Assembly: GCF_011040385.1 (NCBI RefSeq)
Contig: NZ_JAAIKB010000005.1
Coordinates: forward strand, 248,001-312,000
Origin: Falsiroseomonas algicola
GTDB lineage: Bacteria; Pseudomonadota; Alphaproteobacteria; Acetobacterales; Acetobacteraceae
Reading direction: 5' to 3'
Length of the DNA: 64,000 nucleotides
The notes below the pieces were generated by a model. The model was given only the letters and a program-made list of their open reading frames with translations. It searched no databases and was not told the origin of the DNA. This document shows positions 1 to 64,000 of this stretch, piece after piece; positions within the stretch are counted from its first letter, which is position 1, and each line of letters begins with the position of its first letter. The translations under genes were made by a program, and so were the position numbers.

Positions 1-1
1 G

Positions 2-1372
2 CTGCCGATCCCGGTGCTGCGGCGGCACAACCCCTCGGAGCTCGCCTCGCGCCTCGGCGTCGCGCTCGCCGTGCCGCTCGGGCGCAAGAACTACCGCCTG
101 GCGGCGATCGGCAGCGCGGCCACCTTCGTCACCGCCATGGCGATGCTCTTCGCCTATATCCCCATCGCCGCCGTGGTGGCGCTGCCGCTGATCCTGGCGC
201 AGCTCGGCCTTTCCATCCTGGCGGGCGTGCTGAAGACCCGCGCGCATGCCGCGAGCCTGGCGCAGACGGGTGCTGCGGATGCGCTGGCGATCGAGGCCGT
301 GAGCGGCATCACCAAGCTGCGCCTGGCCGGGGTGGAGCAGCGGCTGCTGGCCAGCTGGGCGGAGCGCTTCATGGTGCTGCGCGGCAGCAAGATGGCGGAG
401 GAGCATGTGGAGACCTGGCACAGCGTCGGCTCCGCCTTCCTGACCTTCCTGGCGCTCGGCCTGTTGTTCCTGGTCTTCGCGGCGGGCGATGCCGGCACCA
501 AGCCGGCCGTGATCGGCTTCCTCATGGCCTTCATGATCGCCAATGGCGCGGCCACCGGCTTCGGCGCGGCCTTCATGGGCTGGCATCCGCTGAATGCGAT
601 GCGGGACTACGCCGCGCCGCTGATGCAGTCCCTGCCGGAAGCGACGGCGGGGCGGATCGATCCCGGGCGGCTCTCCGGCCGCATCGAGCTGTCCAACGTC
701 GCCTTCGCCTATGAGGGCGCGGAGCAGCCGGTCTTTCGCGGCCTGAATTTGGAGATCGAGCCGGGCGAGTTCGTCGCCGTCATCGGGCGGTCGGGCTGCG
801 GCAAGTCCACGCTGGTGCGGCTGCTGCTGGGGCTGGAGCGCCCGCATTTCGGCAGCGTGGCCTATGACGGGCAGGACCTCGCCTCGCTCGACCTCGGCCT
901 GCTGCGGCGGCGCGTCGGCACGGTGCTGCAGGGGGCCACCCTGCCGCCCGGCGCGCTGATCGACACGCTGCGCGGCTTCAGCGAGGCGAGCGAGGCGCGG
1001 ATCTGGCAGGCGCTGGAAGGGGCGGCGATCGCGGAGGATGTGCGGGCCATGCCGCTCGGGTTGAGGACGCCCATCGCCGATGCGTCGCAGGTTTTGTCGG
1101 GCGGGCAGGTGCAGCGGCTGCTGCTGGCCCGCGCGCTGGTGAACAAGCCGGATGTGCTGATCCTGGACGAGGCGACCAGCGCGCTGGATCCGACCACGCA
1201 GGCCGTGACGACGCGGACGGTCGCGACCATGACCTGCACGCGCATCGTCATCGCGCACCGGCTGGAGACGATCCGCGGCGCCGACCGCATCGTGGTGGTG
1301 GAGGAAGGCCGCATCGCCCATGCCGGCACCTTCGCCGAACTGGTCGAGGCGGGCGTGATCGAAGGCGCGTAG
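2..1372 (+). CDS. NHLP-type bacteriocin/RiPP export ABC transporter, permease-ATPase (5' truncated)
   Basis: C-terminal part of a fused ABC exporter in the inner membrane; the reading frame is already open at the window edge, so the N-terminus lies outside. About the first 190 visible residues are hydrophobic exporter helices, with a KLRLAGVEQR stretch like the loop of NHLP-family second transporters. The nucleotide-binding domain follows: Walker A GRSGCGKS, Q-loop TVLQG, signature LSGGQ, Walker B VLILDE and H-loop AHR are all present, so the ATPase looks intact. In this family the protein works with a peptidase-containing partner to export nitrile-hydratase-leader-type peptides. The family assignment rests on motif style only; a general type-I exporter is the alternative. 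The stop abuts the stop of the convergent next gene. Confidence 0.75.
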   Translation: MPIPVLRRHNPSELASRLGVALAVPLGRKNYRLAAIGSAATFVTAMAMLFAYIPIAAVVALPLILAQLGLSILAGVLKTRAHAASLAQTGAADALAIEAVSGITKLRLAGVEQRLLASWAERFMVLRGSKMAEEHVETWHSVGSAFLTFLALGLLFLVFAAGDAGTKPAVIGFLMAFMIANGAATGFGAAFMGWHPLNAMRDYAAPLMQSLPEATAGRIDPGRLSGRIELSNVAFAYEGAEQPVFRGLNLEIEPGEFVAVIGRSGCGKSTLVRLLLGLERPHFGSVAYDGQDLASLDLGLLRRRVGTVLQGATLPPGALIDTLRGFSEASEARIWQALEGAAIAEDVRAMPLGLRTPIADASQVLSGGQVQRLLLARALVNKPDVLILDEATSALDPTTQAVTTRTVATMTCTRIVIAHRLETIRGADRIVVVEEGRIAHAGTFAELVEAGVIEGA

Positions 1373-2020
1373 CTACCGCTCGTCCGGATAGTCGCGGGCG
1401 GGCTTCGGACGGAAGGGCGGGAGCGACCAGCCGCGCCACAGGGCCACGCCGCGCAGCCCGAAGCCCAGCGCGATGCCGGCGGTCAGCGCGATGTCGCGGG
1501 GCAGGGGGGCCAGGCGCAGCACGACATAGGCCGCCGCGGCCGCCATGGCAGCGGTGATGTAGATCTCCTTCCGCAGGATCAGCGGCAATTCGTTGCAGAC
1601 CACGTCGCGGATGATGCCGCCCGCCGTCGCCGTCACCGCGCCGAGCAGCACGGCGGCCCAGGGGTTGGCGCCGGCGATCAGCGCGATCTCCGCCCCCAGC
1701 ACGGCATAGAGGGCGAGCCCCACCGCATCCGCCCAGAGCAGCGCCTTGAAGCGGCTTTCCACGCGGTGGGCGAAGAAGAAGACGAGGATGGCGGTGGCGG
1801 CCGCGATGGCCGGTAGTTCGGGCGATTTCAGCCAGAAGATCGGCGTGCGGCCCAGCAGCAGGTCCCGCACCGTGCCGCCGCCGAAGCCGGTGATGACGCC
1901 GATCAGCACGAAGCCCACGATGTCCATCTGCTTCCGGCTGGCGACCAGCGCGCCGGAGGCGGCGAAGACCGCGATGCCCAGCAGGTCGAGGACCCGCAGC
2001 GCGGTGTCGAAGCTGCCCAA
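1373..2020 (-). CDS. TRIC/UPF0126 family membrane protein
   Basis: 215-residue polytopic inner-membrane protein of the bacterial trimeric intracellular cation channel family (UPF0126, YicG/YadS type). It has two related halves of glycine-rich helices: GFGGGTVRDLLLG early and TATAGGIIRDVV later, the conserved GG-(T/I)-(V/I)-RD motifs of the family. The family is thought to form a K+-selective pore or a small-solute transporter. The start is TTG at 2020, four bases after the stop of the upstream MFS gene, so translation is probably coupled; the next in-frame ATG would remove the first helix. The 3' end abuts the convergent ABC gene with no spacer. Confidence 0.85.
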   Translation of the reverse strand: MGSFDTALRVLDLLGIAVFAASGALVASRKQMDIVGFVLIGVITGFGGGTVRDLLLGRTPIFWLKSPELPAIAAATAILVFFFAHRVESRFKALLWADAVGLALYAVLGAEIALIAGANPWAAVLLGAVTATAGGIIRDVVCNELPLILRKEIYITAAMAAAAAYVVLRLAPLPRDIALTAGIALGFGLRGVALWRGWSLPPFRPKPARDYPDER

Positions 2021-2024
2021 GCGC

Positions 2025-3245
2025 CTATTCCGCCGCGACCGGCACGGCGCGCGCCCGCATCGCCGCGCCCTGGGCGCTGCCCATGCAGAACAGCGACGCC
2101 ACCAGCAGCGCCGCCGCCAGCGGAAAGACCATCCAGGCCAGGCCGAGGTCGATCAGCCAGCCGAAGGGCACCGGCGTGATGGCGCCGCCCAGCGGCAGGC
2201 CGGAGGAGACGAAGCCGAAGACCTTGCCCATCTGCCCTGGCGGGATGGCGTTCTTCAGCATCACGTCGCGCGGCGTGCGCGACGACCCCATCAGCAGGCC
2301 GGACGCCGCGGCGACCGCCGGCAGCAGCCATTCCGGCATCGGCACCAGGCCGAGCGAGAGCAGCAGCGCGGCGGAGGCCATGGTGGTGGACACCACGAAG
2401 ACCAGGTGGCGCGTGGAGCGATCCGCATACCAGCCGCCCACCAGCGTGCCCCCCGTGGCGCCCACCATGTAGGCCGTCAGGGCGAGGGACGCGACCGCGA
2501 CCGGCGTGCCCCAGAGCTTGCCGAGCACCGTGATGGACCAGGCCTGGATGGCGCTGCCCGCCATGGCGGAGAGCAGGAAGAAGGCGAAGAACAGCAGGAT
2601 GGGACGCGACAGCAGCAATTCCCGCCCGCCCGGCCCCGCCGCGCGGTCCTTGGGCTTCGCCTGGTCCTTCAGGATGCGGCCCTGCAGCCGGATCGCCAGC
2701 ACGACGGGGACGCCCACCAGCCCCAGCACCAGCAGCACCATCCGCCAATCCATCACCAGCAGCATGGCCGCCACCACCGGCGGCCCGGCGGCGAAGCCGA
2801 GATTGCCGGTGAAGGTGTGCATGGCGAAGGCGCGGCCAATGCGCGACGGATGGATGGAGGCGCCGAGGATCGCGTAGTCCGCGGGGTGGATCACCGCATT
2901 GCCGACGCCGGACAGGATGGAGAGCAGCACGATCGCCCAGTAGCCCGGCGCGAAGGCCATGGCGGCGATGGACAGCGCCATCAGAAGCACGCCGCCCAGC
3001 AGGAAGGGCATGGCGCCGTGCCGGTCCACCAGGAAGCCGACCGGCGTCTGCAAGGCCGCCGTGACACCCGCCATCAGCGCGACCGCAAGGCCGAGGGTGG
3101 CGAAGGAGACATCGAATTCCGCCTGCCACACCAGGAAGAGCGGCGGCAGGCAGAGCATGTAGAAGTGGCTGAGGAAGTGGCCGGTGCCGATCAGCGCCAG
3201 GACCCGGGCGTCGTGGTGCGGGGCGTCTTGGGTGTCGGCGGGCAT
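2025..3245 (-). CDS. MFS transporter
   Basis: 406-residue major facilitator with about 12 hydrophobic segments. The N-terminal half has GHFLSHFYMLCLPPLF in helix 1 and a short charged loop FLVDRHGAMPF between helices 2 and 3; the second half has the equivalent GGWYADRSTRH. A charged cytoplasmic linker (KDQAKPKDRA) sits near the middle. The layout resembles FSR/nitrate-type or drug-efflux MFS proteins, but the substrate cannot be read from the sequence. It is the first gene of a likely two-gene unit with the TRIC-like gene, separated by four bases. A large inverted repeat lies upstream. Confidence 0.85.
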   Translation of the reverse strand: MPADTQDAPHHDARVLALIGTGHFLSHFYMLCLPPLFLVWQAEFDVSFATLGLAVALMAGVTAALQTPVGFLVDRHGAMPFLLGGVLLMALSIAAMAFAPGYWAIVLLSILSGVGNAVIHPADYAILGASIHPSRIGRAFAMHTFTGNLGFAAGPPVVAAMLLVMDWRMVLLVLGLVGVPVVLAIRLQGRILKDQAKPKDRAAGPGGRELLLSRPILLFFAFFLLSAMAGSAIQAWSITVLGKLWGTPVAVASLALTAYMVGATGGTLVGGWYADRSTRHLVFVVSTTMASAALLLSLGLVPMPEWLLPAVAAASGLLMGSSRTPRDVMLKNAIPPGQMGKVFGFVSSGLPLGGAITPVPFGWLIDLGLAWMVFPLAAALLVASLFCMGSAQGAAMRARAVPVAAE

Positions 3246-3278
3246 GCGGGGCTCCGGGTCTCACGCGCGCCTTCCTGT

Positions 3279-3376
3279 CCCCCACCCCGACCCTCCCCCG
3301 CAAGCGCGGGGGAGGGAGTGCGGGTGGCGCAGCCTGCTCCCTTCCCCGCGCTTGCGGGGGAGGGCTGGGGTGGGGG
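3279..3376. repeat. Large intergenic inverted repeat
   Basis: Two 40-base arms (3279-3318 and 3337-3376) are inverted copies matching at 37 of 40 positions, around an 18-base centre. Each arm also contains a smaller palindrome, CCCCCGC-AA-GCGCGGGG, so the element can fold as one long hairpin or two short ones. It lies between the starts of the MFS gene and the end of the LysR gene and codes for nothing evident. It looks like a mobile palindromic intergenic element or a transcription barrier. Confidence 0.8.
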
Positions 3377-3441
3377 TATTCGCGCGCCACGCTGCGCCCC
3401 TCGCCCGCGCCCGGTCAATCGCAAGCGGCGCAGGGCTGACC

Positions 3442-4290
3442 CTACTCCGCCAGGCTGTCCCGGATCAGCCCGACCAGCGGCGCCACCACCGGGCTGCGGC
3501 CCGTCTCGTCGCCGAAGATCGCCATCTCGACGACACCGAGTGGCGGCAGGCCCGGCACCTCCCGCAGCCCTGGCGGGAAGCCGCTGCGGCCCAGCACGGT
3601 CATGGCGAAACCCGCCTGCGCCGCCGCCGCCAGGCCGAGCAGGCTGTCGCAGGTGAAGACGGCCTCGAAGGCCAGGCCCGCGCGGGCGAGGGCGGCCAGG
3701 GCCCGTTCCCGGAACATGCAGCCCTCCGGCAGCAGGGCGAGGGGCAGGGGGCGGCCTTCCGGCGCCTGCCAGTCGGGGGAGGCGGCCCAGACCACCGTCT
3801 CCGTCCAGATCGGCACGCCGGCCGTCTCCCCGTCCCGGCGCTTGCCCAGCACCAGGTCGAGCCCGCCGCGGGCCTGCTTGGCGCGGAGTTCGTGGCTGCG
3901 CCCCACCTCCACCTCCAGCCGCACCTCCGGATAGGTGGTGGAGAAGCGCGCCAGCATGGGGGCCAGGCTGCGGGGGACGAAATGGTCGGCGACGCCGAGG
4001 CGGAGGCGCCCCGCGACGGGCGGCGCCACAAGGCGGCGCACAGCCTCGTCGTTCAGCGCCAGCATGCGCCGCGCATAGGCCAGCAGCGTCTCCCCTTCCC
4101 GGGTCAGGCCGACGCGGCGGCTGGTGCGCTGGAAGACGGGGCGGCGGACCAGGTCCTCCAGCCGCTTCACCTTCAGGCTAACGGCGGATTGCGTCAGGCC
4201 GAGCGCGGTGCCCGCCGCGGTGAAGCCGCCCTGCTCCGCCACCGTGACGAAGCAGCGCAGCAGGTCGAGGTCGAGGTCCGGGATGCGCAT
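3442..4290 (-). CDS. LysR-family transcriptional regulator
   Basis: 282-residue regulator. Residues 1-60 form the winged helix-turn-helix: LDLLRCFVTVAEQGGFTAAG, then LTQSAVSLKVKRLEDLVRRPVF, the standard LysR recognition region. The rest is the type-2 periplasmic-binding-like effector domain. The start at 4290 (MRIPDLDLD) is chosen because the domain begins there; an in-frame extension to 4386 would run through the terminator of the upstream DUF2076 gene. The TAG stop is at 3442. No divergent target gene adjoins it, so its regulon is unclear. Confidence 0.88.
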   Translation of the reverse strand: MRIPDLDLDLLRCFVTVAEQGGFTAAGTALGLTQSAVSLKVKRLEDLVRRPVFQRTSRRVGLTREGETLLAYARRMLALNDEAVRRLVAPPVAGRLRLGVADHFVPRSLAPMLARFSTTYPEVRLEVEVGRSHELRAKQARGGLDLVLGKRRDGETAGVPIWTETVVWAASPDWQAPEGRPLPLALLPEGCMFRERALAALARAGLAFEAVFTCDSLLGLAAAAQAGFAMTVLGRSGFPPGLREVPGLPPLGVVEMAIFGDETGRSPVVAPLVGLIRDSLAE

Positions 4291-4341
4291 TTTCGTCACT
4301 ATCGCCAATGGATTCCTGGCAATCAATGAGGAGCCCGCATG

Positions 4342-4374
4342 AAAAAGGGCGCGGCGGGTGTCCCCGCCGCGCCC
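4342..4374 (-). terminator. Rho-independent terminator of the DUF2076 gene
   Basis: Perfect 12-bp stem (4347-4358 with 4363-4374) and a 4-base loop, followed on the minus strand by five T residues. It lies 25 bases past the DUF2076 stop and just upstream of the LysR start. Confidence 0.88.
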
Positions 4375-4398
4375 CTGGCCGATCACCTGGTGGGGTGA

Positions 4399-5106
4399 TC
4401 AGATTTCCTCGTCGTAGCCGCCGCCGGCGTCATCGTAGCCCGCGCCGCTGTCATAGGCCTGGGCGTCGTCGCCATAGGTCTGGCCGCCCGCGCCCGGATC
4501 GGTCCAGGGGGAAGCGCCCGCCGCCGCATCCGTGGCGCCGGAGGTCGCGGCTTCCGCCGCCTGCGCCGTGCCGCCGCCGAAGGCGCCCATCAGCGCATTG
4601 CCCAGCATCATGCCGCCGGCGACGCCGACCGCCGTCATCATGGCGGTGCCGAGGAAGCCGCGGCCGCCGCCCTGCTGCATCGCGGCCGGGTTGTAGCCCG
4701 GCGGATACTGCGGCTGCGGGCGGGGCGGCATCGGCGCGGGGCGCGCGCCGCCGCCGCCGAACATGCCCCCGAACATCCCGCGATTCTGCTGCGCGGCCTG
4801 GCCCTGGCGCTGGGCGTTCTCCAGCTCCCACTCCAGCTGCTGGATGCGGTTCTGCATCTCGACCAGCGCGTGCTCCTGCACGAAGGCGGTCTGGGTGATG
4901 CGGTAGCGCGCCTCGGGGTAGCGGTTAAAGAGGTCCGCGATCAGCGCATCGGCTTCGCGGTCCACCGGGGGCAGCGGCTGCGCGGCCGGCTGCTGCTGGC
5001 CACCCAGCGCGCCCCAGGGCGAGGCCGGACGCGCCGGCGCCGCGTTGGCCGCGCCGCTCACCCGCTCCACATAGCCGGTGATGATCCGGCGTTCCTCGTC
5101 CGTCAT
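4399..5106 (-). CDS. DUF2076 domain-containing protein
   Basis: 235-residue protein. The N-terminal half matches the DUF2076 pattern: MTDEERRIITGYVERV, then DREADALIADLFNRYPEARY, then TAFVQEHALVEMQNRIQQLE leading into a coiled coil. The middle is rich in G, P and A (GGMFGGGGARPAP), followed by a hydrophobic Gly-rich segment (GRGFLGTAMMTAVGVAGGMMLGNALMG) that may insert in or contact a membrane. The C-terminus is acidic and Gly/Asp/Tyr-rich. Function of the family is unknown; it is described as periplasmic or envelope-associated, though no signal peptide is visible here. It is monocistronic with a strong terminator. Confidence 0.85.
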   Translation of the reverse strand: MTDEERRIITGYVERVSGAANAAPARPASPWGALGGQQQPAAQPLPPVDREADALIADLFNRYPEARYRITQTAFVQEHALVEMQNRIQQLEWELENAQRQGQAAQQNRGMFGGMFGGGGARPAPMPPRPQPQYPPGYNPAAMQQGGGRGFLGTAMMTAVGVAGGMMLGNALMGAFGGGTAQAAEAATSGATDAAAGASPWTDPGAGGQTYGDDAQAYDSGAGYDDAGGGYDEEI

Positions 5107-5269
5107 GTCTCTCTCGTTCCCTGTCAGGAAGTCCGGCCGCGTCGCGGTCCGGGCGGGCGGGTGGGGCCGGCGGGTTGCCCGCGTTACCTTACCGGCTTGT
5201 AACCTGCACCGAAGGTGGCCCGCCGCCGCTCCGTTTTCAAGCGGGGAGGAGGTGTCGAAGCGTGACCGT

Positions 5270-5698
5270 TCAGGGAACGATCCTCGCGGGCAGGTTCAGG
5301 CGCCGCCATTCGATGGCCGGGCAGCGATCCATCACCACCACAAGCCCCGCCGCGCGGGCCCGTTCCGCCGCGGCCTGGTCCACCACGCCGAGTTGCAGCC
5401 AGACCGATTTCGCGCCGAGCGCGATCGCCTCATCCACCACCGCGCCGGCTTCCGCGCTGCGGCGGAAGATGTCCACCATGTCGAGCGGCGCGGCCTCCGC
5501 CAGGCTTGCTGCCACCGGCCGGCCGTGAATGGCCTTGCCGGGCAGGGTCGGGTTCACCGGCGTCGCGTCATAGCCGCGCGCGAGCAGGAAGCCGAAGACG
5601 CCATGGCTCGGCCGGTCGGGCCGGTCGGAGGCGCCGACCACGGCGATGCGCCGGGTCTTCAGCAGCAGGTCGCGGATGGTGTCGTCGGTCGTCGTCAT
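5270..5698 (-). CDS. CoA-binding domain protein (YccU-like)
   Basis: 142-residue single-domain Rossmann protein. The N-terminal IAVVGASDRPDRPSHGV is the nucleotide-binding loop of the CoA-binding family related to succinyl-CoA ligase alpha; further on are YDATPVNPTLPG and SVWLQLGVVDQAA, also typical, ending with MDRCPAIEWRRL. Members of this family are small cytosolic CoA-binding proteins of unknown exact role. The start at 5698 (MTTTDD) is preferred over an upstream ATG at 5722 because homologous proteins start close to the domain. It diverges from the OmpA-domain gene. Confidence 0.87.
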   Translation of the reverse strand: MTTTDDTIRDLLLKTRRIAVVGASDRPDRPSHGVFGFLLARGYDATPVNPTLPGKAIHGRPVAASLAEAAPLDMVDIFRRSAEAGAVVDEAIALGAKSVWLQLGVVDQAAAERARAAGLVVVMDRCPAIEWRRLNLPARIVP

Positions 5699-5802
5699 GG
5701 CGATGTTCTGCGCCCTTCGCATCGGGCCGGGAAGGGTGGCCGCGAAGCGGATGAAACAATGCCGCGATTGCCCGGTTTCCGCCGCGCGCGGAATGATGCC
5801 GC

Positions 5803-6777
5803 ATGCGCCTGCTCCTGCTCCTCGCCGCCCTCCTCCTTTCCGCGCCGGCGCTGGCGCAGCCGCGGCCCGCGCCGGATGTCGCCGGCGGGCGGGACCATCC
5901 GCTGGTCGGGCGCTACGAGGGGTCCTTCATCCGCCACTACCGCGCGCGGGACTATGACGAGTTCCGCATGATCAACCGCCCCGTCTTCGGCCGCGACACG
6001 CGGGAGACGGGGTCGCGCGTGAATGACCGCAACTCCACCCCCGTTGCCGGCCGCGCCTTCCGGCTGCGCTATGAGGGGCCGGAGGGGCGCTCCCCGCTTG
6101 AGGTCATGCGCAACCACCAGGAGAAGCTGGCGGCGAATGGGTTCGAGACGCTCTTCGCCTGCCGCGCCCAGGAATGCGGCGATCGGTCCGATTTCTGGTT
6201 CGCGGTGGTGGAAGGCGTGCAGGGCCCGGGGCCGGGCCTGGCGCCGGGCTGGGAGAACCAGCTCTACACCCTGGCCAGGCTGACGCGGCCGGAGGGCGAC
6301 GTGCATGTCGCGATCCTCGCCGTGGCGCAGGGGCAGCGGACGCAGGTGCTGGTGGATGTGGTGGAAAGCCGGCCGATGCAGGGCGGGCGCATCACCTTCG
6401 TCGATGCCTCCGCCATGCAGCAGGCGGTGGAGCGGACCGGGCGCGTCGCGCTCTATGGCATCCAGTTCGGCTTCGACAGCGCGGAGATCCTGCCCGCCTC
6501 GCGCCCGACGCTGGAGGAGATCGCGAGGTTCCTGCGGGCCAATCCCGCGATGAACGTGATCGTCGCCGGGCATACGGATGGCCAGGGCGCCTTCGACTAC
6601 AATGTCCAGCTTTCGACGCGCCGGGCGCAATCGGTGGTGGCGGCGCTGACGCGGGAATGGGGCATTGCGGCCGCGCGCCTCACGCCCTTCGGCGTCGGCA
6701 TGGCGGCGCCCATCGCCAGCAACGACAACGATGCGGGCCGGCAGCAGAACCGGCGCGTGGAGATCGTGAAGCGGTAG
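5803..6777 (+). CDS. OmpA-family outer membrane/periplasmic protein
   Basis: 324 residues. A clear Sec signal peptide (MRLLLLLAALLLSAPALAQ) covers residues 1-19. Residues about 30-200 form a domain resembling DUF4892, containing GYG-poor beta-rich sequence and two cysteines (ACRAQECGD) likely to form a disulfide in the periplasm. The C-terminal 110 residues are an OmpA peptidoglycan-binding domain: IQFGFDSAEILP, VAGHTDGQGAFDYN, LSTRRAQSV and NRRVEIV, including the Asp and Arg that bind diaminopimelate. The role is probably anchoring to or maintaining the cell wall. It stands upstream of RidA with a 59-base gap. Confidence 0.88.
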   Translation: MRLLLLLAALLLSAPALAQPRPAPDVAGGRDHPLVGRYEGSFIRHYRARDYDEFRMINRPVFGRDTRETGSRVNDRNSTPVAGRAFRLRYEGPEGRSPLEVMRNHQEKLAANGFETLFACRAQECGDRSDFWFAVVEGVQGPGPGLAPGWENQLYTLARLTRPEGDVHVAILAVAQGQRTQVLVDVVESRPMQGGRITFVDASAMQQAVERTGRVALYGIQFGFDSAEILPASRPTLEEIARFLRANPAMNVIVAGHTDGQGAFDYNVQLSTRRAQSVVAALTREWGIAAARLTPFGVGMAAPIASNDNDAGRQQNRRVEIVKR

Positions 6778-6836
6778 CCCTTCCCTCGCCCGGCAATCGG
6801 TTGCACGCTTCCCGTACCGATCCGAGAGGGAGCGTC

Positions 6837-7235
6837 ATGAGCCTGGTCGTCGAACACCTCGAAGGCACGGATTTCCAGAAATCCCGCGCCTTCTCGCCTG
6901 CCGTCATCACCGCCGGCGGCCGCACCGTCTGGCTCTCCGGCCAGACCGCGACGCAGGACCTGGAGGGCCGCGACATCAACTGGGATTTCGAGAAGCAGGT
7001 GCGCACCTGCTACGCGCTGATCGACCGCACGCTGCGGCGCGCGGGTGGCGACCTGTCGAGCCTCGTCTGGACCACGGTCTATATCCTCGACCCCCGCCAT
7101 GGCGACCAGCTGGTGAAGCTGCGGGCGGAGCATTTTCCGGGGGGCAAATTCCCGTGCAGTGCGCTGCTGACCGTCAGCGCCTTCGCGCGGCCGGGCATCG
7201 TGGTGGAGATCCAGGGCATCGGGGTGGTGCCATGA
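6837..7235 (+). CDS. RidA/YjgF-family protein
   Basis: 132-residue protein of the RidA superfamily, which hydrolyses reactive enamine/imine intermediates or acts on related amino-acid catabolites. Seen here: TVWLSGQTATQD, DFEKQVRTCYALIDRTLRRAG and a C-terminal SALLTVSAFARPGIVVEIQG. The family's usual catalytic Arg in the R-(S/A/C)-(A/T) motif is replaced by an S-A-L context, so it may belong to a non-deaminating RidA subgroup. A good ribosome site (GAGAGGGAG) precedes the ATG at 6837; longer in-frame extensions are shadow of the OmpA gene. It overlaps the next gene by ATGA, so it is co-translated with a Bug receptor. Confidence 0.85.
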   Translation: MSLVVEHLEGTDFQKSRAFSPAVITAGGRTVWLSGQTATQDLEGRDINWDFEKQVRTCYALIDRTLRRAGGDLSSLVWTTVYILDPRHGDQLVKLRAEHFPGGKFPCSALLTVSAFARPGIVVEIQGIGVVP

Positions 7236-8197
7236 ACCGCCGGTCGCTGCTTCTGGCCGCACCCGCGCTGGCCCTGGCCGGCGCGGCGCGCGCGCAATCC
7301 TTCCCGACGCGCCCCATCCGCATCATCGTCACGATCGGTGCGGGATCGGCCGCCGATATCCTGACGCGCGCCCTGGCCGACGAACTCGGGCGGCGGCTCG
7401 GGCAGTCCGTCGTGGTGGAGAACCGGCCTGGTGCCGGCGGCAACATCGCCGGCGAGGTGGTGAGGCGCGCCGATCCGGATGGCCACACGCTGCTGATGGC
7501 GACGGTCTCCACCCATGGCATCAACCCCGCGCTCTACCGCACCATGCCCTTCGATCCGGTGGCGGATTTCGCGCCCGTCACCCTGGCGGCGACGAGCCCC
7601 AACGTGCTGGTGGTGCATCCCGACAGCCCCTATCGCACGGTGCAGGACATCGTCGCCGCGGCGCGGGCCAGGCCGGGGGAGCTGACCTATTCCTCCGGCG
7701 GATCGGGCACGTCCCAGCATCTGGGCGGCGCGGTGCTGGAACAGATGACGGGCACGCGGCTGACGCATGTGCCCTTCCGATCCGCGCCGGAGAGCATCAA
7801 TGCGGTGCTCGGCCAGCAGACCACGATGACCTTCGCCTCCGTGCCCGCGGCGCTCGGCATGGCGCAGGGCGGGCGGCTGCGGCCGATCGGGCTCTCCGGG
7901 CTTCGGCCGATGGCGACCTGGCCGGAGGTGAAGCCGCTGGCTGAATTGGGCCTGCCGGGCTTCGACGTCACGGCCTGGTTCGGGCTGGTGGCGCCGGCGC
8001 GGACGCCGGCCCCGGTCATCGAGCAGATCAACGCGGCGACGCGCGCTGCGCTGGAGGTGCCCGCGGTGCGGGAGAGGCTGGCGGGGCAGGGGATGCAGGT
8101 GCTGGAAGGCGGCCCGGCGGAGTTCGGTGCCTTCATCCGCAGCGAGATCGCGCGCTGGGCGCCGATCGTGCGGGCGAGTGGGGCGACGGCGGATTGA
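7232..8197 (+). CDS. Bug/TctC-type tripartite tricarboxylate transporter receptor
   Basis: 321-residue periplasmic binding protein. The signal peptide is at residues 1-22 (MNRRSLLLAAPALALAGAARA, with a twin-arginine). The mature protein shows the Bug hallmarks: FPTRPIRIIVTIGAGSAADI, VVVENRPGAGGNIA, ADPDGHTLL, then YSSGGSGTSQHL and THVPFRS. Such proteins capture carboxylates or amides for a TctAB membrane pair, which is absent here, so it is an orphan receptor or shares a distant permease. The ATGA overlap with RidA suggests the ligand is tied to imine/amide metabolism, which is inference. Confidence 0.92.
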   Translation: MNRRSLLLAAPALALAGAARAQSFPTRPIRIIVTIGAGSAADILTRALADELGRRLGQSVVVENRPGAGGNIAGEVVRRADPDGHTLLMATVSTHGINPALYRTMPFDPVADFAPVTLAATSPNVLVVHPDSPYRTVQDIVAAARARPGELTYSSGGSGTSQHLGGAVLEQMTGTRLTHVPFRSAPESINAVLGQQTTMTFASVPAALGMAQGGRLRPIGLSGLRPMATWPEVKPLAELGLPGFDVTAWFGLVAPARTPAPVIEQINAATRAALEVPAVRERLAGQGMQVLEGGPAEFGAFIRSEIARWAPIVRASGATAD

Positions 8198-8205
8198 TCT
8201 GTCCG

Positions 8206-8265
8206 AAGGGGGAGCGCTGCTCCCCCTTCAACCCCCACGCCAGGGTCCAGCGGGACCCTGGACCG
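8206..8265 (+). repeat. Two-hairpin intergenic repeat, copy A
   Basis: Hairpin 1 is a perfect palindrome at 8206-8228 (AAGGGGGAGC, GCT, GCTCCCCCTT); a linker with ACCCCCACG follows; hairpin 2 pairs 8240-8247 with 8254-8261 and ends in GGACCG. The same scaffold recurs at 27157, 35466 and, inverted, 35558, with a looser relative at 11350. It sits between two convergent genes and may also terminate both. Confidence 0.8.
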
Positions 8266-8278
8266 CGAGGTTCGGGCG

Positions 8279-9844
8279 CTACCGCGCCGCTGGCCGCAGC
8301 TCCGTCGCCATCGTCCGCTCGTCGTTGCGGGCGTTGTAGGTGTAGCCCCGCCGCGCGGCCCAGATGTTCACCTGGTGGTGCAGCGGGATGATGGCGAGGT
8401 CCTCCATCGCGATGCGCGTCGCCTGCTGGTACAGCGGCTCCCGCTGGGCCGGGTCCAGCGTCTGCAGCGCCTGCGCCAGGACCTGGTCGAGGCGCGGGCT
8501 GGAATAGCCGCTGCGGTTCACCGCCCCCCAGCCGCGGCTCGGCTCGGCCGTCGCGATCAGGGATTGCAGCGGGCTGTCGGGCTCCCCGGTGCCGGTGCCC
8601 CAGCCCAGCAGGCCCACGCTGAACTCCGCCCGCGCGGCGCGGCCGAAGAAGGTGGCGGAGGGCTGCGCCTCCACCCGCACGCGCAGCCCCGCGCGCGTCC
8701 AGCCCTGCGCGATCGCCTGCAGCACGCGGTCATCATTGATGTAGCGGTCATTGGGCCCGCCGAGGACGATCTGGAAACCCTGCGGATAGCCGGCCTCCGC
8801 CAGCAGGCGCCGCGCGCGTTCCGGGTCGAAGGGATCGGGGCGCAGCGACGGGTCATGCCCCATCACCCCCGCCGGCAGCAGTTGCCCCGACGCCACGGCC
8901 TGCCCGTTCATCACCGCGCGCACGATGCCGTCGCGGTTGATGGCGAGCGACAGGGCGCGCCGCACCCGCACGTCGCGCAGCGGATTGTCGATGGCATTGC
9001 CCGCGAGGTCCGTGACCCCCGGCGTGCGTTCGCGCGCGTGGTCGACATAGAGGTAGATGTTGCGCACGCCGGGGATGGAGAAGACGGCGAGGTTCGCATC
9101 GCGCGACAGCCCCGCCACCTCATCCGTCGGCACCTGGTCGATCAGGTGGACATCGCCCGCGCGCAACGCCGCGACGCGCGACGCGGTGTTGGTGATCAGC
9201 AGGAAATTGACGCGCTCCCACGGTTCCTTCGCGCCGTCATATTCGTCGTTGCGCGTCAGCTCGAAGCGGCTGCCCGGTGTCCATGACCGGAAGCGATAGG
9301 GCCCGGTGCCGATGGCGGCGCGGCCATTGTTGAAGTCGGCGGTGGAGGAATCGCGATCGCTGCCACGCACCAGCATCAGCCCGGCCATCTGGTTCGGCAG
9401 CAGCGGATGGGGCCCATCGGTGTGCAGGCGCAGCGTGTGCGGGTCCACGATCTCCACGCGGTTGATGCGCCGCGTGTAGATGGTGAAGCGCCCCGGGCTG
9501 TTCGGCACATTCGCGACGCGGTGGATGTTCGGCTCGAAATCCGCCGCGGTGAAGGGCGTGCCGTCATGCCAGCGCGCGGTGCGGCGCAGCGTGAATTCCC
9601 AGGTGGTCTGGTCGATCGCGCGCCAGGCCGTGGCGAGTTCCGGCTTCAGGCCGAGCTTCTCATCCTGCCCGACCAGCGCCTGGTAGATGTGCTGGTGGAT
9701 CGCGACATTGCTGGTCAGCGCATGGAAATGCGGATCGACGGAGGTGACGGCCGCGCCATAGCCGATCCGCACCTCCTGCGCCGCCAATGGCAGGGCGAGC
9801 ATCGCCGATGCCAATCCTGCAACCCACGCTCCACGCATGCTCAT
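8279..9844 (-). CDS. ABC transporter family-5 substrate-binding protein
   Basis: 521-residue periplasmic receptor of the peptide/nickel/opine class (SBP_bac_5). The signal peptide is around residues 1-23 (GAWVAGLASAMLALPLAAQ). The typical order of motifs follows: SVDPHFHALTSN, YQALVGQDEKLGLKPELATAW, TRTARWHDGTPFTAADF-like segment, IGTGPYRFRSWTPG, then LAEAGYPQGF and IIPLHHQVNIWAAR near the end. It binds a peptide or similar solute for a two-permease, two-ATPase importer not present here. The start at 9844 (MSMRG) is used; ATG at 9838 is equally possible. It is divergent from the amidohydrolase gene with a 69-base shared promoter region. Confidence 0.9.
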   Translation of the reverse strand: MSMRGAWVAGLASAMLALPLAAQEVRIGYGAAVTSVDPHFHALTSNVAIHQHIYQALVGQDEKLGLKPELATAWRAIDQTTWEFTLRRTARWHDGTPFTAADFEPNIHRVANVPNSPGRFTIYTRRINRVEIVDPHTLRLHTDGPHPLLPNQMAGLMLVRGSDRDSSTADFNNGRAAIGTGPYRFRSWTPGSRFELTRNDEYDGAKEPWERVNFLLITNTASRVAALRAGDVHLIDQVPTDEVAGLSRDANLAVFSIPGVRNIYLYVDHARERTPGVTDLAGNAIDNPLRDVRVRRALSLAINRDGIVRAVMNGQAVASGQLLPAGVMGHDPSLRPDPFDPERARRLLAEAGYPQGFQIVLGGPNDRYINDDRVLQAIAQGWTRAGLRVRVEAQPSATFFGRAARAEFSVGLLGWGTGTGEPDSPLQSLIATAEPSRGWGAVNRSGYSSPRLDQVLAQALQTLDPAQREPLYQQATRIAMEDLAIIPLHHQVNIWAARRGYTYNARNDERTMATELRPAAR

Positions 9845-9913
9845 CGCCCCCGATCCTTTCCTCGACGTCATCCGATGCTAGGCTGCGTCGAGGGAAGAAC
9901 GGAAGGGCGGACA

Positions 9914-11347
9914 ATGACGGATCGGCTGCTGGTGGTGGATGGCCTCGTCGTGACGATGGATGCGGATCGCCGCGTCATCGAAGGCGGTGCCGTGCTGATC
10001 GAGGCCGGGCGCATCGCCGCCATCGGCGACACCGCCGCGCTGCGCGCGCGCTATCCCGGCGCGCCCGAGCTCAGCGCGAAGGGCAAGGCCGTGCTGCCCG
10101 GGCTGATCGACGCCCACGCCCACGCCGGTCACACACTCGTGAAAACGCTCGGTGGCGGCGACAGCGCGAAATGGACGGAGGCGGTGGAGGCCATCTATCC
10201 CCGCGGCGCCACGCCGGATTTCTGGGGCGCGGATGGCTCGCTCGCGGCGTTGGAACGCCTCAAGGCCGGCGTCACCACCAGCCTCTCCATCTTCGGCGCC
10301 TATGGATCGCGCACCGACGACCCCGCCCATGCGATGGCGCATGCGGCCGGCTATCGCCGCGTCGGCGTGCGGCACGTGATCTGCCCCGGCGCCTCGCCCC
10401 CGCCCTATCCCAACACCTTCTATCGTTGGGACGGCGACAGCCATGAGAGCGTCGCCGTCACGCTCGATCGCCAGCTGCAGGTCTGCGAGGACCTGACGGC
10501 CGCGCTGCATGACCGCGCGAATGCGATGAGCCGCGTCATGCTCTGCGCGCCCGTCGCCTTCTCCGGCCGCCCCGGCGTGACGGCGGAACTCGCCGCGCAA
10601 TACGACGACACCGCGAAGCAGGTGCGCGCGCTCTCACGCCGCCTCGGCGTGGGTTTCACGCAGGATGGGCACAAGGGCGGCACGGTGCGCGCGGCGGCGG
10701 AAGCAGGGCTGCTCGGCCCGGACGCGCTGCTCTCCCACTGCATCGACCTGCATGAGGATGAGATCGCGCTGATCGCGGAGAGCGGCACCAAGGTCGCGCA
10801 CAACCCCTCCGCCAATTTCTCCATCATCGGCCGCTGCCCGGCGATCGAACTGATGGAGGCCGGCGCCACCGTCGCCATCTGCTCCGACGGCACCGCGCCC
10901 GACCGCAGCTTCGACATGTTCCGCCACATGTTCCAGGCCATGCACTACCACCGCCGCCATTTCCGCGACGCCAAGGTGCTGCCGCCCGGCAAGGCGCTCG
11001 AGATGATCACCTGCGACGCCGCCGCGGCGCTCGGCATGGCGGAGGAGGTCGGCAGCCTCGAAGTCGGCAAGCGCGCGGACATCGCGATCATCGACCTGCG
11101 CAAGCCGCATCTCTGGCCCGGCGACATGCCGCTCTACCGGCTGGTCTGCTTCGCGGTGGGATCGGATGTGGACACCGTCATCGTCGGCGGGCGCATCGTG
11201 ATGGCGGGGCGCACGGTGCTGACCGTGGATGAGGACAGCATCCTCGACGATGCGACGCGGGAGATCGGGCTGGCGCTGGACCGGAGCAACATGCGGCATA
11301 TGGCCGTCACGCCGGAAAGCTTCTGGAAGAAGACGCGATACGAGTAA
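9914..11347 (+). CDS. Amidohydrolase-superfamily metal-dependent deaminase/hydrolase
   Basis: 477-residue cytosolic enzyme of the AtzA/TrzN/8-oxoguanine-deaminase-like branch. Metal ligands are visible in order: HAHAGH (first His pair), GHKGGT, the LSHCIDL histidine and ICSDGTAPDRS aspartate; the VAHNPSANF motif is typical of this branch. The flanking beta-sandwich is split between the N-terminus (LLVVDGLVVTMDA) and C-terminus (VGSDVDTVIVGGRIVM). It hydrolyses C-N (or C-Cl) bonds on cyclic amidines or related compounds, exact substrate unknown. A strong ribosome site (GGAAGGGCGG) sets the start. Divergent from the ABC receptor gene, which may import its substrate. Confidence 0.87.
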   Translation: MTDRLLVVDGLVVTMDADRRVIEGGAVLIEAGRIAAIGDTAALRARYPGAPELSAKGKAVLPGLIDAHAHAGHTLVKTLGGGDSAKWTEAVEAIYPRGATPDFWGADGSLAALERLKAGVTTSLSIFGAYGSRTDDPAHAMAHAAGYRRVGVRHVICPGASPPPYPNTFYRWDGDSHESVAVTLDRQLQVCEDLTAALHDRANAMSRVMLCAPVAFSGRPGVTAELAAQYDDTAKQVRALSRRLGVGFTQDGHKGGTVRAAAEAGLLGPDALLSHCIDLHEDEIALIAESGTKVAHNPSANFSIIGRCPAIELMEAGATVAICSDGTAPDRSFDMFRHMFQAMHYHRRHFRDAKVLPPGKALEMITCDAAAALGMAEEVGSLEVGKRADIAIIDLRKPHLWPGDMPLYRLVCFAVGSDVDTVIVGGRIVMAGRTVLTVDEDSILDDATREIGLALDRSNMRHMAVTPESFWKKTRYE

Positions 11348-11349
11348 GG

Positions 11350-11400
11350 GCGAGGCTCCGCCTCGCGCTCCGCCGGGGGGCGTGGCGCCCCCCGGACCCC
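11350..11400 (+). repeat. Two-hairpin intergenic repeat, copy E (degenerate)
   Basis: GCGAGGC/GCCTCGC hairpin (11350-11366), then linker GCTCCGCC, then GGGGGGCG/CGCCCCCC hairpin (11375-11393) and GGACCCC. It has the architecture of copies A-D with different arm sequences. It lies between the convergent amidohydrolase and MarR genes and could terminate both. Confidence 0.65.
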
Positions 11401-11404
11401 GCCG

Positions 11405-11842
11405 TCAATCGCGGGCGCGGTCCAGGGCGGCGCGCAAACGGCGCAGGACGGGCAGGACCGACTCGATATCCGCAATCGAGACGTCGCCGGCCACCGGGGC
11501 AACCGCCGCCTCGGCGATCGCCACCGCCTCCTGCCGCGCCGCGCGGCCGGCCGGCGTGAGAAACACCAGCTTGCCGCGGCCATCGCGCGGATCAGGCTCC
11601 AGCCGCACCAGCCCACGCGCCTCCAGCTTCTGGATCGTGTTGGTCATGGCCGGCCGCTCCACCTGCACGGCGCGGGCGATGCGCACCAGGCTGCGCCCAT
11701 CGCCCATCCGCACGAGGTGATTGAGCACCACGAAATGCGACACGCGCAGCCCCTCCGGCAGCGCCCGCTCCAGCCGGTTGCGCGCGAGATGCTCGATGAT
11801 CGAGACCTCGTTCAACAGGGCGAAGAGCGGCGGGTCACTCAC
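11405..11842 (-). CDS. MarR-family transcriptional regulator
   Basis: 145-residue winged-helix regulator. Residues 30-100 show the MarR fold: LRVSHFVVLNHLVRMGDG, SLVRIARAVQVERPAMTNTI, QKLEARGLVRLEPDPRDGRGK (wing with the DxRD motif), and LTPAGRAARQEA. It starts with GTG at 11842, forming a GTGA overlap with the stop of the nitroreductase-like gene, so the two are one operon. The long same-frame extension into that gene (to about 13078) is a shadow. MarR proteins usually bind short palindromes near their own promoter; two such palindromes lie just upstream of the operon at 12992-13026. Confidence 0.88.
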   Translation of the reverse strand: MSDPPLFALLNEVSIIEHLARNRLERALPEGLRVSHFVVLNHLVRMGDGRSLVRIARAVQVERPAMTNTIQKLEARGLVRLEPDPRDGRGKLVFLTPAGRAARQEAVAIAEAAVAPVAGDVSIADIESVLPVLRRLRAALDRARD

Positions 11843-12975
11843 GCGCGGCGTATCCTCGTCTCGAACGGCCAACGCGGCGTCGCCGGCACGGCGGGACCAT
11901 AGCCCAGCCGCCCCAGCATCTGCACCACGCCCCCACCCCCCAGCATCGCCTGCGCCTCCGCATAAGGCCCGGCCATCGCCGGAAACTCCTGCAGGGCTTG
12001 GCTGACCGGATGCAGCGACAGGCCGAGGCCGGTGGCGGCCAGGTTGAGGCGCAGCCAGTCCCGCCCGGCCGCCAGGGCCTCCGCCCGGCTGTTGCCCGGG
12101 CTGGTCGTCCAGACATAGGCGGGCGTCGCGGCGAGCATGGCCTGGTAGCGCTGCACCATCATCCCGTAGCCCGGCTGGCCGGGCAGCATCGCCGCCCGCG
12201 TGATCTGCCCCGCCGCGACCCCCTCCTCGATCCCCGGGCCGTACAGGCTGATGCCGTCGGGCTGAGCCGCCACGGCGGCGGCGCCGAGCCGCATGAGGTC
12301 CACGCTCTCCCGATGCGCCGCCTCGTCCCGCGCCTCGACCAGCCAGGCGCGCCAGGCCAGGTCGCGGATGGCGGCGACGCGGGCGGGGTCGGCGGCGGCG
12401 CCGAAGCCGCTGGTCACGGAAGCCGCCAGCACCGCCAGCGCCGCCTCCGGCACCGGCCGCGCCATGTCGTAGGGGCGCTTCGCGGACCGCCGCGCGGCGG
12501 CATGGGCGAAGAGCGGATCCGCCACGCCGCCCGGCGCCAGGCGGATCAGCGCGACCGGCCGTCCATCCAGCCTTGGCCGGGGCTCGCCTTCCGGAAACGG
12601 AGTCACCTCCGCGGCCAAGCCCTGCTGCGCAGCGGCCATGCGGAACAGCTCCACGAAGGCGCCCAGGCCGATGGTGATCTGCCGGTCGAAGGGATCCGTC
12701 ACCGGCAGCCGCCGGTCGAGGTCGCAGCGCAGCACCACGATCTCCGGCGCCGCGTCCGGCAGTTCCGCGATCCAGGGCTGCCGGTTGTGCGGGTTGGGCG
12801 CCAGCACCGCCCAGGCCAGGGCGCGCACCCGCGGGTCCGGATGCGCGGCGGCAAGCGGCGCGGCGGCCCAGGGGGCGGCCGGATCGCCGGCGGTCACGAC
12901 CTGCCCGCGCGCGGTGCGGGACACGGCAAGGCCGGCCAGGCCGGCGGAGAGCATCAGGCGACGGGGAAGGGGCAT
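11839..12975 (-). CDS. Nitroreductase-like (Acg-type) FMN-binding oxidoreductase, exported
   Basis: 378-residue protein with an N-terminal RR-containing signal (MPLPRRLMLSAGLAGLAVS), consistent with Tat export. The body resembles the Acg/nitroreductase superfamily: RALAWAVLAPNPHNRQPW (FMN-binding HNRQPW motif), FDRQITIGLGAFVELFRMAA, AARRSAKRPYD, and near the C-terminus GLSLHPVSQALQEFP. Members bind FMN and may sequester it or reduce nitro/quinone compounds. The start at 12975 is chosen because upstream residues fall in the operator region. Co-transcribed with the MarR regulator, suggesting induction by an aromatic or redox-active effector (inference). Confidence 0.8.
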   Translation of the reverse strand: MPLPRRLMLSAGLAGLAVSRTARGQVVTAGDPAAPWAAAPLAAAHPDPRVRALAWAVLAPNPHNRQPWIAELPDAAPEIVVLRCDLDRRLPVTDPFDRQITIGLGAFVELFRMAAAQQGLAAEVTPFPEGEPRPRLDGRPVALIRLAPGGVADPLFAHAAARRSAKRPYDMARPVPEAALAVLAASVTSGFGAAADPARVAAIRDLAWRAWLVEARDEAAHRESVDLMRLGAAAVAAQPDGISLYGPGIEEGVAAGQITRAAMLPGQPGYGMMVQRYQAMLAATPAYVWTTSPGNSRAEALAAGRDWLRLNLAATGLGLSLHPVSQALQEFPAMAGPYAEAQAMLGGGGVVQMLGRLGYGPAVPATPRWPFETRIRRA

Positions 12976-12991
12976 CGGGTCTGCTCCATGA

Positions 12992-13007
12992 TGTTCGATA
13001 TCGAACA
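12992..13007. promoter_or_regulatory. Operator-like palindrome 1 upstream of nitroreductase/marR operon
   Basis: TGTTCGATATCGAACA is a perfect 16-bp palindrome, in an AT-richer patch, 17 bases upstream of the operon's start codon. Its half-site TTCG/CGAA recurs in the adjacent site. Size and placement fit autoregulation by the MarR protein of the same operon. Confidence 0.75.
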
Positions 13008-13012
13008 ATATA

Positions 13013-13026
13013 GTTCGACGACGAAC
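13013..13026. promoter_or_regulatory. Operator-like palindrome 2
   Basis: GTTCG-ACGA-CGAAC, an inverted repeat with the same half-site as palindrome 1. The two centres are about 20 bp apart, two helical turns, so two dimers could bind the same face. It also lies 100 bases upstream of the divergent DGPF gene. Confidence 0.65.
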
Positions 13027-13125
13027 AAATGCAACTCTTTTCGTAATCCTGTCGAAATCCGGCTCCCTTGCCCGTCATGCTGCCGGACGCGCCATTCCGC
13101 GCGCCGAGACAGGACAGGCCCCGCC

Positions 13126-13470
13126 ATGAAGGTCACGATGCTGATCCACGAAGCGCCCGAGGATGTCGCCGCGCGCACCGACCCCGCCCGCGCCCCCGCC
13201 TATTGGGGCGCCTGGAAGGCCTATGCCGATGCGCTGGCGCAGACCGGCTTCGTCGAGGGTGGCGCCGGGCTGCAGGGGCCGGAGACGGCGACCCTCATCC
13301 GCGGCGACCGCGTGCTCGATGGCCCCTACAGCGAAACGCGCGAGCAGCTCGGCGGCTATTTCACGCTGGAGGTGCCGGACCTGGAGACGGCGAAGGCCTG
13401 GGCCGCGCGCTGCCCTGCCGCCGCGCTCGGCACGATCGAGCTGCGCCCGCACCTCGTCATGATGGGCTGA
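13126..13470 (+). CDS. DGPF/YCII-domain protein
   Basis: 114-residue YCII-superfamily protein: MLIHEAPED at the N-terminus and the signature DGPYSETREQLGGYF at mid-chain, then LEVPDLETAKAWAARCP. Such DGPF proteins are strictly associated with ECF42 sigma factors; their biochemical function is unknown although a ferredoxin-like fold with a His/Asp pocket is shared with YciI. It is divergent from the MarR operon and convergent with the sigma gene, its last 14 bases overlapping the sigma 3' end. Confidence 0.88.
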   Translation: MKVTMLIHEAPEDVAARTDPARAPAYWGAWKAYADALAQTGFVEGGAGLQGPETATLIRGDRVLDGPYSETREQLGGYFTLEVPDLETAKAWAARCPAAALGTIELRPHLVMMG

Positions 13471-14665
13471 GGCGCAGCAGGAAGTCGCGCACCGCGGGGT
13501 CCGTCGCCAGCCCCGCGGCGCGCAGCCGGGCCGCCTCGGCTTCCGCCGTCTCCCCGGCCCGCGCCGCCAGCGACGCCATCGCCGCCCAGAAGGGCTGGTA
13601 GCCCGCCAGCCGCCCATCCGCGCCGAGGCTGCGGAGTGCCGCCAGCCCCGCCGCCACGCCCCCGGCCTCGGCCAGCGCCACCGCGCGGTTCAGGGCCACC
13701 ACGGGGCTGGCGGTGGCGGCCAGCAGCGCATCGTAGAGCAGCAGGATGGCAGCCCAGTCGGTGCGGCCCGTCACCCGCCGCGCGGCGTGCACGGATTGCA
13801 CCGCGGCTTCCCACTGGAAGCGGCCTGGCGCGCCGAGCGCGAAGGCCCGGCGCAGCAGCGCCTCTGCCTCCGCCTGCATCGCCCCGTCCCAGGCCTCGGG
13901 CGGCTGGTCCGAGAGAGGCACGTAGTGCCCCGCGGTGTCCCGCGCCGCCGGCCGCCGCGCCTCCAGGTGCAGCAGCAGCGCCGCCAACCCCAGCGCCTCC
14001 GCCTCCTCGGGCGCCAGCGCGGCGGCGATGCGGGCTAGCCACAGCGCCTCCCCGGCCAGGGCGCCGCCATCGGCGGGGTCCTGCGCGCCGGCGGCATAGG
14101 CGGCGTAGATCGCGTCCAGCACCGCGGGCAGCCGCGCCGCCACCCCCTCCCGCCCCGGCAGGGCGAAGCGGGCGCCGCTGGCGGCGATGCGCCGCTTGGC
14201 GCGCACCAGCCGCTGGCCCATGGCCGCCGGGGAGACGAGGAAGGCGGAGGCGATGCGCGCGGCATCGAGCCCCAGCACCACCTGCAGCATCAGCGGCGCC
14301 TGCGCCGCGCGCTCCACCTCCGGCGCCGCGCAGGCCAGCAGAAGCGCCAGGCGGTGGTCGGGGATGGCGTCGGGCTCCGGCTCCTCCGCCAGCAGCGCGG
14401 CGTGGCGCAGGGTGGGCTCCGCCGCGCTGGCGGTGGCGCGGCGGCGATGGCCGTCCAGCAGCCGGCGCCGCGCCGCGGTCAGCAGCCAAGCCTCGGGCTT
14501 GTCTGGTACGCCGTCGCGCGGCCAGGTGGCCAGCGCGGCGGCGAAGGCATCGGCCAGCGCATCCTCCGCCTGCGCGATGTCCCGCCCCCGCGCCGCCAGC
14601 CAGGCCAGCAGACGGCCATAGCTGTCCCGCGCCGCGCGCTCGGCGGCGAGCGATGCCGCGGTCAC
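13457..14665 (-). CDS. ECF42-type RNA polymerase sigma factor
   Basis: 402 residues, about twice the size of a plain ECF sigma. Region 2 is at residues 10-75 (AQAEDALADAFAAALATWP, KPEAWLLTAARRRLLDGHRR) and region 4 at about 110-165 (LALLLACAAPEV, RIASAFLVSPAAMGQRLVRAKRRI). The remaining 230 residues form a helical TPR-like domain (AVLDAIYAAY, LNRAVALAEAGG) characteristic of ECF42, which replaces an anti-sigma as the control element. It starts with GTG at 14665, overlapping the upstream DGPF gene by GTGA. The family transcribes DGPF genes and its own operon. Confidence 0.88.
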   Translation of the reverse strand: MTAASLAAERAARDSYGRLLAWLAARGRDIAQAEDALADAFAAALATWPRDGVPDKPEAWLLTAARRRLLDGHRRRATASAAEPTLRHAALLAEEPEPDAIPDHRLALLLACAAPEVERAAQAPLMLQVVLGLDAARIASAFLVSPAAMGQRLVRAKRRIAASGARFALPGREGVAARLPAVLDAIYAAYAAGAQDPADGGALAGEALWLARIAAALAPEEAEALGLAALLLHLEARRPAARDTAGHYVPLSDQPPEAWDGAMQAEAEALLRRAFALGAPGRFQWEAAVQSVHAARRVTGRTDWAAILLLYDALLAATASPVVALNRAVALAEAGGVAAGLAALRSLGADGRLAGYQPFWAAMASLAARAGETAEAEAARLRAAGLATDPAVRDFLLRLSPS

Positions 14666-15006
14666 GCCATCACGGGCCTGGCCTCCACCACGCCATGCCC
14701 GGCGCCGGGGCAGCGCGCGGCCCAGCGGAGCGCGGTGGCCATGTCCGGCACCTCGATGAGGTAGTAACCGCCTAACTGCTCCCGCGTCTCGGCATAGGGG
14801 CCGTCCAGCACCTGCGGCGCGCCGTTCACCAGGCGTACCGTATGCGCCGTGCCGGCCGGCATCAGCCGGTTGGCGTTCACCAGCGCGCCGGCGGCGCGCA
14901 GCGCCTCCGTATAGGCGCCATAGGCCGCCATGGCGGCGTTGCGCTCCGCCTCCGGCATCCGGGGCCAGGCGCTCTCATCGGCATGGATCAGCAGCATCAC
15001 CTGCAT
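14662..15006 (-). CDS. DGPF/YCII-domain protein, sigma-linked
   Basis: 114-residue YCII protein with MQVMLLIHADESAW at the start and DGPYAETREQLGGYY as signature, then IEVPDMATALRWAARCP. It is upstream of the sigma gene, which begins inside its stop codon (GTGA overlap), so the two are co-translated. It is a paralogue of the DGPF protein on the other side of the sigma gene. The start at 15006 is taken because a longer frame to 15117 adds unrelated sequence. Confidence 0.9.
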   Translation of the reverse strand: MQVMLLIHADESAWPRMPEAERNAAMAAYGAYTEALRAAGALVNANRLMPAGTAHTVRLVNGAPQVLDGPYAETREQLGGYYLIEVPDMATALRWAARCPGAGHGVVEARPVMA

Positions 15007-15085
15007 GGCGGTCTTCCCATCCTTGTCGCGGCGCCCGATCGGCGCCGGCATGATGACGCGGGGGGAGGCGCCGTTTCGACAGGGG

Positions 15086-15271
15086 CTATCCGGATTTGTC
15101 GTCCCGCTTCGCGCCATCCAGCAGGGCGCGGCGGCGCGCTTCCTCCCGCCGGTCGTTCAGCTTCTCCGCCCCCGTGCGGCCATGCTTCACGCGGTTGGCC
15201 GCGGCCTCCGCCGCTTCCTCCCGCTTCCGCGCCGCCTTCCGGGCCTTGTTCAGGTTGACGATATCGGCCAT
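15086..15271 (-). CDS. DUF4169 family small basic protein
   Basis: 61-residue highly charged protein beginning MADIVNLNKARKAARKREE, followed by RVKHGRTGAEKLNDRREEARRRALLDGA. This matches the alphaproteobacterial DUF4169 pattern (MA-(D/E)-IVNL, then FGRTKAE-type motif). It is predicted to be mostly helical and may bind nucleic acid or another protein; no function is known. The gene is inside a longer open frame on the same strand; the start is set by the family N-terminus at 15271. Confidence 0.8.
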   Translation of the reverse strand: MADIVNLNKARKAARKREEAAEAAANRVKHGRTGAEKLNDRREEARRRALLDGAKRDDKSG

Positions 15272-15310
15272 GGGGGCAGGATACCGCGCCCCAGGAACGG
15301 AAGAAACGCC

Positions 15311-15973
15311 ATGATGATCGAGCTGACCGCCGCCGACGGCCACCGCTTCGCCGCCTACAAGGCGGGCCCTGAGAATGCGACGAAGGCGCTGGTGGTGGTG
15401 CAGGAGATCTTCGGCGTGAACCGCCACATGCGCCGCATCTGCGATGACTTCGCGAAGGAAGGCTACGCCGTCATCGCCCCCGCGCTGTTCGACCGCGTCG
15501 AGCGTGGGGTCGAACTCGGCTACACCGGCGATGACGTGGCGCGCGGCCGCGACCTGCGTGCGAAGGTGCCGGCCGATGGCCCGATGCTGGATGTGGAGGC
15601 CTGCGGCGCCGCGCTGCCGAAGGGCGCCGCCCGCGGCATCGTCGGCTATTGCTGGGGCGGCACCGTCGCCTGGTGGGGCGCGACGCGCAGCACCAGCTTC
15701 AAGGCGGCCTGTGGCTGGTATGGCGGCGGCATCGCCGGCACGAAGGATGAGAAGCCCAACTGCCCGGTCGAACTCCATTTCGGCAGCCTCGACGCCTCCA
15801 TCCCGATGAGCGACGTCGAGGCGATCCGCGCCGCCCAGCCCGGCATCGCCATCTTCGTCTATGAGGGTGCGGGCCATGGCTTCGGCTGCGAGGACCGCGC
15901 TTCCTACAAGGCCGACGACGCGGCGGTGGCGGAGAAGCGCACCCTCGACTTCTTCGCCAGACACCTGGGCTGA
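15311..15973 (+). CDS. Dienelactone hydrolase family protein
   Basis: 220-residue alpha/beta hydrolase. The nucleophile is the cysteine in GYCWGG at about residue 116; the acid Asp is probably in the LDASIPMSD region and the catalytic His in GAGHGFGCEDR near residue 190. VVQEIFGVNRHMRRICDDFA is the typical N-terminal stretch. The family hydrolyses dienelactones from chlorocatechol breakdown, but many members have other substrates; no aromatic-pathway neighbours are seen. The first of two adjacent ATG codons at 15311 is used. Confidence 0.9.
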   Translation: MMIELTAADGHRFAAYKAGPENATKALVVVQEIFGVNRHMRRICDDFAKEGYAVIAPALFDRVERGVELGYTGDDVARGRDLRAKVPADGPMLDVEACGAALPKGAARGIVGYCWGGTVAWWGATRSTSFKAACGWYGGGIAGTKDEKPNCPVELHFGSLDASIPMSDVEAIRAAQPGIAIFVYEGAGHGFGCEDRASYKADDAAVAEKRTLDFFARHLG

Positions 15974-15978
15974 GCGCC

Positions 15979-16194
15979 ATGGTCAGCTACTACCTCACGG
16001 CGGCCGCCTGCCTCTTCCTGCTGATCATGATGCCGATCTGGTCGGGCAAGGTGGAGCAGCAGAACTACCCGTTCTGGGTCATCGCGCTGCTCGGCCTGGT
16101 GGTGGTGCTGGTGCCGATCTTCGTCCGGCGGCGGCGGCGCGAAGGCGCCGCCGCGCCGGGCGATCTCCGCGTGTCGATCGAGAACCGGGAGTGA
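15979..16194 (+). CDS. Small two-helix membrane protein, unknown
   Basis: 71 residues: a first hydrophobic segment YYLTAAACLFLLIMMPIW, a short polar stretch (SGKVEQQNYP), a second segment FWVIALLGLVVVLVPIFV and a basic tail RRRRRE. Arg-rich after helix 2 fits a cytoplasmic C-terminus by the positive-inside rule. It begins five bases after the hydrolase stop and is probably co-transcribed. Not recognised as a named family. Confidence 0.7.
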   Translation: MVSYYLTAAACLFLLIMMPIWSGKVEQQNYPFWVIALLGLVVVLVPIFVRRRRREGAAAPGDLRVSIENRE

Positions 16195-16265
16195 TCACCG
16201 CCGCGGCGCTCATCCTCCGTCAAGGACGGCATGCCCAACCCATGACCGACATGGCGGATCCCTGA

Positions 16266-17159
16266 ATGGCCGGCTTCTTCGCGAAACTGCCTGGCTTGCG
16301 GTCGCGGCTTGCGCGCAGCCCCGGTCCCGCCGCACCGCCACAGCTTCCCTACCGCACCAGCAGTGCCTTCCTCGGCGACTACACGGCGCTGACCCTGCTG
16401 CATGGCGCGTACATGATCTATGTCGATACGCGCAGCACCGACATCGCGCCCCACCTGATGATGCGGGGCGAGTGGGAGCCGCATGAAGTCGCGACCTTCC
16501 AGCGCATGATCCGGCCGGGCGACACGGTGTTCGACCTCGGGGCCAATGTCGGCGTCTATTCCCTGATCGCGGCGGCGGCGACCGGCCCGCGCGGCCAGGT
16601 CCATGCCTTCGAACCCAACCCGCGCAATGCCGCCCTCCTCGCCCGCTCCCTGGCCGTCAACGGCTTCGACGGCTTCTCCACCATCCACGCCGTGGCGGTC
16701 GGGGAGGAGGAGGGCACCGCCACGCTGGTCTTCAATCCCGAATGGTCGGGCGGGGGCTTCATGGACACCACCCGCGCGGAAGGCGGCGTCGGCGCCGATG
16801 GCGATCGCCGGGTGCCGGCGCGCGTCGTGACGCTGGACCGCTACTTCACCGACCCGTCGCTGACCCTGGATGTCGCCAAGCTGGACATCGAGGGCATGGA
16901 GGGCCGCGCGCTTCGCGGCATGCGCGGCCTGCTGGAACGGTCCCCGCGAGCGCGGCTGATGATCGAATGGGCGCCCGACATGCTGGCGCGGCAGGGCGTG
17001 ACGGCGGCGGAGATCGTGGCGCTGCTCGCCGGCATCGGCTTCCGCTTCTGGACGATCAGCGGTCGCGCCAGCCTCGAGCCGATCGCGGCGGAGGCGCTGG
17101 GGGGCATGACGGACGGGCTGCAGAACGTCGTCGCGGCGCGCGGCCCCGACCCGGCCTGA
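16266..17159 (+). CDS. FkbM-family methyltransferase (copy 1)
   Basis: 297-residue SAM-dependent methyltransferase. The SAM-binding motif is VFDLGANVGVYSL (about residue 88), followed by VHAFEPNPRNAALL (acidic ribose contact) and the FkbM motif VAKLDIEGMEGRAL. The family O-methylates sugars or small molecules in polysaccharide or antibiotic assembly. Downstream at 17171 is a second, diverged FkbM gene, so this looks like an old tandem duplication. No glycosyltransferases adjoin it. Confidence 0.88.
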   Translation: MAGFFAKLPGLRSRLARSPGPAAPPQLPYRTSSAFLGDYTALTLLHGAYMIYVDTRSTDIAPHLMMRGEWEPHEVATFQRMIRPGDTVFDLGANVGVYSLIAAAATGPRGQVHAFEPNPRNAALLARSLAVNGFDGFSTIHAVAVGEEEGTATLVFNPEWSGGGFMDTTRAEGGVGADGDRRVPARVVTLDRYFTDPSLTLDVAKLDIEGMEGRALRGMRGLLERSPRARLMIEWAPDMLARQGVTAAEIVALLAGIGFRFWTISGRASLEPIAAEALGGMTDGLQNVVAARGPDPA

Positions 17160-17170
17160 GGCGCGGCGGG

Positions 17171-18103
17171 GTGAAGCCCTTCGCGTGGCTGGTCGGCCAG
17201 GCCAGCCGCCTGCATGGCCGTCGCCAGCGCCGGCGGCCCCTGGCCACCGGGCAGGCCATGCACCGGCTGGAGCCGGAGGACTACGCGAGCTCCTGGCGCC
17301 GGGTCGGCATGCAGGCCCTGATCCGGGCGCAGGCCCGGGCGGTCCCGCTGCCCGATGGCAGCGTGCTGTGCCGGGCGCTCGGCCGCTATCCGATGGTGGT
17401 GGATGGGCGGGACCTCGGCCTGTCCGCGCGGCTGATGCTGGATGGCTTCTGGGACTACGCCGTCGTCGCCTTCCTGGCGCGGACCCTGCGGCCGGGGCAG
17501 GTCGCCATCGATGTCGGCGCCAATCTCGGCCTGCTGACGGTGCTGATGGCCGATCTCGTCGGCCCCGCCGGGGCGGTGGCGGCGGTGGAGCCGAACCCGG
17601 CGCTGATCACCCTCGCGGCCCGCAACCTGTCGCTGAACGGGCTGGCCGGCCGCGCCACGCTGCACCAGGCCGCCGCCGCTGATCGGGGCGGGGAGGTGCG
17701 GTGGCTCCGCCTCGACCCCACCGACCCCAAGAACGGCCACCTGCTGCCGCCCGGCGCCGTGACGGGCCGGGGCGGGATGCTGGAGGTCGAGGTGCCGACC
17801 CTGGCACTCGATGACCTGGTCGCCGGCGCCGCGGATGTGGTGAAGATCGATGTGGAGGGGGCGGAGGAGTCGGTCTGGGACGGCATGCAGGGCCTGCTGG
17901 ACCGCAGCCCCGACATCCTGGTGCTGATGGAAGTCAATCCGGCCCGGCTGGCCGATGCCGCCGGCTTCCTGCACGCCGTCGCCGCCCGCTTCCTGCTGCG
18001 GGAATTGCGCGCTGACACCCGCGTGGCACCGGTGCGGCTCGAGGCGGTGCTGGCCCGGCCCGGCGATACCCAGCTGGTCCTGACCCGCCGCGCGCGGGTC
18101 TGA
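17171..18103 (+). CDS. FkbM-family methyltransferase (copy 2)
   Basis: 310-residue paralogue of the upstream gene: VAIDVGANLGLLTVLMADL, VAAVEPNPALITLAARNLS, then VVKIDVEGAEESVWDGM. It has its own N-terminal domain of about 90 residues (SSWRRVGMQALIRAQARAV) not alike in the first copy. The GTG start at 17171 gives a short gap after the first gene; ATG at 17258 is an alternative that would cut 29 residues. The 3' end is convergent with the histidine kinase gene, 18 bases away. Confidence 0.82.
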   Translation: MKPFAWLVGQASRLHGRRQRRRPLATGQAMHRLEPEDYASSWRRVGMQALIRAQARAVPLPDGSVLCRALGRYPMVVDGRDLGLSARLMLDGFWDYAVVAFLARTLRPGQVAIDVGANLGLLTVLMADLVGPAGAVAAVEPNPALITLAARNLSLNGLAGRATLHQAAAADRGGEVRWLRLDPTDPKNGHLLPPGAVTGRGGMLEVEVPTLALDDLVAGAADVVKIDVEGAEESVWDGMQGLLDRSPDILVLMEVNPARLADAAGFLHAVAARFLLRELRADTRVAPVRLEAVLARPGDTQLVLTRRARV

Positions 18104-18121
18104 CGGCGGCCCGGCCCCAGA

Positions 18122-20248
18122 TTAAGCCGCCGCCTCCGTGGCAACGCCGTCCGCCATGCCGTCCGGTGCCACGGGCAGGGAAAGGGTGAAGCGCGCGCCC
18201 GCCCCGGTATTCTCCGCCGTGATCCCCCCGCCCATGGAGCGCATCAGCCCGTGGCAGATGGACAGGCCGAGCCCCGCGCCGCGGTCCGGCCCCTTGGTGG
18301 TGACGAAAGGCTCGAAGACCCGGCCCATCACCGCCGGCGGGATACCGCCGCCGGTATCGGTGATGGCGAGCCGCGCGATGCCATCCTCCACCACCGCCGT
18401 GACCTCGACCCGCCGGGGGGTGCCGGGGGGCAGGGCCTCCAGCGAGTCCCGCGCGTTGAACAGCAGGTTCACCAGGACCTGCTCGATCGGCACGGCGTGG
18501 CCCAGCACCACCGGCGGCGGCGGGCCCAGCGTCACCAGCACCTCCACGCCGGCCTCCGCCAGGGCGCCGCCGGCCAGAGTCAACGCGCCTTCCAGCGCCT
18601 GGGCCAGGTTCACAGGGACGACGGCATCCGCTTCCTCGCCCCCCCGCGCGAATTGCCGGAGGTAGTCGATGATGGCCGATCCGCGCTTCACCTGGTCCAG
18701 GATGCGGTCCAGGCGCTGCAGGACGCGGTCCATGTCGCCCCGCTTCGCCGCCATCACCGCGACGCCGACGGCCAGCGAGATGGCGGTCAGCGGCTGGCGC
18801 AGTTCATGCGCCAGGCCCTGGCCCATCTCGCCGAGGGAGGCCAGGCGGCTGGCTTCCCGTGCCCGGGCTTCCGCGGCGCGTTCGGCGGTGATGTTGACGA
18901 TGTAGCCGACCACGGATCCGTGCCCGTCCGGCCGCTTCTCCAGCAGCCGCGCCGTGGTGCGCATCCAGGCCCAGCTGCCATCGGGCTGGCGCATCCGCCA
19001 GTCCAGCACCGCCCGGCCTTCCGCCAGGGTGCGCTGGTAGAGCCCGTCGAAATCCGCCTCGGGATCGGCGAATTCGGCCCAGGGCTTGCCCTTCGGCAGG
19101 GCTTCCACGGGCCAGCCGGAGACCGTGGCGCCGTCGCCGTTGCGGTAGACATGGCGGGCGATCCCGTCCGGACCGACTTCCCGCAGGAAGACCACCGCGG
19201 GCAGGCCGGCGAGCAGACGCTCGATCTCCGCCCGTCCCTGCTGCTGGGCGGCGAATTCGCGGCGGTCCGCGCGGGCGCGGAGGATGGCGAAGCTGGCGGC
19301 CACCAGCGCCATCATGCCCGCCCAGGCCACCAGCGCCGCGATCCGGGCCCAGAGCCGTACCCGCGCGGCGGCGGCAAGCCCCGGCCCGAGTTCCACCGAG
19401 CCCAGCGTCAGCATCTTGCCGCCCGGCACGGTCCGGACGGCAATCATCACCTCCACCCCCGTCAGCGGGTTCAGGCTGCGCAGCGTCGTGGACGGGGCGT
19501 CTTCCAGCGCCGCCAGGGTGCGGGGCGTGACCAGCCGGCGGCCCAGCAGCGATTCCGTGTCCTGGCTGCGCACCAGCACCTCGCCCTCCGCACGCAGGAT
19601 CGCGGCGACCTCCCCGGGACGATGCGCGAGCCCCGCCAGCGCCTTGGCCAGGCTCCGGATCTCCAGCGCCACGACGATGATGCCGCCGAAGCCGCCGCCT
19701 GGTGCGGGGATGCGGATGGAGGTCGGGATGACGAGGTCGGGCAGCGGGCCCTCCGCCCGCGCCAGGCCCTGGCTGACCCGCACCCCGCCCGCCGAGGCGC
19801 CGCCTTCCGCGGCATGCGCCTGGAACCAGGGCTGCCCGGCCACGGAGGTGCCAACGCCCTCCTCCCCGGCCGAGGACCATTGCACCCGCCCCGCCGCATC
19901 GGTGACGGCAACGCGCGCGATGGTGCCGCCCGCGTTGCGGATGAGTTCGTTGAGGAGGCCCGCGACCTCGCTCCGCATGGCCGCGCCGTCCGGCCCGGCC
20001 TGGCTGGCCCAATGGCCCGCCAGGGCCTGGGTATCGCGGGCGACCGCCAGGGCACGGGCCGCGAACTGGCCGGCCGCATCGGCGATGGCGCCGGCCCGCT
20101 CCTCCGCGCTTTGCAGCGCGTCCTCCTGCATGTGGTCGCCGATCGCCTCGGCACCGGACCAGAGCAGCGCCAGGGCAAGCAGCCCCGCGCCCGCGGCCAG
20201 GGCCGCCGACCATCGGCGCATCCGGAAGAGGGTGCCTGTCTGGGCCAT
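18122..20248 (-). CDS. Membrane sensor histidine kinase (orphan)
   Basis: 708 residues. Helix 1 is near residues 13-35, an extracytoplasmic sensor of about 270 residues (dCache-like, DTQALAGHWASQAG early) follows, and helix 2 is near 310-335 (ARIAALVAWAGMMALVAASF). A PAS domain is at about 345-460 (VVFLREVGPDGIARHVYRNGDG). HisKA has the phospho-acceptor in LAHELRQPLTAI, and the ATPase domain has NLLFNARDSLEAL (N box), ITDTGGGIPP (G1) and GAGLGLSICHGL (G2). No response regulator adjoins it, so its partner is elsewhere. It shares a 145-base intergenic region with the divergent chorismate mutase gene. Confidence 0.9.
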   Translation of the reverse strand: MAQTGTLFRMRRWSAALAAGAGLLALALLWSGAEAIGDHMQEDALQSAEERAGAIADAAGQFAARALAVARDTQALAGHWASQAGPDGAAMRSEVAGLLNELIRNAGGTIARVAVTDAAGRVQWSSAGEEGVGTSVAGQPWFQAHAAEGGASAGGVRVSQGLARAEGPLPDLVIPTSIRIPAPGGGFGGIIVVALEIRSLAKALAGLAHRPGEVAAILRAEGEVLVRSQDTESLLGRRLVTPRTLAALEDAPSTTLRSLNPLTGVEVMIAVRTVPGGKMLTLGSVELGPGLAAAARVRLWARIAALVAWAGMMALVAASFAILRARADRREFAAQQQGRAEIERLLAGLPAVVFLREVGPDGIARHVYRNGDGATVSGWPVEALPKGKPWAEFADPEADFDGLYQRTLAEGRAVLDWRMRQPDGSWAWMRTTARLLEKRPDGHGSVVGYIVNITAERAAEARAREASRLASLGEMGQGLAHELRQPLTAISLAVGVAVMAAKRGDMDRVLQRLDRILDQVKRGSAIIDYLRQFARGGEEADAVVPVNLAQALEGALTLAGGALAEAGVEVLVTLGPPPPVVLGHAVPIEQVLVNLLFNARDSLEALPPGTPRRVEVTAVVEDGIARLAITDTGGGIPPAVMGRVFEPFVTTKGPDRGAGLGLSICHGLMRSMGGGITAENTGAGARFTLSLPVAPDGMADGVATEAAA

Positions 20249-20393
20249 GAGGTTGAGCCTACCCCTACTCCCGCGGCTGTGACTCGTCCGTTAGCCGGGC
20301 GGGCCGAAGCGGGGTGCGCACCCTTGCCATCGGCGCGCTGGCAGCGTTCCTTGGCACCGAACGACGACTGCCAGGAAAGACGGCCCCGCGCCC

Positions 20394-20732
20394 ATGCCCC
20401 ATGATTCCGTCCCCGCCGCGGCCGCGCCCGCGGGCGATTCCGTCCCGGAGGATCTCTGGCGACTGCGCCGCAGCATCGACAACATCGACGCCGCCCTGGT
20501 CCATATGCTGGCCGAACGCTTTCGCGTGACGCGGGAGGTGGGCGTGCTGAAGGCCATCCACCGCCTGCCGCCCGTGGATTCGTCGCGGGAGGAGGCGCAG
20601 GTCGCGAAGCTGCGCGGCATGGCGGAGCGCGCCGGCCTCGACGCCGATTTTGCCGAGACCTTCATCAGACGCGTGATGGCGGAGGTGGTCCGCCAGCACG
20701 GGGAGATCGCCGCCGAGCGGCGTGGGGGTTAA
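20394..20732 (+). CDS. AroQ-type chorismate mutase
   Basis: 112-residue all-helical chorismate mutase, which converts chorismate to prephenate for Phe/Tyr synthesis. Seen are the motif LRRSIDNIDAALVHMLAERFRVTREVG (catalytic Arg in helix 1, here LWRLRRSID), KAIHRLPPVDSSREEAQ with the RE active-site stretch, and FAETFIRRVMAEVVRQH in helix 3. An extra N-terminal tail of about 20 residues is proline/alanine rich. The start is ATG at 20394. It is the last gene on this strand before two convergent hairpins. Confidence 0.9.
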   Translation: MPHDSVPAAAAPAGDSVPEDLWRLRRSIDNIDAALVHMLAERFRVTREVGVLKAIHRLPPVDSSREEAQVAKLRGMAERAGLDADFAETFIRRVMAEVVRQHGEIAAERRGG

Positions 20733-20772
20733 GGCCGCGGAGCGGCTTGGGGCTTGAGGCCAGGGAGAGGCA

Positions 20773-20789
20773 GGGGGCCTGAGGCCCCC
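20773..20789. terminator. Hairpin between convergent chorismate mutase and lyase genes
   Basis: GGGGGCC-TGA-GGCCCCC, a perfect 7-bp stem in a 69-base convergent gap. A smaller hairpin GCCGC-GGA-GCGGC lies at 20734-20746. No T-run follows, so it may act as a Rho-assisted or bidirectional stop; it resembles the two-hairpin repeats in outline only. Confidence 0.55.
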
Positions 20790-20801
20790 CGCCCGGGCAC
20801 G

Positions 20802-21743
20802 TCAGACCTTCGTGTTGGTCCCCATGTAGCGGTCCTCGAGCCCCCGCCAGGTGGCGTTGTCGAACAGCGTCCAGAGCTCCCCATGGCTGAGCATCCGCCC
20901 GGCCATGGCGTTGGAGGACCCCGTCTCCTTCAGGGAGGCCAGCACCTCCAGCCCCGCCTTGGCGAAAAGCCGCGTCAGCGCATTGGGGTAGATGGCCAGC
21001 CGGAAGCCGAGTTCCCGGAGGCGCGCGGCGGGCAGGATCGGCGTCTTGCCGCCCTCCACCATGTTGGCCAGCAGCGGCACGTCCGGGAAGGCGCGGCCGA
21101 CCACGGCCAGTTCCGCCTCGCTCTGCGGGCTTTCCACGAAGATCACGTCGGCGCCGGCATTGCGGTAGGCGCGGGCACGCTCGATCGCGGCTTCCAGCCC
21201 CTCGCCGGCGCGGGCATCGGTGCGGGCGATGACGACGAAGTCGGGGTCGCGCCGCGCCTCCACCGCCGCCTTGATGCGCATGGACATCTCATGGGTCGAA
21301 ACGAGCTTGCGGCCGGGCTCGTGGCCGCACTTCTTCGGCCATTCCTGGTCCTCGATCTGGATGCCGCTGACGCCGGCGCGTTCGTATTCGCGCACCGTGC
21401 GGATGACGTTCAGCGGCCCGCCATAGCCGGTGTCGCCATCGGCGATGACGGGGATGGAGACGACGTCGCAGATGCGCCGGATGCGGTCGAGGATCTCCCC
21501 GAAGGACAGCGCGGAGACATCGGGCGCGCCCAGCGCGCTCATCGAGATGCCGGCGCCGGTGATGTAGAGGCAGGCATGGCCGGAGGCCTCCACCAGCCGC
21601 GCGCCGACGCAGTCGAAGGCACCGGGGGCGAGGAAGAGGTCGGGGCCGGCCAGCAAGTCGCGGAGCCGCCGGTTGCGGCCGGTGGCCTCCGCCAGGCCGA
21701 TGGGGAAGGTGGGGCCGGCGGGCAGGGGGGCGTCATCGGGCAT
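20802..21743 (-). CDS. Isocitrate lyase/PEP mutase family protein
   Basis: 313-residue alpha/beta barrel enzyme. Motifs in order: APGAFDCVGARLVEASG, VIADGDTGYGG (Mg-binding, metal loop), GIQIEDQEWPKKCGHE (the KKCGH catalytic loop with the acidic Asp/Glu nearby), VIARTDARAGEG and FVESPQSEAEL. These enzymes cleave or form C-C or C-P bonds of 2-methylisocitrate, oxaloacetate or phosphonopyruvate. The catalytic Cys in KKCGH points to a lyase rather than a phosphonate mutase. It is divergent from a Bug receptor gene; the start at 21743 (MPDDAPL) is used because the longer frame lacks similarity. Confidence 0.87.
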   Translation of the reverse strand: MPDDAPLPAGPTFPIGLAEATGRNRRLRDLLAGPDLFLAPGAFDCVGARLVEASGHACLYITGAGISMSALGAPDVSALSFGEILDRIRRICDVVSIPVIADGDTGYGGPLNVIRTVREYERAGVSGIQIEDQEWPKKCGHEPGRKLVSTHEMSMRIKAAVEARRDPDFVVIARTDARAGEGLEAAIERARAYRNAGADVIFVESPQSEAELAVVGRAFPDVPLLANMVEGGKTPILPAARLRELGFRLAIYPNALTRLFAKAGLEVLASLKETGSSNAMAGRMLSHGELWTLFDNATWRGLEDRYMGTNTKV

Positions 21744-21880
21744 GGCGTTCTCTCCGGAAAGACTGGGATGCAAGCTAGTCGCGCGGGCAGCCGCGCGGAA
21801 GACAGGCGCTTTCCCGGTTTTGCGACGGCGCCGCTTCGGTCCATGCTGCGCCGCACCCGCCTGCAAGGACGCCGCCGCCC

Positions 21881-22840
21881 ATGCTGTCACGCCGCCTGCT
21901 GATCGCCGCCACCACCCTGGCGCTGCCCGGCCTCGCCCGCGCCCAGGGCCGCGGCGCGCTGCGCATCATCATGCCCTTCCCGCCGGGACAGGGCAGCGAC
22001 ATCCTGATGCGCCTGCTGGCGGAGCGGCTGCAGGGCCCGCTCGGCCAGCCCGTGATCGTGGAGAACCGGCCCGGCGCCGGCGGCACGCTCGGCATGGAAT
22101 ACGCGGCGAATGCGACGCCGGACGGCAACACCATCGTGATGGGCGGCAGCGGCCCGACCACCATCGCGGGCAGCCTCTTCCCGCGCCTCGGCTACGACAC
22201 GCAGCGTGACCTGACGCCGATCGCCCTCATCGCCAGCGTGCCCCAGTTGTTCATCGTGAACAACGACTTCCCGGTGCGCGACATCCAGGGGCTGATCGCG
22301 CGGGCCAAGGCCAATCCCGGTGGGATCTTCTACGCCTCCTCCGGCAACGGCACGACGCAGCACCTGAATGTCGAACTGTTCAAGACGCTGACGGGCACGG
22401 AGATGACCCACGTCCCCTATCGCGGATCGGGCCCTGCGCTGGCCGACCTGGTGGCGGGGCAGGTGCCCTTCATGTCGGACACGCTGGCGGCGGTGACGGA
22501 CCTGGTCCGCACCGGCCGCGTGCGCGCCATCGGCGTGACGTCGAAGGAGCGCTCTCCCTTCTTCCCGGACGTCCCGACCATCGCGGAGCAGGGGGTCGCG
22601 GGCTACGAATCCGTGGGCTGGATCAGCCTGCTCGGGCCCCGCGGGCTGCCGGACGCGCAGGCCGCGCGCATCGAGCAGGCGGTGGAGGGCGTGCTGCGCC
22701 AGGCCGATTTCCAGGCCCGCCTGGCCGACCAGGCCTTCACCGCCACCTTCCTCAACCGCACCGACTTCGCGGCCTTCATCCGGTCAGAGATCACCAAATG
22801 GGCGCAGGTGGTGCGGGCGGCGGATGTGAAGGTGGATTGA
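21881..22840 (+). CDS. Bug/TctC-type tripartite tricarboxylate transporter receptor
   Basis: 319-residue periplasmic receptor with a signal peptide in residues 1-22 (RRLLIAATTLALPGLARAQ). Bug motifs are clear: LRIIMPFPPGQGSDILMRL, PVIVENRPGAGGTLGM, TPDGNTIV, ASSGNGTTQHLNVEL and THVPYRGSGPAL. No TctAB permease is adjacent. It diverges from the isocitrate-lyase-like gene and converges on an MFS transporter, suggesting a small carboxylate-uptake and cleavage locus (inference). Confidence 0.93.
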   Translation: MLSRRLLIAATTLALPGLARAQGRGALRIIMPFPPGQGSDILMRLLAERLQGPLGQPVIVENRPGAGGTLGMEYAANATPDGNTIVMGGSGPTTIAGSLFPRLGYDTQRDLTPIALIASVPQLFIVNNDFPVRDIQGLIARAKANPGGIFYASSGNGTTQHLNVELFKTLTGTEMTHVPYRGSGPALADLVAGQVPFMSDTLAAVTDLVRTGRVRAIGVTSKERSPFFPDVPTIAEQGVAGYESVGWISLLGPRGLPDAQAARIEQAVEGVLRQADFQARLADQAFTATFLNRTDFAAFIRSEITKWAQVVRAADVKVD

Positions 22841-22844
22841 GCGG

Positions 22845-24299
22845 TCAGCGCGCCGCGGACGACACCGGCGCGCTCACCTCCTCCAGCGGCCGCCCCTCCG
22901 CCGCGAAGCCCAGCCGCCATTCGGTGACGGCAGCGATGATCATGAGAGCCGCGCCGAACAGGTAGCCCCACATGATGTCGACGCGCTGCCCGCCCTCGAT
23001 CAGCCAGCCGAACAGGGCGGGGCCGACCACGCCGCCGATGCCGGTGCCGAAGGCGTAGAAGACGGCGATGCCCATGGCGCGCATCTCCAGCGGGAAGGCC
23101 TCGCCCACGGTCAGATAGGCGGCGGAGGCCGCGGCGGAGGCGAAGAAGAAGATCACCGTCCAGCACGCCGTCTGCGTCGTGGCGGAAAGCCACCCCTGGG
23201 CGAAGGCGAAGCCCGTGATCGCCATCAGCACGCCCGCCAGCCCATAGGTCAGCGTGATCATCGGCCGCCGCCCGACCGTGTCGAACAGCCGGCCCAGCAG
23301 CAGCGGGCCCATCAGGTTGCCGATGGCGAAGGGCAGGATGTACCAGCCCACATGCTCGTTCGCGACGCCGTAGAAGCGCGTCAGCACCAGGGCGTAGGTG
23401 AAGAAGATCGCGTTGTAGCAGAAGGCCTGGCAGGCCATCAGCGTCAGCGCCAGCACGCTGCGGTCCCGGTGCCGGCGGAACATGATGCCGACCACCTCCA
23501 TGATGCTGATGTGGTCGCGCGGATAGAGGCGGATCGGGCCGTGCTGCAGCGGGGGCAGGGGGCCGTGTCGGGATTCCGCGCCGCGCTCGATCGTGGCGAC
23601 GATCCGCTCCGCCTCCTCCGGCCGCCCATGCGTCATCAGCCAGCGCGGGCTTTCCGGGATGTAGCGGCGCAGCAGCAGGATGACGAAGGACAGCGCGCCG
23701 CCGACGATGAAGGCCGCGCGCCAGCCGATCTCCGGATCCACCACCGCCGGGTTCAGCACGATGAGGCCGATCGCCGCCCCCATCGCGCCGCCCGCCCAGA
23801 AGGTGCCGTTGATGACGATATCCGTCTGCCCGCGCCGGCGCGCCGGGATCAGTTCCTGGATGGCGCTGTTCACCGCGGCATATTCGCCGCCGATGCCCGC
23901 CCCGGTCAGGAAGCGGAAGAAGGCCAGCGACCAGAAATCCCAGGCGAAGCCCGTCGCGATGGTCGCCAGCAGATAGACCGCGACCGTCGCGGTAAAGAGC
24001 TTCTTCCGCCCCAGCCGGTCCGTCGCCCAGCCGAAGCCCAGCGCGCCCAGCACGGCGCCGAGCAGATAGGCGGAGGCCATGAGGCCGACCTCCGTCTCCG
24101 TCAGCCGGAGGCTCGGGCTGGCGGCGATGGCGGGGGCCAAGCTGCCGACCAGCGTGACCTCCAGCCCATCCAGGATCCAGGTGACGCCGAGCGCCACGCA
24201 GACCAGGGTGTGGAAGCGGTCCCAGGGCAGGCGATCCAGCCTGGCGGGGATCGAGGTCTCGAAGCTGCCATCCGCCGGTCGGCCGGAACTCTCTGCCAT
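22845..24299 (-). CDS. MFS transporter, sugar/aromatic-acid porter type
   Basis: 484-residue, 12-helix major facilitator. The first loop motif GFGWATDRLGRKKLF and the equivalent GRLFDTVGRRPMIT in the second half are the conserved MFS motifs, and RRYIPESPRWLM is the PESPRWL motif of the sugar porter/organic acid group. The D-G-L-E of helix 1 (ILDGLEVTLVGSLAP) fits the metabolite:H+ symporter class that includes aromatic acid permeases. It begins at 24299 and ends four bases from the convergent Bug gene. The substrate is probably a carboxylate, by context only. Confidence 0.88.
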   Translation of the reverse strand: MAESSGRPADGSFETSIPARLDRLPWDRFHTLVCVALGVTWILDGLEVTLVGSLAPAIAASPSLRLTETEVGLMASAYLLGAVLGALGFGWATDRLGRKKLFTATVAVYLLATIATGFAWDFWSLAFFRFLTGAGIGGEYAAVNSAIQELIPARRRGQTDIVINGTFWAGGAMGAAIGLIVLNPAVVDPEIGWRAAFIVGGALSFVILLLRRYIPESPRWLMTHGRPEEAERIVATIERGAESRHGPLPPLQHGPIRLYPRDHISIMEVVGIMFRRHRDRSVLALTLMACQAFCYNAIFFTYALVLTRFYGVANEHVGWYILPFAIGNLMGPLLLGRLFDTVGRRPMITLTYGLAGVLMAITGFAFAQGWLSATTQTACWTVIFFFASAAASAAYLTVGEAFPLEMRAMGIAVFYAFGTGIGGVVGPALFGWLIEGGQRVDIMWGYLFGAALMIIAAVTEWRLGFAAEGRPLEEVSAPVSSAAR

Positions 24300-24373
24300 G
24301 CGCCGGGCCTCCCTGACCCGGCGGCTTCAACCGCGCGCGGCGTTGGGCGGTTCCCTGGCTGCGTGATCGGGAC

Positions 24374-25078
24374 CTATCGGCAGGGCACCAGGCGGATGTT
24401 CTCGACCTGCGCATCCACCGCGGCGCCGCTATCCTCGGTGTCGGAGGAGATCACGACCTCCTGCAGGGTCGGCACCTCGCCGCCGCCAAAGGCCAGCCGC
24501 CAGTCGGCGGCCAGGTCCACCCGTTCCTCCACCCATTGCCCGCGCGGCGCCTCGGCGGGGCGCAGCACGCGGATGCGGGTGATGGCGCCGGTCCAGGGAC
24601 TGGCGAAGAAGGTGCCGGCCGCGGCCTCCCGCCCCGTGCCGCCCCAGACATAGCTGAGCACGCTGCGCGGCAGCCGGTGGTCGCCCGCGCTGGCCTGGGC
24701 GACCGTGTGCTGGGTGCGAGTCACGAAGCTGACGGCGGGGCCGAATTCGGAAAAGCCCACGGAGATGGCGAGCGCCCTGTCATCGCCGCCGCGCCTCGTC
24801 AGGTCCGTCACCGGCGGCCCCGCATCCACGCGCCAGCGCCAGGCGAGGCAGGTGGCGGCACCTGACAGCGGCCGGAAGATGAACCCTCCCTCGCCGCGGC
24901 CGCGCACGCGGATGCCGCCGGAGGGGGTGGCGGAGAAATCGGCCGGGCGGATGCCGTGCCATTCCATCTTCCGCCAGCCCAGCGCCGCCACATCCGCATT
25001 GGTCCTGCCCGGAGAGACCGCGGCCCCGAGCAGGGGCGCGGCCATCAGCAGGACGAAGGCGGCAAGACGACGATCCAT
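24374..25078 (-). CDS. DUF3047 domain-containing exported protein
   Basis: 234 residues with a signal-like N-terminus (AFVLLMAAPLLGAAVS). The body matches the DUF3047 pattern: LAWRWRVDAGPP, DDRALAISVGFS, LSYVWGGTGREAAAG, then VEERVDLAADWRLAFG and VVISSDTEDSGAAVDAQVENIRLV. The family is a beta-rich periplasmic protein of unknown function, sometimes seen next to transporters. The same-strand gene upstream is 59 bases away and could be co-transcribed. Confidence 0.85.
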   Translation of the reverse strand: MDRRLAAFVLLMAAPLLGAAVSPGRTNADVAALGWRKMEWHGIRPADFSATPSGGIRVRGRGEGGFIFRPLSGAATCLAWRWRVDAGPPVTDLTRRGGDDRALAISVGFSEFGPAVSFVTRTQHTVAQASAGDHRLPRSVLSYVWGGTGREAAAGTFFASPWTGAITRIRVLRPAEAPRGQWVEERVDLAADWRLAFGGGEVPTLQEVVISSDTEDSGAAVDAQVENIRLVPCR

Positions 25079-25137
25079 CCCCCCTCATCTGCGCGATCCC
25101 AGATCGGCAAACAAGAGTGAACAGATCGTAACCCGCT

Positions 25138-27087
25138 CTACCGCGCCGGGAGGCGTGCCAGCGTGCCGGCTTCCGCCGCCGCCACGATCGCCTGCATATC
25201 CTCGGCCAGGAGCAGCCGTTCGTCCCGCAGCCGCTCCGCGCTGGCGCGCACCGCGGCGACATAGGCGGCCGGGGTGGGCCAGCGTTCCTCGATCGAAGGG
25301 CGCGGATCATTCGCCGCCTGGCGTTCCGCCCGCGTCGCGGCGAAGGGGATGACGCCGCCCTGGTTGGTGCAGAGCGCCCCTTCCCCGAAGCCCGCGGCGC
25401 GGGGGTTCCAGCCGGTATAGGTGGCGCGCGGCGCCTCGATCACCGGCGTGCGGAGCCCGCCGATCGCATTGCCGTCGGCATCCACGCGGGGGAACAGGAT
25501 CGGATAGCTGCCGGTCACGACGGGGGGGTTCTTGCTGACGTCCAGCAGCGGCGCGGGGGTCCAGGACGTCAGGCGCGCCAGGCCAGGAATGGCAGGGAAG
25601 GCGGCCGCGGACACCAGCGTGCCATGCGCCACCATCGGCACGCGGCTGGCGGGCGGTTCCGCGCCTTCCCGCACCCAGGCTTCCAGCGCCGCCACCAGGG
25701 CACGAGTCAGCGCGCCGGCCTGCAGCGGGTTCATCGGCATCTGGCACATCGGGTTGCGGTTCGCGACCGCCTGCGCCACCGCGTAGTGCGGATGGCCCGT
25801 CATCATGTAGCCCCGCACCTCCGGCGGCAGGTCCACATGGCGCCCTGCCGGGTCGGTATAGGTGAGCGATCCGCGAGCGCCCCAGAACTCGAACTCGCTA
25901 TCGGTCTGGAAGACGCGGGGGCAGGTGTTGGAGATGCGGCAGCGCCGCAGCAGCCCGTCCCGCGCACCGGTCAGCGGATCGGTCGTCGTCGCATAGGTGA
26001 AGGGGAACTGGTCGGCGGCATAGAGGCGATCCGTGTGGTCGGACGGATTCCGTCCCGGCTGCGCCCAGCGCACATTCATGAAGGTGCGCCGGCTGCCCGG
26101 GATATGGGCCACCAGCCCGTCGAAGACCGGGCGGCCGCGCGTATCCTCGTTGAAGCCGAGATGCAGGTAGTCCCGCAGGAAACGCCCGGACTGGGAGATG
26201 CCCATGCCCATGGTGGCGGTCACGGTGCTGCGCCCGTTCACCGCCAGCGGATTGGCCTCGCCCCCTTCGCGCCGCAGGAAGGCCGTGACGTCCCGGAAAC
26301 CCGCAAACCCCATGCCGAGCACCAGCGGGTCGCGCGCGGTGTAGGTGAGTTCGTAGATGGCGCCGGCGTCGAAGCCGGCGGGGCGCGTGATCTCGATCCG
26401 GTCGCCCTCCAGCAGGCGATACGTCAGCCCGGCCGGCGTCTGGCGCTGGTCCTCCTGCCGCGCCCGCACCGTCAGCACGATGCTGGCGGGATCGGCGACG
26501 GGATAGGTGAGCTGCCCGATGGCGGGGTTCGTCGTGTTGTCGAAGACGAACTCCTCCCGCGAGGGCCCCGTGATGCCGGGGATGCGCGGCACCTGCACCT
26601 TCATGCCCTGGCCGGGCGTCCAGTCGCCCTGCCAGCCCACCCAGGCCAGCGTCATGCCCTGGCGGAATGTCCAGCCATTGCCGGCATCCGCCGCCTGCTC
26701 CAGCCGCGGCGTGCCGGCAGCCGAGCTGTCGTTCAGCACCTGCGTCACGATGCGCCGGCCCCTGTTCGGCGGCTCCACCAGCAGCGTGCCGTTGCCGCGG
26801 GACAGGTCGGCGGGGCGGAGGATGATGACATCCGCCGTGGCCTCCACGCGCCCCTCCGCATTGCGCGGCGCGCGGTCGATGTCGGCGATGACGGCATTGC
26901 GCGGATCGGCGGGATCGAGCGCGATAGTCGCCCGCGCGCGGATTTCCACATAGGGGCCGACAGCGCCGAAGGCCTGGCCCTCGAAAGCCGGGCGCGGCGG
27001 GCCCGTCACCTCGAACCGCACCACCTCCGCCATCGCGGCGGGCGACAAGGCTGCGAGCGCGACGGCGCCCAGCAGGACGTGCTTCAT
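25138..27087 (-). CDS. Exported alpha/beta hydrolase domain-containing protein
   Basis: 649-residue exported protein. The signal peptide is at residues 1-20 (LLGAVALAALSPAAMA). The first 270 residues are a beta-rich domain (FEVTGPPRPAFEGQ, LVEPPNRGRRIV). The rest resembles the alpha/beta hydrolase domain family (PF20091-like): ATMGMGISQSGRFLRDYL holds the GxSxxG nucleophile elbow, DGLVAHIPGSRR follows, and MMTGHPHYAVAQ and GTLVSAAAFP come later. The substrate is not evident. The start at 27087 is chosen because a signal peptide begins there; the longer frame to 27186 runs into an intergenic repeat. Confidence 0.85.
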   Translation of the reverse strand: MKHVLLGAVALAALSPAAMAEVVRFEVTGPPRPAFEGQAFGAVGPYVEIRARATIALDPADPRNAVIADIDRAPRNAEGRVEATADVIILRPADLSRGNGTLLVEPPNRGRRIVTQVLNDSSAAGTPRLEQAADAGNGWTFRQGMTLAWVGWQGDWTPGQGMKVQVPRIPGITGPSREEFVFDNTTNPAIGQLTYPVADPASIVLTVRARQEDQRQTPAGLTYRLLEGDRIEITRPAGFDAGAIYELTYTARDPLVLGMGFAGFRDVTAFLRREGGEANPLAVNGRSTVTATMGMGISQSGRFLRDYLHLGFNEDTRGRPVFDGLVAHIPGSRRTFMNVRWAQPGRNPSDHTDRLYAADQFPFTYATTTDPLTGARDGLLRRCRISNTCPRVFQTDSEFEFWGARGSLTYTDPAGRHVDLPPEVRGYMMTGHPHYAVAQAVANRNPMCQMPMNPLQAGALTRALVAALEAWVREGAEPPASRVPMVAHGTLVSAAAFPAIPGLARLTSWTPAPLLDVSKNPPVVTGSYPILFPRVDADGNAIGGLRTPVIEAPRATYTGWNPRAAGFGEGALCTNQGGVIPFAATRAERQAANDPRPSIEERWPTPAAYVAAVRASAERLRDERLLLAEDMQAIVAAAEAGTLARLPAR

Positions 27088-27156
27088 GGACCGGTTTCCT
27101 TCCCCTGGATTGCGGGAAGGCTCGCGCGGCGTAACGCGTGATGCAACGGGAAAGAC

Positions 27157-27214
27157 GGGGAAGGCGCTGCCTTCCCCGGACCCCATCCGCCAGGCCCGAG
27201 ACGGGCCTGGACCG
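27157..27214 (+). repeat. Two-hairpin intergenic repeat, copy C
   Basis: Hairpin 1 GGGGAAGGC-GCT-GCCTTCCCC (27157-27177), linker GGACCCCATCCG, hairpin 2 CCAGGCCCG-AGA-CGGGCCTGG (27190-27210), then ACCG. The scaffold matches copies A and B, and is nearly the reverse complement of copy D, while the arm of hairpin 2 differs with compensating changes. Confidence 0.8.
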
Positions 27215-27217
27215 TCG

Positions 27218-28159
27218 TCAGCCCGCCGGGCGGCGGGGGATGGGGGCGTGGCCGGGGGAGGGGGCGACGGGCTCGCCGGCGGGAGCGACGGGGGTGCCGG
27301 GGGGCGGGGGGCGGTTCATCATCGCGCCGGTCATGGGGATGAAATACACGCCCACATCCTTGCGGCTGCGCACGCGCCCATCCTCCTCCTTCGTGTAGAT
27401 GTAGAGGAACTGGCCGCGCCGGAAGGGCTGGCCGATGGGGATCACGAGCCGCCCGCCCGGCTTCAGCTGCTGGATGATCGCCGGCGGCACATACTGCGCG
27501 GCGCAGGTCACGATGATGGTGTCGAAGCCGCCCTCGACCTCCGGCCAGCCGAAGAAGCCGTCGCCGACCCGCGTCTCGACATTGGCGTAGCCCAGCGGCT
27601 CGAAGATCCTGGAGACACCACGGCCCAGCGGCTCGATGATCTCGATCGAATACTGCTTCGCCACGATCCGCGACAGCAGCGCGGATTGGAAGCCGGACCC
27701 GGTGCCGATCTCCAGCACCACATGCTCGGGCTTCGGCGCGCAGACCTGCGTCATGTAGGCCTGGCCGAGATAGTCCGACAGCGCGGAGCCGAAGCCGATC
27801 GACCAGGGCTTGGCCTCGGCCTCATAGGCATCGCCGAAGGAAGGCCGGCCGCCATCGTAATTGTAGTGGAAGTACTCCCGCGGCACTTCCGCGAAGGCGC
27901 GCAGCACCGCCGGGTCGGCCTCCCCCTGGAAACGCGCCTTCAGGTAGCTCTCGATGCTGGCCAGCGCGCGCGCCTTGCGCTGCTGGATCGCCTGGAAGGT
28001 CGCGGCGGAAACCTCGCCATTGCGGCCGGAGGCGCGGAGCGCGGCGTTCATCGTGTCCCGCGTCCAGGCGGGCGCCTGCGCCCGCGCCACGGCGGGCAGG
28101 GCAAGGCCCCCGAGGCTGGCCGCCAGCAGCGTGCGGCGGTGCAGGGTGAAGGCGGTCAT
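27218..28159 (-). CDS. Exported protein-L-isoaspartate O-methyltransferase-like protein
   Basis: 313-residue SAM-dependent methyltransferase of the PCMT family with an unusual N-terminal RR signal (HRRTLLAASLGGLALPAVA), suggesting Tat export. The PIMT signatures are present: VPREYFHYNYDG, VVLEIGTGSGFQSALLSRI (motif I), VETRVGDGFFGWPE and LKPGGRLVIPIGQ. Cytosolic PIMT repairs isoaspartyl residues; a secreted form would act on envelope proteins, but SAM availability outside the cytosol is a problem, so the signal could be a membrane anchor. The start lies in an ATGA overlap with the upstream membrane synthase gene. Confidence 0.82.
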   Translation of the reverse strand: MTAFTLHRRTLLAASLGGLALPAVARAQAPAWTRDTMNAALRASGRNGEVSAATFQAIQQRKARALASIESYLKARFQGEADPAVLRAFAEVPREYFHYNYDGGRPSFGDAYEAEAKPWSIGFGSALSDYLGQAYMTQVCAPKPEHVVLEIGTGSGFQSALLSRIVAKQYSIEIIEPLGRGVSRIFEPLGYANVETRVGDGFFGWPEVEGGFDTIIVTCAAQYVPPAIIQQLKPGGRLVIPIGQPFRRGQFLYIYTKEEDGRVRSRKDVGVYFIPMTGAMMNRPPPPGTPVAPAGEPVAPSPGHAPIPRRPAG

Positions 28160-30531
28160 GCGGCGGCGCTCCGTGGCCAGGCGAGGGCCACGGCAAGGTA
28201 ACAAGCCGCACCCGCCAGCAACAATGGCGCGATGCCGATTCCGTGAGCAATCAGGCTGGCGAGTGGCGTGGCGACCACGGAGAAGGCCCCGTTCAGCGCC
28301 CAGGCCCAGGGCAGCAGCGCCGCCCCCTCCTGCCGGAAGCGGTCGAGGCCGAGCGGGAAGGGCATGCCCATCGCCAGCGACAGCGGCGCCAGCAGCACCA
28401 CGAGCAGGCCTACGCGCAGCGCGAAGGGCCAGTCGAGCGCCGCGGAAACAACGGACGGCAGCACGAAGGCGGCGGCGGCCCCCAGGGCCAACGCCACCAG
28501 CGCCGCCAGGCGCAGCGCGCGCCCGGGCTGCGCGACGCCGCCGGCGAGCATGGCGCCAAGACCGGAAAAGACCAGCATCCCCGTCAGCACCAGCGCGAAG
28601 CCCGCGGTGCGGTCCCCCAGCAGCAGCGCCGCCTGTTCGATCAGCGCGATCTCCACCATCAGGAAGCCGAGGCCGAGGGCGGGGAAGAAGACCAGCGCGC
28701 GCCCCATCATCGCCGGGCGCACGCGCAGCGCCCCGCGCGCCAGCAGCGGCAGCCCCGCCACCAGCAGGGCCAGCACCGCCGCCTGCGCCAGCACGGCGAC
28801 GTTGACCAGCAGCCCGATCTCGGGCTGGGGCAGCACCTCCATGCGCTCGATCGCCGCGCCCACGGCGGGCAGGCGCACCAGCGGGCTCAGCCAGGGGCGG
28901 TCGGCGGTCAGGGCCGAACGGTCGAAGGCATCCTGCCGCGGCGTGCCGGAAAGCAGCGCCGCCGCTTCATCCGCCACCGCATCCTCGGTCTGGGAATCCG
29001 TGCCACCGCTGTCGAGCGACACCGGCGACAGCTCGTTCCACACGTCGCGCCCCTGCGGCAGGCCTGGCGCCCAGGAAAGGTCGAAGCTCCGTGCCTCCGC
29101 GAACTCCACCAGGCGCGCGACCCTCGCCTCGTCCAGCGGTTCGCGGGCCACTAGCACGCGGAGGTTCCAGGCGGAGCGGATGACGGCGAGATGCGCGGCG
29201 GGATCGGCGACGCCCGAAAGCCGCAGCGCGTCCTGCGCCGTCGCGATCACGCGCACCGCATAGGCCGGCAATTCGCGGATGCTGACGGGGATGGAGACGA
29301 GACCGCCCGGCTCCAGCTGCGCGATGCGCGCGGCCATCGCCTCCCGCGTATAGGCGTGGCGGTTCTGGTCATCGGCGCCGAGAAAATCGCCGCTGACATC
29401 GACCAGGTCGAAGCGCCCCGTGGCGCGCAGCGGATGCGCATCGGACAGCGTGACGCGTGCATCGGCCTGCATCGGCGGCACCGGACCCAGCCCGTGGCGG
29501 AGCGCCTCGCGCAGCACGGGCTCCGGCTCGATCACCGTGACATGGGCGGCGCCGAGCGCCAGCGCCTCCGCCGGCCGGAACCCGCCGGCGGCGCCCAGCA
29601 GCAGCACGCGCGGTGCGTCGAGCAGCGCATAGGGCGCGGCATCCAGCGCGCCGGGCGCGTGGCCGGCCTCGGGCGGCACCTGCATGGGCAGCGCCGCGAT
29701 GCGGCTGCCGTCGCGGTACAATCCGTAGGCACGCGGCGGCGCGGGCAGGCCCATGCTGCCGGCGTTGTTGGTGACGTCGGTGTCGAGGCGCTCCGTGAAA
29801 TTGTCGAGCAGCTGGTAGAGCCCGCGCGGGCTGGTCCATTCGCCCAGCACCTGGCCGCCCTGCACGTTCATGGGCGCGTAGATCGGCTTGTACTGGCTGA
29901 CGGCGGGCGCGGCGAAGGCAAGCACCGCGGCCTCCGCCGCCACCAGCACCGCGATGGCGGCGATGCGCCAGCGCCTGCCGCCGGCGATCATGGCCGCCAG
30001 CGCCAGCAGCGGCAGCAGCGCCGGCACCAGCAGGAAGGGGTGGAGCGCCAGCATCAGCAGCAGCGCCGCCACGGCCCCCGCGCCGGCGCCGAGCAGGTCG
30101 TAGCCATAGACCAGCCCGATCCGGTCCGACCGCGCGACGAAGTTCAGGGAGACGGCGAGGCCGGCCAGGAAGAAGAAGGGGAACAGCGCCGCGTAGTAGC
30201 CGAGGATGTTCTCGAGCTGCGGCCAGGCCGTCGCCGGGTTCTGCAGCTCCAGCGGGTTGAAGGGATTCGCACACGCCGCGATCCACCCCGCCGCGCCCGC
30301 CACCAGCATCGCCAGCGGCAGTGCCGGCAGCAGCGTCGCCGCGCGCTTGAGAAAAGCCTCGCGCCCCAGCACCATCACCACGCCGGAGACGGCGAAGCCC
30401 GTCATCGCGATGGAGATGACCCAGTAGCCATATTCGGAAAAACTCGCGACGGCGAAGAAGCGCGTCAGCGCGATCTCCACCCCGACCGCCGCGGCGGAGA
30501 GGAGAAACAGCGGCAGCAGCGCCAGCATCAT
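28156..30531 (-). CDS. Spermidine-synthase-like polytopic membrane protein
   Basis: 791 residues in three parts. Residues 1-210 are about six hydrophobic helices (LLPLFLLSAAAVGVEIALTRF). The middle (about 230-530) is a methyltransferase/aminopropyltransferase-like domain: VLLLGAAGGFRPAEAL, VTVIEPEPVLREAL, FDLVDVSGDFLGADDQNRH. The final 230 residues are a second helix set ending LLLAGAACYLAVALAW. This fused design is known in large membrane spermidine-synthase-like proteins, but the usual GGGDG motif reads GAAGG here, so it may not be a true aminopropyltransferase. Middle of a three-gene ATGA-coupled operon. The 1182-codon frame continuing upstream is another gene read in a different frame. 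Confidence 0.78.
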   Translation of the reverse strand: MMLALLPLFLLSAAAVGVEIALTRFFAVASFSEYGYWVISIAMTGFAVSGVVMVLGREAFLKRAATLLPALPLAMLVAGAAGWIAACANPFNPLELQNPATAWPQLENILGYYAALFPFFFLAGLAVSLNFVARSDRIGLVYGYDLLGAGAGAVAALLLMLALHPFLLVPALLPLLALAAMIAGGRRWRIAAIAVLVAAEAAVLAFAAPAVSQYKPIYAPMNVQGGQVLGEWTSPRGLYQLLDNFTERLDTDVTNNAGSMGLPAPPRAYGLYRDGSRIAALPMQVPPEAGHAPGALDAAPYALLDAPRVLLLGAAGGFRPAEALALGAAHVTVIEPEPVLREALRHGLGPVPPMQADARVTLSDAHPLRATGRFDLVDVSGDFLGADDQNRHAYTREAMAARIAQLEPGGLVSIPVSIRELPAYAVRVIATAQDALRLSGVADPAAHLAVIRSAWNLRVLVAREPLDEARVARLVEFAEARSFDLSWAPGLPQGRDVWNELSPVSLDSGGTDSQTEDAVADEAAALLSGTPRQDAFDRSALTADRPWLSPLVRLPAVGAAIERMEVLPQPEIGLLVNVAVLAQAAVLALLVAGLPLLARGALRVRPAMMGRALVFFPALGLGFLMVEIALIEQAALLLGDRTAGFALVLTGMLVFSGLGAMLAGGVAQPGRALRLAALVALALGAAAAFVLPSVVSAALDWPFALRVGLLVVLLAPLSLAMGMPFPLGLDRFRQEGAALLPWAWALNGAFSVVATPLASLIAHGIGIAPLLLAGAACYLAVALAWPRSAAA

Positions 30532-31415
30532 GCGAAGGCGGCCTCGCGCGCCATGAAGGTCTCCATCCGCGTGTTGAACCGCGCGGCGGCGTCGACGAAC
30601 AGCGCGTGGCCGGCATCCTCGTAGATGTCGATGCTGGCCGCCGCATGCTTCTGCGCCACAAGCTGCGCCTGGCCGCGGAAGCGTGGCGTGACGGCGTAGA
30701 GCACGGGCCGGCGCGTCGAATACAGCGTGTTGCGCCAGAACTCGCGGGGCCGCGCGTAGGAGAGCAGGCGGATGCTGTCCTCCACCCGCATGCGCTGCGC
30801 ATCCCGCGCCAGGCGATCGAGATAGGCGGGCGTCTGTGGCGTGCGGAACATGGAGGCGACGAAGCCCCGCACCGTCGCGTCCCGGTTGGTGCGGAGGTTC
30901 TGCAGGAAGCGGCCATTGCCGGCCGCCGGCGGATCGCCCTCTCCCACCGAATTGTCGATGAGCACCAGCCCCGCCAGCCGCGCATCGCCCGCCTGGTCCA
31001 GCCAGGAGAGCGCGTCCAGCACGCCGAGCGACCAGCCCGCCAGCACGACGCGCCCGGGGCCGAGATGCGGCATCAGCTCCGCGATATCCCGCCCGCGCCG
31101 CGTGGGCTCGTAGCCGGAAGGCGCGACCTGGGACTGCCCCTGCCCGCGGGGGTCCAGCACCACGACGCGGTAGCGCTGGGCCAGCTGCTCGATCTGGGGC
31201 GTGAAGATCCAGGCCGGCATGCACCAGCCCGGCACGAAGACCACGGTCGGCCCCGCGCCGGCTTCGAGGAAGTGCAGGCGCGTCTGGTCGGAGGCGACGA
31301 AGTAGCGGCTGGTCGCCTGCGGCTGCGCCCGCGCAGTGCCGGCGAGCAGGGCTGGCGCCGCCAGCAGGCCCCGCCGCGTCAATCCCCCGGCGAAGCCCAT
31401 GCGCGATTCCCCCAA
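30528..31415 (-). CDS. Exported alpha/beta hydrolase
   Basis: 295-residue serine hydrolase. An RR-type signal (GLTRRGLLAAPALLAGTARA) precedes the mature enzyme. VVFVPGWCMPAWIFTP is the oxyanion region, VLAGWSLGVLDAL holds the nucleophile Ser in GWSLG, LIDNSVGEGD carries an acid candidate and EDAGHALFVDAA the catalytic His. It resembles lysophospholipase or haloperoxidase-type esterases. First gene of the operon with the membrane synthase and PIMT-like genes, joined by ATGA. ATG codons at 31415 and 31400 are both possible. Confidence 0.87.
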   Translation of the reverse strand: MGESRMGFAGGLTRRGLLAAPALLAGTARAQPQATSRYFVASDQTRLHFLEAGAGPTVVFVPGWCMPAWIFTPQIEQLAQRYRVVVLDPRGQGQSQVAPSGYEPTRRGRDIAELMPHLGPGRVVLAGWSLGVLDALSWLDQAGDARLAGLVLIDNSVGEGDPPAAGNGRFLQNLRTNRDATVRGFVASMFRTPQTPAYLDRLARDAQRMRVEDSIRLLSYARPREFWRNTLYSTRRPVLYAVTPRFRGQAQLVAQKHAAASIDIYEDAGHALFVDAAARFNTRMETFMAREAAFA

Positions 31416-31430
31416 CCCGTCGCGGAAGCC

Positions 31431-32018
31431 TTACCCCCCGATGCGGCTGTCGATCCAGTCCCGCCGCGTCACGGCATAGAGCAGCTGGTGCCGCAACGGA
31501 TGGCCCTCCGCCAGGCGGGGGTGGTCGAAGCTCCCCTCCCGCCGCATGCCGAGCTTCTCCATCAGCGACCAGGAGGGGACATTGGCCGGCGGCGTGAAGG
31601 CGACGATGCGATCGAGCCCCGCCGGCCCGAAGCCATAGGCCAGCGCCACCCGCGCCGCCTCCTCCGCCAGGCCGCGGCGCTGGAAGCGCGTCGCGATGCG
31701 CCATCCGATCTCGGTCTCGGGCTTCGCGGGGTCGTTGAAGGGGGCGTCGAAGGCCACGGGCTGCAGGCCGACCACGCCGACCATGCCTTCCCCCTTCAGC
31801 TCCAGCACCCAGAAGCCGTAGCCGCGGTCCCCGAACAGCCCGGCGATGCGGGCCCCCCAGGCATCGCTTTCCGCGCGGTCATGGACGTTGGGGAAGAAGC
31901 GCATCGCCTCCGGGTCGCCATTGATGGCGAAAAGGGCGTCGAGGTCCTCGGGCAGCCGCCAGGGGCGGAGCACCACGCGGGGGCCGTGCAGCGTGACCGG
32001 TGCCTTTGCCTGACCCAT
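31431..32018 (-). CDS. GNAT family N-acetyltransferase (RimJ-like)
   Basis: 195-residue acetyltransferase. TLHGPRVVLRPWRLPED is the common start of ribosomal-protein-type GNATs; the acetyl-CoA loop is IGWRIATRFQRRGLAEEAARVAL, and the C-terminal VPSWSLMEKLGMRREG carries the family's Asn/Ser-Lxx-LGM motif. The likely role is N-terminal or small-molecule acetylation in the cytosol. It lies 16 bases upstream of the exported hydrolase operon on the same strand, so it may head the unit. The intergenic side shared with the CoA-transferase cluster spans 113 bases. Confidence 0.9.
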   Translation of the reverse strand: MGQAKAPVTLHGPRVVLRPWRLPEDLDALFAINGDPEAMRFFPNVHDRAESDAWGARIAGLFGDRGYGFWVLELKGEGMVGVVGLQPVAFDAPFNDPAKPETEIGWRIATRFQRRGLAEEAARVALAYGFGPAGLDRIVAFTPPANVPSWSLMEKLGMRREGSFDHPRLAEGHPLRHQLLYAVTRRDWIDSRIGG

Positions 32019-32131
32019 GCGTGGCCGTCCCCCTTCATTCCGCCCGGGAAGCCTAGCACGGCCGTGCCCGTCGGGTAGGTTGGCGGCTCGCCCCGAGGGG
32101 ACTAGGTTCCGCGCCGGGAAGGAGCCTCCAC

Positions 32132-32956
32132 ATGACCCCCACCGTGGATAGCCTGGCCGCCAGCGTGCCCGATGGGGCGCTTGTCGCCCTGCCGCCGGAT
32201 AATTCGCTGCCCTCGGTCGCCATGGCCCGGGCGCTGATCCGCCGCGGTGCCCGCAACCTCCGCCTGCTCGGCGTCCCCGTCTCCGGCTTCGCGACGGACC
32301 TGCTGGTCGGCGCCGGCTGCGTGGCGGAGATCGAGACCAGCGCGGTCAGCCTGGGCGAGGCCGGCTTCGCGCCCCGCTTCACCCAGGCGCTGAAGGCTGG
32401 TGCCATCACCGTGCGGGACGCGACCTGCCCCGCCATCCACACCATGCTCCAGGCGGCGGAGAAGGGCGTGCCCTTCATGCCGCTGCGGGGCCTGATCGGG
32501 TCCGACATCCTGGCCCATCGCCCGGACTGGATGGTGATCGACAATCCCTTCGCGGGGGGCGGGGACCCCATCGTCCTGCTGCCGGCCCGCCAGCCCGATG
32601 TCGCGCTGATTCATGGCGTGATGGCGGATGAGGCCGGCAATGTCTGGACGGGCCGCCGGCGGGAATTGGCGACACTCTCCCATGCCTCGAAGCGCGTGAT
32701 CGCGACGGTGGAGCGCATGGTCCCCGGCGACATGCTGGAGGATGAACGCCTGGCCCCTGGCTGCATCAGCGGCACCTATATCGAGGCCGTGGCCGTCGCC
32801 GAGCGCGGCGCCTGGCCGGTCGCGCTGCTGGACGAATACGGGTTCGATGCGGCGCATGTCGCGGAATACGCGCGGATGGCGAAGACCGAGGCGGGCTTCC
32901 GCGAATACCTCGACCGCTACGTGTTCAACGTGAGCCAGGCGAAGGCAGCCGAATGA
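32132..32956 (+). CDS. CoA-transferase, subunit A
   Basis: 274-residue alpha subunit of a family I CoA-transferase (glutaconate/3-oxoacid type). Typical segments: GALVALPPDNSLPSVAMARALIR, LRLLGVPVSGFATDLLVG and VRDATCPAIHTMLQAAEKG, then DVALIHGVMADEAGNVWTGRRRE. These enzymes move CoA between carboxylates. It leads a four-gene ATGA-coupled operon. Start at 32132 follows the GGAAGGAGCC ribosome site. Confidence 0.88.
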   Translation: MTPTVDSLAASVPDGALVALPPDNSLPSVAMARALIRRGARNLRLLGVPVSGFATDLLVGAGCVAEIETSAVSLGEAGFAPRFTQALKAGAITVRDATCPAIHTMLQAAEKGVPFMPLRGLIGSDILAHRPDWMVIDNPFAGGGDPIVLLPARQPDVALIHGVMADEAGNVWTGRRRELATLSHASKRVIATVERMVPGDMLEDERLAPGCISGTYIEAVAVAERGAWPVALLDEYGFDAAHVAEYARMAKTEAGFREYLDRYVFNVSQAKAAE

Positions 32957-33702
32957 GCATCCAGCCGGAGGAACGCCTGGCCGCCGCGCTGGCGCGCCTG
33001 ATCCTCGACCCCGCCGCGCCACCCGCCCGCCACATCGCGGTCGGCGCCGCTTCCCCCATCCCCGCCGCGGCCTGCTGGCTGGTGCGGAAGTCGGGGCATC
33101 CCGTGCGCCTCTCCCTGCTGCACAAGCGCTCGGGCAATCCCTTCACGGAGGGATCGCGGGAACTCTTCGACCTGACGGGGCAGGGGCGGATCGACCTGTT
33201 CTTCCTCGGCGGCGGGCAGATCGACGGCCAGGCGAACCTCAACCTGGTCGGCACCGGCGAATGGCCCGGCACAGGCGTCCGCTTCCCCGGCAGCTTCGGC
33301 TCCGCCTTCATGTATTTCATGACGCCGCGGACCATCCTGTTCCGGGAGGAGCATTCCGCCCGCGTCCTGGTCCCCCGCGTGGACAACATCTCCGCCCCCG
33401 GTGTCTCGGAGCCCGGCGTGTTCCGCCGCGGCACCGCCCAGGCGCTCGTCACCGGAAAGTGCGTCTTCACCTTCGATCCTGGTGCCGCGCGCTTCACCCT
33501 CGCCAGCCTGCACCCCGGCGAGACGGTGGAGAGCATCCGGGAGGCGACGGGCTTCGACTTCGACGCCCCCGCCGAGGTTCCGCAGACGCCGGACCCGACG
33601 CCGGATGAACTCGCGCTTCTCCGCGGCCCCGTCTGCGACGAGATGCTGGAAACCTACCCCGATTTCTGTGCCCGCGTTTTCTCGAGGAAGCTTGCCGCAT
33701 GA
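32953..33702 (+). CDS. CoA-transferase, subunit B
   Basis: 249-residue beta subunit partner. It starts in an ATGA overlap with subunit A. Seen are HIAVGAASPIPAAACWLVRK, then FFLGGGQIDGQANLNLVGTGEW and FPGSFGSAFMYFMTPRT. The usual active-site glutamate of family I beta subunits is normally in an S-E-N-G or similar context; here the region reads GASSPIP-like and GGGQIDGQ, so the catalytic residue is uncertain. Subunit fold and pairing are clear. Confidence 0.86.
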   Translation: MSIQPEERLAAALARLILDPAAPPARHIAVGAASPIPAAACWLVRKSGHPVRLSLLHKRSGNPFTEGSRELFDLTGQGRIDLFFLGGGQIDGQANLNLVGTGEWPGTGVRFPGSFGSAFMYFMTPRTILFREEHSARVLVPRVDNISAPGVSEPGVFRRGTAQALVTGKCVFTFDPGAARFTLASLHPGETVESIREATGFDFDAPAEVPQTPDPTPDELALLRGPVCDEMLETYPDFCARVFSRKLAA

Positions 33703-34934
33703 CGGATGCCGTCCCGACAACCGAAGGAAAGGGCCTGGCGAAATCCGCCGGCGCGCTCGCGGGCCTGAAGGTCATCGACCTCACCCGCGTCCTGGGTGGC
33801 CCCTACTGCACCATGATCCTCTCCGACCACGGGGCGGAGGTGGTGAAGATCGAGCCGCCCCAGGGCGACGAGGTCCGCGACTGGGGCCCCCCCTTCGTGG
33901 AGGGATCGGCCAGCTACTTCATCGGCGTGAACCGCAACAAGCGGTCGCTGGCGCTCGACCTCGGCAAGCCCGAGGGGCGCCAGGTCCTGATGCGCCTGCT
34001 GGAAGGCGCTGACGTGCTGATCGAGAACTACAAGCCCGGCGCCATGGAGAAATGGGGCATGGGCTACCAGGAGGTGCTGTCCAAGCGCTTCCCGAAGCTG
34101 GTGCATTGCCGCGTCTCCGGCTTCGGGCCGGACGGGCCGCTCGGCGCGCTGCCGGGCTATGACGCCGTGATCCAGGCGATGGTCGGCCTCATGTCCATCA
34201 ACGGCAATGCCGATACCGGCCCGCTGCGCATGGGCACGCCCATCGTCGATCTCGCGACCGGCCTCTATTCCGCGATCGGCATCCTGATGGCGCTGCAGGA
34301 ACGCAACCGCAGCGGGCAGGGACAGTTCCTCGACATGTCGCTGCATGATTGCGGCATGGCGCTGCTGCACCCCCAGGCCGCCAACTACTTCCTCAATGAC
34401 CGCCGGCCCAAGGCGACCGGCAACCCGCACCCCAACATCAGCCCCTACTCGAAGTACCGGACCGCGACCTGCGAGGTCTTCCTGGCGGTCGGCAACGACC
34501 CCGCCTTCCGCAAGTTCTGCGACTTCCTGTCGCTGAAGGCGCTGCCCGACGACCCGCGCTTCCGCACCAATGGCGACCGCCTGACCAACCGCGACACGCT
34601 GACGGAAATCCTGGAAGCGCGGCTGGCGGCGGAGGACGGCCACGACCTCTGCGAGCGCCTGTTGAAGGCCGGCGTGCCGGCCGGGCCCGTCTTGCATGTG
34701 GACGAGGCGATGAATGCGGCCCATACCGCGCATCGCGAGATGGTGACGGAGCTCGGCGCCTATAAAGGCCTCGGCACCCCCATCAAGATGAGCCGCACGC
34801 CCGGCGGCACCCGTGCCGCCCCGCCGCGGTTCAACGAGCATGGTGACGACATCCTGGCCCGCCACGGCTTCACGGCGGATGAGGTGAGCGAGTTGAAAGC
34901 GAAGGGAATCGTGGTGGGCACGCGGCGTACATGA
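33699..34934 (+). CDS. CaiB/BaiF family III CoA-transferase
   Basis: 411-residue class III CoA-transferase. Hallmarks: LKVIDLTRVLGGPYCTMILSDHGAEVVKIEPPQGDEVR at the N-terminus (catalytic Asp likely the second D downstream in the family), GVNRNKRSLALDLGKPEGR, SGFGPDGPLGALPGYD, and KAGVPAGPVLHVDEAMN. These transfer CoA between organic acids. It starts in an ATGA overlap with subunit B. Two distinct CoA-transferase classes in one operon suggest activation of a carboxylate and recycling of the CoA donor (inference). Confidence 0.92.
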   Translation: MTDAVPTTEGKGLAKSAGALAGLKVIDLTRVLGGPYCTMILSDHGAEVVKIEPPQGDEVRDWGPPFVEGSASYFIGVNRNKRSLALDLGKPEGRQVLMRLLEGADVLIENYKPGAMEKWGMGYQEVLSKRFPKLVHCRVSGFGPDGPLGALPGYDAVIQAMVGLMSINGNADTGPLRMGTPIVDLATGLYSAIGILMALQERNRSGQGQFLDMSLHDCGMALLHPQAANYFLNDRRPKATGNPHPNISPYSKYRTATCEVFLAVGNDPAFRKFCDFLSLKALPDDPRFRTNGDRLTNRDTLTEILEARLAAEDGHDLCERLLKAGVPAGPVLHVDEAMNAAHTAHREMVTELGAYKGLGTPIKMSRTPGGTRAAPPRFNEHGDDILARHGFTADEVSELKAKGIVVGTRRT

Positions 34935-35458
34935 GCAAGGAACCACCGCGCAGCCTCCGCGCGATCGAGACGCCGGCGGAAATCGACCGCCTGCTGGCGC
35001 TCTGGGGCAAGGCCTTCGACGACAAGGCCATCCCCGCGCGCCAGCGGCCGCGGCTGAAGCCCATGGGCCCGGGCCGCCGCGACGGCTTCACGCAATGGGG
35101 CGCCAAGGTGGGCGGGATGGAGATGAACATCTCCCTCGAGGAAGTGACCCATAACCGCTGGCGCATCGACCACGGCAACCAGGGCGCGCTGGCGCTGCTG
35201 GATGGCCAGCCGGCGCTGCTGCGGCAATGGTATGTGAAGCGCGCCCCCGCCGATGCCTCCCTCTCCGCCAAGGAGATCGCGGAAGTGACGGAGGAAGCGC
35301 CCTTCTACGTCACCCCCGGCGTGCATCGCGGCACGCCCACGGAACGGCGGCTCTACCAGCTGGTGGCGATGCCGGAGGCCGATGTCGCGACCATCCGCGA
35401 GCAGACGGCGGCGGCCATCGCACGGCACGCGGCGGCGCTGGAGAAGTTCGGCTTCTGA
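34931..35458 (+). CDS. Unknown protein co-translated with CoA-transferases
   Basis: 175-residue soluble protein, no recognised family. Visible features: basic N-terminus MSKEPPRSLRAIETPAEID, then KAIPARQRPRLKPMGPGRRDG, a mid-region SLEEVTHNRWRIDHGNQG and a C-terminal helix DVATIREQTAAAIARHAAALEKFGF. It begins in an ATGA overlap with the family III CoA-transferase, so its stoichiometry is tied to that enzyme; it may be a partner protein or substrate-handling factor. Two inverted copies of the intergenic repeat follow. Confidence 0.8.
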   Translation: MSKEPPRSLRAIETPAEIDRLLALWGKAFDDKAIPARQRPRLKPMGPGRRDGFTQWGAKVGGMEMNISLEEVTHNRWRIDHGNQGALALLDGQPALLRQWYVKRAPADASLSAKEIAEVTEEAPFYVTPGVHRGTPTERRLYQLVAMPEADVATIREQTAAAIARHAAALEKFGF

Positions 35459-35465
35459 GGGCGCG

Positions 35466-35525
35466 AAGGGGGAGCGCTGCTCCCCCTTGGACCCCCTCGC
35501 CAGGGTCGAAGGCGACCCTGGACCG
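35466..35525 (+). repeat. Two-hairpin intergenic repeat, copy B
   Basis: Same hairpin 1 as copy A (AAGGGGGAGC-GCT-GCTCCCCCTT, 35466-35488), linker GGACCCCCTCG, hairpin 2 CCAGGGTCG-AAGG-CGACCCTGG (35500-35521), then ACCG. It begins eight bases past the stop of the unknown gene and is followed by GGGTTTTTGG, which with hairpin 2 could act as a terminator. Confidence 0.82.
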
Positions 35526-35557
35526 CCGGGTTTTTGGCACTGGAATCAAATTGATGA

Positions 35558-35615
35558 CGGTCCAGGAGGCTCTGCCTCCTGGCGGATGGGGTGCGGGGAA
35601 GGCAGCGCCTTCCCC
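35558..35615 (-). repeat. Two-hairpin intergenic repeat, copy D (inverted)
   Basis: Reverse-oriented copy: CGGTCCAGGAGGC-TC-TGCCTCCTGG, then CGGATGGGGTGC, then GGGGAAGGC-AGC-GCCTTCCCC (35595-35615). Read on the minus strand it closely matches copy C. With copy B it makes an inverted pair separated by 32 bases. Confidence 0.8.
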
Positions 35616-35672
35616 GCATCGGGGGCCCGCCCTTCACCCCGCCTTCATCCCTGCCTGCGACCATGCTGTGTC

Positions 35673-35855
35673 ATGGAAATCGTCAACGGCTATCCCTGCC
35701 GGGACTGCGCCGATGTCGCGCGCGCGGAGCGCGGCATCGATCCGGCGCGGCCGGAGCAGGGCCCGGCGCCGAAGCCGGCAGGGCAGGAACCCGGCTGGGT
35801 CGCTGGCGCCCGCGCCGCGGGGGTGCCGGAGCGGCTGCTCGACCTCTACGCCTGA
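35673..35855 (+). CDS. Small unknown protein with CRDC motif
   Basis: 60 residues: MEIVNGYPCRDCADVARAERGIDP, a proline-rich centre (GPAPKPAGQEPG) and the end GVPERLLDLYA. The CxxC motif near the N-terminus could bind metal or be redox-active. I do not recognise a named family with certainty; the regular start motif and a defined C-terminus suggest a real small gene rather than noise. The nearest neighbour is the EamA gene 74 bases on. Confidence 0.5.
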   Translation: MEIVNGYPCRDCADVARAERGIDPARPEQGPAPKPAGQEPGWVAGARAAGVPERLLDLYA

Positions 35856-35929
35856 GGGGGCAGACCCGCGCAACGGCCGGATGGCGCGGGTCCCCGGCAT
35901 GCGCCACACCGCGACCCATGCCCGGTCCC

Positions 35930-36826
35930 ATGACCCCCCGCCTCTGGGCGCTGCTGATCGCCCTCTCGCTGGCCTGGGGCACCTCCTTCCTCACCATGGC
36001 GGTCGCGCTGCGCGGCTTCCCGCCCTTCACCATCGTCCTGGCGCGCACCGCCATGGCGGCGCTGGTGCTGGGCCTGGCCTGCGTCGCGATGGGGCTGCGT
36101 CTGCCGCGGGGCCGCCAGGCCTGGACCACCTGCGCAGGCATGGGGCTGCTGAACAACGCCATCCCCTTCACCCTGATCGTCGCGGGGCTGCAATTCATCC
36201 CCTCCGGCCTCGCCGCCGTGGTGAATGCCGCGACGCCGGTCTTCGCGGTGCTCTGCGCCCATTGGCTGGCGGATGACGAAAGGCTGACGCCGAACCGCCT
36301 GGCCGGGGCGCTGACGGGCGTGCTCGGCGTCGGCATCCTGGTCGGGCCGGCCGCCTTCGACCTGACGCGAGGCGGGGAGGCGCTGGGCATCGCGCTCTGC
36401 CTGGGCGCCTGCCTCTCCTATGGATTGTCCGGCGTCTGGTCCCGCCGCGTGAAGCGCGTGGGGCTCGCGCCGCTGCCGGCGGCGACGGGGCAATGCGCGA
36501 CGGCGGCGCTGCTGATGCTGCCGCTGGTCGTGCTGGTGGACCAACCCTGGGCACTGCCCGCCCCGCCGCTGGAGGCCGTGCTCGCGCTGCTGGCCCTCGG
36601 CCTGGTGGCGACGGCGCTGGCCTATGCGCTGTTCTTTGCGATCCTCGCCGGCGCGGGCGCCACCAACACCATGCTGGTGACCCTGCTCGTCCCCGTCTCC
36701 GCCCTGCTGCTGGGCTGGGCGGTGCTGGGGGAGGCGCTCTCCCCCCGCCAGGTCGCCGGCATGGTCGTGATCGGCGCCGGGCTGCTGCTGATCGATGGCA
36801 GGCTGGTCAGACGAGCGGCCGGATGA
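35930..36826 (+). CDS. EamA/DMT-family exporter
   Basis: 298-residue, 10-helix inner-membrane protein of the drug/metabolite transporter superfamily with two EamA repeats: LWALLIALSLAWGTSFLTMAVAL at the start and, in the second half, AYALFFAILAGAGATNTMLVTLLVPVSALLLGWAVLGE, the very typical EamA ending with E at the LGE motif. These export amino acids or metabolites. ATG at 35930 is used; 35918 is also in frame and adds four residues. The 3' end overlaps the next, convergent gene by 20 bases. Confidence 0.9.
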   Translation: MTPRLWALLIALSLAWGTSFLTMAVALRGFPPFTIVLARTAMAALVLGLACVAMGLRLPRGRQAWTTCAGMGLLNNAIPFTLIVAGLQFIPSGLAAVVNAATPVFAVLCAHWLADDERLTPNRLAGALTGVLGVGILVGPAAFDLTRGGEALGIALCLGACLSYGLSGVWSRRVKRVGLAPLPAATGQCATAALLMLPLVVLVDQPWALPAPPLEAVLALLALGLVATALAYALFFAILAGAGATNTMLVTLLVPVSALLLGWAVLGEALSPRQVAGMVVIGAGLLLIDGRLVRRAAG

Positions 36827-37160
36827 AGACGGCGTAGACGCCCACCGCCGTCACCACGCCACCCACCGCCATCGCGGCGATGAATCCCAGCGCCCGTCGC
36901 CAGCCCCGAAGCCCCCGCGTCGCCAGCCAGGCCAGGGGCACAGAGGCCCCCCACCAGGCGGCGACGAGGATGAAGAAGGGCCAGGAGGTATCGCGCGGCA
37001 GCAACTCGGGCGCCGGCCAGATCGCCAGCAGCAGCGGCTCCGTCGCCACCGCCAGCAGCGCGCCCGGCAGGCCGAGCAGCCCCAGCGCGCCGAGCGCCGA
37101 GAAGGCCGCGCCCGCCAGCGCCGAGACCAGCGCCGCCTGCCAGAGCGGGCGCCTCCTCAG
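36807..37160 (-). CDS. Small three-helix membrane protein, probable CTG start
   Basis: About 117 residues if begun at the CTG of a CTGA overlap with the phosphatase-like gene: the predicted helices are ALVSALAGAAFSALGALGLLG, FFILVAAWWGASVPLAWLA and ALGFIAAMAVGGVVTAVGVYAVF. The only standard start in frame, GTG at 37049, would delete the first helix. AAGGA lies nine bases before the CTG. The protein is unrecognised, but the helices and coupling to the upstream gene argue for translation. It overlaps the EamA 3' end by 20 bases. Confidence 0.55.
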   Translation of the reverse strand: MRRRPLWQAALVSALAGAAFSALGALGLLGLPGALLAVATEPLLLAIWPAPELLPRDTSWPFFILVAAWWGASVPLAWLATRGLRGWRRALGFIAAMAVGGVVTAVGVYAVFIRPLV

Positions 37161-37585
37161 GGTTTCTCGTCCTTGGGCCAGGTGAACCCCCGCGCCATGG
37201 CCTGCTGCTCCGCAGTTTCCGCGGCATGGGCCAGGTAATGCGCCCGGACATAGTCCAGCGGATCGCCCGGCACCCCCGCCGCCTTGGCGAGGCAGGCCAT
37301 GAAGAGCCCCGTCCGCCCGATGCCCGCCCGGCAGCCGATATGCACGGGCCGGGCAGGGTCGGATTCCAGCTGCGCCAGCACGGTGCCCACCGCCGCCCGC
37401 AGCACCGCCGGGTCCGGCAGGCCGAAATCGGGCGTCGGCACCGCGACATCCGCGAGCCAGGCCTTCTCCGCCTGCATTTCCAGGCAGACGCCGAAGGCGC
37501 CGTCCGGGATGGCGTCGAAGGGGCCTCCGGTGATGGTCACGGGCTGTCCCGCGACCATCAGGGGCAGGGTGCCGCGCACTCTCAA
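37157..37585 (-). CDS. Protein tyrosine/dual-specificity phosphatase-like protein
   Basis: 142-residue protein with the phosphatase P-loop HIGCRAGIGRTG (Cx5R) around residue 83, which forms a phosphocysteine intermediate. The general acid is probably an Asp in the DVAVPTPDFGLPD segment ahead of it. The downstream KAAGVPGDPLDYVRAHYLAHAAETAEQ resembles the family's last helices. The substrate could be a phosphoprotein or a phospho-metabolite. Upstream lies the cytochrome c gene, 10 bases away, and downstream a small membrane protein starts within its stop. Confidence 0.85.
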   Translation of the reverse strand: MRVRGTLPLMVAGQPVTITGGPFDAIPDGAFGVCLEMQAEKAWLADVAVPTPDFGLPDPAVLRAAVGTVLAQLESDPARPVHIGCRAGIGRTGLFMACLAKAAGVPGDPLDYVRAHYLAHAAETAEQQAMARGFTWPKDEKP

Positions 37586-37595
37586 GGCTGCGTCC

Positions 37596-38432
37596 TCAAG
37601 GTTGGGGCGGCAGGCTGCGGAGGTAGCTGACGAGGTCCGACAGCTCCTGCGGCGTCATGTTTCGGTAGGCCCAGAAGGCCATGGGCGGCGCCAGCGGTCG
37701 GCCGTTCTGCGACACGCCGGTCGTGATGGCGCGGATGATCTCGGCGTCCGTCCAGCCGCCGATACCATTGGCATGCGGCGTGATGTTGCGCGCGACGGAG
37801 ACGCCCCAGGGGCCGCGGAATTCCATGCCGCCGCCGCCGATCCGGCTGAAGTCGTTCCGGCCATCCACCATCGGCGTGTGGCATTCCATGCAATGCGCGA
37901 CCGCATTGGCCAGGTAGGCGCCGCGCGCCACCGGATTGTCCGCGGGGTCCGGCACGCTGGTGACGGGCGGGCCATAGGCCGGCGGCAGCGGGATGCGATA
38001 GACGCTGGCCTCCACCGCGTTGCGCACCGGCGCCACGGTGCGGAGATACGCCACCATCGCCGCGAGGTCGCGATCGGACAGGCCGCGATAGAGGCCGATC
38101 GGCATGGGCGGGCCGATGATGCGGCCGTCGGGGCGGATGCCCTCCCGGATCGCGCGCGCAATCTGCGCATCGGTCCAGCGGCCGATGCCCGTCTCCGGAT
38201 CCTGGGTGATGTTGGAGGCGACGGCGCGGAAGGGCGGCTCGTCGAACACCGTGCCGCCGGCCAGGGTCTGGCCGGCCACCGGACCCTGCGGCCCCATGGG
38301 CGTATGGCAGTTCCCGCAGGCGCCCGTGACTTCGACCAGGTGCTTGCCCCGCGCCAGCAGCGCGGCGTCCTGCGCCAAGGCAGGCAGGCTGAAGCACAGC
38401 GCGGCCAGCGCCGCGCCCATCAGACGTTTCAT
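37596..38432 (-). CDS. Exported di-heme cytochrome c
   Basis: 278-residue periplasmic cytochrome with signal peptide MKRLMGAALAALCFSLPALAQ. Two c-type heme motifs are present, CGNCH near residue 40 and CMECH near residue 190, each followed by a Met-containing segment; the two halves look like a duplicated cytochrome c domain (AGGTVFDEPPFRA and FRGPWGVSVARNITPHANG). Such proteins pass electrons to oxidases or from dehydrogenases (for example alcohol dehydrogenase subunits). The ATG at 38432 is used to begin the signal peptide. Confidence 0.9.
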   Translation of the reverse strand: MKRLMGAALAALCFSLPALAQDAALLARGKHLVEVTGACGNCHTPMGPQGPVAGQTLAGGTVFDEPPFRAVASNITQDPETGIGRWTDAQIARAIREGIRPDGRIIGPPMPIGLYRGLSDRDLAAMVAYLRTVAPVRNAVEASVYRIPLPPAYGPPVTSVPDPADNPVARGAYLANAVAHCMECHTPMVDGRNDFSRIGGGGMEFRGPWGVSVARNITPHANGIGGWTDAEIIRAITTGVSQNGRPLAPPMAFWAYRNMTPQELSDLVSYLRSLPPQP

Positions 38433-38516
38433 GATGGAAATCTCCCCGTTCCTTCCCCGGCGGCGACAGCCTGCCGCAGGGGGAAGGTCAGGGCAATGCA
38501 ACGGTTTGCAGGACGA

Positions 38517-38801
38517 TCAGTCGGAGACCGTCACGCCGCGCCAGAAGGCAATCCGATCACGGATGTTTGCGGCCGCCGGCTTCGGGTCCGGGTAGTACCA
38601 GGCGGCGGCGGCATTGGTTGCGCCATCGACGACGATGTCGTGGTAGCGCGCCGTGCCCTTCCAGCCACAGACCGTGGTCTGGCTGCTGTCGCGCAGGAAT
38701 TCCGGCTTCACCGCTGCGCGGGGGAAGTAGAGGTTGCCTTCCACCCGTTCCACCGCGTCGCTTTCCGCGATCACCGCGCCGTTCCAGACCGCCTTCGCCA
38801 T
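38517..38801 (-). CDS. DUF427 domain protein
   Basis: 94-residue single-domain protein: VWNGAVIAESDAVERVEGNLYFP, then VCGWKGTARYHDIVVDG (the conserved CxWKGxAxYxxI core) and AAAWYYPDPKPAAANIRDRIAFW. The DUF427 fold is small and beta-rich and has no firm function, though some members are suggested to act on nucleotides. ATG at 38801 is preferred, with 38819 as an in-frame alternative. Confidence 0.9.
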   Translation of the reverse strand: MAKAVWNGAVIAESDAVERVEGNLYFPRAAVKPEFLRDSSQTTVCGWKGTARYHDIVVDGATNAAAAWYYPDPKPAAANIRDRIAFWRGVTVSD

Positions 38802-38850
38802 CCGCCTGCCCTCCGCCATCAGGCGGCAGGTGGCGCGGCGGGCGCCGGCA

Positions 38851-39753
38851 TCAAGGCCGGCCGTTGGCGGGCTCTGGCACCTGCTCGATCAGCGCCTCGG
38901 CCTCCTGCTTCAGGGTCAGGTAGGATTTGAGGGAGAAGGGCAGCATGCCGAGATAGATGATCCCGCCCGCCGCCAGCGCCGCCCAGGGCTCCGCCACCAG
39001 CATCGCGACATAGAGCCCGACGCCCAGCAGCAGCGGCAGGATGGCCGCGCGCGGCACCCGGAAATTCTTGAAGGACCAGGTCGGCAGGGTGGAGACCATC
39101 AGCCCGCCCACCGTCACCAGCACGATGCCCACCAGGATCGGGTGGCGCACCACCGATGCCGTGCCCTCCCACCCCCATTCGCCAAGCGCGAGCCCGGCAA
39201 AGAGCGGGAACAGCGCGCAGCCAGCCCCGGCCGGCGCCGGCACGCCGGTGAAGAAGTTGTAGGAATAGGCCGGCTTCGGCGCCGGCCCGATGTCGAGCGA
39301 GGCATTGAAGCGGGCGAGGCGGAGGGAGGAGCAGACCGCGAACATCAGGCAGGGCACGAAGCCCAGCGGCCCGACCGCCTGCATGGACCAGAGGTAGAGC
39401 ACCAGCGCCGGCGCCACGCCGAAGCTCAGGAAATCCGCCAGGCTGTCGAATTCCGCGCCGAAGCGCGACGTGGCCTTCAGCAGCCGCGCAAGCCGCCCGT
39501 CCAGCCCGTCGATCACCGCGGCGACGACGATCATCCCCGCCGCCGGCGCCCAGCGCCCGTCGATCGCGAAGCGGATCGCGACCAGCCCGGCGCAGAGCCC
39601 GAGCATGGTCAGGATGTTCGGGATCAGCCGGTTGAAGGACTGGCCATCGAAGCGCGGCCGCGTCCGTGGCCGGAAGCGCCGGCGGAACCGGTGCAGCGGC
39701 TGCGGTCGGCGGGGCGTGCCCTGGTTACCGGAACCGGGGCCAGTGTCGCTCAT
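38851..39753 (-). CDS. pssA: CDP-diacylglycerol--serine O-phosphatidyltransferase
   Basis: 300-residue membrane enzyme that makes phosphatidylserine from CDP-diacylglycerol and serine. The CDP-alcohol phosphotransferase motif is complete: [11 protein letters not shown], then [13 protein letters not shown], giving the D-G-x2-A-R-x8-G-x3-D-x3-D pattern. Several helices follow ([35 protein letters not shown]). It starts in an ATGA overlap with the upstream decarboxylase gene, so the two phosphatidylethanolamine enzymes are made together. Confidence 0.93.
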
Positions 39754-40442
39754 GCGCGCGTTCCCGTCGTGGCGTTGAGATCGGCCACCACCGTCTCACC
39801 ACCGATCATGAGCTGGCCCACGGCGACCAGCGGCCTGACGCCTTCCGGCAGGTAGACATCGGTGCGGCTGCCGAAGCGGATGATCCCGAAGCGGTCGCCG
39901 GCCGTCACCTGGTCCAACTCCCGGACATGGCAAAGGATGCGTCGCGCGATCAGCCCGGCGATCTGCACCACCGCGACATCGCGCCCATCCGGCATGCGGA
40001 TGGCCAGCGCGTTGCGCTCGTTGTCGTCGCTCGCCTTGTCCAGGCTGGCATTGAGGAAGGCGCCGTGGCGGTAGGCGATGCGCGTCACGACGCCATCGAC
40101 CGGCACGCGGTTCACATGCACGTCGAGCACCGAGAGGAAGATGCAGACACGCCAGCGCGGCACGTCGCCAAGCCCGAGCTCGGCCGGCGGCACGGCGGGC
40201 CCCACCATGACGACGCGCCCATCGGCGGGCGCGATCACCACCCCGGGCCGGGGCGGCGGTACGCGCTCCGGGTCGCGGAAGAAGTAGAGGCAGAACAGCG
40301 TGAAGGCGACGCCGGGCCAGAACAGCCACTTGCCGAGGATCAACCCCCCCAGCACGGCCACGGCGACGCCGCCATAGATGAAGGGTCGCCCCGCCGGATG
40401 CGGCTTGGCGAGGACGAGGCGGAAGCTGGAGATCAGGCTCAT
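39750..40442 (-). CDS. psd: Phosphatidylserine decarboxylase
   Basis: 230-residue pyruvoyl enzyme making phosphatidylethanolamine from phosphatidylserine. It is of the short archaeal/alphaproteobacterial type: [21 protein letters not shown] gives membrane contacts at the N-terminus, [15 protein letters not shown] is the conserved early motif, and [10 protein letters not shown] contains the G-S self-cleavage site (LGST in other branches), giving the beta and the short alpha chain. It heads the two-gene operon with pssA. Confidence 0.93.
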
Positions 40443-40487
40443 GCGGGCGCTTATGGTCCGTTCACTCTATCCGGACAACATAGGGCC

Positions 40488-40943
40488 ATGGCACACCTCA
40501 CGCACGGTCCTTTCCTTGTCGCCGAGGACGGGTCGCTCACCCCCCATCGCCAGCCCGCGATGCGCTTCGAATGGCGCGGCCGCGACTGCGAGGCGACCTT
40601 CGATGACGGCCAGGTCAGCCTGACCGTCCAGGCCGGCGCCATCCCCTATACCGCGGAGCGGGCGGAGGTCCGCCCCGGCGCCTTCGCGGCGCTGGGGGAG
40701 CTTGCGCCGGAATTGCCGGAGGGCTGGCGGCTGAAGCTGCTGCCGGACCATCGCGTGAGGCTGGAGGCGGCCCTGCCGCGGCAGGGCGACGTGACGGCGA
40801 CGGCGCTGGTGCGGGCGATGGTGGCCTTCGCCCTCGCGCTCGATCCCTATCTGGACCGGCTAGAATCCGCCGGCCTCGATGCCGGCCGGGCCGCTGGCCT
40901 GGGCGCCGGGGGCGGGGGTGGCGGCGGCAGGGTGAAGACCTGA
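40488..40943 (+). CDS. Unknown protein, 3' overlap with LysM gene
   Basis: 151-residue soluble protein with no family I recognise. Residues 1-130 are regular: HGPFLVAEDGSLTPHRQPAMRFEWRGRDCEATFDDGQVSLTV looks like a small beta-barrel, followed by VRPGAFAALGELAPELPEGW and ATALVRAMVAFALALDPYLDRLE. The last 20 residues (GLGAGGGGGGGRVKT) are low-complexity and are the antisense of the LysM protein's Pro-rich tail, an overlap of 97 bases. It diverges from the psd gene. Confidence 0.7.
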   Translation: MAHLTHGPFLVAEDGSLTPHRQPAMRFEWRGRDCEATFDDGQVSLTVQAGAIPYTAERAEVRPGAFAALGELAPELPEGWRLKLLPDHRVRLEAALPRQGDVTATALVRAMVAFALALDPYLDRLESAGLDAGRAAGLGAGGGGGGGRVKT

Positions 40944-42781
40944 CCCGGCCAGATCATGTTCGGGTTGCGGATCTGGTCGCGGTTGGCTTCGTAGATGATG
41001 GTGTAGAGCACGCCGCGCCCATAGGCCGCGCGCGCCAGGCGCCACAGGCTGTTGCCGGGCTGCACGATGACGCGGCCCTCGGGGATCTCGCCCTGCGGCA
41101 CGCTTTCCCGCTGGAAGGGCAGTTCGACCCGCGCGGAGACCGCGCCATTCGCCGCCAGCTGGTCCACCCGCACGCGGTGCCGGCCGATGGCGGGCGCCGT
41201 CGGGGGCGACAATTCCCAGCGCCCCTGCTCATCCGCCCGCGAATCGCCGGCATGGACGCCGTTGACATAGATGCGCACCGGCGCGCCGGGCGTGGCGCTG
41301 CCGGAGAAGCGGATGCTGCCGGTGTCGTCGTAATCCACCAGATCGAGACCGAGGCCCCGGCGTGCGGGCCCGGTCGGCGTCTGCAGGATGCGCGGCGTGG
41401 CGTTGGGGGCGCCCGGCACCAGCACCACCATCGGCGGCTGCGGCGCCGGCGGCGGCGCGGCCTGGGCGGTCTGGCGGCGCGCAGCCTCCGCGGCGCGCGC
41501 GGCTTCCGCCTGGCGGGCGGCGGCGGCGCGCGCCTCCTCGGCCTGGCGCGCGACCTCCGCCTGGCGGGACTGCTCGGCGCGGCGATTGGCCTCGGCGCGC
41601 GCGGCAGCCTCGGCATCGGCGCGCGCCAGGGTCTGCTGGCGGATCGCGACCTCCGCCGCGCGGGCGGCGGCCTCGGCGGCGCGGGCGGAAACCTCCGCGG
41701 CGCGGGCACTGGCCTCCGCGGCGCGGGAAGCGCTTTCGGCGACGCGCATCGCCGCATCGACGCGGGCATCGGCCTCGGCACGGGCCGCGACTTCGGCACG
41801 GGCGGCCGCGGCCGCGCGTTGAGCGGCCTCCGCGGCACGGGCCTGCGCCTCGGCTTCCTCGCGGGCCTGCGCCTGGAGGCGGGCGGCTTCCTCGGCGGCG
41901 CGCGCTTCGGCGGCCAGGCGGGCGGCCTGTTCGGCGGCGCGGGCCTCGGCCGCGGCGCGTTCCTCTGCCTGCCGGCGCGCGGCGGCCTCGGCGCGGGAAC
42001 GTTCATCGGCCGCGCGGGCCGCCGCGGCGGCCTCGCGCTCCGCTTCCTGGCGCGCCAGCGCCTCGGCCCGGGCGGCGGCTTCGGCGCGCGCGGTGGCCTC
42101 GGCGCGTTGCGCAGCCTCCCGCGCCTCGCGCTCCGCCTGCAGGGCGGCCTGGCGGGCCATCTCCTCCAACCGCGCCAGCGCCGCGGCGCGTTCCTCCGCC
42201 TGGCGGCGGGCCTCGGCCTCGGCGCGGGCGGTCGCCTCGGCGCGTTCCTGCGCCTCGCGCGCCTCGCGCTCCGCCACCACGGCGGGGTCGGGCACGACGA
42301 CGACGACGACGTCGGGACCCGCGATCTCCGCGCCGCCCTGGCGGCCGCGCAGGCTGAACTGGCGGGTGCCCGGGCGCAGCGGGTCGGCGGGCAGGATCAC
42401 CCATTCACCGCGGGCATCGGCACGGGTGCGGCCGATCTCCCGCTCATCCTCCAGCAGCAGCACCTCGGACCCCGGCGCGGCGCGGCCGGCGACCACCACA
42501 TTGCCGCGTGCGCCGACCCGCGCCACGTCGAATCGCGGCGGCTCCAGCGCGGCCACGGCAGGCGGTGACGCGGGGGCGGGCGGGGGCGGGAGGCTGGCCT
42601 GGGGCGGGGGCGCGGGGGTGGCCGGCGGCGGCACCAGGACCGGCCGCGTTTCCGGCGGCGCCGGGGGGCGCGGAGTCGCCACCCGCATCGGCTCCTGCGA
42701 TGCGAACTCGCTGGCGACGTAAGCGGCCAGGCCACCAGCGGCCATGGCCACGATCAACAGGACACGCCCGCTGGGCTTCAT
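40847..42781 (-). CDS. LysM-domain envelope protein with Ala-rich coiled coil
   Basis: 644 residues. Residues 8-26 are a membrane anchor (LLIVAMAAGGLAAYVAS). A Pro-rich stretch and an Ig-like domain (NVVVAGRAAPGSEVLLLED) follow. About residues 165-440 are an Ala/Glu/Arg-rich coiled coil of repeated AEAAARAEA-type units. A second Ig-like domain (GAPVRIYVNGVHAGDSRADEQGRW) and a C-terminal LysM (VIVQPGNSLWRLARAAYGRGVLYTIIYEANRDQIRNPNMI) end it. It probably spans from the inner membrane to peptidoglycan and acts as a periplasmic strut. GC-rich repeats explain the many long spurious frames on both strands. Confidence 0.87.
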   Translation of the reverse strand: MKPSGRVLLIVAMAAGGLAAYVASEFASQEPMRVATPRPPAPPETRPVLVPPPATPAPPPQASLPPPPAPASPPAVAALEPPRFDVARVGARGNVVVAGRAAPGSEVLLLEDEREIGRTRADARGEWVILPADPLRPGTRQFSLRGRQGGAEIAGPDVVVVVVPDPAVVAEREAREAQERAEATARAEAEARRQAEERAAALARLEEMARQAALQAEREAREAAQRAEATARAEAAARAEALARQEAEREAAAAARAADERSRAEAAARRQAEERAAAEARAAEQAARLAAEARAAEEAARLQAQAREEAEAQARAAEAAQRAAAAARAEVAARAEADARVDAAMRVAESASRAAEASARAAEVSARAAEAAARAAEVAIRQQTLARADAEAAARAEANRRAEQSRQAEVARQAEEARAAAARQAEAARAAEAARRQTAQAAPPPAPQPPMVVLVPGAPNATPRILQTPTGPARRGLGLDLVDYDDTGSIRFSGSATPGAPVRIYVNGVHAGDSRADEQGRWELSPPTAPAIGRHRVRVDQLAANGAVSARVELPFQRESVPQGEIPEGRVIVQPGNSLWRLARAAYGRGVLYTIIYEANRDQIRNPNMIWPGQVFTLPPPPPPPAPRPAARPASRPADSSRSR

Positions 42782-42856
42782 GTCTTCGTAACTAGAGCGT
42801 GAAGTCGCGTCGGCACAAGGGCCTATGAGGCGCAACCATCATTTCGCTGCAACTGG

Positions 42857-43636
42857 TCAACGCAAAAGCCACACCCCCCCAAGGCAGCCGAGCGCCGCCA
42901 GTCCCGCCGAGACGGGGGATGGCATCCTGAGGAATGGCAGCAGCCCCGCCAGCGCCCCTGCCCAGAGCACCGAGGCCGGCGCCGCCGCCACCAGCCAATC
43001 GGCCGGCGCGCCCCGCGCCAGTACCGGCAGCGCGGCCAGCGCCGCCATGCCGGCCGCGAGCGGCATTGCCGCCGCGGGCGATCCACGCCCGGCCTGTCCA
43101 CCCGCCAGGGCGCCCAGCGCCGCCCCGGCCGCGGCCACGCCCAGCACCACCGCCGGGCCCGGCAGCCGCGCCAGCACCAGCGCCGCCAGAAGGGCGAGCG
43201 CCGCGGCCGGGGCGGACCAGGCGGCAGGGCGACGCAGCAGCAGCGCCGCCAGCGCGGCCACGCCGAGAAGAGCAGGCAGCGCGGCCAGCGCATCCGCCAC
43301 GGTCCGTGGTGCGCCCCCCATCCACCATCCCGTCGCCAGCACGCCCATCCCCGCCGCGGCAGGGGCGACCCAGCGCCCGCGCCGCGCCGCCATGCCGCCC
43401 AGCGCGGCCAGCAGCAGCAGCGCCGCCGCCAGCAGCGGCAGCCGTTCCGGCAATTGGCGGGGGGAGGCGGTCACCAGACCCATGGTCCACCACCACCCCG
43501 CCAGCAGCCCGGCCGCCGCCGCCAGCGCCGCGAGCACCGGCCGCCGCGCCACGCGCCCGCCCAGCGCGATGGCCGCCGATACCGCCAGCGCGACGAGTCC
43601 CGGCACGAATCCCGGCCAGACGATCCATCCATCCAT
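42857..43636 (-). CDS. Polytopic membrane protein, unknown
   Basis: 259-residue protein with about eight hydrophobic segments rich in Ala, Gly and Leu (PGLVALAVSAAIALGGRV, LPLLAAALLLLAALGGMAAR, VVLGVAAAGAALGALAGG). There are no obvious catalytic motifs. Its composition follows the general GC bias, and gene signal depends mainly on the open frame and regular helix spacing. Start at 43636 (MDGWIVWPG) is used. It could be a DUF-type membrane protein; I do not recognise a family. Confidence 0.65.
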   Translation of the reverse strand: MDGWIVWPGFVPGLVALAVSAAIALGGRVARRPVLAALAAAAGLLAGWWWTMGLVTASPRQLPERLPLLAAALLLLAALGGMAARRGRWVAPAAAGMGVLATGWWMGGAPRTVADALAALPALLGVAALAALLLRRPAAWSAPAAALALLAALVLARLPGPAVVLGVAAAGAALGALAGGQAGRGSPAAAMPLAAGMAALAALPVLARGAPADWLVAAAPASVLWAGALAGLLPFLRMPSPVSAGLAALGCLGGVWLLR

Positions 43637-43763
43637 GCCGCCTTCCTGCCGCCATCCACCGCCCGGGCGCAATCGGCGATGGGCGCGCCCGTCACGCAAC
43701 GAAACTTGCGGGGGGCGCCCCGGCGCGGCCTAATCCCGCGGACAACGACACCGGGCTTTTGGC

Positions 43764-44513
43764 ATGGCGGATACGACACCACGGGGCAGGGCCTATTCCG
43801 GGCCGGGGACGGGGCCGGGCACGCGGCGCCTCAAGGTCTGGGACCCCTGGGTGCGCCTGGTGCACTGGTCGATCGTGCTGCTGATCCCGTTCTCCTTCTG
43901 GACGGCCAAGACGGATCGCTGGGACCTGCACCTGCTGGCGGGCTACACGATGCTGACGCTGATCGTCTTCCGCATCGCCTGGGGGCTCGTGGGATCCCAC
44001 ACCGCGCGGTTCCGGAACTTCCTCAAGTCACCGCTGGAGGCGCTGCGCCACCTCGGCCATCTGCGCCAGCGGCCGGTCGGCGTGGAGATCGGCCACAATG
44101 CGGCCGGCGGCTGGATGGTGCTGGTGCTGCTGCTGCTGCTGCTGACCCAGGCGGGCACCGGGCTCTTCGCCAACCACGATCCCGGCTTCACCTATTCGCA
44201 GCATGGCCCGCTCTCGATGCTGGTCAGCGAGGCGGACAGCGAATGGGCCACCAGCATCCATCTCAGGCTGTTCTGGGTGATCGTCGCCGCGGCGGTGCTG
44301 CACATCCTGGCGATCATCGCCTACCGCGTTCTGCGCGGGCAGAACCTGGTGGGGCCGATGGTGACGGGGGATCTCAAGATCCCGGTGCTCTACAGCGGCC
44401 CGCAGCCGAAGATGGGGCATCCGCTGCTGGCGCTCGCGCTGCTGGCGGCGGCGGCGGGGCTGGTCTGGTATGTGGTGGGGCTGGGGGCCGGTGCCGTGGG
44501 CGGCTTCGGCTGA
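43764..44513 (+). CDS. Cytochrome b561-type b-heme membrane protein
   Basis: 249-residue four-helix di-heme cytochrome b of the b561/Ni-Fe-hydrogenase-subunit type. Candidate heme ligands are His in RLVHWSIVLLIPF, DLHLLAGYTML, and in the last helices SIHLRLFWVIVAAAVLHILA; VYRILRGQN-like and LVGSHTARFRNF segments are typical of the family. It shuttles electrons between quinol and a periplasmic cytochrome c. It is convergent with a cytochrome c' gene, separated by a strong bidirectional hairpin. Confidence 0.9.
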   Translation: MADTTPRGRAYSGPGTGPGTRRLKVWDPWVRLVHWSIVLLIPFSFWTAKTDRWDLHLLAGYTMLTLIVFRIAWGLVGSHTARFRNFLKSPLEALRHLGHLRQRPVGVEIGHNAAGGWMVLVLLLLLLTQAGTGLFANHDPGFTYSQHGPLSMLVSEADSEWATSIHLRLFWVIVAAAVLHILAIIAYRVLRGQNLVGPMVTGDLKIPVLYSGPQPKMGHPLLALALLAAAAGLVWYVVGLGAGAVGGFG

Positions 44514-44522
44514 CAGGCTCCG

Positions 44523-44565
44523 ACGCCTCATCTGGCCGCGCGCCCGCACGGCCAGAGTGAGGCGT
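44523..44565. terminator. Bidirectional terminator between cytochrome genes
   Basis: ACGCCTCA-TCTGGCCG pairs with CGGCCAGA-GTGAGGCGT, about 16 bp with one bulged base and a 10-base loop, followed on the plus strand by TTTCGGG. It sits in the 61-base gap between convergent genes. Confidence 0.85.
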
Positions 44566-44574
44566 TTCGGGCCT

Positions 44575-45030
44575 TCAGCGGGCGCGGAAGGGCTGGTGGC
44601 AGGCGCCGCAGGTGCCGCCCACCGTCCGCAGCGTATCCGCGGTGACGGTGCCGGCTTCCGCGGCCGTCTTGAGCGTGGCGAAGGCGGCCGCGGCGGCGCT
44701 GGCGCGCGTCGCGAAGGTGGCGCGGTCCGCATCGATGGCGGCGAGCGCGCGGGTCTGGCCCTCATTCGTGCCCTGCGGCTGCGGCGGCGTCAGGGATGCG
44801 GCCGGCACGCGGTTCGGGAGGCTGTTGATGAAGGCCGTCATCTGGTCGACCCGCGGCGCCAGGGCACGGGTATCGCCGCGCTGGTTCACCGCCTGGGTGA
44901 AGGCCTCCATCGTCTGGCCGAGCATGCGGAAGCCGGCCCGGCGTTCCGCGATGACATCGCCCTGCGCGAAGGCCGGCGCCGCCGTCCCCACCGCCAGCAC
45001 GACGCCGGCCACAAGCATCCAAGAACGCAT
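44575..45030 (-). CDS. Cytochrome c'/c-556 family protein
   Basis: 151-residue periplasmic four-helix cytochrome. The signal peptide is in residues 1-22 (RSWMLVAGVVLAVGTAAPAFA). The heme motif is CGACH in GGTCGACHQPFR right at the C-terminus, as in the cytochrome c' family, with ERRAGFRMLGQTMEAF at the N-terminal helix. The family binds small ligands such as NO or acts as electron carrier. A b561 cytochrome gene faces it, so they may exchange electrons. Confidence 0.92.
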   Translation of the reverse strand: MRSWMLVAGVVLAVGTAAPAFAQGDVIAERRAGFRMLGQTMEAFTQAVNQRGDTRALAPRVDQMTAFINSLPNRVPAASLTPPQPQGTNEGQTRALAAIDADRATFATRASAAAAAFATLKTAAEAGTVTADTLRTVGGTCGACHQPFRAR

Positions 45031-45172
45031 CCGTCCATCCCTTCCGGTATCGGAGGGCTGGAAGGCTGGCAGCATCGAAGTGCCGGCGCAACGGTCAGGC
45101 GCCCTTGTCGCATTTCGTAGCATTCGGGCCCGGCTGCGCCGGTGGCCTGACCGCCGGCGGGGATACCCCCCC

Positions 45173-45201
45173 TTGTCGGGCCCTGGGGGCTTCGCTATAG
45201 C
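45173..45201 (+). promoter_or_regulatory. Candidate promoter of tRNA-Pro
   Basis: TTGTCG at 45173-45178 and TATAGC at 45196-45201 with a 17-base spacer fit a housekeeping sigma-70-type promoter; transcription would start near 45208, 15 bases before the tRNA. No other gene starts here. Confidence 0.6.
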
Positions 45202-45222
45202 GCCCACCTCGCCGCGCCCCAC

Positions 45223-45299
45223 CGGAGTGTAGCTCAGCCTGGTAGAGCACTGTGTTCGGGACGCAGGGGCCGGAGGTTCGAATCCTCTCACTCCGACCA
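45223..45299 (+). tRNA. tRNA-Pro, anticodon CGG
   Basis: 77 bases including an encoded CCA. The acceptor stem CGGAGTG pairs with CACTCCG; the D arm is GCTC-AGCCTGGTA-GAGC; the anticodon stem CTGTG/CGCAG closes the loop TTCGGGA with anticodon CGG, reading CCG codons, the common Pro codon here. The T arm GGAGG-TTCGAAT-CCTCT is standard. Confidence 0.95.
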
Positions 45300-45319
45300 T
45301 CAAGGCCGCGGCGCCGAAG

Positions 45320-45350
45320 CCCCGCCAGACTGACGTCTGGCGGGGTTTTT
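45320..45350 (+). terminator. Rho-independent terminator of tRNA-Pro
   Basis: Perfect 11-bp stem (CCCCGCCAGAC with GTCTGGCGGGG) with a 4-base loop followed by five T. Starts 21 bases past the tRNA. Confidence 0.92.
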
Positions 45351-45517
45351 CGTGCCGATGCCCAGAAGCTGGGCAATCCGCTGCGGATGTGACGATTGTG
45401 CGATGCATCGGTGCAACTATGCGGCATGAATTCAACACAACGTTGAACTTTGCCCCTCGCGCGATCGTGTGGTGCTGCTAATGGAACCGGGACCGATCCC
45501 CTTCGAGGAGCCTCCCG

Positions 45518-46309
45518 ATGGCCCGTAACCTCATCCTGGCCGCCACGGCGCTCTGCGGCGGCATCCTGCTGGCGCCCCAGGCCGGCACCGCCCAGACCAC
45601 GATCGACAGCATCGGCGTGACGGTCACCACGACCCCCGCCATCACCAGCGACTACCTGTTCCGCGGCCTCAGCCAGACGCGTGGCCGCCCCGCCGCGCAG
45701 CTGACGCTGGATGCCGAGCACAGCAGCGGCGTCTATGTCGGCGCCTTCGTCAGCAATGTGGCTTTCGCCGGCACCAATGCCCGGAGCGAGGTCGACTACA
45801 GCGCGGGCTACCGCTTCGCGCTCGGCGACCTCAAGCTCGACCTGGGCGGCACCTACTACAGCTACCCCGGCTACACCGCCCCGCGCGGCGGCTTCGAGCT
45901 GAATTTTTACGAGCTCGCCTTGCGCGCGAGCTACGAGATCGCCCCGGTGAAGTTCGTCGGCCTCGCCGCCTGGTCGCCCAACTTCACGGGCGAATCCGGC
46001 AGCGCCGTCTACCTCGAGGGCGGCTTCGACATGGCGCTCGACTACGGCTTCACCATCTCGCCGCGCCTCGGCTACCAGATGGTGGAGCGCAACATCGTCC
46101 CCGCCGCCGGCAGCCGGGACGGCTATTTCGGGGCGCCCGACTACTACACCCTGTCGCTGGCCGTCTCCCGCGAGATCTTCGGCGGCTTCATCGGCACCGG
46201 CATGGTGGTGTGGAACAGCATGACGCACTCCAGCGGCCGGTCCGACTGCTTCGGCGGCAGCAAGACCTGCGACAGCCGGGCGATCGTGACGCTCAGCCGT
46301 CCCTTCTGA
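45518..46309 (+). CDS. TorF-family outer membrane porin (copy 1)
   Basis: 263-residue beta-barrel protein of the TorF family (TIGR02001-like). Signal peptide in residues 1-25 (LILAATALCGGILLAPQAGTAQ). The mature start VTVTTTPAITSDYLFRGLSQT is the family hallmark, followed by alternating short strands (SGVYVGAFVSN, YRFALGDLKLDLGGTYY) and a terminal VTLSRPF with the C-terminal Phe of outer membrane barrels. Two cysteines (DCFGGSKTC) near the end could form a loop disulfide. A near-identical paralogue follows. Inverted repeat TTCAAC-N5-GTTGAA lies upstream at 45431. Confidence 0.9.
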   Translation: MARNLILAATALCGGILLAPQAGTAQTTIDSIGVTVTTTPAITSDYLFRGLSQTRGRPAAQLTLDAEHSSGVYVGAFVSNVAFAGTNARSEVDYSAGYRFALGDLKLDLGGTYYSYPGYTAPRGGFELNFYELALRASYEIAPVKFVGLAAWSPNFTGESGSAVYLEGGFDMALDYGFTISPRLGYQMVERNIVPAAGSRDGYFGAPDYYTLSLAVSREIFGGFIGTGMVVWNSMTHSSGRSDCFGGSKTCDSRAIVTLSRPF

Positions 46310-46336
46310 TCCGCGGCCCTTCTTCGGAGCGTGGCA

Positions 46337-46367
46337 GGCGGCGTCCCCCGGGGGGCGCCGCCTTTTT
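46337..46367 (+). terminator. Terminator after first TorF gene
   Basis: GGCGGCG-TCCCCC pairs with GGGGGG-CGCCGCC in a near-perfect stem followed by TTTTT. It lies 28 bases past the stop, so the two porin genes have separate transcription ends. Confidence 0.85.
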
Positions 46368-46482
46368 CATGGGGTTGTGGACTGATTCGAGCACGAAATC
46401 TTGAGGAAGGGTGCGCGGACCTTGTCGTGGCGCCAGGTTTGCAAGGCCTGCTGCAGTGCAACCGCAGAAGGCGCTCCGTCCG

Positions 46483-47280
46483 ATGCTCCGCGTCTCCCTC
46501 CTCGCCGCGACCGCCCTGTTCGGCGGCATCGTGCTTGCCCCCCAGGCATCCCAGGCCCAACAGGCCATCGACAGCCTCGGCCTGACGGTCACCACCACGC
46601 CGGCCATCACCAGCGACTACCTGTTCCGCGGCCTGAGCCAGACCCGGAACCGCCCCGCGGCACAGCTCACCCTCGATGTCGAGCATGCGAGCGGCGTCTA
46701 TGTCGGCGCCTTCCTCAGCAACGTCGCCTTCGCCGGCACCAATGCACGGCAGGAACTCGACCTGCTCGCCGGCTACCGCTTCGCGATCGGCGACCTGAAG
46801 CTCGACCTCGGCGCCACCTACTACGCCTATCCCGGCTATTCCGCGGCGCCTGGCGGCTTCGACCTCGATTTCTACGAATTCGCCCTGCGCGCGAGCTACG
46901 AGATCGCGCCGATGAAGTTCGTGGCCACCGCGGCCTGGTCGCCGCAATTCACCGGCGAATCCGGCGCCGCCTACTACCTGGAAGGCGGCTTCGACATGGC
47001 GCTGGACTACGGTTTCACCGTCTCGCCGCGCGTCGGCTACCAATGGGTGGAGCGCAACATCGTTCCCGCCGGCGGCAGCCGCGACGGCTATTTCGGCGCC
47101 ATCGACTACGGGTACTTCTCGCTCTCCGTGTCGCGGGAGATCGTGGGCGGCATCATCGGCACCGTGACCGGCGTCTACAACACGCTGTCGACGGAGCGGA
47201 ATGGCGTCGCCAGCGACTGCTTCGGAGGCTCCAAGGTCTGCGACAACCGCTTCACCCTGACGCTCAGCCGCCCCTTCTGA
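46483..47280 (+). CDS. TorF-family outer membrane porin (copy 2)
   Basis: 265-residue paralogue of the upstream porin. The same hallmark, VTTTPAITSDYLFRGLSQT, follows a signal peptide (LLAATALFGGIVLAPQASQAQ), and the DCFGGSKVC loop and final LTLSRPF are shared. Many aligned residues differ only conservatively, indicating a tandem duplication with divergence of exposed loops. ATG at 46483 starts the signal peptide. It has its own upstream region and its own terminator, so the copies may be expressed differently. Confidence 0.9.
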   Translation: MLRVSLLAATALFGGIVLAPQASQAQQAIDSLGLTVTTTPAITSDYLFRGLSQTRNRPAAQLTLDVEHASGVYVGAFLSNVAFAGTNARQELDLLAGYRFAIGDLKLDLGATYYAYPGYSAAPGGFDLDFYEFALRASYEIAPMKFVATAAWSPQFTGESGAAYYLEGGFDMALDYGFTVSPRVGYQWVERNIVPAGGSRDGYFGAIDYGYFSLSVSREIVGGIIGTVTGVYNTLSTERNGVASDCFGGSKVCDNRFTLTLSRPF

Positions 47281-47295
47281 GGCCGGGACCATGGG

Positions 47296-47320
47296 CCGGC
47301 GCGCGGCAGCGCGCCGGTTC
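47296..47320 (+). terminator. Terminator after second TorF gene
   Basis: CCGGCGCGC-GGCA-GCGCGCCGG, perfect 9-bp stem followed by TTC, 15 bases past the stop. The following T-run is short. Confidence 0.7.
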
Positions 47321-47344
47321 GCTACCGCGCGCCGATCTCCCTAA

Positions 47345-47373
47345 GAAAAAGCCGGCGCCTACCGTGCGCCGGC
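47345..47373 (-). terminator. Terminator of DUF2842 gene, containing its stop codon
   Basis: On the minus strand GCCGGCGC (47373-47366), a 7-base loop, GCGCCGGC (47358-47351) and then TTTTTCTT. The loop holds the TAG stop (47361-47359) of the DUF2842 gene, so the final codons form the left arm of the stem. Confidence 0.85.
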
Positions 47374-47550
47374 CGCCCAGAACATCAGCCGCTTGGCGGG
47401 CCAGGCCCAGGCGATGCCCGCCACCGTGAAGTAGATGAACTGCAGCACCCAGTGCAGCGGCAGGACATGGTCCGCCAGCGCGACCACCGCCATCACATAG
47501 AGCGCGAAGCCGACCAGGCCGATGAGCAGGGCAATGGGGGTGCGGGACAT
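47359..47550 (-). CDS. DUF2842 small membrane protein
   Basis: 63-residue protein with two hydrophobic segments: PIALLIGLVGFALYVMAVVALA and LQFIYFTVAGIAWAWPAKRLM. This two-helix layout and the terminal W-x-P-A motif fit the alphaproteobacterial DUF2842 family of unknown function. The stop lies in the loop of a terminator. Start at 47550 matches the family N-terminus; the longer frame above is an antisense shadow. Confidence 0.85.
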   Translation of the reverse strand: MSRTPIALLIGLVGFALYVMAVVALADHVLPLHWVLQFIYFTVAGIAWAWPAKRLMFWAAGAR

Positions 47551-47751
47551 GGCGGCGATGTGGACCGCGCCTGCCGATCCGCCAAGCCCCCAGCCAGCGT
47601 GATCGCGCGCGACTCCATCCTGCTGTTGCGGCGGCCAGCCCCCCGGGCGTAGCGTGCCCCCCGAGGAAGGCACAGGCTCGCCCGCCATCCGCGCACCCCG
47701 CGCGGTGGCCCACGGTCTTGCGCCCCCATCCCGGAGCACACGACCACAGGC

Positions 47752-48339
47752 ATGGCTGACCAGAACCTCCCCCCTTCCGGCCTCCCCGGCACCGATGGCA
47801 CGCGCCTCATCCCCGATCCCGCGATCGACCTGAAGGACCATATCCGGGGCATCCCCGATTTCCCGAAGCCGGGGATCCTGTTCTACGACATCTCCACCCT
47901 GCTCCGGCACGGCTCCGCCTGGCGCACGGCGATGGCGCGGATGGCGGACATCATCCGCCCGCACCAGCCCCAGGTCCTGGCCGGCATCGAAAGCCGCGGC
48001 TTCCTGGTGGCCGCGCCGCTCGCCCTCGAACTCGGCCTCGGCTTCGTCATGCTGCGCAAGCCGCGCAAGCTGCCGGGCCTGACCATCGGGCTCAGCTACG
48101 CGCTCGAATACGGCACCGACCGGATCGAGATGCAGGCGGATGCCGTGCAGCCCGGCCAGCGCGTCGTGCTGCTGGATGATCTGCTGGCGACGGGCGGCAC
48201 CATGGCGGCCGGCATCTCCCTGCTCCGCCAGGCCGGCGCCGTCGTGCCCTGCGCCGCGGCGCTGATCGAATTGACCTTCCTCGGTGGCAGAGGCCGGCTC
48301 GATGTCCCGTTCGAAGCGCTCATCCAGTACGACGACTAG
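47752..48339 (+). CDS. apt: Adenine phosphoribosyltransferase
   Basis: 195-residue purine salvage enzyme (adenine + PRPP to AMP). [23 protein letters not shown] is the typical N-terminal region, [17 protein letters not shown] contains the flexible-loop region, and [17 protein letters not shown] is the PRPP-binding motif. It also has an extended Pro-rich N-terminus of about 25 residues. The hybrid histidine kinase frame overlaps its 3' end. Confidence 0.95.
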
Positions 48340-50452
48340 CCGGCCTCCGCCGGCGGGTTCGGAATCGGACCCGCCGCCGGAAACGCCGGCCAGACTGTCG
48401 CCCGCCGCCGGATCACTCCCCGGACCGGCGGCGGGCATCCCGGACCACGCTGCCCCGCCAGCCGTCCTCATGGCGGCCGGCTTCCCTTCCGTGCTGGCCG
48501 CCGCCGCCGCCGCCGCGCCCACCGGCATCGTCATCGCCGACCCGACCCTGCCGGACTGCCCCATCGTCTTCGCGAACCCGGCCTTCCACCGCATCACCGG
48601 CTATGCGCCGGAGGCCGTCATCGGCCGCAACTGCCGCTTCCTCCAGGGCCCGGGCACGGACCCCGATTCCATCGCCGCCATCCGCGCCGCGATCCGGGAG
48701 GCCCGGCCCCTCGACATCCGCCTGGTCAACTACCGCCGCGACGGCCGCCGCTTCGTCAACGAACTCCACCTCTCCCCCGTCCTCGATGCCGAGGGCCGGC
48801 TGCGCCACATCCTCGGCATCCAGCACGACGTCACGGACCGCGTCGCCGCGGAGGCCGCCGCCCGGTCCGCCCAGCGCGCGGCGGAGCGTGCCCGCCGTGC
48901 CGCGGAGCGCGCCAGCCACGAGAAATCCGAATTCCTCGCCTTCATGAGCCATGAGGTCCGCACGCCGCTCAACGGCGTGCTCGGCACGCTCTCGCTCCTC
49001 ACGGACACGCCGCTCGATGCGGAGCAGCGCGCCTATGTCGATACCGCGCGGCGCTGCGGCGATACGCTGCTCTGGACGGTGAACGAGATCCTCGACCTCT
49101 CGCGGATCGAGGCCGGGCAGCTGATCCTGGAGGCGATTCCCTTCGACCTCGACCAGCCGGTGCGGGACGTGCTGGCCCTGCAGGCCGCGGCGGCGGCGGA
49201 GAAGGGGATCGGGCTGCGCGCGGTGATCGACCCGGCGCTGCCGCGCCGCGTGGTGGCGGATCCGCAGCGGCTGCGCCAGGTGCTGCTGAACCTGGCCGAC
49301 AACGCCGTGAAGTTCACCGCCGCCGGCGCCGTGGAGATCCGCCTGGCCCGATTCGGCGATCGCCTGGTGGTGGAGGTGCAGGATAGCGGCTGCGGCATCT
49401 CCCCCTCGCTGCGCCGCCGCCTGTTCCAGCGCTTCCAGCAGGCGGATTCGGGCACGGCGCGGCGGCATGGCGGATCGGGCCTCGGCCTGATGATCTGCCG
49501 CCGCCTGGTCGGGCTGATGGGCGGCACCATCGCGGTGGAGAGCGAGGCCGGCGCCGGCAGCGTCTTCCGCTTCGACCTGCCGCTGGTCGCCGCGCCGGAC
49601 CAGCCGGAGGGGATCGGCCCCGCCACGCTGCTGCCCATCGCGCCCGATCCGGCGCCTGGAACCTCCGCCCCGCGCCGCGCGCCCGCCGCGCCCCGCGGCC
49701 ATGTGCTGCTGGCGGAGGATGGGGAGGCGAGCCAGCTCGTTGCCGCCGCCATGCTGCGGCGCGCGGGCTTCGGGGTGGACCTCGTGACCGATGGCACGGA
49801 GGCCGTCGCCGCCGCCGCGCGGGGATCCTACGACGCCATCCTGATGGATGTCCGGATGCCGGGCCTCGATGGCTATGCTGCCACGGCCATGATCCGCGCG
49901 CTGGAGGGGGAGGCCGCGCAGGTCCCGATCCTGGCCTTCACCGCCGCCGCCATGCCGGGCGATGCCGAACGCTGCCTCGCTGCCGGCATGGATGCGCATC
50001 TCGCCAAGCCGGTGGACCGGGAGGGGCTGGTCCGCGCCGTCGATGCCCTGATGGAACGCCGCCCGCGCCGTCCCACCCCGACGCCCGAACCCGGCCCCGC
50101 CCATTCGCTGCTGGACCGGGAGACGGTGGAGGAACTGCGCGGCGCCCTCGGCCCCGGCCGCCTGCCGGACCTCATCGCCATCTTCGTCGCGGAGACCGAA
50201 TCCCGCCTCCGCCGCCTGCTGGCCCGCCCCGACCTGGCCGCGTTGGAGGAGGAGGCGCATTCCCTGCAGGCCGCCGCCGGCACCTTCGGCACGGCGGCAC
50301 TCCGGGAGGCGGCGCTGGCGCTGGAGGACGCCGCCCGGGCGCGGGACCAGGGGCGCGTCGATGCCCTGCTGGCAAGCCTGCCGGCGCTGGTGGAACGCAG
50401 CCTCCAGGCGCTGACCCGCAGTATCGGACAGGCCGCGACGGCGCGATCCTGA
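48302..50452 (+). CDS. LOV-domain hybrid histidine kinase with receiver and Hpt
   Basis: 716 residues if begun at ATG 48302. A Pro/Ser-rich leader ([10 protein letters not shown]) precedes a LOV photosensor: [14 protein letters not shown] holds the flavin-adduct Cys near residue 111, and [20 protein letters not shown] the flavin contacts. HisKA follows with phospho-acceptor [11 protein letters not shown] (near 217), then the ATPase domain ([35 protein letters not shown]), a receiver ([13 protein letters not shown], phospho-Asp) and a C-terminal Hpt with [12 protein letters not shown]. Blue light should drive a multi-step relay. GTG 48284 and ATG 48470 are alternative starts; the last gives a leaderless kinase. 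Confidence 0.88.
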
Positions 50453-50522
50453 CCCTGCCCACCTGGGGTGGGCTGGCAGCTTGCCACGATTGCGCCTTAA
50501 TCCGACGGCTAGGTGGCGCCCG

Positions 50523-51536
50523 ATGGAGAGGCCGAGGGGGATGGGAACCACGCACCCGACCCGAAGGGGGCTCGCCGGCGCCGGCCTTCTGGCGGCGCTG
50601 GGCGTTGCCGCGCGGCCTGTCCTGGCCGCGACGCCCGTGCCGGAGGCCGCGATCCTGCTCTCGCCGGGGCCGGAGGATGGGCCGGAAGCCCGCATGGCCG
50701 GCCGCGCCGCCGCGGCGCTCGCCCGGGGCCTGGTGCAGGCCTCGGCGCTGCGAGTCACCGTGCTCGGCGGGCCGGATGGCATCACCGCCGCCAACCGCTT
50801 CGCCTCCTCCACCGCGCCGGATGGCCGCGTGCTGCTGCTGCTGCCGGGGCTCGCTGCCCAGGCCCAACTCGTCGGCGACAGCCGCGCCCGCTACGAGCCG
50901 CGGCAATGGCCGGCGCTTTGCGCCAGCCTGCAGGCGGCGGTGGTGGCGGGACGAGGGGCGCCGGCGGATGGCACGCCGCTGCGGGTCGCACTCCCCGGCC
51001 CCGCCGCGCCGGAAGCGGCGGCGCTGCTGGCGCTCGATCTGCTCGGCCGGCGCGCGGCGCCGGTCTTCGGCCTGTCCGGCGCGGCGGCGGAAGCGGCCGT
51101 CAGCCAGGGCCAGGTGGATGCGCTGGTGCTTTGCGGGGGTGCGCCGGGGCCGCGTGCCGCCGCGCTCGGCCTCACCCCCTGGTTCGCCTTCGATGCCGCC
51201 GGCGGCGGGCGGGATGCGCTGGCGCCGGAAATCCCCTCCCTCGGCGACCTGATCCCCGACCCGCACCGCCCGGACCTGCTGGAAGCCGCCCGCGCCGCCG
51301 GCGCGGCCATGCGCACCCGCGCGCTGGTGGTGCTGCCCCAGCTCACCTCCGCCGATGTGGTGGCGCTGTGGCGCGGCGCCGCGCAGCGCTGGGCGGAGGA
51401 ACCGGCGGATGAGGGGGCGCGCCGCGTCGGCGCGGCGGAGGCGACGATGCTCTCCTCCACGCTCTGCGCGGCGCCCGACATCGCCCTGGCCTATCGCGAA
51501 TGGCTGCTGCGCCGCCTCAACTGGCGGGCGGGGTAG
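50523..51536 (+). CDS. Divergent Bug-like periplasmic protein
   Basis: 337 residues with a signal region TRRGLAGAGLLAALGVAARPVLAA (with an RR pair). The body follows the Bug receptor outline: MAGRAAAALARGLVQ, then TVLGGPDGITAANRFASS and APDGRVLLLLPG, a WPALCASLQAAVVAGR step and GQVDALVLCGG-type strands, but the NRPGAGG signature of true Bug receptors is missing. It looks like an eroded or retargeted member of the family. The AGGTGG ribosome site supports ATG 50523. Downstream, an AbrB-type membrane protein faces it. Confidence 0.65.
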   Translation: MERPRGMGTTHPTRRGLAGAGLLAALGVAARPVLAATPVPEAAILLSPGPEDGPEARMAGRAAAALARGLVQASALRVTVLGGPDGITAANRFASSTAPDGRVLLLLPGLAAQAQLVGDSRARYEPRQWPALCASLQAAVVAGRGAPADGTPLRVALPGPAAPEAAALLALDLLGRRAAPVFGLSGAAAEAAVSQGQVDALVLCGGAPGPRAAALGLTPWFAFDAAGGGRDALAPEIPSLGDLIPDPHRPDLLEAARAAGAAMRTRALVVLPQLTSADVVALWRGAAQRWAEEPADEGARRVGAAEATMLSSTLCAAPDIALAYREWLLRRLNWRAG

Positions 51537-51539
51537 GCG

Positions 51540-52667
51540 CTACTTCGCAAGCCCCACCTTCACTGCGACCCGCCAGATCGGATCGACCAGCAGGTTGCAG
51601 GCGACCGTGCGCACCAGGTGGAAGCCCAGCACCAGCGGCACCGCCATGTCGAGCGCCTTGGCCGTGATCGTCATCTCCGGCATGCCCCCCGGCGCCATGC
51701 CGAGCATCGCCGCCGTCACCGGCAGGCCGGAGACCCAGGCCAGCCCCACCGCGACCGCGGCCAGGATGGCGGAGAGCAGCAGCGTCGATCCGACGGAGGC
51801 CAGCGCGAGTCGCCGCGAGCTCAGGATGAAGCGCCGGTTCAGCCGCTGCCCCAGGCTGGCCCCCATGCCGATCTGGCCGAGATTCACCATCCAGGTCGGC
51901 ACGCCGGAGGGCAGCATGTCGAAGGCCGCCATCAGCACCACGATGGCGCAGGGGCCGAGCATCCAGGGATTGGCGATGGGCAGCAGGCGGAACAGGAAGG
52001 CCGCCCCGAAGCCGATCGGCATCAGCGCCAGCAGGCCGAGCCATTCCACCGGCGGGCGTTCCGCCAGGAAGGCGCCGGCGCCGCCGCGGGGCGCCAGCCA
52101 GGTGATCAGCGGCGGGAAGATCACCACCACCAGCATCACCCGGATGGTCTGCGCCAGCGTCACCGCGGGGACGGAGACATTGGCCCGCTGCGCCAGCACG
52201 GCCATGACGATGACGCCGCCCGGCACGGCGGCGAAATAGCCGGTGCGCGTATCCGTGCCTGCCATGCGCGCGAAGGCCTGCGCCACCAGCGCGCCGACGA
52301 CGATGCTGAGCACCGCTGCCAGCACCAGCCAGGGCAGCGCCGTGGCCAGCGCCGCCAGCACGGAGGGCGAGAAGGTCTGCCCGAAGCCGAGGCCGAGAAA
52401 CACGAGGCCGACCGGCCGCAGCGGCGGCGCCACCGCCGCGCGGTCATGCCAGGCCAGCACGCCGGTCGCCGCCATGGCGCCCAGCATCCAGGCCAGCGGG
52501 ATATGCAGCAGGGAGAACAACGCGCCCCCGCCCGCCGCGGCCAGCGCCGTCAGCAGATAGGCGATCGGCCCGGGCGAGGCTCGGGCAGCGGGTGCGGGGT
52601 CTGGCGCGGAAGGGGGGGAGGGGGAGGGTGCCACGAACGACCGGTCTTGCCGTGGTGCAGCATCCAC
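51540..52667 (-). CDS. AbrB/AmoA-family membrane protein
   Basis: 375 residues if started at GTG 52667, an in-frame GTG at 52634 being equally possible. The family is an inverted repeat of two ten-odd-helix halves (TIGR03082/PF05145-like): LFSLLHIPLAWMLGAMAATG and the second FRLLPIANPWMLGPCAIVV, each with the PWMLG motif, and each half has GQIGMGASLGQR-type and AVPGGVIVMAV-type glycine turns. The name AbrB is misleading: these are probable transporters. The 5' end has no ATG and no clear ribosome site. Confidence 0.82.
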   Translation of the reverse strand: MDAAPRQDRSFVAPSPSPPSAPDPAPAARASPGPIAYLLTALAAAGGGALFSLLHIPLAWMLGAMAATGVLAWHDRAAVAPPLRPVGLVFLGLGFGQTFSPSVLAALATALPWLVLAAVLSIVVGALVAQAFARMAGTDTRTGYFAAVPGGVIVMAVLAQRANVSVPAVTLAQTIRVMLVVVIFPPLITWLAPRGGAGAFLAERPPVEWLGLLALMPIGFGAAFLFRLLPIANPWMLGPCAIVVLMAAFDMLPSGVPTWMVNLGQIGMGASLGQRLNRRFILSSRRLALASVGSTLLLSAILAAVAVGLAWVSGLPVTAAMLGMAPGGMPEMTITAKALDMAVPLVLGFHLVRTVACNLLVDPIWRVAVKVGLAK

Positions 52668-52891
52668 CCGGGCCAGCCCGCGGTCAAACCGCCGCGTGGG
52701 GAGGCCGCCCGTCGCGATGCAAGAGGAAATCTCGCACGACGAGGCACTGTTTCGGTCGCGCTTAACGCTTCTGTAGCGGCTGTGTCGCATGGTGGGCTGT
52801 GCCGCCGGAAATCCCATGTTCCGGTTGCCTGCCGCCGCCCCGCCAGGGACGGCCGATCCCGCCAGGAGGGCGCTTCCCGGAAGATTCCGCC

Positions 52892-53182
52892 ATGAGCACC
52901 TCACTGCTCCAGCCCGCCAGCCCCGCCGCCGCCGCGACGCCGATCGCGCAGCCGCGCAGCCAGGCGCCGTCCTCGGCGCCCGCGGCGCCGGCCGAATCGG
53001 CGCCGGCCATGCCGAACCCCCGGCTGCGAATCGACCCCGCGCTCAGCCTGGTGGTGATCGAGTTCCGCGACTCGGTGGGAGAGGTGTCGCTGTCCATCCC
53101 GACGCCGAAGGAGCTGGAAGCCTATCGCGACCAGCCCAAGGCGGAGCCGGAGCCCGCGCCGCAGGTCGACGTCTCCCGCTGA
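52892..53182 (+). CDS. FlaG-like small flagellar protein (tentative)
   Basis: 96-residue protein beside the flagellar block. An Ala/Pro-rich N-terminus (LLQPASPAAAATPIAQPRSQ) is followed by the segment NPRLRIDPALSLVVIEFRDS, then VGEVSLSIPTPKELEAYRD, which resembles the C-terminal part of FlaG with its V-x-E-x-x-x-G-E-V pattern. FlaG limits filament length in several bacteria. The resemblance is short and the identification is uncertain. ATG 52892 follows the ribosome site GGAAGATT. Confidence 0.55.
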   Translation: MSTSLLQPASPAAAATPIAQPRSQAPSSAPAAPAESAPAMPNPRLRIDPALSLVVIEFRDSVGEVSLSIPTPKELEAYRDQPKAEPEPAPQVDVSR

Positions 53183-53245
53183 GGCGGGGCCTTGCCGCCG
53201 CCTGGCGCGTGATCAGGCGGTGCCCCGCCGCCGCTTGCGGCGGCG

Positions 53246-54550
53246 TCAGGCGGTAAAGGAAATCCGCCTGGTGGACAGCGTGGCGATGGTGCTGGCGCTG
53301 CTGCCGCCGAACAGCGCCATCACCGCGCCGTTGCCGCTGCTGCTGGTGCCGGCCGACAGCGCCAGGAAGCGCTGCGCCAGCTTCGCCACCTCCCGCGTGT
53401 CCTGCAGCTTCGTGATGTCGAGCCGTTGCGTCAGCAGCGTCTTCTGCTGGTCGAAATCCAGCACGCCGAAGCTCTCCGGCAGGCCGAGCGCGCCGCGCAC
53501 CACCGCGGTCATGGCCTTGTCCTCCATCAGCCCGACGATGGTCGTCACCTTCGACGCGTTGCGCATGAAGTAGAGCGCCTCCCGCAGCCCCGCATTGCCA
53601 TCGCCCATCGCCTTCTCGTAGCGGTTGGTGATGGCGCCGGCGACCACGCGGTCGAGCAGCTTCGGATCGGCGCCGAAGGGGGAGACGGCGCTCGCTTCCG
53701 CCGCCGCCGCGGCTTCCACCGCCTCGTCGCCCGCCCGCGTCGCGCGGCTGAGCGAGGCGAGTTGCGCGGTGCCGAGCGCGGCCACCTGCCGCGTGGTCAG
53801 CGCGCGGGACTGGTCGAAGCTCATCGCCGCCAGCTGCGTGGTGGACAGCGCCGCCACCTGCTCCGTCCCCATCGTCGCGATCTGGGCGGAGGAGAGGGCG
53901 CGGATCTGCGCCGCGCCCCATTGCCGAGCCTCCGCGGGATCGATCACCGCCACCTGCAGCGGCGTCAGCGCCGCGACCTGGCTGGGCCGCAGCGCGGCGA
54001 CCTGCGTCGATCCCAGCGCGCGCACATCCGGCAGGTCGAGCACGGAGATCGCGGCGCTGCCGAGCGCGCGGAGCTGCGTGGTGGACAGCGCCGCCACCTG
54101 GCTGCTGGAGAGCGCCCGCACCTGTTCCGTGCTGAGCCCCGCCACCTGCTTCGCGGTGAGGGACGCGACCTGCATCGTCGTCAGCGCGGCGATCTGCGTC
54201 GTGGTCAGCGCACTCGCTTCCCGCGTCGCGAAGGCGGCGGCGAGTTCGCGCCACCGCCGGTCGGTCAGCTTGTTGGCCAGGCTGCCTTCCGCGGTAGGGT
54301 CCTCGGTCAGGATCTTCCGCAGGATGCCGCGCTTGTCGATCTCCCCTTCCAGCTGGAAGGCTTCCAGCACCACCTGCAGGGTGCGGCGGTCCTTCAGCAG
54401 GGATTCGACATCGCGATGCTTCGAGGCGGCGTCGCGGAAGCGCTCCATCGCCGCCTTGTTGTCGGCGCGCGTCGCGAAGCGCGCTTCGAGGTTGGCGCCT
54501 TCGCGCTGTGCGACGGCGAAGGCCGTCAGCGCGCCAAGGCCGGGCAGCAT
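53246..54550 (-). CDS. DUF1217 flagellar-locus protein with octapeptide insert
   Basis: 434 residues. The outer parts resemble DUF1217: residues 20-110 (ADNKAAMERFRDAASKHRDVE, KRGILRKILTEDPTAEGSLA) and 290-430 (DPKLLDRVVAGAITNRYEKAM, AVRGALGLPESFGVLDFDQQ). Between them, about residues 115-266 are 19 tandem eight-residue units of consensus L-(S/T)-(S/T)-x-Q-(V/I/L)-x-A, an arrangement likely to give a helical or solenoid rod. DUF1217 proteins occur near flagellar genes, exact role unknown. It starts one base after the flaF stop and belongs to its operon. Confidence 0.85.
   Translation of the reverse strand: MLPGLGALTAFAVAQREGANLEARFATRADNKAAMERFRDAASKHRDVESLLKDRRTLQVVLEAFQLEGEIDKRGILRKILTEDPTAEGSLANKLTDRRWRELAAAFATREASALTTTQIAALTTMQVASLTAKQVAGLSTEQVRALSSSQVAALSTTQLRALGSAAISVLDLPDVRALGSTQVAALRPSQVAALTPLQVAVIDPAEARQWGAAQIRALSSAQIATMGTEQVAALSTTQLAAMSFDQSRALTTRQVAALGTAQLASLSRATRAGDEAVEAAAAAEASAVSPFGADPKLLDRVVAGAITNRYEKAMGDGNAGLREALYFMRNASKVTTIVGLMEDKAMTAVVRGALGLPESFGVLDFDQQKTLLTQRLDITKLQDTREVAKLAQRFLALSAGTSSSGNGAVMALFGGSSASTIATLSTRRISFTA
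53753..54208 (-). repeat. 19-unit octapeptide-coding array
   Basis: 456 bases, 19 x 24, coding the eight-residue units in the DUF1217 protein, period exact with no indels. DNA of the units is diverged in third positions, so protein selection rather than recent DNA amplification keeps the period. Units 7, 8 and 12 depart most from consensus. Confidence 0.85.
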
Positions 54551-54551
54551 G

Positions 54552-54959
54552 TCACGCCATGCCCGGAACGAAGTGCAGCACGGTGCCGGGCGCCTTGGCC
54601 GGGGCCGGCGCCGCGGGAAGGGCGCGCTGCGCTTCCAGCGCCTCGATCAGGTCGCGATGCAGCGCCATCAGCGGATCGAGGCTGCCGCCGTCATCCAGCC
54701 GCCGATCCGTCTCCCGCTGCGCCCAGAGGCCGAGGGAGATGAGCTGCCCGCGCAGCGCAGGCGGCAGCTTGTTGCCGGGGGATCCGAGGTCGCTGATCAG
54801 GATCGACCACAGCCGGTGCACCTTCTCCAGCGCCACGGCGCGGGACCTTGTGTCGGTGGCGGCGGCCATCAGCCCGTTGACGTAGCGGAAGGCGCGCAAT
54901 TCGATGTCGCGCGGATGCGCGTGGGCGTTCTGGGTGGCGGCGTAGCGCGCTGCGCTCAT
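54552..54959 (-). CDS. flaF: Flagellar biosynthesis regulator FlaF
   Basis: 135-residue protein with the FlaF pattern: ARYAATQNAHAHPRDIELRAFRYVNGLM, then SRAVALEKVHRLWSILISDLGSP and LPPALRGQLISLGLWAQRE. In Caulobacter-like alphaproteobacteria FlaF is required for flagellin synthesis and opposes FlbT. A ribosome site GGAGGG precedes ATG 54959. It lies downstream of flagellin and just upstream of the DUF1217 gene. Confidence 0.9.
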   Translation of the reverse strand: MSAARYAATQNAHAHPRDIELRAFRYVNGLMAAATDTRSRAVALEKVHRLWSILISDLGSPGNKLPPALRGQLISLGLWAQRETDRRLDDGGSLDPLMALHRDLIEALEAQRALPAAPAPAKAPGTVLHFVPGMA

Positions 54960-54980
54960 GATCCCTCCGGTTGGACAGAA

Positions 54981-55017
54981 GCGGCGGGGGCGCCGGCTCC
55001 ATCGCCGCCCCCGCCGC
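54981..55017 (-). terminator. Hairpin after flagellin gene
   Basis: GCGGCGGGGGCG pairs with CGCCCCCGCCGC over 12 bp, 22 bases past the flagellin stop. No good T-run, so it may be an attenuating or mRNA-stabilising hairpin between flagellin and flaF. Confidence 0.65.
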
Positions 55018-55038
55018 CTTGGACGACGCCTCAGCCGA

Positions 55039-56229
55039 TCATCGGAACAGGCTGAGCAGCGACTGGCTCTGTTCGTTGGCGATGGAGAGCGACTGCGTCG
55101 CCAGCTGCTGCTTGGTCTGCAGGCTGGTCAGCCGCGCGCTTTCCTCCGCGAGATCCGCATCGACCAGGGCGCCGAGGCCTTCCTTGATCGAGTCGTTCAG
55201 CTGGGTGGTGAAGGTCGTCAGGCCATCCACCTGGCGGATATTGGCGCCGAGGTTCGCGAGCCGCGTGCCCATCAGGTCGATCGCACCCTCGACGAGCGCG
55301 ATCGCCTCATCCTGGCCCGTGCCCGCCGCCGGCGCGGCTTCCACCGTGGCGCCGGTGATGTCGGTGGTGACATCCTCCGAATTGCCGCGGATGTAGAGCT
55401 CACCCTCATTGTTCAGGCCGGCATCGAGGCCCGCTTCCTTCATGCGCGTGATCAGCGCGGTGACGCGCGTCAGCGGGCTGTCCGTCGCCTCGAACTGCAC
55501 GTCGAAGACGCGGACGTTCGGGTCGGGCGTGGTGCCGAGCGCGGCGGAGCCGTCGCTGAACTCGAACACCAGGTCCACGTCTTCCAGCGCCGTCGTCGGG
55601 TCATTGTCCAGGTCGCGCTGCACCGTCACGGTCAGCACTTCGCCATTCGCGGGCGCCAGCGTGTCGTCGAAGGTCACGGTGCGTGCCGCGGAGGTGACGG
55701 ACAGGCCCGTCAGGTCGAGCCCGCCCGAGGTGCTGTCCGTGCCCTGGACCGACGTGACGGAGCCCGAGATGTCGCGGACGATGTCGACGGAGGTGTTGGT
55801 CACCCCTTCCACCGTCAGGCCGTTCACCAGCAGGTTCACGCCGTTGAAGGTGGCGGAGCGCGCGAAGGCGTCGATGTTCTGCAGCGCGTTGGTGATCTGG
55901 TTGTTGATCTGCTCCGCATCCAGGCCCTGCTGCTGGCCCTGCGTCATGGTCTGCTTCAGCCGGCCGAGCTCGTCGGAGATCTGCGTCGCGGCGTCGCGCG
56001 CCACTGTCAGCGCGGACTTGCCGAACTTCAGGCTGTCCTTCACCGCCGTCATGCCGTTGAGGTCGGCGCGCATGTTCTGCGAGATCGCGAACACCGCGGG
56101 ATCGTCATCCGCCTTGCTGATGCGCAGATTCGTCTCGATCCGCTGCTGGGTCTTCCCCATGTCCTTGCCGATATTGTTCAGCGAGCGGATCGCCGCCATG
56201 GCGGCGGCATTGGTGTTGACGGAGGACAT
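55039..56229 (-). CDS. Flagellin
   Basis: 396-residue filament subunit. The N-terminal D0/D1 domain is MSSVNTNAAAMAAIRSLNNI, then QQRIETNLRISKADDDPAVFA, and the C-terminal D1/D0 domain ends ESARLTSLQTKQQLATQSLSIANEQSQSLLSLFR; the centre is a variable surface domain. The start is ATG 56229: the ribosome site GAAGGAG lies nine bases before it, whereas it touches the upstream ATG at 56238. FlbT and FlaF flank it. A CCCGCG-CTT-CGCGGG hairpin at 56340-56354 in the long leader could be a site of post-transcriptional control. Confidence 0.95.
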   Translation of the reverse strand: MSSVNTNAAAMAAIRSLNNIGKDMGKTQQRIETNLRISKADDDPAVFAISQNMRADLNGMTAVKDSLKFGKSALTVARDAATQISDELGRLKQTMTQGQQQGLDAEQINNQITNALQNIDAFARSATFNGVNLLVNGLTVEGVTNTSVDIVRDISGSVTSVQGTDSTSGGLDLTGLSVTSAARTVTFDDTLAPANGEVLTVTVQRDLDNDPTTALEDVDLVFEFSDGSAALGTTPDPNVRVFDVQFEATDSPLTRVTALITRMKEAGLDAGLNNEGELYIRGNSEDVTTDITGATVEAAPAAGTGQDEAIALVEGAIDLMGTRLANLGANIRQVDGLTTFTTQLNDSIKEGLGALVDADLAEESARLTSLQTKQQLATQSLSIANEQSQSLLSLFR

Positions 56230-56422
56230 CGTCCCCATCTCCTTCGACAGGCGTTCCGTGGTCAGGCCGGCCTTTTGCCTCCCTCCTCACGGGGCCGGGC
56301 GCATGGCGTCGCGACGACGCCCCCGCCTCCGGCCGGAGACCCGCGCTTCGCGGGCCTTCTCCCACATCCTGCCATGCCGGGGATGAAGCTTGCGTAAAGC
56401 CCCGTCCGGCACGGCGGGAAAT

Positions 56423-56914
56423 CTAGTCGGCGTGCGGCCGCATCCCCTGCATCTGGGCCTGCGTATGCGCCTGCGCCGCGGCGGCCACGCCCACCATCGG
56501 CATCGGCAGGCCGGTCTGCACATCCAGCCCCAGCACCGTCGCCTCATGCCGCATCACATGCCGCACCAGCCGCAGCGCCTGGTACCACTCATCCTGCTCC
56601 GCCATCGCCAGCGCACGCTCCAGCAGCTGCCGCGCCATCGACGATGTCGTCGCCTCCTGGAACTCCGCCACCAGGCGATGCGCATCCGCCATCGCGGATT
56701 CGCGATCCTCCTCGGGCCCGACATAGGCGCATTGCAGGGCGAAATAGATGCGGCGCGCCGGGGTGTTCGCCGCCTCCGGGGCCATCACCTGCTTGCCGAA
56801 CAGGAAACGCGCCTTGGCAACAAGCTCCACCCGGGTCCGGCTGCGGAACCGCAGCGACGCGCCGTTCACCACCATCAATTCGCCGGCACGCATCTCGAGC
56901 ACCAACGTGGACAT
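56423..56914 (-). CDS. flbT: Flagellin-mRNA repressor FlbT
   Basis: 163-residue protein with the FlbT pattern: LVLEMRAGELMVVNGASLRFRSRTRVELVAKARFLFGKQVM, then PARRIYFALQCAYVG and ALRLVRHVMRHE. FlbT binds flagellin leader mRNA and destabilises it until the hook is complete. It lies just upstream of flagellin. The C-terminal tail is Ala/His/Gln-rich. ATG 56914 starts the family N-terminus; a longer frame to 57160 is spurious. Confidence 0.93.
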   Translation of the reverse strand: MSTLVLEMRAGELMVVNGASLRFRSRTRVELVAKARFLFGKQVMAPEAANTPARRIYFALQCAYVGPEEDRESAMADAHRLVAEFQEATTSSMARQLLERALAMAEQDEWYQALRLVRHVMRHEATVLGLDVQTGLPMPMVGVAAAAQAHTQAQMQGMRPHAD

Positions 56915-57185
56915 GCCACTCTCCCAAGCCTGGCGGCATGGCGGCGGGGGGGTAGAAGCCCGCCATGCCGGGGGGCCGGCGAACGCCGGCCAACGCGAAT
57001 CTTTCGCCACCACACAGCCTGCGCCGCGTGCTCGATCCTTCGAGGGCGCGTCGCGCGTCCCGGCACGGGGGCCGGGGACGCACGTCGCAGACGCATCATC
57101 ACCCATCCGGCTTAACCAGGGTTGAAGGCGGCGCCCCCGATCCATCGCGTCATCCCTCATGCCATGTCTCCTGCCCCATCCCGCC

Positions 57186-58226
57186 TCAGCCCAGCATCGA
57201 CGCGAGCGAGAGGCGGGAGACCATCGTCGTCACGGTGTAGGAAGCCTCCAGCCGTTCCTTCACCTGCGCCAGCTCGGCGGAGACCTGCGCCAGGTCCACC
57301 TCCGCCACGTCGCCCAACTGCGTGCGCAGCGCCACCACCAGGTCCGCATGGCGTTCCCGCGCGGCATCGATGCGGGAGGCGGCAGAGCCGAGCTTGCCCT
57401 GTTCCGCCGCCAGCCCATCCGTGGCGCCATCCAGCATGGCGGTCGCGCCTTCCAGCAGGTCATCCCAGCCATCGCCCGCCTGGAACTGCGCCTGGGTGAC
57501 GGAAGCCAGCACCGCCAGCCCGCGCAGCAGCTCCCGCCCCCAGGATTCCGTCACCTCATCCGCGCTGTCGCGGTTGGCGAAGACGCCGATCGACACGCGC
57601 TCCCCATCCGCCACCTGCAGCGCGCGCCGCGCCTCCGTGGTGCCGTCGCCTTCCAGGAAGTCAGAGAAAGGGGTGGTCGCCGGGTCGGTCGCGATCGCCT
57701 GCGTATCGGCCAGCACCGTCGCGGCATTGGTCGGGTCCAGCGTGGCGACGGAAGCGGCGATGGCGGTCGCCATCGGCCCGGTCGCGATGTTCACGGCATC
57801 CGGCACCGGCGGGTTGGTCACGTCCGACCCGCCGAACAGGTATTCATTGCCGTGCTTCGTGTTCAGCAGCGCCGCCGCCTCCTCAAGCGCCGCGCGGGCG
57901 ATGTCGGCCAGCGATTCGACGGAGACCGAGCCGAGCGTGCGCGCCCGCAGGGCTTCGGAGGCCACGTTGCTCGACAGCTGGTGCAGCCGGTTCAGCACGG
58001 TCTGGGTGGCATCGGTGCGCGCGAGCGCGCGGTCGGCGGCCTCCGTGAAGACCTCCCGCTTCGCGATCTCCACCTTGAGGTCGATGGCGCGCCGCGCATC
58101 GAGCCCGAGGTCGCCATGCACCACCCCCCGCTGGCCCGTGCTGACCTGGCGGGAGATCACGTCCATCCGGGCCCGCATGGAGGCCTGTTCCAGCGCCATG
58201 CCGCCGATCATGGAGATGGTCGACAT
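57186..58226 (-). CDS. flgL: Flagellar hook-associated protein FlgL
   Basis: 346-residue junction protein between hook and filament (HAP3). The helical ends are conserved: ALEQASMRARMDVISRQVSTGQRG at the N-terminus and LAQVSAELAQVKERLEASYTVTTMVSRLSLASML at the C-terminus, with NTKHGNEYLFGGSDV in the core. It starts two bases after the flgK stop, so the operon is flgE-flgK-flgL. The 271-base gap to flbT holds no gene I can support. Confidence 0.93.
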   Translation of the reverse strand: MSTISMIGGMALEQASMRARMDVISRQVSTGQRGVVHGDLGLDARRAIDLKVEIAKREVFTEAADRALARTDATQTVLNRLHQLSSNVASEALRARTLGSVSVESLADIARAALEEAAALLNTKHGNEYLFGGSDVTNPPVPDAVNIATGPMATAIAASVATLDPTNAATVLADTQAIATDPATTPFSDFLEGDGTTEARRALQVADGERVSIGVFANRDSADEVTESWGRELLRGLAVLASVTQAQFQAGDGWDDLLEGATAMLDGATDGLAAEQGKLGSAASRIDAARERHADLVVALRTQLGDVAEVDLAQVSAELAQVKERLEASYTVTTMVSRLSLASMLG

Positions 58227-58228
58227 GA

Positions 58229-59758
58229 TCAGCGCACCGCGCCGAACAGCGCGTCCCACATCGCCTGGATGGTGGAGATCACGCGCGCATTCACGCCATA
58301 GGCCGTCTGCAGCTGCACCATCGCTGCCACCTCCTTGTCCACATCGACGCCGGACCGTTCCTGCAGGCGCGATCCCAGCACGTCCCGCAGCCCCTCCGCC
58401 CGTTCCTTCGTGGCCGTGGCGGCGGCGCGCGTGCCGGCCTGCTCCGCCACCAGCGCGCTGCCGTATTCCTCCAGCGTCCGCAGCCCGCTGAGGGGCGAGG
58501 AAAGCGTGCCATCCGGGCCGAGCCCGCCGGTCGCGAAGCCTGGCTGCGCGACGCCGGCCGCCAGTTCGGCGCCGAAGCTGAAATCCAGCAGCCGGTCGAG
58601 CAGGGTGGAGAAGCCGGCCGGCCCGGTCGCCGTGTTCGGCGTGAAGGCGGTGGGCCCGCCCGGCGCCGCCGCCACCGCATGGGTGCCGTCGCGCACCAGC
58701 GACGGGTCCGCCACCACATCCGGGTTCACGCGGATGGCGCCGGCGAAGCCCACCATGGCGCTGCCGGCATAGGGCTGCGTCACATCCGGCACCGTGCCGG
58801 CATCGTCGGTGAAGAGCCGGAGGCCCTGCGCCTCCATGCGGTAGGCGAGCTGGGAGGCCGCGACATCGGCCTCCGCCTGCATGCGCGGCAGCGTCGCGTC
58901 CCGCAGTTCCGCCGCCGCACCCAGCCGCCCGCCGGCCAGGCGCCGCGTCACGTCGATGCCGTCCAGCATCACGCCGGGCAGCGTGCCGCCATTGCCGTGC
59001 CAGGCGCCGGAGCCGACGGTCGCATCGTCCAGCGAGAAGGGCTGGCTCCCTTCATCGAGCGGCAGCGTGATGCCGCCGCGGGCGATCAGCGTCACCTCCC
59101 CGGTCGAACGCCGGATGACGGTGATGTCGATGCTCTCCGCCACCGCGCCGATCAGCCCGTCGCGCTGGTCCTCCAGCTCCGCCGTGCTGCGCGCGGCCGC
59201 GGCTTCCTGCCGGATCGCCTCGTTCAGGCCGGCGATGGCGGAGAGGTTGGCATTCAGCGACGCCACCTCCGTCCGCATCGCGTCCTGCGCCTGCTGCCGC
59301 GCCTCCCCGATCGCGGCGGAGACGCCGTTGAGCCGCGCGGCCAGGTCCTCCGCCGCGCTCACCACATCGCCGCGCCGGATCGCATCCGCCGGCGCCTCCC
59401 GCAGCGCCACGATCGCGTCGCGCAGCCCGCCCATCAGCCCGCCGATGCTGTCGCCATTCTCGGGCGATCCATGCGCGGCCTCCACGCCGCGCAGCAGATC
59501 CTCCCGCAGCGCGCCGGCCGCCACGTTGCCCTTCGCGCGGTCCTGCGCCGCGATCAGCGCCAGGTCCACGTCGCGTGCCGCCGGCTGGCTCTTCACGCCG
59601 ATGCCGGTGCCGGCCGCCGTCATGGTGGTGCCTTCCAGCACCTTGCGCGTATGCCCCGCGACACCCGCATTCGCGATGTCGTTGGAGGCGCGCGCCATCT
59701 GCTTCTCGAGCAGCCGGAGCCCGCTGCGCGCGACGGTGAAGGCGAGGTCAAGGCCCAT
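58229..59758 (-). CDS. flgK: Flagellar hook-associated protein FlgK
   Basis: 509-residue HAP1. The N-terminal domain GLDLAFTVARSGLRLLEKQMARASNDIANAGVAGHTRKVLE and C-terminal VDVDKEVAAMVQLQTAYGVNARVISTIQAMWDALF are conserved. The central region has the FlgK core segments LNDQRDGLIGAVAESIDI and a predicted surface domain. Start at 59758 has 25 bases to the flgE stop. It lies between flgE and flgL in a hook-assembly operon. Confidence 0.95.
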   Translation of the reverse strand: MGLDLAFTVARSGLRLLEKQMARASNDIANAGVAGHTRKVLEGTTMTAAGTGIGVKSQPAARDVDLALIAAQDRAKGNVAAGALREDLLRGVEAAHGSPENGDSIGGLMGGLRDAIVALREAPADAIRRGDVVSAAEDLAARLNGVSAAIGEARQQAQDAMRTEVASLNANLSAIAGLNEAIRQEAAAARSTAELEDQRDGLIGAVAESIDITVIRRSTGEVTLIARGGITLPLDEGSQPFSLDDATVGSGAWHGNGGTLPGVMLDGIDVTRRLAGGRLGAAAELRDATLPRMQAEADVAASQLAYRMEAQGLRLFTDDAGTVPDVTQPYAGSAMVGFAGAIRVNPDVVADPSLVRDGTHAVAAAPGGPTAFTPNTATGPAGFSTLLDRLLDFSFGAELAAGVAQPGFATGGLGPDGTLSSPLSGLRTLEEYGSALVAEQAGTRAAATATKERAEGLRDVLGSRLQERSGVDVDKEVAAMVQLQTAYGVNARVISTIQAMWDALFGAVR

Positions 59759-59783
59759 CGGTCAATCCTGCCGGGTCGCCGCC

Positions 59784-61151
59784 TCAGCGCTTCATGTTGA
59801 TGGTGTCCTGCAGCATCTCGTCGCTCGCGGTCACGATGCGCGTGTTGGAGGTGTAGGCGCGCTGCGCCAGGATGAGCTTCGAGAACTCGGCGGCGATATC
59901 CACGTTCGACCGCTCCACCGACCCGGTGACGAGCTTGCCGACCCCGTTGGTGGAGGCATCGGTCACGCGCGCCTCCCCGCTTTCCACCGTGCGCAGGAAG
60001 GCCTGGCCGTCCAGGCGCTGCAGCTTGTCGGGATCGTTGAAGGCCACGACCGGCACGCGCGCCACGATGCGCGTCTGGCCATTGTCGTAGTTCACCGCGA
60101 CGTCGCCATTCTCCCGCACCGTCACGCCGGAATAGGAACCGAGCGGCACGCCATCCTGCGACAGGTCGCGCACCGTGTATTCGGTGCCGGCATACATGGT
60201 CAGGCCCGTCGGCACGCCGAAGCCGCCGAGATTGATCTGCACGTCCTGGTTCCCGTAGCCGTAGTCGACGCTGAAGCCGAGGAAGGCGTTGTCGCCCGCC
60301 TCCGCCGGCGCGGGCGTCGTGCCCGTGGCGTTGGCGATGGTGGTGATGGAGGAGATGGTGCCGGGCGCCGCCGTCACCACCGGCGGGCCGGCGGCGATCT
60401 GGCCGCCGAACTGCACATCGACGAAGCGGCCGGCCGCGGGGTTCAGCGTGTCGTTCTCCGGCGTGATGCGCAGCCGCCAGGTGTCGGTATCCAGCCGCCA
60501 CCAGTCGAGCGTCACCTGCTGCTGGTTGCCGAGCGCGTCATAGATCTGGATCACGCTGCTGACGGGATCCTCCACCGGCGCCCAGGGCGCCGCGGCGGGG
60601 ATCGCGGCCACCGCATCCACGTTGCTCGGCAGGTTGGCCGCGAGGTTGATCTCCCCGGTCGGGACGGGGTTGTAGACCAGCTCGGAGACGCGGATCGGTG
60701 CCAGCGTGGTGCGGTCCGGCTCCCCGGTCGCCAGCATCTTCCAGCCTTCGAGGTAGTAGCCGCTGCCATTCACCATGTAGCCGTCGCGGTCCATGGCGAA
60801 GTCGCCGGCGCGGGTGAACATCTGCCGGTCGTCGAAGATCACGTCGGCGCCCGAGCCCCCGCGCGACTGCGCGACGGAGAAGAAGCCCTGGCCGGCGATC
60901 GCCATGGCCAGCGGGTTCTCCACCTGCTCGATCGTGCCCTGCACCGTATTGGTGTAGTCCGGCCGCGCCTCCACCGAGCCCGGCATGTTCAGCCGCAGGT
61001 TCGACCGTGTCAGCCAGTTGGTGAAGTTGGTGTCGGTGCGCTTGAAGCCGACCGTCTGGCTGTTGGCCACGTTGTCGGAGACATGGCCCAGCGCGCGGGC
61101 CTGCGCCGCAAGCCCGCTGATCGCGGTGGTCATCGAGCCGAGCAGCGACAT
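59784..61151 (-). CDS. flgE: Flagellar hook protein FlgE
   Basis: 455-residue hook subunit. MSLLGSMTTAISGLAAQARALGHVSDNVANSQTVGFKRTDTNF and FAIAGQGFFSVAQ-type motifs mark the N-terminus, and NVDIAAEFSKLILAQRAYTSNTRIVTASDEMLQDTINM the C-terminus, both D0/D1 rod-type coiled segments; the centre is beta-rich. It heads the minus-strand operon at a 209-base divergent region shared with fliK. Confidence 0.95.
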   Translation of the reverse strand: MSLLGSMTTAISGLAAQARALGHVSDNVANSQTVGFKRTDTNFTNWLTRSNLRLNMPGSVEARPDYTNTVQGTIEQVENPLAMAIAGQGFFSVAQSRGGSGADVIFDDRQMFTRAGDFAMDRDGYMVNGSGYYLEGWKMLATGEPDRTTLAPIRVSELVYNPVPTGEINLAANLPSNVDAVAAIPAAAPWAPVEDPVSSVIQIYDALGNQQQVTLDWWRLDTDTWRLRITPENDTLNPAAGRFVDVQFGGQIAAGPPVVTAAPGTISSITTIANATGTTPAPAEAGDNAFLGFSVDYGYGNQDVQINLGGFGVPTGLTMYAGTEYTVRDLSQDGVPLGSYSGVTVRENGDVAVNYDNGQTRIVARVPVVAFNDPDKLQRLDGQAFLRTVESGEARVTDASTNGVGKLVTGSVERSNVDIAAEFSKLILAQRAYTSNTRIVTASDEMLQDTINMKR

Positions 61152-61360
61152 GTCCCTGGTACTCCGCAAGGGGTGGGGGCCAGCGTCGTTGCCGTCGCCG
61201 AACCCGGTCCCGGGGGCCAGCGCAACCGCCGTGCCAGCGCCATCGGCCCGCCGGCCGGGCCAAGCCTGCCCGGTGCCGGCAGATCCTGCCGGGCAGGAAC
61301 CCGCTTCTGCCGCCGCCGGCCGCCGCCGCCCTGGCATGGTCGTTGCGCTGGGGCCCGGCC

Positions 61361-63358
61361 ATGGACCAGCCGCTTGCCGCCACCGCGCCGACCCTGTCCG
61401 TGAACCCGCCGGGCCGCACGGCGGAACGGCCGGCCGCGACGCCCGGCGGCTTCGGCCAGGTGCTGGACGCCGCGGTGGCGGGGGAGGGCGCCCCGGCGCC
61501 CGAGGCCGCGCCGGCGGCGGAGCCCGCCGCGACCGAGGCGGCGGCGGTGCCTGCTTCGGCCGAGGCCGCGGTTCCAGCGCCGGCCGAGCCTGCCGGGGAG
61601 GCGGTGGCCGAGGACGCGATCCCCGTGCCCGGCGGCGACGCTGCCCCCGCCTTGCCCGCCACCATCCCCCTGGCCGAGCCGGTCACGCCACTGGCCATCG
61701 AGCAGGCGCTGGCCGGCCTGCCGCCGACATTGGCAGCCGCCCTGCCGCCGGTCGCGGCGCCCACCGCCCCGTCCCCCGCCACGCCATCCCCGCCCGGAGC
61801 CGCCCCGGCCCCCGCGCCACTGGCCCCGACCGCGATGCCGCAAACGGGCGATCCGGAGGCAGCGCCGTCTCCGACGCCGGATGTGGCGCCGGGGCAGCCG
61901 GCCCTTGCCGTGCCCGCCGGTCCGGCTTCCCCCGTCGAGGGGCCGGCACCCACCGCGATGGAGCTTCCCGTGCCGGCTGCCCCGGCGGAGGCAGCCGCCG
62001 ACTCGCCCGCACCATCGATACCCGGCGTCCCATCCCCCGGCACCGCGACCCCCGGCACCGCAACCCCGGGCAGTGCCGGGCCGTCACGCCCTGCGTCCGA
62101 GGGCACGTCGGCGCCGGCTGATCCGGGCCAGGCCAACCCCGGCGCAGCGCCCGTCGCCGTTGCGGCCGATGCCGCCGCGCCTGGGGAGGCAGCGCCTTCC
62201 GTCACCACCTCCGCTGCCGCGGTCGATCGACCGGCCCCAGGGCAGGCAGCCACGTCGCCATCCGTTGAAGAACCCGCACAGGCGCCGGGGTTGGGCGCCA
62301 CGCAGGGCCCCGCGCCGCCCGCCGGGCCTGGGCCGCAAGCTCAGGCCCCGGCGCTGGCCATGGGCGATCCCGCGCGGCCATCCCCTGCCGTGCCAGCCAA
62401 CGCGCCGCCGACGGGCGGGCCCGCGGCAGAGACCGCTGCCGCCGTCGTGTCGGTCGCCACCACCGGCGTCCCCACGGGCGCCCCCACGGGCGCCGCGACG
62501 CTCGCGGCCGCCACCGCTGCCCAGGCTGGCGCGACCGCCAACCCGAGGGCGGCCCCGGCCGCGGCACCGGCCCCCACCGCTCCGACCCCGCCCGGCGCCA
62601 TCGCGGCGGAGGCATCCGCCACCGATCCCGCCCCCCTGCCAGCCGCGCCCGGCTTCGATCTTCCGCCGGAGGCTGACGCCATCCCGGCACCAGGCATCCC
62701 CGCCGCGGCACCGGCCACCGATGCGGCGACCGCGATCCAGCCGGAAGCGCCGGCGGCCGATCTCCGCCTCGCCGAGGCCGCGCATCGCCCCGCCGACCAC
62801 CGCGCCGCGGAACCCCGCGCCGAGGCCGCGACGCCGCCCGCCCAGCCCTCCGCCCCCACCGATCCCGCCCCGCGCACGCCGCCCCTGCTGGCGCGAGCCC
62901 CCGCCACCCCCGCCGCCTGGCCCGCGCGCCAGGTGGCGCCCTTCGCCGTCGCCCTGGCGCTTGGCGGCGATTCCTCCCTGACGCTGACGCTGGACCCGGT
63001 CGAACTCGGCCGGGTGGAGGTCTCGATCGACCGCAGCCGGGGCGAGGCGCTGGTCCGCGTCACGGCGGAGCGTGCCGATACCCTCGCCCTGCTGCAGCGC
63101 GATGCGCGGGAGCTGGAACGCGCGCTCTCCGATGCCGGGCTCGGGGAGCGCGGCACCAGCCTCTCCTTCGGCCTCAGCGATGGCGGCGCGGCGCGGGACC
63201 AGCGGCAGGCGCAGGAGCAATCGCAGGCCGAGGCCCAGGCCCAGGCCCAGCGCAGCCAGCCCGACCGGGCCGCGGAGCTCGGCGGCCCGCTGACCCGGCT
63301 GGGCGCCATCCCTCGCCAGGGGGCCGCGCATCGCGGCCTCCTTGACCTTGCCGTCTGA
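61361..63358 (+). CDS. fliK: Flagellar hook-length control protein FliK
   Basis: 665 residues. The first 520 are a low-complexity Ala/Pro-rich ruler (EAAPAAEPAATEAAAVPA and similar), typical of fliK. The C-terminal switch domain is conserved: AVALALGGDSSLTLTLDPVELGRVEVSI, VRVTAERADTLALLQRDARELERAL and GTSLSFGL, and acts with FlhB to change export specificity. ATG 61361 is used; TTG 61343 in frame is less likely. The ruler's GC content creates the many antisense frames in this interval. Confidence 0.93.
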   Translation: MDQPLAATAPTLSVNPPGRTAERPAATPGGFGQVLDAAVAGEGAPAPEAAPAAEPAATEAAAVPASAEAAVPAPAEPAGEAVAEDAIPVPGGDAAPALPATIPLAEPVTPLAIEQALAGLPPTLAAALPPVAAPTAPSPATPSPPGAAPAPAPLAPTAMPQTGDPEAAPSPTPDVAPGQPALAVPAGPASPVEGPAPTAMELPVPAAPAEAAADSPAPSIPGVPSPGTATPGTATPGSAGPSRPASEGTSAPADPGQANPGAAPVAVAADAAAPGEAAPSVTTSAAAVDRPAPGQAATSPSVEEPAQAPGLGATQGPAPPAGPGPQAQAPALAMGDPARPSPAVPANAPPTGGPAAETAAAVVSVATTGVPTGAPTGAATLAAATAAQAGATANPRAAPAAAPAPTAPTPPGAIAAEASATDPAPLPAAPGFDLPPEADAIPAPGIPAAAPATDAATAIQPEAPAADLRLAEAAHRPADHRAAEPRAEAATPPAQPSAPTDPAPRTPPLLARAPATPAAWPARQVAPFAVALALGGDSSLTLTLDPVELGRVEVSIDRSRGEALVRVTAERADTLALLQRDARELERALSDAGLGERGTSLSFGLSDGGAARDQRQAQEQSQAEAQAQAQRSQPDRAAELGGPLTRLGAIPRQGAAHRGLLDLAV

Positions 63359-63370
63359 AGGAGGACCGCG

Positions 63371-64000
63371 ATGAGCGGCAGCATCACCGCCACCACCAGC
63401 CGGACCACCTCCGGCACCGCCGCGACCGCGAACAGCAACCGCCTGTCGTCGGACCTCAACACCTTCCTGCGCCTGCTGACGACGCAGCTGCAGAACCAGG
63501 ACCCGACCCAGCCGATGGATGCCAACCAGCTGACCCAGCAGCTGGTGCAGTTCTCCACCGTCGAGCAGCAGATGAACACCAACAGCACGCTGCAATCGCT
63601 GCTGTCGCTGCAGCAGGCCGGGCAGCTCGGCCAGGCGGCGTCGCTGGTCGGGAACCGCGTGACGGTGGCCTCCGACCGGCTGCCGCTGCAGAACGGCGGC
63701 GCCACGGTGAACCTGCCCGCCGCCGGCGCCGCCCGCTCCGCCCGGATCGAGATCCGCGACACCACGGGCAACCTGGTGCGCAGCCAGACCGTGGCCCTCG
63801 GCACCGCCGCCGGCAGCTGGCAGTGGGACGGCAAGGATACGCGCGGCCGGCAGCGCGACGATGGCAGCTATCGCCTGACGGTGACGGGCCTGGCCAGCGA
63901 TGGCGGTCGCGTCGATATCGACCACACCGTCACCGCCACCGTCACCGGCGCGACCCGCGTCGATGGCGCGGTCACGCTGAAGATGGGCGCCGTGAATGTC
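63371..64000 (+). CDS. flgD: Flagellar hook-assembly scaffold FlgD (3' truncated)
   Basis: First 210 codons of FlgD; the frame is still open at the window edge. LSSDLNTFLRLLTTQLQNQDPTQPMDANQLTQQLVQFSTVEQQ is the classical FlgD N-terminal signature, followed by SLVGNRVTVAS and the Fn3/TUDOR-like region IEIRDTTGNLV, WDGKDTRGRQRDDGSY. It scaffolds hook assembly and leaves after the hook is complete. The ribosome site AAGGAGGA is 5-6 bases before the ATG, and the gene starts 12 bases after fliK, so they form an operon. Confidence 0.95.
   Translation, partial: MSGSITATTSRTTSGTAATANSNRLSSDLNTFLRLLTTQLQNQDPTQPMDANQLTQQLVQFSTVEQQMNTNSTLQSLLSLQQAGQLGQAASLVGNRVTVASDRLPLQNGGATVNLPAAGAARSARIEIRDTTGNLVRSQTVALGTAAGSWQWDGKDTRGRQRDDGSYRLTVTGLASDGGRVDIDHTVTATVTGATRVDGAVTLKMGAVNV

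Follow-up and report, generated by a model that had tools for sequence, protein, structure and literature searches.

The DUF1217 protein encoded at the end of a flagellar gene row of Falsiroseomonas algicola (Acetobacteraceae) carries, at the junction of its two halves, 19 consecutive ALTTAQ octapeptides, and the number of these units is constant in all the insert-bearing orthologues compared. The gene (53246..54550, minus strand; 434 aa) lies in the 64,000-nucleotide stretch analysed here, called the window (RefSeq assembly GCF_011040385.1, contig NZ_JAAIKB010000005.1, positions 248,001 to 312,000), and coordinates are those of the window unless a locus is named. The octad repeat and the DUF1217 domain are both catalogued families already, and it looks as if what is new is their combination in a flagellar protein. 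We consider that the explanation with the best prospects, which as a whole has about an even chance of being right, is a surface decoration of fixed length, serving as a stalk or binding surface, on a probably exported flagellar protein.

The window protein matches Pfam DUF1217 (PF06748) in two stretches (1.3e-38, 132.9 bits, cut-off 22.9), in agreement with the host assigned by the first-pass annotation, and ALTTAQ_rpt (PF20080) in six (5.3e-31, 106.4 bits, cut-off 26.4). Its N-terminal half (residues 1-110; 54221..54550, minus strand) aligns with insert-free orthologues up to the insertion point. The octads follow at residues 115-266 (53753..54208, minus strand), delimited by the repeat analysis, Pfam, AlphaFold2 and a gap-free alignment, and then an Ala-rich linker of variable length (residues 267-293; 53672..53752, minus strand), where model confidence is low and alignment gaps occur. 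The C-terminal half spans residues 294-400 (53351..53671, minus strand), with the best Pfam stretch at 294-388. When the two halves were compared with each other, the duplication score was reached by 65 of 300 shuffles for the window protein, and by 87, 4 and 0 of 300 for the proteins of loci L083, L088 and L093, respectively.

The octad segment corresponds exactly to 152 residues, i.e. 19 units of eight, with zero indels between units. L occupies position 1 in 15 of the 19 units (M in two, I and W in one each); position 5 is Q in 16, position 6 is V, I or L in 17 and position 8 is A in 12. The self-identity of the insert at a lag of eight residues is 0.40, against 0.110 for shuffled sequences (sd 0.025, maximum 0.208; 10,000 shuffles), and it stays high at lags of 16, 24 and 32 (0.38, 0.31 and 0.37), the remaining lags between 2 and 31 giving 0.12 or less. 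The insert thus has the tandem eight-residue period that ALTTAQ_rpt requires, and translation and lag-8 periodicity bear out the single register of 19 units initially described. However, the repeat had also been called exact, which is correct for the register and not for the sequence: pairwise DNA identity between units averages 0.55, and units 7, 8 and 12 (LGSAAISV, LDLPDVRA and IDPAEARQ) depart from the consensus.

AlphaFold2 was run on the full-length window protein with an alignment of 22 sequences (this protein and 21 relatives) and on its insert alone with an alignment of 11 (the window and ten orthologues). The full-length model of the window protein has a mean pLDDT of 84.1, with block means between 87 and 95 for residues 111-270 and of 56 and 53 for the linker residues 271-290. 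The insert alone is modelled with a pLDDT of 95.3 and a pTM of 0.86 as 19 helices, one per octad, with no strand; these helices are 4-6 residues long and broken at each unit, the last one having 11 residues, and the full-length model shows the same short-helix pattern. These models predict that the octad insert folds compactly into an alpha-solenoid whose helices are very short. A regular solenoid, as the first-pass annotation had proposed, is therefore found in both models in its alpha form, whereas the beta-helical rod suggested along with it is contradicted by the presence of short helices only. The models also speak against a coiled coil, for which a continuous helix with a heptad or 11-residue period would be expected in place of a period of eight with helices broken per unit, and against a beta-helix or beta solenoid, which would have strands in each repeat. 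Disorder, one of the outcomes initially named as refuting the proposal, is excluded at the level of prediction by the pLDDT of the insert.

Among solved chains, the only strong sequence relative of the octads is PDB 9zem (profile E 5.5e-30 over 113 residues), a molecule named HeliScrew4, and this name suggests a designed protein; leucine-rich-repeat chains rank next by profile, with E values of 0.00056 and worse. HeliScrew4 is itself a separate chain of 120 residues, whereas the octads of the window are inserted in a flagellar domain. With a named Pfam repeat and a strong solved relative, the novelty of the octads is lower than the first-pass annotation implied. 9zem was absent among the best 50 Foldseek matches of either model, and no solved structure matched the insert at E ≤0.001. 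The nearest fold is that of mesothelin (E 1.3e-3, probability 1.00, TM 0.46 by query length); we rejected membership of the mesothelin family (PF06060), since the Pfam score of 11.7 bits lies below the cut-off of 25.8 and the fold match misses an E of 0.001. The DUF1217 halves match PDB 2o8s (AGR_C_984 of Agrobacterium) with a profile E of 5.2e-42 and a Foldseek E of 3.3e-05 (TM 0.75 by target length), residues 307-422 of the window protein aligning to residues 181-296 of 2o8s. Both halves are common to the window protein, Pfam DUF1217 and 2o8s, but 2o8s is without octads, and its matched halves stop at residue 170 and resume at 181. A literature search with most subscription papers outside its reach found no paper on HeliScrew, ALTTAQ, PF20080 or PF06748, nor on an octapeptide alpha-solenoid repeat protein.

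The spacing between the DUF1217 halves was surveyed in 111 open frames, one per locus, and counted in 110 of them, L153 being left out because the edge of the stretch cuts its frame. The survey includes 60 additional family loci, hand-picked with one or few per genus and a preference for long open frames, among the matches listed in a search in which 220 of 299 family genomes matched. The halves are 10-23 residues apart in 85 of the 110 frames and more than 100 residues apart in 25, in a set that is not a random sample, so that 25/110 is not a frequency. Fifteen of the long inserts are octad rows, with a spacing of 181-189 residues and all in the window's genus; some species occur twice in the survey, and these rows represent 11 distinct proteins, including that of the window.

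The ten remaining long inserts fall into three sets when compared with each other by BLAST. The first is defined by a domain common to five frames of genus g17 and to L169 (g77), present in one copy in four frames (132 residues), in two copies in L137 (229 residues) and in three in L169 (321 residues). The second is a segment of 347-352 residues common to L158, L159 and L166 (genera g57 and g72), and the third consists of the 324-residue insert of L176 (g86), with a weak match to the hook-protein domain FlgE_D2 (27.1 bits, cut-off 22.7). FlgE_D2 is also found in two loci of genus g43, in three stretches in L196 (69.5 bits; halves at 34-131 and 888-988) and in one stretch in L197 (42.6 bits; halves at 27-123 and 457-556). 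In L176, L196 and L197, all from other Acetobacteraceae, the insert occupies the same site as the octads of the window but is a hook-type domain, in one stretch in L176 and L197 and in three in L196. Beyond the family, three loci from other families of the class were informative: in L191 the two halves are separated by a domain of the g17 type, while FlgE_D2 (32.2 bits) in L192 and FlgE/F/G D1 (39.6 bits, cut-off 27) in L195 precede the C-terminal half, on contigs that end before any N-terminal half. These comparisons show, at the level of sequence, that the junction of the DUF1217 halves is an insertion slot that takes unrelated inserts. Inserts of unrelated sequence in orthologues had been put forward as an argument against the octads; within the genus the insert-bearing orthologues carry homologous octads, whereas outside this set some orthologues have no insert and certain more distant DUF1217 proteins have unrelated inserts at the same site.

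Other features of the family were observed during the survey. The g17-type domain is uncatalogued, measures about 100 residues and has a recurring FSG-FGG-like motif. It lies between the halves in L119, L121, L136, L137, L138, L169 and L191, as a single copy or as two or three in tandem; a Pfam scan of L119, L137, L169 and L191 gave no match over cut-off besides DUF1217. Moreover, a 625-residue DUF1217 frame (L193:202-2076) has the pattern of the N-terminal half several times in tandem, with five Pfam stretches. DUF1217 was found in 40 of 337 genomes of the class and gave no match in 14 control genomes, where Caulobacter flaY had been the lead.

The DUF1217 gene is the last of a row on the minus strand in the order flgE-flgK-flgL-flbT-flagellin-flaF-DUF1217. 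The row starts with the hook protein gene flgE (59784..61136; Flg_bb_rod, FlgE/F/G D1, FlgE_D2 and Flg_bbr_C), whose start codon was chosen by hand within a longer open frame, and continues with flgK (58229..59758; FlgK_D1, 7.2e-30). The next gene (57186..58259; Flagellin_C, 3.9e-07; Flagellin_N at 20.2 bits, below the cut-off of 26.6) would encode a FlgL-like hook-filament junction protein, a name inferred from position and size. It is followed by flbT (56423..57160; FlbT, 5e-29), flagellin (55039..56238; Flagellin_N and Flagellin_C) and flaF (54552..54959; FlaF, 3.6e-20), whose stop codon is separated from the start of the DUF1217 gene by a single base. The location directly after flagellin and flaF, already noticed in the first reading, is thus correct. 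We then compared a named set of 21 loci, 10 with octads and 11 without, from records titled Falsiroseomonas or Roseomonas, Elioraea, Caldovatus, Acetobacteraceae MAGs and one Sneathiella. The order flagellin-flaF-DUF1217 is found in 20 of them, the exception being the Sneathiella locus L093, and these loci, together with the Pfam matches of the window neighbours, place the DUF1217 protein in a flagellar gene neighbourhood.

Elsewhere in the genome of the window lies another DUF1217 gene that lacks octads (L013:6196-6969), next to another flagellin-like gene and to genes that look flhF- and flhA-like by eye. Downstream of the row in the window, a small convergent frame (52892-53182, plus strand) looks FlaG-like by eye and has no Pfam match at 0.001. 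Further away, a 662-aa frame (40847-42835, minus strand) has a long Ala/Glu/Arg-rich stretch with many DNA repeats and a C-terminus that is LysM-like by eye.

A table in a paper on Brucella gives the function of the DUF1217 protein as 'unknown' and its localisation as 'Unknown', and lists FlaF and FlbT as regulators (PMC7410920); a further paper labels DUF1217 'similar to FlgF'. With its neighbours flaF and flbT listed as regulators, a cytosolic role for DUF1217 is conceivable, and it is the main rival to the explanation that we favour: the protein would act with FlaF and FlbT in the cell as an assembly factor, the octad solenoid being a scaffold for flagellin or export components. Alpha-solenoids are often binding scaffolds, and the position of the gene directly after flaF in 20 of the 21 named loci also favours such a role. 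However, a cytosolic factor hardly explains why FlgE_D2 and FlgE/F/G D1 are inserted in or fused to DUF1217 elsewhere, and we regard it as rather unlikely, although deserving serious attention. These same domains, found by sequence in some DUF1217 proteins, lead us to infer that DUF1217 is exported by the flagellar apparatus. Because the slot takes domains including a kind typical of the exported hook protein, it would face outwards.

The DUF1217 protein was detected in all 15 genomes of the genus that were searched. Octads are present in 11 of them and replaced by a short linker in four (G001, G002, G005 and G008), which indicates that the insert is dispensable for the persistence of the gene row. 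When the window insert was aligned with those of ten orthologues, which are down to 35% identical to it, the 152 octad columns contained 0 gaps in all 11 rows, and the gaps between the halves are confined to the linker. The variable unit number that the first-pass annotation expected in close relatives is therefore not observed. The order of the units was compared with 5,000 permutations: the observed order was never reached in seven of the ten orthologues, but it was reached by 9 and 17 permutations in two others, and by 1,181 in L081. Judged from these permutations, the units are orthologous one by one in nine of the ten orthologues. Since adjacent units have diverged at the DNA level (8-18 of 24 bases identical between neighbours) and are collinear in these nine orthologues, the array is old, and a recent tandem expansion of the DNA was rejected.

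Selection on the octad protein sequence is supported by a low dN/dS, estimated by simple counting: the four closest species, compared in six pairs, give 0.25-0.45. A second species group, also compared in six pairs, has octads that evolve faster than the halves (0.36-0.71 against 0.15-0.49), and octad dN/dS is below 1 in all 12 pairs. Selection had initially been deduced from variation at third codon positions; the deduction survives on the orthologue data, but that argument is weak by itself because units differ more from each other at first positions (mean identity 0.47) than at third ones (0.55; 0.64 at second positions). On the best tree of the DUF1217 halves the insert requires two changes, one change being sufficient in only 2% of bootstrap trees; a single origin is compatible with the well-supported branches of this tree. 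The two alignments used, A1 (15 rows) and A2 (22 rows), apparently overlap in most of their species and do not provide independent evidence. In a class-wide search with 33 of 289 genomes matching, a match through both halves and the octads was found only in the window's own genome, and beyond the genus the search for octads in DUF1217 proteins covered the examined loci only.

The octad sequence and period of the insert are those of PF20080, and ALTTAQ matches occur in 49 of the 299 family genomes. The same genome encodes a giant ALTTAQ protein of 1146 aa (L009:7262-10702, G000:C55; 485.8 bits in 24 Pfam stretches), about 39 kb away and about 29 kb past the end of the window. This protein is a near-pure octad array, whereas that of the window has a constant 19-unit array within a flagellar domain. 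Such common arrays, the giant protein in the same genome and the viability of some orthologues without the insert would fit a neutral passenger, i.e. an ALTTAQ array captured at a permissive loop and functionless. This is an improbable explanation for an insert with zero indels across 11 rows, with units collinear in nine of ten orthologues and with dN/dS below 1 in every pair. In addition, the giant array and its counterparts in three related genomes, all of them among those compared here, differ by internal gap runs of 1-35 residues, some of 8, 24 and 32; these runs come from whole open frames rather than start-codon-trimmed proteins, and the array is about 7.5 times longer than the insert with repeats that align uncertainly. 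The contrast in indels with the four closest inserts alone is consequently modest, and more weight lies on the absence of indels across the full set of 11 rows.

Two contigs of the assembly end inside ALTTAQ arrays (start of L010, G000:C8:1-849; end of L012, G000:C10:73237-73617), and it is therefore probable that the assembly is also interrupted at other repeat genes. A mobile-element origin of the octads was considered and rejected, as plasmid and phage matches indicate no donor: the 58 plasmid records are all below 60% identity, some bearing the labels 'heme utilization protein', 'large exoprotein involved in heme utilization or adhesion' or 'ICE nucleation protein' (labels only), and the four phage records, two of them from the same phage, are weak (28-31% identity).

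A molecular ruler, one of the roles proposed in the first reading, in which the octad number would set a measured length, might be suggested by the regular model and the adjoining hook and filament genes, but it is very improbable, because the constant unit number, which disfavours any variable-number ruler, and the absence of the insert in relatives leave no length variation to correlate with it, and we know of no ruler partner. A fixed length suits a spacer or stalk better.

We therefore return to the fixed-length decoration, a reading of the solenoid that follows from taking the slot as outward-facing on an exported DUF1217 protein. In the proposed mechanism, the junction of the halves would be an outward slot on the surface of a flagellar subunit that is exported and axial or cap-like, used for hook-type FlgE_D2 in some other lineages and, in the window's genus, for the 19-unit ALTTAQ array. 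Stacking of the short helices, one per octad in the models, would give a rigid alpha-solenoid with a fixed length. This rod could be a stalk or side decoration that keeps a repeated polar face, formed by the S/T-S/T-x-Q turns, at a defined spacing from the core of the flagellum; the polar face would be a putative site for partner binding or for packing on neighbours. More tentatively, and with somewhat less confidence than we place in the decoration itself, DUF1217 proteins may form a hitherto undescribed class of flagellar subunits that are exported and have a single surface slot for exchangeable domains, which would be swapped by lineage (hook D2, the uncatalogued domain, the 19-helix octad screw) like the variable outer domains of flagellin and hook protein.

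DUF1217 is part of the flagellar row of the named relatives examined, and has no assigned function in the papers found. A slot occupied by hook domains in certain lineages and by a constant octad solenoid in the window's genus points to a testable role, that of an exported, decorated flagellar subunit. Moreover, the ALTTAQ repeat is now seen in a defined context with countable and constant units, where its structure and role should be easier to test than in giant arrays. If DUF1217 proteins do form the class of subunits proposed more tentatively above, the flagella of the window's genus would bear helical octad rods of constant length.
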